A DNA stretch of 64,000 nucleotides, from positions 1,456,501-1,520,500 of the forward strand of contig BROG01000044.1 of NCBI GenBank assembly GCA_030159075.1. The letters are read 5' to 3'. This DNA comes from Atrina japonica (taxonomy: Eukaryota; Mollusca; Bivalvia; Pterioida; Pinnidae). Every line of letters starts with the position of its first letter. The stretch's first letter is position 1. A program made the position numbers and the translations under genes. The notes beneath the pieces are model-generated. The model did no database searches, was not told the origin of the DNA, and worked only from the letters and a program-made list of their open reading frames with translations. This document shows, piece by piece, positions 1 to 64,000 of the stretch.

Positions 1-123
1 CATTCTGAAAGCCACCAGGTTATATAAATTCTTTAAATAAAACCTCTTTTGAGAGACCACCTGTCTTTTGAGGCCACATTTCAATGGCAGAAGGGGTGGT
101 CTCTCAAGACAGATTTCACCGTA
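1..123 (+). repeat. Truncated pogo-like MITE copy (family A)
   Basis: The window opens inside a dispersed element whose right half, with motifs such as GGTGGTCTCTCAAGACAG and a decayed TTCACCGTA end, recurs at 10697-10877, 35618-35758, 37855-38010 and 49986-50160. The complete copies have inverted ends of the form TACAGTGGAACCTGTCTT. This copy lies in the USP7 intron upstream of the first visible exon. Confidence 0.7.
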
Positions 124-324
124 TGATAATATTGTTGTACATTGATAGCTGTAAACATTTCTGATTGGTACTTTAATTTTCTGTGCAGGTTTAAACACTT
201 TATACAGAAGAGTACTGTCAGATATGATTATGTATCATTACATTGTTGGGGTCCACTGCTGCGGAGATAACCCGAGTCAGGTTAAATTTGCATCAGTTAA
301 CTCTTTGCTTCATTTTTTGTACAG

Positions 325-29120
<28,796 letters not shown>

Positions 29121-29460
29121 GCATTAATATCCTCACCATTCAATAAGAACCACAGTACTGCAGCAGCCGCATTACCATAGTGAGATCACAGTCTGATGAC
29201 TTGAGTGTTAATACTAGTCACAATTGTACAGGACTGTCTGTTCTCTACTCGACAATCAGATCATAATGTTTGATCTGTCAGATTGTCAGCACCAAACCTG
29301 TATTAGATCATTTGATATTGTTGCACTGGCTGAACATCTCTGTAAATTTTGGATTAGTTAACATTAGACTTTGAAGTGAATTGTGAGTATGTGCTGGATC
29401 TCTTTGGCTAGTTTTGACTATTCTGAGATTAATAAAACAAGTCAAAGAGACTATTGTAAT
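29121..29460 (+). other. USP7: USP7 3'UTR, probable
   Basis: Sequence after the TGA at 29118-29120. The first AATAAA is at 29431-29436 (GATTAATAAAACAAG); a second candidate is at 30006 (TCAATAAAGTTTTT). Either could end the transcript; the sequence alone does not decide. Confidence 0.5.
29431..29436 (+). terminator. Candidate polyadenylation signal AATAAA for USP7
   Basis: First canonical AATAAA downstream of the USP7 stop, about 310 nt into the 3' flank. A later AATAAA is near 30006. Confidence 0.45.
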
Positions 29461-31487
29461 AGTTATTTATGTGTAAAAGTGCAATGGCAAGGTTGGCAAA
29501 TAGATGGTTGACATTCTGTGCTGCATTTTATTATACCAGACAACTTATAATCTGTGATAATGGAAAAAACAATGCTACTTCTTACAAGACCCTTCCTTAC
29601 AAAAGTCACAAAAGAGTTTCATTTTCTGTCATTTAAGTTTACAACATGGAAATCACATGTTTATAGTTGCTGGCTGGAACATCTAATACATACAATGAAG
29701 ATGGAAACTCGTGACTAGATTTACAGTTTATCTCTAGACTATCTCTAACACATTGTATTGATTTAAAAACAACAACAACATGAACAACAAAATGCTTACA
29801 TACTGCACCTGAAGGCATACTGGTCCTCACAATGTTGCCTGTTACAAGTCCAGACCATGAACATGACACCTTTAAAGAATTATGATTTTAAGAAATAGTA
29901 GGTAGGTAGGGAACCTCTTAAATTTTTGTGTTTAACTATTTTGACCAAGGACAGGGTTACTTGGTTGTGACAGAATTTTTTATTTTTTAATTTAAGTACA
30001 TACATCAATAAAGTTTTTCAAGAACAGGATAAAAAGTGAAAAATATTGTTAGAGACGAACTTTATGGGGTCACATGTCATGACCCTAAAATATTTATCCC
30101 TTTTTTTGCAGTGGACAGTCCACAAAAATAAAATTTCCTAAACAATGATTAATGTGTTTGCCTCTGCTTCACTGTTTTGGAGCTAGATATTTTGTGTTAC
30201 GTAGTAGTGTGGTCAAGTGTAAATTAATGCTTTAACTGTGCTTCTGTAAAAAAGACCAATTTGAACTTTTCTGACCGTTTGATAAAAGTGTTCAGACGAG
30301 TATTTGGAAGACCCACGATCAGTAAGTACATAGAATTTTTTATATGGTATTAATATCTAAATATCATTGTTAGTAATGTTACTAGAGGTATGCCTGACAT
30401 TATTTTAAAATAGCTGAATAGTCAAGGTATGCCTTTGTATTCTTAAGGTCTTTAACTTTTGGAGAGATGATATTCAACGTGTATTATCTCCCTTGACAGA
30501 TAGTGATTCACCTTTAGAAGCCTGTTGAACTACTCTGACTACACATCTATTAGGTGAACTGTCTGATTGAGATGTAATTTACCACTGATCTATACCATAC
30601 TCTTTGTGACTCTAGAACACTCCTACACTGCTGCTATGGTGTAATGAGGACACATTTTTCTGGGATTCATGTTTCAAAACTATCTTGAGCATTCTGCTGA
30701 AGAATGTAACAAATTACTTTGAACATTCAATTGATATCTGAAATATTCAAGATATTTAATGAACCCTGGAATTGTGTCTTAATATTTGTATTTATTAATT
30801 ATTCAAAGGAGAAAATAGGAAATTGTGATTATACTGCTGTATAGAACCTAACAATAACTGCACAGGTTAGATGTCTACTTAGATTTGTACAGAACAGATC
30901 ATTTGATAAATTAGATGGTGATTTTCAGATTAAGGAATACTGACTGCTTGGGTTTGTAAATGGTGTAGGTCAAGATTTGGGCTGAAAGTTCTAAATAATG
31001 GAATCCATAAGAACCAAGGTCATTATTTAGTTTGTGAAATTTATATGAAATCAGTCTGGAATAACGTATATTCATTTAAGTTCAAAATGGTACTATTGAA
31101 CTTCTTAGATGTTGGTCACATCAAGACCAGGAATCATAAATATACATGAATTATTTTGCAGCAGAGGTTAAGAATTTGGCTTATGGTTGACATAGGAACC
31201 TATTTTAAAAAGCTGGAAATAAGTTTATTTCTATATCTGATCACATAATCTACATACTTTTCACTAGAATTCAGGAAAGAATAATAACCCATCTATTAAT
31301 AAATTGGGGTTCCCTTTTCTGTTATTTGATGAATTCTACTTGCACTTTATCTTTTTGTTTTTTGTTGTTGTTTTTTTTTTACGCCACATTGGAACAATTT
31401 TTCAGTTATATGGTGGTGGCCAGTTTTTAGATCAAATGATATAGAGTCATAGAGTAAGAATATGGGCAAATTGTTTTTGAACTACTG

Positions 31488-31700
31488 GCTTGTTTGTTTG
31501 TTTATTATTGTTTAACATCCCACTCAAGAATCTTTCACTCATATGGAGACTTCACCATATGACGGTGAAGGGCTTCAAATTTTGGCCTATGCTCGGCACT
31601 TATGGCCATTGAGCAGTGAGGGTTCTTTAACATGCTGACACCTAATGTGACACGGGACCTCGGTTTTGATTAACATGAAACACCATGCCTTTTTTGTTGG
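31488..31700 (+). mobile_element. Bivalve-type SINE body, plus orientation
   Basis: GTTTAACATCCCACTCAAGA, TTTCACTCATATGGAGAC, GGTGAAGGGCTTCAAATTTT, GCTCGGCACTTATGGCCATT and GACACGGGACCTCGGTTTTG. It shares its core with 9780-10085. The tRNA head is absent or too diverged, so this is probably 5'-truncated. Confidence 0.75.
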
Positions 31701-34700
31701 TATCATTCATTAATTAGGTTAATAAAGAGGTTATAGTTTTAATTCTTGCTCTCTCTATGCATCCTGGGGGCAACTGCAGTTTACCGCTCACTATAGAAAA
31801 AGAAAGGGAAAATACCTCTTACCTGTAATCCTACTCCTAAACCCTAACCTGAAACCCTTATGTCTAACCCTAGCATGACCGCCGATACAATTCAAGATGA
31901 CGTCAGCGACTGGGGCAATTGCAGACTAGTGGCAACCTGGTTCTTCATATCAAACATCTCCTCCTAGTGGATGTACTGATGTAGAAATTATTGAATTGTT
32001 TATTGTGGGCAAAATGCTAATGTGTGGTTAGTGTCCTTAAGTTAAATCTGAATAATAATGTTTTTTCAGCAGTAGTAGAAACTTCAAATTATCTTATTTT
32101 TAGCAGAATCCATACATTTTGACATGGTTTAGCATACATTAGGTTTATATCCTACATGAGGCATTTAAGGTTTTCTCTTGAAAACCACTGCAAAAATTCC
32201 AAAGTAAATTATCAGCACACAGACTAGACTAGATTACAGACTCTGGTGATTTTGTAAAACAGGGTGATAAGTGTATTGTTATTAAGTCAATTATAAGGGT
32301 AGGCCAATACATTAGTATTTAATCAGATACACCATTGGACTGTGTGTATGGCAGGAATTACGATGGAAGATTTGATTATGTATTCATATTATTTACAGTA
32401 AGTTTTAGTTTGTATGTGAAGATGTTAAATTTGATAAAATTGATTTGTTTAAAAGCAAGTATTTTTTGTGACATTGATTGGCTTTATAAGTCAGTCTTTC
32501 ATCAATGTAATGGTGATAAAAACTTCAAGTTTGGTAGTTCATGTTATTTTATAGATTTTTATGATTAAAAAGATGTTTTGATGTGCTTGCTAGAGCAATA
32601 GCATTCAAGTGCTGTTAATCTTTGTACCTTTATAGGAAATACATTTGTGCTGTCTCTATGAATGTTTAATAAAGATAAGAATAAATGTTTGGGAGCATAT
32701 ACATGTTCTTCATATATTTGTACTAAACTAGAATCATTGTTAAGCACATGGTGGCTACATTTTAGACTTGTGATATTTGACATATGGTTTTGTATGCTTT
32801 AGTCTATTGAAACTGATCTAACAAAGGAATAATAATTTTGTTCATCAATTTCACCTACAATGAAGCATGTATGAACCAGACGCAGTCAATATTTTTCTTT
32901 GTCTACCTCAGATCATTTGACCACCAAGTTTGTTTCAGTTTAGATTTCTGGTTTCCTAGGTTGCCTACAATATATTACTGTTCAAAATTCTAAATTTTTG
33001 AAAATAAAAGTCAAATAGTACCGTAGGAGATGTGACCACCAACTGTCTCCAGTTCGGATAACATGGAAGTTTGTAGCCTATAACATACTTCTATATATTG
33101 TAGCAAACGTCAGCATGAGTGTTGGTCTACTTGCCTACCTGTTACTTTTAAAGTGATAAATATCCTGCATTGAGATACAGTATATTTTGTTTGTATTTTA
33201 GCAATTATCCAATATTCATAATGAAATAAACATGCTTATGTACTGGTTTTACTTTCTATAGAATACTCCCATTTATTTTTTCTGTACTTATCTTGATATT
33301 AACATAAACTTATTCTGTTTTTTTCAGCTTTGATGCAATAGTAAACTGGGTCTGATTCATACATGTTTCACCCTCTGTGTGTGTATGTGTATGTGTGTGA
33401 ACTGTCAGAATGCAAAACATTTCGAAGCAAACTAATTTTTGATATGGAATATTTTTGCACCTAATCTTTGTTTGGATTTGATTTTAATGGCATTTTTGAA
33501 TAATTTTTGTTTCCTCTATAATCAAATTTAAAATTTCATCAATTTACGTAAAGAAATCTGAAGCACTTCATTGACCATGTAGATGGCTGTGCAGTATAGA
33601 CAGTTCTTGAGGGCATTTATAAATGTGTTAACATTAAATGTCAGAGTGCATGTCAGTGTTTGGACTTAATTGTTAATTTTGTTGATAAAAGTAAAGAAGC
33701 AACAGATTACATTAAGATGCCTTACATTTCAGGGCAAAGGAACAGTTGTAAAAACTGCCATTATAGCAATTTGTTTTTTAACAATTGAAATACATATGGT
33801 TCATCAAAGAAATACAGACTTTATATTCTACATGTATACAGAATATCTAGATCATTGTTATACTGCCAGATTTATCCTATGTTTACTTAATAGGACAATA
33901 TGCCATGTTAATTGAAAGTCCCTATCTCTATACAGACTCTTATATTTCTAACTAAATTTTAGCAGTACTGATCGAAACTGATGCACCAATTTCATTGAAA
34001 ATCTCGCAATTGTTACAATTGATTTTAAATGTTGTCAATATTAATTAAAATGTATGTACAAGTTCTTTGTAATTTGTATGCCAATATGGCATATATCTGC
34101 TATCAGCAATGTTACTGTCTTTTGGAAAATAAAAGTGAAACTTTGTATCAATTGTTGGTCATATTTTTCATGTTGTCGAATAAAAGGTCATGCAGATCAA
34201 TTATAAAAAACAAAACAAACCTAAGATATGCTCCAATTAATGGAAAGAAAATAACCTTCCTTTACTTTGTTTGGTAAAATGTATTAGAATGTAGATAGAT
34301 AATGTACTTTGGCTTATCGTGAATTTACACGTAATATTTAAAACAATCTATTTAATGGCATACATGCTGCCATTTGATGAGAAATAAATCTTGCAGTTAG
34401 ACCAAAACTTTTATGAAAAAGGCTAAAAAGATATATTGTCGTTGAAAATTTAAATATATACATATATTGCCTAGAATAAATGAAATATGCCGACGATTGA
34501 CATTCCTGCCATCATCATAAGAATACAAATGTTTATTTCCCCCACTGATCACATTCAATTTCTTTTCCCAAATGCAATATTATGACAAGTGTTTTGGTTT
34601 TTTTTGTCAACCCGAGATTTTTAACAACTTTTTTATTTGTATAAAACGTCAAATATTTGAAACTTTCAATGCAAAAAAAAAATAATAAAATCCATTTTCA

Positions 34701-34810
34701 CAGTTTGTATGCTTGCCTGATCAATTTTCTTTGCTTTGAAAAATTGTTCATTTTTGCTTTAAAACAAACAACAACAAAGCAAGGTTCTCCATGATCGTTT
34801 TAAAATAAAG

Positions 34811-35200
34811 TAGGGCTTGCCCGACTCAGAAAGCTATGAGCCAAAATATTAGCCAAGCATGATATTTTTTAGCCAACTGAAATTTTGATTAGCCAGGTGT
34901 GGGACATTATTTGCAGGTGTGGAAGTTTACTGGATTGGGAAAACTTCGAGACAATTCTATTTTCACCAATGAAGAATGCCCCTGTAACCGATGCTGTGTG
35001 CATTGTGTATGTAAATGTAGTTGTCTGTGATCATGCTATATCTTTTCTCTTTTCACTGACCATTTTATACACACAAAACATGTACCGAAAATGACCAAAA
35101 AAATATTAGCCAGAAAATTAGCCAATTACAAAATATTTTAGCCAACCTTTACAAAAATTAGTCAATGGCTATGTTGGCTAATGGCAGGGTGAGCCCTGTA
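34811..35200. mobile_element. 390-bp inverted-repeat element, hAT-like ends
   Basis: The left end TAGGGCTTGCCCGACTC and the right end GGCAGGGTGAGCCCTGTA are an imperfect inverted pair. The subterminal regions on both sides are rich in TTAGCCA/TGGCTAA motifs (at least eight), which look like transposase-binding repeats. The pentamer TAAAG abuts both ends. No recognised ORF. Confidence 0.6.
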
Positions 35201-35380
35201 AAGAAGTGATTTGAAATCAAGTAGAGGCAATCTTTCAAATAGAATAATTTTGTGGTGTTAAACAAAATGAGGATATTTAGTTCAAGTGTAGGAAAGACTT
35301 TCAGAGGTGATTTTTCTGTAAGGGTTGGTAAATTGTCAAGTGCTTGCTTTTTAAGCTGAATCTTGATTAATCTAAAATTG

Positions 35381-35413
<33 letters not shown>

Positions 35414-35617
35414 GTATATCACGTTCATGTTGAAATGTAAATTTTATTATTTTTTCAGACGGTTTAACAGTAAAAGTGTGATGCTTACCAAAAATAAATA
35501 ATAAATAATTGGTATTCTAAAAACATTGTCCAAAAGGATATGACTGCATGCAATTATGTACTATTTTTGGGGTCAGGATTCAGCCTTTTCTCAAGTCAGC
35601 TCTGCCCTTAGATAAAG

Positions 35618-35758
35618 TACTATGGTGGAACATGTCTTGAGAGGTCATGCCATCTGTCATGTGGTCTCTCAAGAGTTATTTAAAGGATTATTTAACAAAA
35701 CAGCTTTCAGAATATGGCCTCACTAGACAGGTGGTCTCTCAAGACAGGTTCCACTGTA
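35618..35758 (+). mobile_element. pogo-like MITE (family A)
   Basis: TACTATGGTGGAACATGTCTTG ... GTGGTCTCTCAAGACAGGTT + CCACTGTA. Slightly shortened relative to the 181-bp copy at 10697. Confidence 0.75.
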
Positions 35759-36537
35759 CTACAGGAAGTAACCATTTGAACTTAACGGAAACTTATATCT
35801 TGAATAGAAGGGATATGGTGGCAAACAAACGTTTAAGCTTCAGTATGTAATGTAGTTTCAAGTTTGTTCAAGCCTTGACCGTGGGGGCCATGACGAGATC
35901 AGATAAGGGTCCTATATGAAGTATTATATGTGACAAGTTAGAAAAAAAGAAGAACAGGACCCAAAGTCACCAAAATTTGGTACTCAATACTCAAGCACAT
36001 CTATTATTTCATTATTTTGACAATATAGTTATTTGTAAAAACTTCTGGACCTGACTGGATAAGAAACATTATTATTTCCCATAATGCACATAAAAAGTTT
36101 TTGTTTACACAATGATTTTCTTGTAAAAAATGGATACATTGAGTACAGTACTCAAAAGAGTATGTACTCAAATATTTTTGTAATATTCCTGAAGTTTTCT
36201 AAAAATTAGCAATAATTGTTATCATTGTTTACAATTTTATGACATCATTATACAAATATACTAACCAGGAAAACACAAACTGTGGTGTATTTCTTGTTGT
36301 ATCACTTTATTAATGTCAAATATCAAATATTGGCCCCTTCTTTGACCAGATACATGTTTTTTACAACAGACTGAGACAAAACATGTTAAATACTGTGATG
36401 TATATATACAAATTTCTAGGGTATATTAGACACCTCATCACCTATGAAATATCCTCAACTTTCCATCATTACAGGAGTAGTGTACATTTCGTAGTCCTTA
36501 TTGGTGCTTCTGGACCATTTCAGTTACTTAACTCATT

Positions 36538-36617
36538 CACCCCTAAAGACACATTTGGACTGGTCTGATTCATTGATTAAAAGAAGAGTCCAATGTTTTT
36601 CAGGGGTTGATGACTTA
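36538..36617. mobile_element. 90-bp TTAA-ended MITE, copy
   Basis: TTAACTCATTCACCCCTAAA ... CAGGGGTTGATGACTTA. The consensus inverted ends TTAACTCATCAACCCCT / AGGGGTTGATGAGTTAA are about 17 bp. The interior has GACACATTTGGACTGGTCTG and AAGAGTCCA. Confidence 0.75.
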
Positions 36618-36756
36618 TGTGCTGAACTGGTTTCTGAAGCATAAAATATCTGATGTTTGATTCTCAGAGATCATGGGATGATCTCAAAACAGAAAAAGTT
36701 TGATGACACTAATCATTTCCTATTGTGATGTAGGTGTGTATCTTAACATATGTCCA

Positions 36757-36893
36757 AGGCCTGCCACCATAAAACTTTTAAGAATTACTCAGTTTTGGCT
36801 ATAAATCCTAAAAGTGGTTGGCTAAGCAGACCAAGTTGAGAATATTCTCAGACTTAAGTAAATTCTCAAGATTTATGGTGTCAGCTGCTCTTT
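36757..36893 (+). mobile_element. MITE family D, copy 3
   Basis: GCCACCATAAAACTTTTAAG ... CTCAAGATTTATGGTGTCAG, with interior GGTTGGCTAAGCAGACCAAG shared with 28530-28675. Confidence 0.7.
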
Positions 36894-37253
36894 GTAATTG
36901 TGAGTAACTTCCTTTTTTAGATGTTTAACTTCTGATGATGTTTCTTTTTAACTTGATTTTAACTGTAGAGGTAGTCGATTGCACAAAGTATGGCTAGACA
37001 TCAAGTTAATTGTACTTGAATCAGAATAGATATTAAGAGGCAGTTCTAGACATATAAATGCAGAAATATAAACTCTGAGGCAGCAACTATAAATAGTATG
37101 CTTTAGAGGCAAATGTGATGGGAACTTTTATATCAGTTCAGAGGCAATGGTGAAAAAAAAAATCCCATGCTGCAAGTGGCAATTATCGGTAACAAGCTTT
37201 TGTTAACTTAAATCAGTATGTCGTTAGGTAAGGCACTGGATTTCAAATTACCT

Positions 37254-37744
37254 AAAGCTCCTATCACACACTGACAGTTTAGCCAACGTATGAAAAAAAA
37301 TTAGGTGAGTATGCTGGCATATGTCATATAAGTTGTACGGTAAGTAAGTTTTGTGTAAGTTGACAACACGCTGGTACATGCTGACATAAGTTAAAAGTAT
37401 GTCAAATTTGTCGAAAAGTTTTGTGCATGCCAGCGTATGGCCCATATGTCCCACATATGCTGAAGTAATTTGTAGGTATGTTTACAATCGTAACCACGTG
37501 TTCCTACATGTTACTCGATCGTCAGAAAACCTCGAGAAAATGTCCACTTTATCCGAAATTACATTGAAAGTTCGACATGTAAAGGTTTTATAAATTTTTG
37601 ATAATTTTTTTCATACATTGGTTTAAGTTTGACAAATTATTAATATGTGACGGGGCTATAGCAAAACTTTGATGTGTGCCCGTGTTTTATAAATTTTTCA
37701 TACGTTGGCATTAACTGGACAAATTGTTAATGTTTGACAGGGCC
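37254..37744. mobile_element. Inverted-repeat element of about 490 bp
   Basis: The left part AGCCAACGTATGAAAAAAAA is inverted at the right (TTTTTCATACGTTGGCATTA). The right end also carries a second, direct copy of its terminal module (CATACATTGGTTTAAGTTTG near 37614 and CATACGTTGGCATTAACTGG near 37699). The GACGGGGC / GACAGGGCC motifs mark the two right ends. No ORF of note. Confidence 0.55.
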
Positions 37745-37854
37745 TTAACTACTGGAAAACAATTCTTAGGAAAAGGTGCATATAAATAAAGTGTAATGAT
37801 ATTAATCCCATGTGTAATTAGAAGCCTGTGGACAGATGGTTTGAAATGATATAG

Positions 37855-38010
37855 TACAGTAGAATCTGTCTTTAAAGACCACCCCTTCTGTTACTGAAAT
37901 GTTGTCTTAACAAAAAAGATGGTCTCTCAAAAGAGGTTATATCTAACAGAATATTTACATGTAACTAAGTGGTTTTCAGACTATGGTCTGACAAAACAGT
38001 ATCCACTGTA
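37855..38010 (-). mobile_element. pogo-like MITE (family A), inverted
   Basis: TACAGTAGAATCTGTCTTTA ... ACAGTATCCACTGTA. The interior reads as the reverse complement of the 10697 copy (ACCACCCCTTCTGTTACTGA). Confidence 0.75.
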
Positions 38011-38366
38011 AATAACACACAATTAAAAGCAGCAAATAATATACAAAGATAATATATATACATTTTTGTAAGTTAACCGTCCAAAATTGATTTTCCTACG
38101 TAAAGAAACCCCACATAAATGTACATGTAAGAAAACTGCTACCGTAGATGTAGCCTGGACACAACGCTCTTTAAGTTATCATTCCACCATAAGGTAAGTC
38201 TTTGTCAATAATTAAAGTCTGTTGAGATTTCACACACCAAACCTTTTGTTTATAATTTAATAAACACAGGTGTTTAAAAACATCAATAGAATATTGACAT
38301 AAAAAAAGCCCATTAACTTTACAGACAACCAACATTTGAAATCTAATAAATTTGTATTTTAAAGGA

Positions 38367-38457
38367 TTAACCCTTTTCAACCCTAAGTTTCTAGATAGTA
38401 TGCTCTTTTCTATTGTTTAGACTGGTTCATTGTGGTCTGTAGGGTTGAAAGGGTTAA
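38367..38457. mobile_element. 91-bp TTAA-ended MITE, divergent subfamily
   Basis: TTAACCCTTTTCAACCCTA at the left, TAGGGTTGAAAGGGTTAA at the right: an 18-bp inverted pair with one indel. It has the same size and TTAA boundary as the TTAACTCAT copies, but different terminal sequence. Confidence 0.7.
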
Positions 38458-38723
38458 AAGGGTTCAGGAGAAATAGCATTCTGTGAGAAAATAATTTTAA
38501 AGAGTTTTTTTTTCTTTCATTAGTTTGTATTTATTTTTTTTTTATATACTGTATTTATGGTAGATGGAATAAAGTTCTTTTTTACAAATATAAAGTTTCT
38601 GTAATTGGCTTTGTAGAAAAGTCTGCAAGAGTTGCAGTCTGCTGATCAAATCTGATGTAAATATAATAGACTATTGGAATAAATGTTATCTTTTGAAGTC
38701 TTGATAAGTACCTAACATATCAA

Positions 38724-39099
38724 ACTGTAAATCCAGACTTATTCACAAAAAATTTACTTAAGCGTAATTTTGTGAGAGCTCTAACTCGCAAAAATAAAAT
38801 TCTCACTTAATTTTCTAACCTGATACAGAAAGTAACACTGAAAGGCACAATGCAATGTTCTTGGGCTCGATATTTGCCAACAGACATAAAAAAAAAATGA
38901 AAAGTTTTAGAAAGTGGTTGAGATTTAATGTGAGTACACATCAGAACACAGATGTACAGAGGTAAACTTTTGTAATGAGTTATGATAGTAGTATGACAAA
39001 ATGGGCACTCAGAATCACAAAAATATTATCTCGCAAATAAATTTAGAACCAGTGTTTCACGAAAATAAAGTCCCATGAAGAAGTCCCCGATTTACAGTA
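38724..39099. mobile_element. MITE family C, copy 2 (inverted)
   Basis: AACTGTAAATCCAGACTTATT ... CCCGATTTACAGTA. The interior contains GTGTTTCACGAAAATAAAGT and matches 23102-23451 in the opposite orientation. Confidence 0.65.
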
Positions 39100-39165
39100 A
39101 TATTGTGTTGTTTGTATTCAAACTGTGTTGATTGAAAATTGATTTGTACATTGTTTTTACATAGT

Positions 39166-39254
39166 TTAACTCATCACCCCTTAAGACACATTTGGACTGA
39201 CCTAAATCATTGATTTACAGAAGAGTCCATTGTTTTTCAGAGGTTGATGAATTG
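39166..39254. mobile_element. 90-bp TTAA-ended MITE, copy
   Basis: TTAACTCATCACCCCTTAAG ... TTTTTCAGAGGTTGATGAAT, with ACACATTTGGACTGACCTAA inside. Confidence 0.75.
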
Positions 39255-40048
39255 ATTAATGTATAATTAATTGTCTGATTCCCTTTCTTGTACAAAATGA
39301 TCGTACAGAACACATAAAACAATATAGAATAACTATCTTATATATAAATGTATTTATAAATTTAATAATTCCCAATGTGTATCACAGTTTGAGCTTCAAT
39401 GACATTAGGAAAATAAAAATAATATAAACATGTGATAATTCAATAAGACCTGCTTATTCAAGCAAGAAGTAATTGAAATCATTTAAACAGAAGAATTTTA
39501 AACATGATAAGAGATTAAAAAAAAATGCTCAAGGATTCTATAGGCAACAAGGAGAAAAGGACACATGCTGAAGATGAATTATATCCAATAATGATAAACA
39601 TTTATGTGAACCACAACACACTTTCTTATATTGATAAATACAAAAATGTCAAATTCATAAATTGTTCTGACTTTTGTATAACAAAAAAAAAAAACAATTT
39701 AATATTATAATTATGTACATTTCAGTTACCAAGGCATTTAGCTCTTCTAGAACTAATCGCATTTACGTTGATCAGTTAATACCCACTTGCAACCTTGGAA
39801 TTCAAAATCAAGAGAGTTTGAAAGAGATACAAAATTACATCACAAAGTGAGTCAAGATTTTTCTCTATTTTTATGTCTGTATTCTCAGCTTCGCATAGTG
39901 GGATGTGAAAAGTCTGTCACAGGACAGAATATAAATTGTAGAAGTAGAACTCTTTATATTATAGATGAAACCGATCTGTAGTTCTGTATGTTGATGTTTC
40001 TGAAAAACGTGAAAGAAAAAACTTGTGTTATTAATTCACAGTCAAATA

Positions 40049-40423
40049 TTAAGGGGACATTAGCTGTGGGTTTTTTTTAATTATTTTTTTCCTTTTTTAC
40101 TACTTAGATTGTTATATAATAACAAAAAAAAAAGTGATATACACTGGCATAAAAATTCTTAAATCCTTGCATATATTTTGAGAAAATTGCTTGAGAAACC
40201 CAGTTTGGCACTTTTTCACTTGCAACTGATTATAAATCAACCTTACTATTTGTATATGAATACCACACTAGACCTGATCTGATTTTCACAAAATATATAG
40301 GAATATATAGGATTTTTTATGCCTGTGTAAAGGTCTTATTTGCTATACTACATCATGTACAAGTTGTAAATGTAGAATATATAGAAATGATGTTTTTGGT
40401 AACACAGCTAGTGCCCCTTTAAA
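40049..40423 (+). mobile_element. GGGGCATTAGC MITE, copy 3 (both ends visible)
   Basis: Left TTAAGGGGACATTAGCTGTG; right AACACAGCTAGTGCCCCTTT + AAA. The ends are inverted repeats of about 20 bp. The interior AATTCTTAAATCCTTGCATA and TATAGGAATATATAGG is shared with 7684 and 16541. Confidence 0.8.
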
Positions 40424-40462
40424 CTCTGATACCGGTAACCAATTGCTAATTTCATCACAGGT

Positions 40463-40550
40463 AAATAAAAAAAATGTAAATTCACTTCATATCTATAAAC
40501 AAGTTTTTCTAGAACAGATTATGTTGAAATGATAAAATATTATCATCATA
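40463..40550. repeat. Copy of sequence flanking CFAP96 exon 4B
   Basis: TTCACTTCATATCTATAAAC then AAGTTTTTCTAGAACAGATT and GTTGAAATGATAAAATATTA closely parallels 46711-46797, the DNA immediately downstream (in gene sense) of exon 4B. No exon copy is attached to it. Confidence 0.65.
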
Positions 40551-40669
40551 TTATATATCAATATATATAGATATTGTTTGTTTTACTGCAATTTTACCAC
40601 AAATTTGAAAATTTTCCAATTGTAAGCTGTTAGTACATAGGAATTTTAAGACCACTGACCATTTACAAG

Positions 40670-41030
40670 TATAGTGACCACTGCAGCACTGAGGTGTGAG
40701 ATTATCACGCTTTTACAAAAGTGTCACATTTCAAACACTTGCATGGCCATGTAGGCCCGGAAAATAATAATGACCGTTCTACAAGGCTCTACACTGAGGT
40801 GTGAGATTATCACGCTTTTACAAAAGTGTCACATTTCAACCACTTGGCCATGTAGGCCCAGGAAATAATAATGACCACTCTACAAGACAACTGACCACTA
40901 CAAGCAATCCTTTGGTAATGATCTACTGTGGGATCAAGTGAGGCTTGCGACCAAGGGTTGAGATTATCATGACTGAAAGTGCTAAGTTTCAAACACTTGG
41001 CCATGTAGGCCAGGAAATAATAAAGACAGA
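40670..41030. repeat. Tandem repeat of about 105-110 bp, three copies
   Basis: Each copy has CTGAGGTGTGAGATTATCAC or a variant, GCTTTTACAAAAGTGTCACA, CTTGGCCATGTAGGCC and GGAAATAATAATGACC. The third copy is degenerate. Confidence 0.8.
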
Positions 41031-41268
41031 AATATGTAAATATTGTAGAGCTGTATTGTTATATGTTTAGATGAAATGTAAACAAAGAATAAAGATTTTA
41101 CACTATTATTACACATGATATTACCAGTTACCTAAGAGAAACACCCACTTTACAGCAAAATATGCAAGATCTCAATAGCTATACTTATGATAAACATTGA
41201 CTTTGTTTATCTAGATTAACATGGAAATTAACATGAGCAACAACAAAAAATTCCAGTTTTCTTGAGCT

Positions 41269-41356
41269 TTAACCCATACACCCCTACAGACACATTTGGA
41301 CTGGTCTAAGGCATTGCTTTACAGAAGAGTCTATTTTTTCCGGGGTTGATGAGTTA
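41269..41356. mobile_element. 90-bp TTAA-ended MITE, copy
   Basis: TTAACCCATACACCCCTACA ... TTCCGGGGTTGATGAGTTAA. It lies just beyond the last recognised CFAP96 exon. Confidence 0.7.
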
Positions 41357-41439
41357 ATATTAATAGATCTAATGAAACAAAACATGAAAAGTCCAAACAT
41401 TTAAAAAAAAAAGGTTAATCAAATAATAGGCCTACTTAC

Positions 41440-41615
41440 CTCATAACGTTCTGATCAACAATAGATACAGTTGGCCGACTTTTTGGTCCTTGTGATGGCG
41501 TAAATATTTTTCCACTTTTATTAACAACATTGACAGATCGGTGAACTCGCATTTTATAAGGATCTGCAGAATGTGATGGATATGGATCGAATGTTCCAGC
41601 TTTCATACCAGCAGG
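41440..41615 (-). CDS. CFAP96: CFAP96 exon 6 (last recognised)
   Basis: PAGMKAGTFDPYPSHSADPY, then RSVNVVNKSGKIFTPSQGPK and SRPTVSIVDQNVM. The end is AG|GTAAGT, a consensus donor, yet reading through gives Arg and an immediate TAA. The human protein continues about 15 residues beyond this point, so a short terminal exon may be missing from this list. Confidence 0.9.
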
Positions 41616-44600
41616 CTGAAAATGTTACAAACAAAATTGTCTAAACAGATCTACAACAAAGCCTGTATGCAATTATTTTATGGATTTAAATTAACGATTT
41701 TGAAATAGAAAAATTAAAATAGGCAAACATGTGCATGACTTTACATAAATTACAGATACATATGATGAACTAATCGTACCTTCTTGCCTGGAGAACTAGG
41801 TTTAAATGGTTTCAAATCTTCTTTCTTTGAGCCTATTGTTGCAGAGCCACCCCGCCTTCCAAATTTATCAGAGGAATATGGATTGGCATCAAAGTAGGCT
41901 CTAGGATGCATATTTAATCTAAATGCACCTGTTCCTTTAATTGAACTTTTATGAGCTTGTAATTCTTTCTGGATAAAAGAATTTATATTTGATTAGAACA
42001 GTTCATTTGAAATTAGAATGTCTGATCATGGAACAATAAAAAATTGATGAAATAGACATATAAACAATTGATAATTGACATTATTTCTTTCATTAAAATT
42101 ATCAACCTGTAAGTATCATATAGCATTTGTTTCTCTATGACGTAATCAGTTGTCTTTGCCATATAAACATTCACATAGAGAACACACATGAATAGAGATT
42201 GAGTTATAATGCCTTTACATTGATATATCATATTGATTTATGTACACATTACTGTATTTGGTCATTCTTCTTTATAATGACAAAACTTAATTAACCTACA
42301 CATACATGATCAGACTTGGTAAACCTACATTGATATGACTAGATTTGCTGGTAATCCTACATTTATATGACTAGACTTGGTGATCCTATATTTATATGAT
42401 TGAACTTAGCAATCTGACTTTTATATGACAAGACTTGATAATCCTACATGTATATAACCAGACTTGATAATCCTACATTAATATGATATATGATTAGACT
42501 TGGTAACCCTACATTCATATGACCAGACTTGGTAATCCTTCATTTATATGACAAGACTTGGTAATCCTACATTTTTATGACTAGACTTGGTAATCCTACT
42601 TTTTTATGACTAGACTTGGTAACCGTACAGGTATATAACAAAACTTGGTAATCCTACATTTATATGGCTAGACTTGGTAATCCTTCATTTATATGACTAG
42701 ACTTGGTAACCCTACATGTATATATGCAGACTTGGTAATCCTACATTTTTATGACTAGACTTCCTAATCCTACATTTTTATGACTAGACTTGGTAACCCT
42801 ACATGTATATATGCAGACTTGGTAATCCTACATTTTTATGACAGAATTTTTATGCAGACTTGGTAATCCTACATCTTTATGATCCTACTACATTTTTATG
42901 ACTAGACTTGGTAACCCTACATGTATATATGCAGACTTGGTCCTAATTTTAAGACTAGACTTCCTAATCCTACATTTTTATGACCAGACATGGTAATACC
43001 TATACATCTGGTAATCCTACATTTTTAGACTTGGTAATCCTATATTTATAACCCTACATGGTATCCTATTTTTATGCAGACTTTGGTAATCCTACATTTT
43101 TATGACTAGACTTGGTAATCCTACATCTTTACATTTTTGGTAAGATCTTATGACATGGTAACCCTACATGTATATATACAGACTTGGTAATCCTATTTTA
43201 TGACTAGACTTGGTAATCCTATATTTAAGACTAGACTTGGTAATCCCTACATTTTTTGACTAGGCTTAATCCTACATTTTTATGACTAGACATGGTAATC
43301 CTACATCTTTACTAGATGTAATCCTACATATGATGACAGACTTATGCAGACTTTGGTAATCCTACATTTTTATGACTAGACTTGGTAACTATATTTATTG
43401 GACTTGGTAATCCTATAATTTATATGACTAGACTTGGTAATCCTACATTTTTTTTATGGATCCTACATCTTTATGGCTACGTAATCCTACATCTTTATGA
43501 CTAGACTTGGTAACCCTACATGAATATATGCAGACTTCTTAATCCTAAATTTTTATGACTAGACTTGGTAATCCTACATTTTTATACCTAGACATGGTAA
43601 CCCTACATGTATATATGCAGACTTGGTAATCCTATATTTATATGACTAGACTTGGTATCCTATATTTATATGACTACACTTTAACCCTACATGACTATAG
43701 CAGACTTGGTAATCCTACATTTTTATGACTAGACTTCCTAATCCTACATTTTTTAAGATCTTTACCCTACATGACTACAGACTTGGTATTCCTACATTTT
43801 AATAGACTTGGTAATCTTACATTTTGACTAGACATGGTAACCCTACATGTATATATGCAGACTTGGTAATCCTACATTTTTATGACTAGACTTGGTAATC
43901 CTATATTTATATGACTAGACTTGGTAATCCTACATTTTTATGACTAGACTTGGTAATCCTACATCTTTATGACTAGACTTGGTAATCCTACATCTTTATG
44001 ACTAGACTTGGTAACCCTACATCTTTATGACTAGACATGGTAACTAGACTATATGCAGGTAACCCTACATTTTTATGACTATGCTTGGTAATCCTTATTT
44101 AATCCTAACTTGGTTCCTTATGACTAGACTTGGTAATCCTACATCTACAGACTTGGTAATCCTACATCTTTATGACTAGACATGGTAACCCTACATGTAT
44201 ATATGCAGACTTGGTAATCCTACATTTTTATGACTAGACTTGGTAATCCTATATTTATATGACTAGACTTGGTAATCCTACATTTTTATGACTAGGCTTG
44301 GTATCCTACATTTTTATGACTAGACTTCTTACTTCTTTATGACTAGACTACATCTTTTTTATGACATGGTAACCCTATGACTTATGGACTTGGTAATCCC
44401 TATATTGATAGACTTGGTAATCCTATATTTAGACTAGACTTGGTAACCCTACATGTATATATGCAGGACTTGGTAATCCTACATTTTTTATGACTAGACT
44501 GGTAATCCTACACTTTATTAGACTTGGTAATCCTACATTTTTATGACTAGACTTGGTAACCCTACATGTATATATGCAGACTTGGTAATCCTACATTTTT

Positions 44601-47600
44601 ATGACCAGACTTGGTAATCCTACATTTTTATGACTAGACTTGGTAACCCTACATGTATATATACAGACTTGGATCCTTGGTATGACTAGACCTACATATT
44701 TATTTTATAACCCTACATGTATTACTAGACTTGGTAATCCTACATTTTTATGACTAGACTTGGTAATCCTACATTTTTAAGACTAGACTTGGTAACCCTA
44801 CATGTATATATACAGACTTGGTATTCCTACATTTTAAGACTAGACTTGGTAATCCTACATTTTTATACCTAGACATGGTAACCCTACATGTATATATGCA
44901 GACTTGGTAATCCTACATTTTTATGACTAGACTTGGTAATCCTATATTTATATGACTAGACTTGGTAATCCTACATTTTTATGACTAGGCTTGGTAATCC
45001 TACATTTTTATGACTAGACTTGGTAATCCTACATCTTTATGACTAGACTTGGTAATCCTACATCTTTATGACTAGACATGGTAACCCTACATGTATATAT
45101 GCATACTTGGTAATCCTACATTTTTATGACTAGACTTGGTAATCCTATATTTATATGACAAGACTTGGTAATCCTACATTTTTATGACTAGGCTTGGTAA
45201 TCCTACATTTTTATGACTAGACTTGGTAATCCTACATCTTTATGACTAGACTTGGTAATCCTACATCTTTATGACTAGACATGGTAACCCTACATGTATA
45301 TATGCAGACTTGGTAATCCTACATTTTTATGACTAGACTTGGTAATCCTATATTTATTGATATGACTACATTTTTATGACTAGACTTGGTAATCCTACAT
45401 TTTTATGACTAGGCTTGGTAATCCTACATTTTTATGACTAGACTTGGTAATCCTACATCTTTATGACTAGACTTGGTAACCCTACATGAATATATGCAGA
45501 CTTCTTAATCCTAAATTTTTATGACTAGACTTAGTAATCCTACATTTTTATACCTATACATGGTAACCCTACATGTATATATGCAGACTTGGTAATCCTA
45601 CATTTTTATGACTAGACTTGGTAATCCTATATTTATATGACTAGACTTGGTAACCCTACATGTATATATGCAGACTTCTTAATCCTACATTTTTATGACT
45701 AGACTTGGTAATCCTATATTTATATGACTAGACTTGGTAAGCTTACATTTTTATGACTAGACTTAGTAATCCTATATTTATATGACTACTTAGTTATCCT
45801 ACATTTATATGACTAGACTTGGTAATCCTATATTTATATGACTACTTAGTAATCCTACTTTTATATGACAAGACTCGGTTATCCTATATGAATATAACCA
45901 TGCAGACATTTTAATCCTAGATGTACATGACTAAACTTGGTAATCATACATGTACATGTATATGTTTATGTCTGGTAATAAATTCGTAAGTCTATCGTAA
46001 TGAGTATACAATAGGTGTAAAAAAAAAAGTATGACTTCACAAGATAACCCTACTGGTTTTTATCACAGTGAGTACTCCCAACATTTATATATAAGTATGT
46101 GATTTGTACAACAAAAGTAAGCACAGTGGCATGGCAGAGTGTACTTATTTCAACTTATTTTAACAATACATTGTAGTGACTGTGTGTATATCCAGGACAT
46201 CATATACAACAACACATTTATGTGCCGTTACAAATAAAGTTAGATATTGGAATCTCAGTTTGTTTGTGACATCATTATGCCATCAAGATCAATAAATGGG
46301 GGACTAGGTATTTTGGTCTATCCAATTTGTTCAAAACTAAGATTACCTCCTTCATTGACTTAGGGGGCCAAACAGAAACTTACTTTTTACTTGGTAAAAT
46401 TAAATACAATGAGGTGATTTATAAATTTCAACAGTAGTGGATTTACAAGTATATTTTGAAAAATGTCGGAAAAAAACCCCCAAAATAAAACAAAACAAAA
46501 CATGTAAATACAAGAATTCTTTGAAATTTTTACATGCCACTATAAGCCTAACATTAGTGAAATGCTCACTTCAATATGAATTGCTATTATGTTGAAATCT
46601 GCTTGGGAAAACTTAAGATTTCTTTACAGAAACACCAAAATTTGCTATTTAGACGCTTTCAAAGTCCTGTAACTCTAACAAATATAGGTCAATTTTTACC
46701 ATTACCATTAAAAAGAAAGTCAATTCACTACAAATTTATAAACAAGTTATACTAGAACAGATTATCTGTTGAAATGATAAAATATCATATCAATGATTTC
46801 CTCAAACCTTTGTAAGTTCCCGTGCTCTGTCAAAAGCATCTGTTTGGTATTTTGGATAATCCCCTAGTGTAATGCCCAAATAACTAGAAGAAAACACACA
46901 GAACTCACACAGATTAAATAATACATGCCCAAACAAAGCAAGTCGTGAATACATCGGCAAAATGCCGTGCTGAGTACATTTCAGAAAAACTGCATGGAAT
47001 ATCATTGGAAAGTGTCCATAGGTTTCTGAATTTCATGAACCATTAAAATTCAAAACCAAACATCATTTTTAAAGTGTTTAAATTAGGAAAATCTATAAAA
47101 AAAAAGTTTGACATTAAGAATAGCCTTTAGGTCTCAAGGCCAGTAGCACTTGCAAAGCAACACAAAACAAAATTAAATTTTGAATTTTGAATCTTTTTTT
47201 CCAATATTAAATGTAGTTTCCATGATACACCTTGCAGTCTTGTAAGATCACACAGTGTTTATGCTCAAGTTAGATACCAAATGACATAGAATATATATGC
47301 CAAAGTGACATCTGTGAAACAAAAGTACTGTATCAATTATACATATGGTTTGATACATGTATAATCACATATGAAATTGATTTCTCTGACCTAGGACATT
47401 GTGACATAAGTCATATGTAAGTAAATGTATGATAAAACTACTTTTTATATTGTAACCCTGTGTCGTTGATTTTGGTATAATATGTTCATTTGTACCAAAG
47501 TTAAGGTTTTGATATAGATGTATATATATGAAGAGAAAAAGAGTGTATACACTGTAATATATCAGGAGCGTCAAACATTTCAGTATACAGCTGTAATATA

Positions 47601-50600
47601 TATATATCAGCAGCGTCAAAAATGTCAATATATACACAGACTGTAATATATCAGCTGAGCAGCGTCAAACATTTCAGTATACATTGCAATAATATCAGCA
47701 TTGTCAAACATTTCAGTATACACAGACTGTAATATATCAGCTGAACAACGTCAAACATTTCAGTATACACAGACTGTTATATATCAGCTGAGCAACATCA
47801 AACATTTAAGTATACACTGTAATATATCAGCAGCGTCAAACATTTCAGTATACAGCAATATATCACAGCAAACATGTCATATACAATGAAATAGCTGAGC
47901 AGCGTCAAACATTTCAGTATACATTGCAGCATCAATATCAGCATACACTGTCAAACATTCAAACATTTCAGTATACATTGTAATATATCAGACTGTAATA
48001 TATCAGTATACACTGAATTAATCAGCAGTCAAACATTTCAGTATACACTGCAATATATCAGCAATGCAAACATTTCAGTATACAATGAAATAGATATCAG
48101 CAGCATCAAACATTTCAGTATACACTGTAATATATCAGCAGTGTCAAACATTTCAGTATACACTGTAATATATCAGCAGTGTCAAACATTTCAGTATACA
48201 CTGCAATATATCAGCAATGCAAACATTTCAGTATACAATGAAATAAATATCAGCAGCGTCAAACATTTCAGTATACATTGTAATATATCAGCAGTGTCAA
48301 ACATTTCAGTATACACTGCAATAAATCAGCAGCGTCAAACATTTCAGTATACACTGTAATATATCAGCAGTGTCAAACATTTCAGTATATACACAGACTG
48401 TAATATATCAGCTGAGCAACGTCAAACATTTCAGTATACATTGTAATATATCAGCAGTGTCAAACATTTCAGTATATACACAGACTGTAATATATCAGCT
48501 GAGCAACGTCAAACATTTCAGTATACACTGTAATATATCAGCAGCGTCAAACATTTCAGTATACACTGTAATATATCAGCAGCGTCAAACATTTCAGTAT
48601 ACATTGTAATATATCAGCAGTGTCAAACATTTCAGTATATACACAGACTGTAATATATCAGCTGAGCAACGTCAAACATTTCAGTATACACTGTAATATA
48701 TCAGCAGCGTCAAACATTTCAGTATACACTGCAATATATCAGCAGCATCAAACATTTCAGTATACATTGTAATATATCAGCAGTGTCAAACATTTCAGTA
48801 TATACACAGACTGTAATATAAAAGCTGAGCAACGTCAAACATTTCAGTATACACTTGTAATATATCAGCAGCGTCAAACATTTCAGTATACACTGTAATA
48901 TATATCAGCAGCGTCAAACATTTCAGTATACACTGTAATATATCAGCAGTGTCAAACATTTCAGTATATACACAGACTGTAATATATCAGCTGAGTAACG
49001 TCAAACATTTCAGTATACAATGAAATAAATATCAGCAGCATCAAACATTTCAGTATACATTGTAATATATCAGCAGCGTCAAACATTTCAGTATATACAC
49101 AGACTGTAATATATCAGCTGAGCAACGTCAAACATTTCAGTATACACTGTAATATATCAGCAGCGTCAAACATTTCAGCTTCAGATGACAGATGAATGAA
49201 GTAATGAAGTTTTTGTAGTTAGTAATAAAGCAAAACAAATATAATTTTGAATATGCCACTCCACGCTGTTGCATTGATTTTATAAACTGAGACAAACCCG
49301 GGCAATCTCTTTGTGTTGATCAAAAGGATCAGTCTGATAATTAGGATATTTTCCTAGTGTAACTGCAAGATATCTGAAAATGGCACAGGAAATATCAATG
49401 ATTCAATCTCATACTAATAGCCACAATTTCCCACTTTATCAAGTGATTTACATGTAACATGCCTCTGTGAAAAAAAAAATGGCACCAGATATAATCCACA
49501 ACATATAAACTGCAGTGATCAGTTTTTCCTCTTATTATTTTTTTTAGTTCTCAGGCAATAGATAAATATTTGTTAACATTGGTTTAAATCTTGTTTAATG
49601 ATTTAAGTTCCAAAAATGTAATGAACCATTACTTACCAATTAAATTAAATTTATTAATAAAAAGAATTACAAATCTGAAAATTTTACCCAAATCCTGTTC
49701 CTTTCTTTGCAGGGTTGGTCATGAAATTTTTACCAGGCGATTTATACTCTTTGCCAGGTTTACCTGTTGGACTAAAGGCTCCTATGGGTCCACTAAGTGT
49801 ACCATAATGATTCCCTAAACCAGATCTGCAAGGGAAATAAACAAGATCACATTGATATGCAGTATAATCTTATTTCAACTGAATCTAAACAATAAAAAAA
49901 AACATATAAATATGTCGGAAAAGGATCTTTTCTGTATTAGTTAGGTAATCATTTATTGCATGTAACCAGAGATTCTCCTACCTATATTTTAACCTGTCTT
50001 GAGAGACCATCCCATCTGCCACTGAAATATGGTCTCAGGTGGTCTCTCAAAAGAGGTTTTATTTAAAGGATTTATCAGCCAAGTGGTTTTCTGAATGTAG
50101 TCTCAAAGGACAGCTGGTGGTCCTTCATGAGAGTGGTCTTTTACAACTGGTTCCACTGTATTATGAAGAGGGCTCAGGGTCCATGAAATCGGAAATTACC
50201 ACACATAAATAGACATAAACTTAAAAGTGCAAAATTAAAAAAGAAAGAAATTATATACAGTAAAACTTGTATATAAGACCCCCTTAGGGACATAACAAAA
50301 CCAGTCTTTATAGGGAAGTGGTCTTTATATAGAGGTTTATTTATACAAAATGATACTATTGGGAGCAGCAAAAAACAGTTTTTATGACCAGGTGGTCTTT
50401 CTACACAGGTGGTCACTAAAACAGATTTTACTGTATACATGTACATGAAGTTCACAATAATTTTATTGATAACCTTTAACAAATTTATTACGACAGGTAA
50501 CTTCATTAATTTTTGTCCATGAAAGTAACTAAAATTATTTCCGACATATATAATCTGTCAAGATGCGATCTGAGAGAACAAGAATTGCGAATTGAGGGTC

Positions 50601-53600
50601 AGAAAACTAGGAAAATATGGTCAATTTAACAGGACACAATATGACTCTCTGAAAATCTCGCATAACATCAATGATTTCCTTTATTCAAGTTTTCTGATAT
50701 ACAATGCATGTCTCTGATGAAGTTATTTCATACATACACAGAAAATTAAGAATTGATAACAGTAATTAAATACGTACGGTTTTTTATCACCACTGCTTGG
50801 TAGAAATGGTTTACCAAGATTTTTTTGCATTTCCTTAAGTCTATGTTGCCGCCTTAGTTTAATAGGGTCTGTATATGCCTCTCCTTCCATCACTCTGGCA
50901 AATTTGCCTTGAAAATAACCAGCTTGTAAGGCTGACCTAGTTTTTGATCCTTCTGGAATCATTTGTTTATTTTTAGATGCCGCTTCATTGAACTGAACTG
51001 AAATGGACAAATGTGTTCTATTATTGCACTTTGCTTTTTTATATGTAAAATAGAAAAATAGATAAGCGAATATATGACTTCCAAAAACTGGAAGGGAAGG
51101 GGGAAATAATGGTTATATACCGGTAAACAATCAGTTAATCACCAATAACTAAAAAGACATGAGCAAATGTAACATATAAAATTATCTTCTATTTGCCTTA
51201 CAAATCATTGGACATTTGTTTTTCAAATTATCATTATCACTGTACATGGATTTTCCACCCTTATAATCATACAGTGCCTAAATAAGGCCACATTCAGAAT
51301 GCAAAAACAATGCATTTTTTCGCAATTTTCAGTCGAAATTTCCCAGTTGAAATCAAATGGAAATGAATATAAGAGATTCTTGTATTTTCACATTGTTTTG
51401 TGTATTTCTAGATTTCCCAATGCTAAAATTTTCAATTTGAAAGGCCTAGGCCCTATTCCTATTCCCAACAGAGCGTATTGTTTTTTAAATCCTTGCTGTA
51501 TTGTTTTTTATGATGTTTGTTGTTTTACATCCTGTCAAGAAAAGGGTTCTTTTATGTGCCATGTTTTCCACGACACGGGACCTCGTTTTTCAGTCTCATC
51601 CGAAAGACACATGCCTTTACTTCGTATGCCAAGCGCTTGGCGAAGGAACAGTCACTACCATTTTTAGAGTCTTTGGTATGACCCGGTCCAGGAATCGAAC
51701 CCAAGACCTTTTGCTTGTGAGTCCAATGCTTTACCACTAGACCATCGCAAGTGGGTTTTTTTTATGATGAAATGTCTAGCTGTGCTCTTAACTCATTCAC
51801 CCCTTAAGACACATTTGGAATGGCCTAAATAATTGATTCATAGAAGAGTTCATTGTTTCTCAGGGGTTGATGAGTTAACTTATAACATTACTATTATTTA
51901 TCAAATGCAGAGACAACAAACATTAATTTCTGTACTCCTGCAACACTATTGTGAGAAGATGTTTTTAAATCATAATTGACTATATGACTAAATTGAAAAT
52001 TGGCCAAAACCATTTAACCAAAAAATTGTTGAGTGTGGAGTGAAAAACACCATTAAATAAAATCTAAATAAAAACAATCAAGGATAGCTAGGAGTACTAA
52101 AAATGCAAACAATCTCGTTATCTAATTGGTATGTTATTATGTATATATCATTTTGTATTGTATTTTAATCGGCACTTTAGCAAATTGCCTATGACAAGGT
52201 CAGTGATAGAAATTTGATATTGTAAATTATGTTGAAATGTACGGTAAATGCTTAAATGAAAGATACATGTATGTAATTCAAAGAATTCTAATTATGATAA
52301 AATTTAAGTAACTTTATATTGTAATCAATTGAATAATACTTTAAATAAACTTAATTATTACCTTTATATTTTATTACTGATGTTAGTAGGCTTAGTATTC
52401 AAGTATTATGTGTCCTGTGATATCATTAATTTCAAAGTTTAGAATTTTTTTTTTTGGCATATAACTGCAATCATGCATAACACCTGACAGAGATATAAGA
52501 ATGAATTTGGCAAAGGAAACCAGCCTTTCACATCTTGGAATAATGTTCACAGGCAAATATCAATGTTGATACACAAATTGATTCAGTTGATAAATATGGG
52601 TATGTCACTATAGAAAAGTAACAGACATTCTATGATTTCCCCTGTTGGGAGTACAGGCAAATGGCACAGCAAAGTTGCCACATGATTGGGCAAAATTATC
52701 ACAGGACAGGGTGGGACAACCTGCTTTAACCGTCTAACTAGAACACTAATGTGTATTTTCAGAATAAAAATAATCTGACACTGTTGGGAATACTTGCAAA
52801 TGGCAGGGCAAAGTTGCCACACGATTGTGAAAAATTAGCACAGGACAGGGCGGAACACCCTGCTGTAAACCTCTAACTAGAACACTAATGTGTATTTTCA
52901 GAATGAAAATAATATGAATAAATATTCATATTTTATATACACGTAGTTGCATTTAAGAGACCTTAAACTTGATATCATGTGACATTAGGATACAGCCATT
53001 TAGAGTTGTAATTGGTTAAGATTGTAATACAAAAAAATCATTTCAGTATTTCAGTTATTGCTTTAAGATCTGCTTCTTTGCAAAATGTTATTGATAACAT
53101 ATTATCAAAATTACAGGAAATTAGTTTTCACCTTAGGTGTGACAATAACTTTCATTGTTTGGATGTACATATAATCATGTGTGATTTACTTATTTGAGAA
53201 TGACAGTATGTAATAGTTTCTGTTTCACAGAAAGATGCCTTTTGAAACACAATATGGCTACAAGTACTGTGACTTTCAAACAGTTGATGCCATGCACAAA
53301 GATTTTTTAAATACAAGTCAAGTGTACTGCTAAGCAATGATCAGCGATACAATAGGAACTAACTATACTGACATACACAAACTGCTGTCATAGAAGGTTC
53401 TAAATTTGTCAGTTTGCCTTCTGTTCATGTTTCATTTAATCTTGTGGGATTACATATATGTAAGTTAACATAGGCTATACAAGTGTAAAATTAAACATTT
53501 CATTCTTGTGACCTAATACCGTTGAGAATGTACTTCAAGTTCAAGCAGGTGAGTAATTATATCTTTTATGCAAACATTCTCCAAAAACATAAATTCAGTT

Positions 53601-54306
53601 ATTCTCCATTTGGTATATTTATTTGATAACACAATGAGTGGATCAAATCACTCACTATGAAATTGATACTCTATCATCCGTCTAGCATGTACAGCAAGCG
53701 ATAAAGTTACATGTTTTGATTGGCTTAGCTATATTGTGTGCATATCTGCCATATCATCAAATGAAAATAACCGTAACCAGTTATGGCAGTTTGTAACGGT
53801 GTATACTGCCGAATATCACTGTACATGATTTGTTCCCTGAATGGAAAGAAGTTAAGAAATTCTTTCAACATAAACTTGGAAAGATAATTATAATGTGGAA
53901 AGATGCTGCAAGTACAACTAATAAGCCTATGGTTTTTTTTTACAAAACTGATAAATTTTGAGAGAAATTGCCAGATAAAAGCTTAATGGATGTTCAAGAC
54001 AGTTTTGCCTGTCGAAATTGGGGCACTCATGGTGACATGTACACTAGCCTTACTGAAGTGAAGAATGAAGAGTGATCTACACAGTACATGACTACAAATT
54101 AGGACCACATTCAGTTATTGCATGCAATTAGGATAAATTGAGGGTAAAGGCCTCTGTGTTGATGGTTTATTTTACTTTTAGTCTTTCGACTAATCAGCAT
54201 ACTTACTTCCAGGTTGTTTGTATTTATCATTGATGGTAATATATCCCATCTCCTGGAAAAGACCCACACGGTCCATGTCTTGTTTGCCTCCTTTATTTTC
54301 TGACAT
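41440..54306 (-). CDS. CFAP96: CFAP96 / C4orf47-like cilia- and flagella-associated protein
   Basis: The human relative is a ciliary axoneme/basal-body microtubule-associated protein (family knowledge). Minus-strand exons in order: 54306-54207, 50997-50778, 49825-49688, then either 49373-49298 (4A) or 46883-46808 (4B), 41968-41780, 41615-41440. The sum with one exon 4 is 899 nt, giving about 300 residues against about 309 in human. Family motifs are seen in order: GLFQEMGYITINDKY, FNEAASKNKQM, NLGKPFLPSSGDKKPSGLG, GKNFMTNPAKKGTGFG, LNMHPRAYFDANPY, FKPSSPGKK, PAGMKAGTFDPYPSHSADPY and GPKSRP. The start is the ATG at 54306, matching the family start. The C-terminus is uncertain: the last exon ends ATG-AG|GTAAGT, so either it is spliced to an unseen short exon, or it is read through to TAA one codon later. 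Introns are large and filled with minisatellites. Confidence 0.92.
41780..41968 (-). CDS. CFAP96: CFAP96 exon 5
   Basis: 63 codons in phase 0, including KGTGAFRLNMHPRAYFDANP, YSSDKFGRRGGS and FKPSSPGKK. LNMHPRAYFDANPY matches the human LNLHPRDYFDANPY. The acceptor is TTATCCAG and the donor GTACGA. Confidence 0.95.
42300..45930. repeat. 3.6-kb minisatellite, unit about 29 bp, more than 100 units
   Basis: The unit is TATGACTAGACTTGGTAATC + CTACATTTT. Variants include TTGGTAACCCTACATGTATA + TATGCAGAC, which recurs every 4-8 units and gives a higher-order pattern. Several stretches (for example 42940-43090, 43260-43330, 44030-44160, 44310-44420, 44670-44720) contain truncated, jumbled units. It lies in the CFAP96 intron between exon 4B and exon 5. 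Confidence 0.95.
46711..46797. repeat. Intronic sequence shared with 40463-40550
   Basis: TTCACTACAAATTTATAAAC, AAGTTATACTAGAACAGATT and TGTTGAAATGATAAAATATC. It adjoins the donor side of exon 4B. Confidence 0.65.
46808..46883 (-). CDS. CFAP96: CFAP96 exon 4B (mutually exclusive candidate)
   Basis: 76 nt: T completing Gly, then YLGITLGDYPKYQTDAFDRA RELTK (25 codons). It is 15 of 26 residues identical to exon 4A with identical length and phases. The acceptor is TTCTTCTAG; the donor GTTTGA is weak, like that of 4A. Joining 4A to 4B shifts frame and meets a TGA inside 4B; skipping both also shifts frame. Confidence 0.88.
47545..49180. repeat. 1.6-kb minisatellite, unit about 38 bp, roughly 40 units
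   Basis: The unit is GTCAAACATTTCAGTATACA + CTGTAATATATCAGCAGC, with a longer variant ATACACAGACTGTAATATAT + CAGCTGAGCAAC interspersed every 2-4 units. Irregular truncated units occur at 47860-48010. It lies between CFAP96 exons 4A and 4B. Confidence 0.95.
49298..49373 (-). CDS. CFAP96: CFAP96 exon 4A (mutually exclusive candidate)
   Basis: 76 nt: A completing Gly, then YLAVTLGKYPNYQTDPFDQH KEIAR (25 codons). It corresponds to the human segment after KKGTGYG. The acceptor is TTTTCAG; the donor GTTTGT is weak. It starts in phase 2 and ends in phase 0, as does 4B. Confidence 0.88.
49688..49825 (-). CDS. CFAP96: CFAP96 exon 3
   Basis: Reads PSGLGNHYGTLSGPIGAFSP, then GKPGKEYKSPGKNFMTNPAK and KGTGFG. 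It ends with GG of a Gly codon (phase 2), which fits either exon 4A (adds A) or exon 4B (adds T), both giving Gly. The donor is GTAAAA. Confidence 0.95.
49986..50160 (-). mobile_element. pogo-like MITE (family A), inverted
   Basis: AACCTGTCTTGAGAGACCAT ... ACTGGTTCCACTGTA. The interior TCTGCCACTGAAATATGGTC is the reverse complement of the 10697 copy. It lies in CFAP96 intron 2. Confidence 0.75.
50255..50435. mobile_element. pogo-like MITE (family A2)
   Basis: 181 bp, TACAGTAAAACTTGTATATA ... AAACAGATTTTACTGTA, with good inverted ends and TA edges. Interior GTGGTCTTTATATAGAGGTT resembles 20417 and 63738. Confidence 0.75.
50778..50997 (-). CDS. CFAP96: CFAP96 exon 2
   Basis: Reads IQFNEAASKNKQMIPEGSKT, then ALQAGYF, ARVMEGEAYTDP and KNLGKPFLPSSGDKK. 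The acceptor is TTTCAG; the donor is GTACGT. The exon ends two bases into a Pro codon. Confidence 0.95.
51490..51755 (-). mobile_element. tRNA-derived SINE, minus orientation
   Basis: The minus-strand head is GATGGTCTAGTGGTAAAGCA (box A) ... GGGTTCGATTCCTGG (box B), near 51745 to 51690. The body contains GGTAGTGACTGTTCCTTCGC, TGTCTTTCGGATGAGACTG and a CACGGGACCTCG core. It is the best-preserved SINE head in the window. It lies in CFAP96 intron 1. Confidence 0.85.
51788..51878. mobile_element. 90-bp TTAA-ended MITE, best copy
   Basis: 91 bp from TTAACTCATTCACCCCTTAA to CAGGGGTTGATGAGTTAA. The inverted ends are about 17 bp with TTAA at both edges. Interior AGACACATTTGGAATGGCCT. It lies directly beside the SINE head. 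Confidence 0.8.
52642..52917. repeat. Tandem duplication, unit about 149 bp
   Basis: Two copies starting CTGTTGGGAGTACAGGCAAA and CTGTTGGGAATACTTGCAAA. Both run through GCAAAGTTGCCACA, CACAGGACAGGG and CTAGAACACTAATGTGTATT. They lie in CFAP96 intron 1. Confidence 0.85.
54207..54306 (-). CDS. CFAP96: CFAP96 exon 1 (start codon)
   Basis: ATG (complement of 54304-54306) then SENKGGKQDMDRVGLFQEMG, YITINDKYKQPG. The DMxRxGLFxEMxYIT block is the family N-terminus. Donor GTAAGT begins at complement of 54206; the exon ends one base into the next codon. Confidence 0.93.
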
Positions 54307-54738
54307 TTTGGAAGATTAAATATCACTCTACGGTCTAGATCACGATAGTGTCAACTATGTTTATCGGTTCTATTAGCGACCACCTGTTAACTAAATTATA
54401 ACATGCGCTGAATGCCAGTCCGTGTATGCAGTATCTGTTGTCGTGTTCTTCATTCAGCACTCTGGTTAAACATCATCAGTAATTTCGTAAACAACGACGG
54501 ACTGCAGTTCAGCCACTGGGCTATTGTTGGAACAATTACTATGGAGATTGACACGATGTGGCGCTAAAAGGATATCCGGTTAATGCAAGGGAAGTAATTA
54601 TAGTTTGAACTGGTTTCCTGCCTTAATTTCCTGTGTAAACCGAAAGTATCAAAAAAGCGCCAATAACTCAACTGGTTAAACCAGGATTGGCAGGAACGTG
54701 ACAATTGACATGAAGAGGTAACGAAAAAATCATATCTC

Positions 54739-54794
54739 ATATCACTGATTAATTTCTGTGGAAACGCGTTTCCACAGAAATTAATCACTGATAT
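54739..54794. repeat. 56-bp near-perfect palindrome upstream of CFAP96
   Basis: A perfect 42-bp inverted repeat (arms 54746-54766 and 54767-54787, no loop; centre GGAAACG|CGTTTCC), extended by 7 bp each side with one mismatch pair. It is about 430 bp upstream of the CFAP96 start codon. It could be a protein-binding palindrome or a cruciform-prone insertion scar. Confidence 0.9.
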
Positions 54795-55844
54795 AAATTA
54801 CAAACATTACATGTCCCCAGTCATCCAAAACTTTTAAGTCAATCAAACGATCTTTTTTTACTTTAATCTTAACGACTGAAGTTTACAAAATCGGCATTTG
54901 TTTCTATCAATGAATTTCATACTGTGTAGGGAAAGGTAGTCAACTATAGTCTATAGTCTTGTAATCATTAATATTCTCGCGCCTCTCTTGACAAGAGTTG
55001 TATGATGGGGAATATCTCCCAGTATTTATATACCGACTGTATTTTCCTTCATTTCAGTTATACAGAACGTCTGTATTGTTGTATCAATAAAACCAGTGGG
55101 TCATTACGTGATCATTACGTGATCGTAGGAATACCTGAATATCTAAGAAACCTTTAGCTGGCGATCATCAGACACATTCTTTAACATATGTTCAGAATAA
55201 AATAATCCCTTTGGAGATTACCACCAAAAATCGTAGACTCGCCCCCTGTTCACTGTACATGGGCATCATACGACATCCAAATATATAATACGTAGGTAAA
55301 CCTATGGAGAGGGCAAAGGCATTCATCAACAGTTTTACATGTTCAGTTAATCTTTGGAGACTCGTATTTTATCGACGTAATCACCAAAGTGCTTAACCAC
55401 GTTTTTATCATTCCCACATTCACTCATTGTTTTAAATAAAATATTGAGTGGCTGACTGTTTCCTTAGTGCTAAAACTTAAATAGAATCTATGTGGTATTT
55501 ATTAGTCATGAATTAAATGCACAAACATGTTTTCATGCTATATATTTTTCTGTATCCCAACGTATCCATCATTTCGTGCAGTTCACATTACCAGAATAAT
55601 GGAAGCGCTTCGTGATCGGGTTCGATGTACAACCCTAGTTGTTATGGCCTAGTCTCGGTCTACAAAACATATCTTTAGTGTGGTGGCTTATTACTTTGTT
55701 TGCAATGTGGTTTTAAGTAATGACTTTGCATTTCCGACATTTTGTTTATGTCACACGCAAATTCCTGATGTGAGCAAAAAATTTTACCATCAGTAGTACG
55801 AGTCCCCGGATGTAATAGGAATAAAAAATGTGTGCTTCTCTACA

Positions 55845-56861
55845 TACCGTATTTTATGGCCTATAGGTCGATATGGGGGATAGGTCGAATGGCCGATTTT
55901 TGGCAAAAATCCAGGATTAAGTATTAGATAGGTCGAAATGGAGGATAGGTCGATGTCGGCAGAGATGGAAACATGAATGGAAGAACACAAAAATTGCATC
56001 GTTTATGTTTAATAACTGGTGCTAACATGATGGTAGCCTATTAAAATAATCAGAGTGATCGGCCTATTTTACGGTACAGTATTAAATAGGAGTGATTAAA
56101 AAGCATATAAGTTGCATCATATATATATTTAACATCACTTATATTACTCGTGTGTACTGATTATGTATACAAGCATCGCCATTATGTTACCTGTCAAATC
56201 ATCATTAAATTCTTTATGCTGTTTACCCAAGCGACTTCAATCCTTGTCTTATCCTTACATTGACCTAAATTATTATGCTGCTGCAATTGTCAAACAATTA
56301 AATACTCAAGGTTTAGTGTCAATTAATTTATGTAACACTTTTTCCAAAACTTTCCCAACTTCAAAGACTGCCGCGCGATCCTTATCAGTTGAAGGTCACG
56401 TTCCGGTGAACACAGCTTGTAGTGTCCTGAAAGTCTGAATGAAGACTTCAACTTCACAGTGGGGTGCCGAGATAAGGGAATCATTCAAAAGTATAAACTG
56501 TCCGGTATAAATATAATGTAAACGATGTATTTTTATTACGCAGTTTCTGACACAGTCTTGAATCCCAATGATATTGTAACTTGAAAGATCATTATTTTGT
56601 CACTTGATTATGAACACAGTGCATTACGCACACACGAGGTCACATTTAATAGTCCTATTAAGTGTAAATACAAATGGGTGTTTTGAGTAGGCCCCTAGAT
56701 TATCCCGTGGAAAATTTTGAATTACGATGTTAAAATGAGGAATTGCAGCTACAAGTTAAATATTTCACTGTTTTTTTAAAGATAAGTCGATGCGGTGAAT
56801 AGGTCCAGGTCACAACTTTGGAGAGAAAAAAATATCGACCTATAGGCCGTAAAATACGGTA
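55845..56861. mobile_element. 1,017-bp non-autonomous DNA transposon with 30-bp inverted ends
   Basis: The left end TACCGTATTTTATGGCCTAT + AGGTCGATAT is matched at the right end with one mismatch. Repeated ATAGGTCGA motifs just inside the left end (55864-55951) look like subterminal transposase sites. TA at each edge fits Tc1/mariner-type insertion (inference). No transposase was recognised; the longest ORF (56163-56438) has no known domain. Confidence 0.8.
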
Positions 56862-57064
56862 TATATGAGGGCTTCGCCCTCTACTATAGTACTTTAGCAC
56901 TTCGTGCTGCACAGAATTTTTCCATGAGCAATTGCTTTTATAAACCGATGATGTTCAAAAAATGAAAAACAATCCTTAAAAATATATTATTGTCGTAAGG
57001 AATCAGTGATTGTTTCTTAACAGATCAATGAGCCAGGCTAAATCAATATGACCAATAATTATTC

Positions 57065-57115
57065 CCTCTCTTTTACTTCCGCTCTCAAACTTCGAAAGAT
57101 GGCCGCCATTACATT
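57065..57115 (+). promoter_or_regulatory. Candidate promoter motif cluster (ETS-like plus YY1-like)
   Basis: ACTTCCGCTCT (ETS-type CTTCCG) is followed 20 bp later by AAGATGGCCGCCAT, a YY1-type AAGATGGC site. This arrangement is common at housekeeping TATA-less starts. It lies 5.4 kb upstream of the MRE11 ATG, on its strand, and could mark a 5'UTR exon; unproven. Confidence 0.3.
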
Positions 57116-57779
57116 ATGTAAAAATAATTTGAGTGCAAATATCTAGTACAAAACGGATTAATTTTTATTTGTCATGGACATGGATAATTAATGGAGTATG
57201 TATAGGATACAGCTACTTTAAATTTAAGTTGTATGTATCAACCATTTTACTTTAATTAGCCAAAACCAACAGATAAAAATGACTTGGGACAGACTAAATT
57301 GTCTGCAGATGACCCCCTCGCTTGGAAAAATTATATTTATAACCATTGTCGCTATTTATCATCAATTCCCTATGAAGTTATGTTGAACATCCCTTTGTAA
57401 CCTCTTGACATGCAAATCCGATTCAAATATAAATAACCATGTCGATCTACAACACTACATCTCTATCTCTATATCTGCTTCTGGTAGAAACAAATACGGA
57501 CTGAAATTCGATATGGCAGGCAAAGAAGAGTGGCATAAACCAAGCTGCTTGTTTCTTTAGTGTTCATTATATTTAATATGATTTAAAGCATTGCCTTGAA
57601 GCGAGTGCAGCTTTGTCATTGCAACATCGTAATGTAACATTAAGTTAAATGCAGCCAATGTATGTATAGCTCATTTTCTACCCCTTACCATAAAGTGCTC
57701 GCTTAAAATCATGCTGAAATTGTTGCCAAACTACAGGTAAGGTGTATTGGCATTGTTTTATTGGAACAATAAAATGCTG

Positions 57780-57880
57780 GTAAGCCGTCTAGATTGTTAC
57801 TAATCTGGCTATTATGGGATTGGGCTATCATATCTAGGCTCTTACTAATCTGGCTATTACAGGATCAGGCTGTCCACAAA
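57780..57880. repeat. Imperfect tandem pair, about 48 bp
   Basis: TTACTAATCTGGCTATTATG then GGATTGGGCT is repeated as TTACTAATCTGGCTATTACA then GGATCAGGCT, with CTAG between. No function seen. Confidence 0.6.
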
Positions 57881-58978
57881 ACCATTGTACTCAACCATGT
57901 GTATAATTCAACCAATCAGATTGGACATTTACAGCAGCCATGTTTCTTGGAACTCGAATGCGTAGCTTCATTTGCAATTTACCGGTTGAAACATTTTGAA
58001 GCCCATAGTACACACTAACTCTAATGATTACAGCGCCCTCTTCCTGTCAAACAACAATGTCCCTCCAGTGGGCTTGATTATGCATTATGTGTTAAAATCC
58101 TTCAGCTGCCCTGTGAATCAGGTGACCAATCAAAGATGTTCAATATATGATTCTGCAGAATCTGGATTTTCATTTCAAATTTGAGGAAAAATCGAGGATA
58201 AATAAATGTTCGAAAAAAACAAAGAATATATATCGAATGTATACTGCAAATGAATGATAGGTTTACAGTTGTAATTTTACGATAAATCACAGCTTTCTTT
58301 TACCAGCAATTTGAAAAAATTTCGAGTGGAGTGAAGAAGTCAATGCAACGTCACAAAATTTTGACATAAAATACTAGGACATCACAGTCTGGCACAATAA
58401 AATTTCTTTTGGGTGAAGAATTCTGATTGTGTATGAATTCAGGCGTTAATGTAGTGGTCAAAGTGAGTGAAATATAACGACTGGATTATTCGGGTTAAGT
58501 ACACAGCAGAGGACTCTGACCATAAGAGGGTGCTGTAATTATTGGACTTGACTCTGTGAACTCTTTCAATCTTAGCTAAACATTTAAAATTGAAACAAAA
58601 AAAGTTGAAGCCTGCCATCATGCTTGCACACATAGTAAACATTAAGTAAGAACTCCATTAGAGGGGCCTAGAAGGATCGCATGTTCGAAGAGTATAATTA
58701 TGTACATGTATCATCAGAAATGGGGCATAATCTAAACTAGGAGAAAAACCTCAAAATTAAATAAAATCTCATAAATAGTGTTGAGTAATATTGCCAGTAA
58801 TAATAAATTTACAAAATAAAAAAAAAATACAAATTCCTGTCCTCATCTACTTGTGGTATAAACTATCAAGCCTGCTACTTTACCATTATTATTATACATG
58901 TATATCGCTGGAATAATGCCCAGATTTTAAAAGTTACCTTTTTGGTAGATCCCAGTTTGAAAAAAAAGCCCCACCATT

Positions 58979-59026
58979 CTCTCTCTCTCTCTCCCCCCCC
59001 CCCCCCCCAAAAAAAAAAAAAAAAAT
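58979..59026. repeat. Low-complexity (CT)n-(C)n-(A)n run
   Basis: TCTCTCTC followed by about 17 C and about 17 A. Homopolymer lengths here are probably unreliable. Confidence 0.9.
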
Positions 59027-59704
59027 ACAAAACAAACTGGTTGAGGCAAGTCTGGAACTTCAGAAATGTCTCGTGACTAACATGGAGTATGGAAAAATAA
59101 AGAAGTTAATCAAGTCAACATTAAATTTAGAAATAGAAATAGATCTACGTAACCCTGACCAGTTGGGCATTTACAGGTTTTGTAGGCTTTGCATCTAAAT
59201 TTACCAAAAATGCAGTGAAACTGGTAATTTTTACTCTTGACTGTTGACTTTTCAATTTTGAGATTTGACCCCCAGAAATTTTCACTGAGAGGTCAATGAC
59301 TCCTGACTCTCAGTGCCTAGTGGAAACCATGATAAGTTCAAGACACAGGTAGATATATTTGAGGTCAGGAATGAATATTTCATTAATTTGATTAATTTAT
59401 GAATAATAAGATGGGTACTATATATACCTATGGAGAGGGCAAAAGCATTCATCAACTGTTTTACATGTCATGATGTTGTTTTAACATGTTAATCTTAATG
59501 TTACATTGCTTTAAATAAAAATAATATGTACTTTAACTTATAAGGGCCTGCAGTAATGCCTTGAAAGCGTGTGCAGTTCCTGTTTTACTGGTCAGTGCAC
59601 TGAGATGTAAATGTATTGATCTGTCAGTATGTCTCTGTCTAACTGCGTATCATGTGAAATCTGTAAGTGTATGAAACTCTCGTGTAGAATCCACTATTGA
59701 GATG

Positions 59705-60721
59705 TACAGTGAACCCGTGTTACAACGACATTCATTATAACGGAATATTCGGTATCCGACAAGAATTGCTCAGGAACAAACGAACATGTACTTAAAAAGT
59801 ACTCATTACAACGGAATATTCGGTATCTGATTCCAACATCAGATTCTGGGAACAAATGTACAAAACTCAAGGTAAATAAACTCTACAACGGCATTACGTA
59901 GCAGTAGATCCCACCTGCTGATCCGGCTATTGTTTTCAATCTTGATTTTCTTCATGGTTGAGATCACAGGTAAAAATAATTGTGTCAATAAAACAATTAC
60001 ACTGTCAATTGTTCTTAATCTGTACTGATAGGTGATGGCCTAGGTATCAGTTATTAGCGCTTGAATCATCCCTACCTGTACAGTAGGCAGTTGGCCTAAT
60101 GTTTATAAACAATCAGTAGATTTCATTAGAACTGAAGTGACAGGTAGAGAAATACAAGCTGTGTACAAATTAAACAAAACAAGATAAATAAATAAATAAA
60201 AAAACATATTGTTGACAAGTTCCGTTACGCTACATATCTGTGCCGATGTGGTTACAATGTTGGATCTTTAAAATACTTCAATACTTGCGATAGTCGTTGA
60301 CATTTTAGTAAAACTTTATATTTATGAACCACATTTTTAAGAGAATTGTATCAGCAATCGGTGAGCTTTTTATTTAAGCAATGATGAATCTAACTCGGAA
60401 TCAGAAGATATACTATTACTTTCAGTCATTTTGTAAATGATCCATGCATTTCAAGACATCACTGATTTAACAATATACGACCAAAAAAATAGTTATGCAT
60501 TGATGTTTACAATAGGTTGAGGTTGAAAATAGTATGAAATTAAAATAATAATATTTGTTGTTCTAAGTTTGTTTATTTACATGTACATATATGTGTAAAT
60601 GATTCTCAAGGGAGCTAACTATGAAATACCCACTACATCAAATTCGTTACAGTGACAAATTCGATATAACGTCATTCCTACGTGGGAACAAACACGGTCG
60701 TTGTAAAGAGGGTTCACTGTA
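59705..60721. mobile_element. 1,017-bp non-autonomous pogo-like transposon
   Basis: Left TACAGTGAACCCGTGTTACA + ACGAC; right (inverted) TACAGTGAACCCTCTTTACA + ACGAC. The ends match over about 25 bp with a few differences. CATTACAACGGAATATTCGG occurs near the left end, and TCGATATAACGTCATTCC near the right. The CAGTGAACC...ACAACG terminus and TA edges resemble pogo/Tigger (family knowledge). The interior has no intact transposase. Confidence 0.8.
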
Positions 60722-60879
60722 TAACATTCGGCCATGAGTATGATTACATTCTGTATATTCCAGTTGCAGATGCCTTAACCAAAAACCTGGCGAAATGTAA
60801 AACAATAAAATAATAAATGGTTAAAAAAAAAAGTAAAACAAAATAATTAGTCTGTTAATGCTGTTGATGTGACAACATT

Positions 60880-62015
60880 ACTATTCATGTCAATGTGTCA
60901 ATACAGTGAGATGTCATTGTATTGATCTGTCAATGCATCAAGCTCCTCTCCACTGATGAATTGATATCAATGTAACTTCACACAATTAAAGGTCATATTA
61001 TGAAGATTTGCATGAAGGAAGGGGATCACTGTTCAAAAATTTTGAACAGAGTTATTGCCCTTTGGACTTAACATAGATTTTTATCCCCCGCTTTCATGGA
61101 AAGGGGGATATTAATTTGGGTTTGTCCGTTTGTCCCTCTTATCTGTCACGCTACGTTTCTGTACAATTACAGCAACAAATATTATCTGATTTTCTTCAAA
61201 CTTGGTAACAAGGTTAAATGCCTAAAGGGCTCTGCCAAGTTTGATCGCCACTTTTGGCGGTCATTATTTGGTGGAGTTAAGGCCACTTGATTCAAGAAAA
61301 ATTTCATTTTCTGCTGTTTCCGTGCCATAACGGCAACAAATATCCAATTTTCTTCAAACTTGGTAACAAGGTTAAATGCCTAAAGGACTCGGCCAAATTC
61401 GATAGTCACGTTTGGTGGAGTTTTGGCCCCTTGATAAATGAAAAATGTCATTTCCGTGCAATAACGCCAACAAATATTATCGGATTTTCTTCAAACTTGG
61501 TATGAAGGTTAAATGCTGAAAGGGCTCAACCAGGTTTGATCGATGTTATTTGGCCTAGTTGTGGCCCCTTGATTAACAAAAAATGTGTTTTTACCAGGGA
61601 TCTGCTTAGCATCGCTACCAGTATATAATATTCAGTCCTTATTTCAACTAGTTCACTTTATTCTGTAATACATGTTTAATAACACATGTACAATGTATCC
61701 TGTTTATAAGGCTTTAGTTTTTGTTCAATTTCTAAACAATACATCCTGTGTCAACAGCATGAAAATTACATATTTTAGCCTAACCTCAATAAGTTTACCT
61801 ACAATATGATTACCCTTTTACTAAAGGAGGAAAGTGGGGATAAAATTCTACGAATTAGCTTATATATATACATATGCATGACACCTTGTCAATGCAACTC
61901 CTTTACACTGATGAATTGATTTCAATGATAGATCACAATATATATATTTGCATGAAGGTAGGGGATTGCTGTTCAAAATTTTTACAGGTACATTTACGGC
62001 CAATTAGACTTAGAT
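60880..62015. repeat. Dispersed repeat cluster with internal tandem modules
   Basis: 61085-61580 contains CCCCCGCTTTCATGGAAAGG then three modules each with TTTTCTTCAAACTTGGTAA or a variant, GGTTAAATGCCTAAAGG and GCCAAGTTTGATCG. These are flanked by two copies of a module TGATGAATTGATATCAATGT ... TTTGCATGAAGGAAGGGGAT ... CTGTTCAAAA (60954-61076 and 61911-62010). This is common interspersed DNA of molluscs by recognition. Fortuitous ORFs here are not genes. Confidence 0.65.
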
Positions 62016-62507
62016 TTTTTCATTCATTCAAGCTCTCTCCAACAATATTAAAGTTACACATTTAGATTATTCATATGCCCTCTTTTTACTGACAATTTCT
62101 GAATTTTATATCCATTTGAACCATCTACATTCTAGATTGCATATTCTTTCGATCATCAGTCAAGTGTTTATTTCCAGTTGCATCCAGTATAATGATGAAT
62201 AAATGCTGGATCTGATAACATTTCCTGCATAAGTAGCCCAGCTTTAGGCAGGTCTGTAAACACCTTAGATATAAGTCACTATGAAAAAAACATACTCCAA
62301 AGCTTCCATTCCTGTACAATAAAAATATATGGTACACGTACATCATGAAAAAAAGTCTGCTGCCACAGGGGGAGGTATTTGTCCCAATATGTCTTTCTCA
62401 TTGTTATTGTGTATATGATGATGGATATTGGCAGTTGAATGATTCAGCTTGAGGGAAAGCTTGTATTCTCGTATTAAATCAAATTTCTTTTCTTTTTCTT
62501 TTTTTAG

Positions 62508-62553
62508 ATCATCTATTTTACACATATAGAATTCAATTACCTGTGATTCAACC
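62508..62553 (+). other. MRE11: MRE11 5'UTR part of the coding exon
   Basis: A strong acceptor (TTTCTTTTTCTTTTTTTAG, ending 62507) lies 46 nt before the ATG, so transcription starts in an upstream noncoding exon and the first coding exon begins about 62508. Confidence 0.7.
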
Positions 62554-63580
62554 ATGCCACAAGAAGAAAATAAGGACATGTTCAAAATAATTGTTGCTAC
62601 TGATATCCATCTAGGATATGGTGAAAAAGATGTGATTCGAGGAAATGATTCTCTCATAGCATTTGAAGAAATTTTACAAAATGCCAAAAAGCATGAAGCT
62701 GACTTTATTTTACTGGGTGGCGACCTTTTCCATGAGAACAAACCTCCACGGAGAATAATGCATGGATGTATCTCGTTACTTCGAAAATACTGTTTTGGTA
62801 ATAAACCTGTGCAATTTGAGTACCTTAGTGATCAATCTGCTGATTTCAATCATTGTCAGTTTCAGAATGTTAATTACGAAGATCCAAATTTAAACATTGC
62901 AATGCCGGTGTTCTCAATACACGGAAATCATGATGATCCCACAGGTCAAGGTAATCTGTGTTCTTTAGACCTTCTTCATAGTTCTGGCTTGATGAATTAC
63001 TTTGGAAAGACAACTTCTCTGGAGAAAATTGACATTTCTCCACTGCTTTTGCAAAAAGGAAATACAAAGTTAGCTCTCTATGGACTTGGTTCAATTCGAG
63101 ACGAACGACTTCATCGTCTATTTGTGCATAAAAATGTCACCATGTTACGACCAAGAGAGAACAAGGATGATTGGTTTAATTTGTTTGTTATCCATCAGAA
63201 CCGATCCAAGCACACTGCTACTAGCTATATTCCTGAACAGTTTTTAGACGATTTTTTAGATCTCGTAATATGGGGACATGAACACGAATGCAGGATTGAA
63301 CCAGAATGGAATGGTGCTCAGAACTTTTATGTCAGTCAACCTGGAAGCAGTGTGGCGACATCACTTTGTGAGGGAGAAGCTAAGCCAAAACATATAGGCC
63401 TGCTACAAATCAAAGGAAAGGATTTTAAAATGACCAAGATTCCTCTGCATACAGTTCGTCAGTTCTACATGGAAGATATAATACTTAGTGAGACAAATCT
63501 GACGCCAAGTGATCATAACATAGGCAAGCAGGTACAGGATTACTGCGAGGAGAAAGTTGAACTCCTACTGGAAAAAGCTG
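62554..63580 (+). CDS. MRE11: MRE11 double-strand-break repair nuclease, N-terminal exon (3' incomplete)
   Basis: Catalytic subunit of the MRE11-RAD50-NBS1 complex: a Mn-dependent 3'-5' exonuclease and endonuclease that processes DNA ends in the nucleus. All five phosphoesterase motifs are visible: ATDIHLGY (D17, H19), [10 protein letters not shown] (D57), [10 protein letters not shown] (N125, H126), VIHQNRSKH (H214) and WGHEHEC (H242, H244). These equal human D20, H22, D60, N128, H129, H217, H245 and H247 with a constant offset of 3. The start [17 protein letters not shown] matches the family start. The run [14 protein letters not shown] marks the end of the nuclease domain. Homology ends at LLEKA before GTAATA at 63581, the likely donor; the frame stays open to a TGA at 63634. 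About 342 residues in one exon is unusual, since vertebrate MRE11 splits this region many times. Confidence 0.95.
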
Positions 63581-63737
63581 GTAATATATATAAATTATCA
63601 ACTGAAATTATTCCTGTTTCCACAAGGTTTGTTTGATATCCTTGGTAACTGTATAACGGATTAAATGTGACTTTAGATTTGTATTGAATTACTGATATAT
63701 CATAATTATTCCTAAAATTTTCTAACTGTTTATTTGA

Positions 63738-63919
63738 AAACAAACTTGTCTATAAAAGTTACTCCAGGGAACAGTCAGAAGTGGCCATTATAGACAGTGG
63801 CCTTTATAGTGAGGTTTATTCAGTATTAAAAAAGGTTAACAAAAGTTATGTTTGGATGACCTTTATTATACACAGCTGCTATGTACATGTATACAGAGGT
63901 GATGTTGAAGTTTGACTGT
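63738..63919 (+). mobile_element. pogo-like MITE (family A2) in MRE11 intron
   Basis: ACAAACTTGTCTATAAAAGT ... GAAGTTTGACTGTT, with GTGGCCATTATAGACAGTGG and CCTTTATAGTGAGGTTTATT inside. It closely parallels 20417-20594. The outer ends are degenerate. Confidence 0.7.
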
Positions 63920-64000
63920 TAATTATTTAACTTACTACATCTGTCAGTGATAGAGTCACTTTATGTGGTGAATATGATAGCACTTGATAATTTACAAGGA

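Follow-up and report, generated by a model that had tools for sequence, protein, structure and literature searches.

Two similar exons lie in tandem in the CFAP96 gene of the bivalve Atrina japonica, which raises the question of whether each mRNA takes only one of them and, if so, how old the pair is and what it may be for. We analyzed a stretch of 64,000 nucleotides of genomic DNA (hereafter, the window). The gene (CFAP96, also C4orf47/UPF0602) lies on the minus strand and spans more than 14 kb in the window (Table 1). The joined protein matched Pfam PF15239 (CFAP96-like) over residues 9-298 of 314, with 353.4 bits for the form with exon 4A and 357.6 bits for the form with 4B (cut-off 27). 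PDB chains named CFAP96 matched it along its entire length (best E 2.4e-114), and chains named CFAP96 or C4orf47 were found by sequence match in PDB entries 8snb, 9cpc and 8otz. CFAP96 is a protein of ciliary doublet microtubules, and so, judging from these relatives, is probably its molluscan counterpart.

Table 1. Exons of CFAP96 and intronic repeats in the window.
Feature	Position	Strand	Basis
CFAP96 exon 1 (coding part, from ATG; phase 1 at end)	54207..54306	-	joined-protein Pfam PF15239
CFAP96 exon 2	50778..50997	-	exon joining
CFAP96 exon 3 (phase 2 at end; donor GTAAAA)	49688..49825	-	exon joining
Alternative exon 4A, 76 nt, YLAVTLGKYPNYQTDPFDQHKEIAR, donor GTTTGT	49298..49373	-	A-class segment, 27/48 labelled molluscan rows including the window's
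Alternative exon 4B, 76 nt, YLGITLGDYPKYQTDAFDRARELTK, donor GTTTGA	46808..46883	-	B-class segment, 21/48 labelled molluscan rows including the window's
CFAP96 exon 5 (phase 0 at entry; 3' partner common to 4A and 4B)	41780..41968	-	exon joining
CFAP96 exon 6	41440..41615	-	exon joining
CFAP96 exon 7, coding part up to the stop (RNINIQNYRSVSSII*)	39954..39999	-	exon joining
38-nt minisatellite, most of the 2,414-nt 4A-4B intron	47545..49178	-	
29-nt minisatellite, most of the 4,839-nt 4B-exon 5 intron	42312..45958	-	

The original prediction described 4A and 4B as exons of 76 nt with equal phases and GTTTG donors, and we recovered the same coordinates, lengths and phases, with intact AG acceptors and the donors CGG/GTTTGT in 4A and AAG/GTTTGA in 4B. 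The remaining five CFAP96 donors are GTAAGT, GTACGT, GTAAAA, GTACGA and GTAAGT; since all five begin with GTA, only 4A and 4B have a donor without A at +3. The hexamer GTTTGA occurs 36 times in the 4A-4B intron. As had been counted before, 15 of 26 residues are identical between the two segments when the glycine split over the exon 3 junction is included (14 of 25 whole codons). Their BLOSUM score was 86, and none of 200,000 shuffles did as well (maximum 36). Third codon positions agree in only 11 of 25 codons and dS is undefined (saturated), thus the two copies are old. A profile of the relatives, built without the window's own copies and run in six frames over the 64 kb, gave 70.2 and 67.3 bits for 4A and 4B and no third copy of the exon, the next score being -14.8.

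The reading frame behaves as predicted. Either exon alone gives a complete frame of 314 amino acids, whereas 4A joined to 4B runs into a TGA within 4B and skipping both exons shifts the frame to an early stop, 387 and 310 nt, respectively, upstream of the last junction. Early stops well upstream of the last junction generally lead to removal of the mRNA by nonsense-mediated decay, the fate to be expected for frame-shifted mRNAs with both exons or with neither. The pair has structural features expected of tandem-duplicated exclusive exons: neighbouring, homologous, of equal length and phase, and with intact splice signals.

Among relatives (the best 120 of 455, 458 and 570 matches in three protein searches), it is solely in this segment that molluscan CFAP96 proteins divide into two classes, A and B. 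The class was assigned by eye for 48 molluscan rows, which include the two of the window. The counts left out P0018 (a second Mya entry), P0028 and P0110 (both segments), and the unclear P0012 (Potamilus), P0048 (a chiton) and P0097 (Pomacea), which lean to B by profile (-6 to -10). P0122-P0127, of which P0122 and P0123 look B, also stand outside the counts, and one comparison of relatives omitted 11 of the 123 rows (seven from frogs, one each from a fish and a bird, and two that are coral-like). In a leave-one-lineage-out profile test scored against the by-eye labels, 27 of 27 A and 21 of 21 B rows were recovered.

Each segment alone between the same neighbours is what relatives have at the protein level: A-only and B-only proteins form pairs whose backbones are 90-98% identical and whose segments are 32-56% identical. 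Identity was 97% outside and 32% inside the segment between Haliotis rufescens P0022 (B) and H. cracherodii P0026 (A), 98% and 56% between P0016 (B) and Mytilus edulis P0037 (A), 93% and 52% between P0003 (B) and Crassostrea virginica P0002 (A), 91% and 40% between C. virginica P0002 (A) and Ostrea P0004 (B), and 90% and 40% between P0043 (B) and Nucella P0041 (A). Isoforms of CFAP96 are already listed in genome annotation: in a hand count over the best 120 of 455 matches, 17 of 19 molluscan NCBI-named CFAP96/C4orf47 records were called "isoform Xn", compared with 1 of the 24 others (Fisher 7e-9). The names are silent on what differs between the isoforms.

It had been proposed that orthologues from other bivalves could date the duplication, and their alignment revealed that the pair is not a local one, since each version occurs alone in near-identical bivalve and gastropod proteins. 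On the backbone tree of the 48 rows the A/B label changes 15 times, against 2 on the segment tree, which was built independently of the by-eye labels. With increasing backbone similarity the mean A-B identity goes from 0.34 to no more than 0.47, with A-A and B-B identities reaching 0.80-0.85. Gastropod segments are consistently closer to the same class in bivalves than to the other class in gastropods (17/17 A rows and 12/12 B rows). The reverse comparison is weaker: when bivalve segments are set against the same class in gastropods and the other class in bivalves, the same class is the closer one for only 6 of 10 A rows and for none of nine B rows. At backbone identities of 0.55-0.65, B-B identity (0.35) is about equal to A-B identity (0.34), A-A being 0.51, and the B branch of the segment tree has weak support (63/78), with the B rows P0054 and P0058 placed among A rows. 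Taken together, these comparisons strongly suggest that, most simply, the exon pair had already arisen when bivalves and gastropods split, and clams, oysters, abalones and snails all seem to have retained the same choice between A and B.

Which residues part the two classes? A lysine stands at segment position 8 in 26 of 27 A rows and in none of the 21 B rows, and a basic residue at position 19, in the predicted helix, in 18 of 21 B rows and none of the 27 A rows. To judge from these segments, A keeps the lysine and B keeps the basic helix residue, which is new here. At 80/20, a distinction between A and B by residue class is seen in columns 8, 19 and 20 only, and each of the three represents the majority outgroup state. 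In AlphaFold models of both forms the segment (residues 153-177) runs into the best-predicted helix (168-186; block pLDDT 83 and 84). Overall the models are of low quality (mean pLDDT 56 and 55) and their Foldseek matches to 9cpb and 9cpc reach TM-scores of only 0.10-0.13, so that they add little beyond the sequence match. Exchanging A for B may alter how the extended stretch, where A keeps its lysine, and the first half of the helix, where B keeps its basic residue, are seated in the doublet. The difference is small, defined by residues and predicted at the start of a helix, and is therefore directly testable. The position of CFAP96 within the doublet was not found in the literature searched, chiefly non-subscription, and CFAP96 is not mentioned in PMC11779644 or PMC13406575. 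In the same literature, CFAP96 is named in an Alzheimer's disease paper, and C4orf47 and "doublet microtubule" occur together in a cattle-yak testis study.

From the sequences we infer that A. japonica may regulate the choice between 4A and 4B. Our leading reading of its purpose, to which we give somewhat less than an even chance, is that the two versions suit CFAP96 to two kinds of cilium, for example sperm flagella and gill or epithelial cilia. Against it, mammals apparently do not need two versions: one bovine sequence is common to 8otz, 9cpb and 9fqr, of which 8otz is presumably a sperm structure and 9cpb, bovine by its title, comes from doublet microtubules of Fallopian tube cilia. The three full-length CFAP96 chains among the PDB matches (8otz/9cpb, 9cpc and 8snb) each align through a single such segment; 9cpc is porcine, from doublet microtubules of brain-ventricle cilia. 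A possible but less probable alternative is that the exons are exclusive and both expressed with no regulation of the choice, the segments being interchangeable or present as a fixed mixture in every cilium. The Tyr-Pro core present in 48 of 48 rows, the similar net charge of A and B and the same helix in both models are consistent with this. Against it, drift between equivalent copies is not expected to maintain three columns that part A from B by residue class, and in humans three quarters of the isoforms with tandem-duplicated exons show tissue specificity, according to the part of PMC9741552 available to us.

A very unlikely explanation is that 4A and 4B are cassette exons whose joint inclusion is sometimes used. 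It draws on the Biomphalaria protein P0110, a named isoform that carries A, five residues and B, all in frame, which needs an A exon of 90 nt (76 + 14), a multiple of three. In the window the same order hits the stop inside 4B, and the two segments occur together in just two of the 121 aligned database proteins, P0110 and the predicted P0028. In P0028, A is followed by B in a single predicted protein on one Mytilus edulis contig, with a bridging insert of 64 residues that is an apparent prediction artefact. The mutually exclusive, frame-enforced pair first proposed for CFAP96 is supported in the window and strengthened by the relatives, except that exclusivity is not universal and, as P0110 indicates, can break down.

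The weak donors of both exons might instead suggest that one of the two is a decaying or never-used pseudo-exon and that the other alone matters. We regard this as even more improbable, since both exons retain open frames and splice signals despite saturated synonymous divergence, A-A and B-B identities between close relatives are at the level expected under constraint, and in relatives full-length proteins of either class are encoded on short contigs that resemble RNA. Among the matches listed, full ORFs of 311-316 amino acids were found on contigs of no more than 1,099-2,715 bases for B (P0003, P0007, P0016) and for A (P0006, P0010, P0013). These short contigs, which carry both classes, are most likely spliced RNA, and we strongly infer that both CFAP96 forms are made as mRNA in molluscs. 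Finally, two paralogous genes, one A and one B, with the window holding a fusion or partial copy, would account for A and B proteins being separate database entries, but this is hardly credible, because both exons lie within a single gene in the window and on a single contig in Mytilus, and the A and B backbones of the Haliotis, Mytilus and Crassostrea rows are 93-98% identical and interleaved on the tree, unlike separate old genes unless conversion were constant. We conclude that 4A and 4B are very probably an ancient, functional, mutually exclusive exon pair.

The pair could be older still. Outside the lophotrochozoan clade, K8 and a basic residue 19 occur together in 24 of 37 rows, which include no mammal, and also in 8snb, which we take to be sea urchin. 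Of the two mammalian chains, the bovine one combines K8 with A19 and the porcine one has neither basic residue. K8 is absent in 23 of 27 other lophotrochozoan rows. In a clade of five sequences outside Mollusca, three A-like/B-like pairs have segment identities of 0.20-0.32 at backbone identities of 0.70-0.80, below all 102 other pairs in the same backbone bands. In spite of the two mammalian chains and the scarcity of K8 in the other lophotrochozoan rows, which speak against it, we raise tentatively, as rather doubtful, the possibility that the exon pair is pre-molluscan (early lophotrochozoan) and that an ancestral double function was split between A and B. In that event A would have retained only the basic residue at position 8 and B only that at position 19, and annelids, nemerteans and brachiopods would have retained mainly B. 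Two chemically different doublet microtubules could then be built from one gene wherever both exons are present, and CFAP96 may be a clear example of residues once carried by one exon being shared out between two.

We propose for the molluscan pair an ancient tandem exon duplication, from which splicing would select either 4A or 4B. As to control by RNA structure, with paired intronic elements of the docking-site/selector (Dscam-like) type, the window sequence between 46600 and 49850 has only weak or palindromic inverted repeats: there are five, three of them palindromes, and the best long-range pair by length has 19 nt at 79%. The AG-free stretch measures 18 nt before 4B and 32 nt before 4A. 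Steric or distant-branch-point exclusion, of the tropomyosin or OGDH type, is ruled out by the 2,414-nt intron and the 18-nt AG-free stretch. In the part of PMC5740500 consulted, steric exclusion involves less than 50 nt from donor to branch point, so the 2,414-nt intron between 4A and 4B excludes it as the cause. OGDH exons 4a/4b (PMC7969005, in the portion available) are likewise ancient duplicated exons, each tuning one small protein region; in birds and mammals, where the intron measures 118-131 nt, distant branch points enforce their exclusion, a mechanism that does not fit a 2.4-kb intron with 18 AG-free nt before 4B.

Mutually exclusive exons as such are already known, commonly in the frame-enforced form. 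The human catalogue of Hatje et al. 2017 (PMC5740500), in the part consulted, likewise comprises homologous neighbours that cause a frameshift if both are included; here the gene encodes a molluscan doublet-microtubule protein. We found no earlier description of the CFAP96 pair among the literature matches listed, which comprised the openings of abstracts and few subscription papers. The closest parallel in age is that of T-type calcium channels (Ca-alpha1T/cca-1), where, in the available part of PMC9741552, an exon pair has been kept across phyla, including molluscs, for hundreds of millions of years. Unlike CFAP96, Ca-alpha1T/cca-1 is an ion channel, and the words "cilia", "axonem", "microtubule" and "tubulin" are all absent from the main text of that paper. 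Differences between the cilia of one animal are usually credited to separate genes. In CFAP96, one gene holds two versions of a single 25-residue stretch, apparently separate since before bivalves and gastropods split. In the part of PMC11779644 available to us, only a few paralogues are swapped between sperm and epithelial cilia, for a reason said to remain unclear. In these swaps (CIMIP2A/CIMIP2B and RSPH6A/RSPH4A) one axonemal position takes two related versions, as may also be the case for CFAP96, but the versions are encoded by separate genes, whereas those of CFAP96 are alternative exons of one gene, with a putative use by cilium type.

The CFAP96 gene lies on the minus strand of the window, and its two alternative versions of exon 4 were found where the original prediction had placed them, with the equal length and phase it had described: each is entered after two codon bases and ends on a codon boundary (table). 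When the exons are joined, either version gives a stop-terminated protein of 314 residues. The Pfam CFAP96-like match (PF15239) covers almost the entire length of both forms, and both also align with CFAP96 chains from doublet-microtubule structures. Excerpts of two papers report human C4orf47 (CFAP96) from motile-cilia cells (PMC12772120) and as centrosome-associated, also occurring in ciliary axons and tips (PMC9891878).

Coding segments of CFAP96 in the window
Feature	Position	Strand	Basis
Coding segment 1	54207-54306	minus	coding model
Coding segment 2	50778-50997	minus	coding model
Coding segment 3	49688-49825	minus	coding model
Exon 4A, 76 nt, donor GTTTGT	49298-49373	minus	AG acceptor, phase, length
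Exon 4B, 76 nt, donor GTTTGA	46808-46883	minus	AG acceptor, phase, length
Coding segment after 4A/4B	41780-41968	minus	coding model
Next-to-last coding segment	41440-41615	minus	coding model
Last coding segment	39954-39999	minus	coding model, reaches stop

The likeness of 4A and 4B is not due to chance, and it is old. Their peptides are identical at 14 of 25 positions, a score reached by none of 200,000 shuffles; only 11 of 25 third codon positions are alike, and dS is inestimable (saturated). A profile built from relatives recovered only the 4A and 4B segments, and no third copy, in the 64 kb.

The frame arithmetic also held. An mRNA with both exons is out of frame and reaches a stop within 4B, 387 nt short of the final exon junction; one with neither is also out of frame and stops 310 nt short of it. 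Stops well upstream of the last exon junction usually trigger mRNA decay, so mRNAs with both exons or neither would be expected to be destroyed, thus enforcing the use of one and only one exon among useful mRNAs. The arithmetic concerns the fate of the mRNAs and not the spliceosome's choice between 4A and 4B. We found no convincing complementary intronic elements in the stretch scanned (46600-49850); a distant branch point is unlikely, because the AG-free stretch before 4B is only 18 nt; and the 2,414 nt of the intron between 4A and 4B rule out a donor crowding the branch point. What remains is that exclusivity would come from frame incompatibility plus decay of the wrong mRNAs, the choice between two weak donors probably being regulated. 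Among CFAP96 exons, only 4A and 4B have donors without A at +3.

The introns on both sides of 4B are mostly satellite. A 38-nt minisatellite in the 4A-4B intron (47545-49178, minus-strand sense) repeats GTTTGA, the 4B donor hexamer, of which the intron holds 36 copies, and TTACAG (21 copies); many units resemble tiny decoy exons, which may be coincidence. The intron that separates 4B from exon 5 is largely taken up by an unrelated 29-nt minisatellite (42312-45958). On the minus strand at about 36547-41301, the last CFAP96 intron and the region downstream of the gene contain GTCCAAATGTGTCT three times, in every case inside a longer look-alike stretch; these stretches are probably a dispersed repeat.

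Three protein searches (the best 120 of 455, 458 and 570 matches) returned CFAP96 from many animals. Among the matches listed, molluscan CFAP96 carries the segment in two kinds, A (4A-type) and B (4B-type), on a nearly identical protein. Identity outside and inside the segment was 97% and 32% between Haliotis rufescens isoform X1 (B) and H. cracherodii isoform X2 (A), 98% and 56% between database proteins P0016 (B) and P0037 (A, Mytilus edulis), 93% and 52% between Crassostrea virginica isoform X3 (A) and P0003 (B), and 90% and 40% between Nucella (A) and P0043 (B). A predicted M. edulis protein from a single 359-kb contig (P0028) has A then B, and the tandem order in this species therefore matches that of the window.

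We labelled 48 molluscan rows A or B by eye, leaving those of Potamilus, Liolophura and Pomacea unassigned. When the segment was omitted from the tree, proteins with A and with B were intermixed across bivalves and gastropods; for the 48 rows, the label requires 15 changes on a backbone tree versus two on a segment tree, which is independent of the labels and has only 25 columns. Mean A-B identity rose only from 0.34 to 0.47 with rising backbone likeness, and A-A and B-B identities reached 0.80-0.85. On average, bivalve segments of the same kind were nearer than gastropod segments of the other kind for all 17 gastropod A rows and all 12 gastropod B rows. Most simply, therefore, one gene acquired two exons in one old event, and A and B would have diverged before bivalves and gastropods. 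The reverse comparison, however, gave a different result: gastropod segments of the same kind were nearer than bivalve segments of the other kind for only 6 of 10 bivalve A rows and for none of 9 bivalve B rows. Evolution of gastropod B seems to have been rapid, and B-B segment identity (0.35) about equals that of A-B (0.34) where backbone identity is 0.55-0.65; in the segment tree the B branch is weakly supported (63/78) and two B rows (P0054 and P0058) fall among A rows.

Five proteins grouping outside Mollusca in the tree without the segment (P0077, P0086 and P0093 versus P0068 and P0075) sort by the residues that distinguish A from B just as molluscs do, except for H at position 8 in one A-like row. 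Three A-like/B-like pairs among them, at backbone identity 0.70-0.80, have segment identities of 0.20-0.32, below all 102 other non-molluscan pairs in the two identity bands concerned (minima 0.44 and 0.52); pairs of the group at 0.65-0.70 have 0.28-0.44, which is not outside the spread of the 206 others, whose lowest value is 0.24. Judging from these sequences, the exon pair would be either older than molluscs or have arisen twice.

Both forms appear, most simply, to be transcribed in relatives, judging from contig size. Many full-length entries of both the B kind (e.g. P0003, P0007, P0016) and the A kind (e.g. P0006, P0010, P0013) come from short contigs, the longest of 1,099-2,715 bases for these examples. 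Such contigs are most simply spliced RNA, because the CFAP96 coding sequence in the window is interrupted by six introns and stretches over more than 14 kb. Among the matches listed in one of the searches, 17 of 19 molluscan NCBI-named CFAP96/C4orf47 records are named "isoform Xn", versus 1 of 24 others (hand count; Fisher p 7e-9), names that do not tell what differs, and the list of another search has two more vertebrate records so named. In Biomphalaria glabrata, isoform X1 (P0110) reads A, five residues (CTKVS) and B in a single frame, and therefore needs an A exon of 90 nt, 14 nt longer and a multiple of three. This suggests that the rule is relaxed there; if the protein is real, exclusivity can be lost through the shift of one donor.

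AlphaFold models of P0002 (A) and P0003 (B) have low overall quality (mean pLDDT 56 and 55), which is no surprise if folding takes place on the microtubule. Their best part is a common helix at residues 168-186 (block pLDDT 83 and 84), and the alternative segment (153-177) is modelled as the extended stretch preceding it plus its first half. Segment positions 9-10 are Tyr-Pro in all 48 rows. Three columns separate A from B by residue class at an 80/20 criterion, in counts over related, non-independent rows: K at position 8 (26/27 A, 0/21 B), K or R at position 19 (0/27 A, 18/21 B), and A or G at position 20 (11% of A, 90% of B). Outside the lophotrochozoan clade (37 rows: deuterostomes, corals and rows grouping with them), both basic residues (positions 8 and 19) occur in 24, the second alone in 7 and the first alone in 5, and 1 lacks both. 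The columns had been chosen for separating A from B, and agreement with outgroup states played no part in that choice. A further 27 rows from within the lophotrochozoan clade have only the second (21), both (4) or neither (2); among structure chains, 8snb has both, the bovine only the first and the porcine neither. Each exon thus keeps a portion of what proteins with a single segment often, though not always, combine. P0078 (Watersipora) and its sister P0079 have a segment ending EPYDQVALNDK, unlike both molluscan classes, with neither basic residue.

Elsewhere in the window, a large plus-strand open frame (62530-63636) with metallophosphoesterase and Mre11 DNA-binding domain matches is probably a single long exon that begins an MRE11 gene. 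Another open frame (24646-25017, plus strand) matches the USP7 C-terminal domain, which suggests that the left part of the window holds a USP7-like gene.

Overall, the coordinates, phases and frame arithmetic of the original prediction are confirmed, and its reading as a mutually exclusive, frame-enforced pair is supported. The CFAP96 pair looks ancient from the proteins compared. A literature search at the level of titles and abstract openings found no earlier description of it, nor of a mutually exclusive pair in such a kind of protein; a cilium-type function of the choice is our hypothesis. Mutually exclusive exon pairs are themselves a known kind, and 4A and 4B share a feature that is common in human clusters, frame incompatibility, found in 377 or 60% according to an excerpt of PMC5740500.
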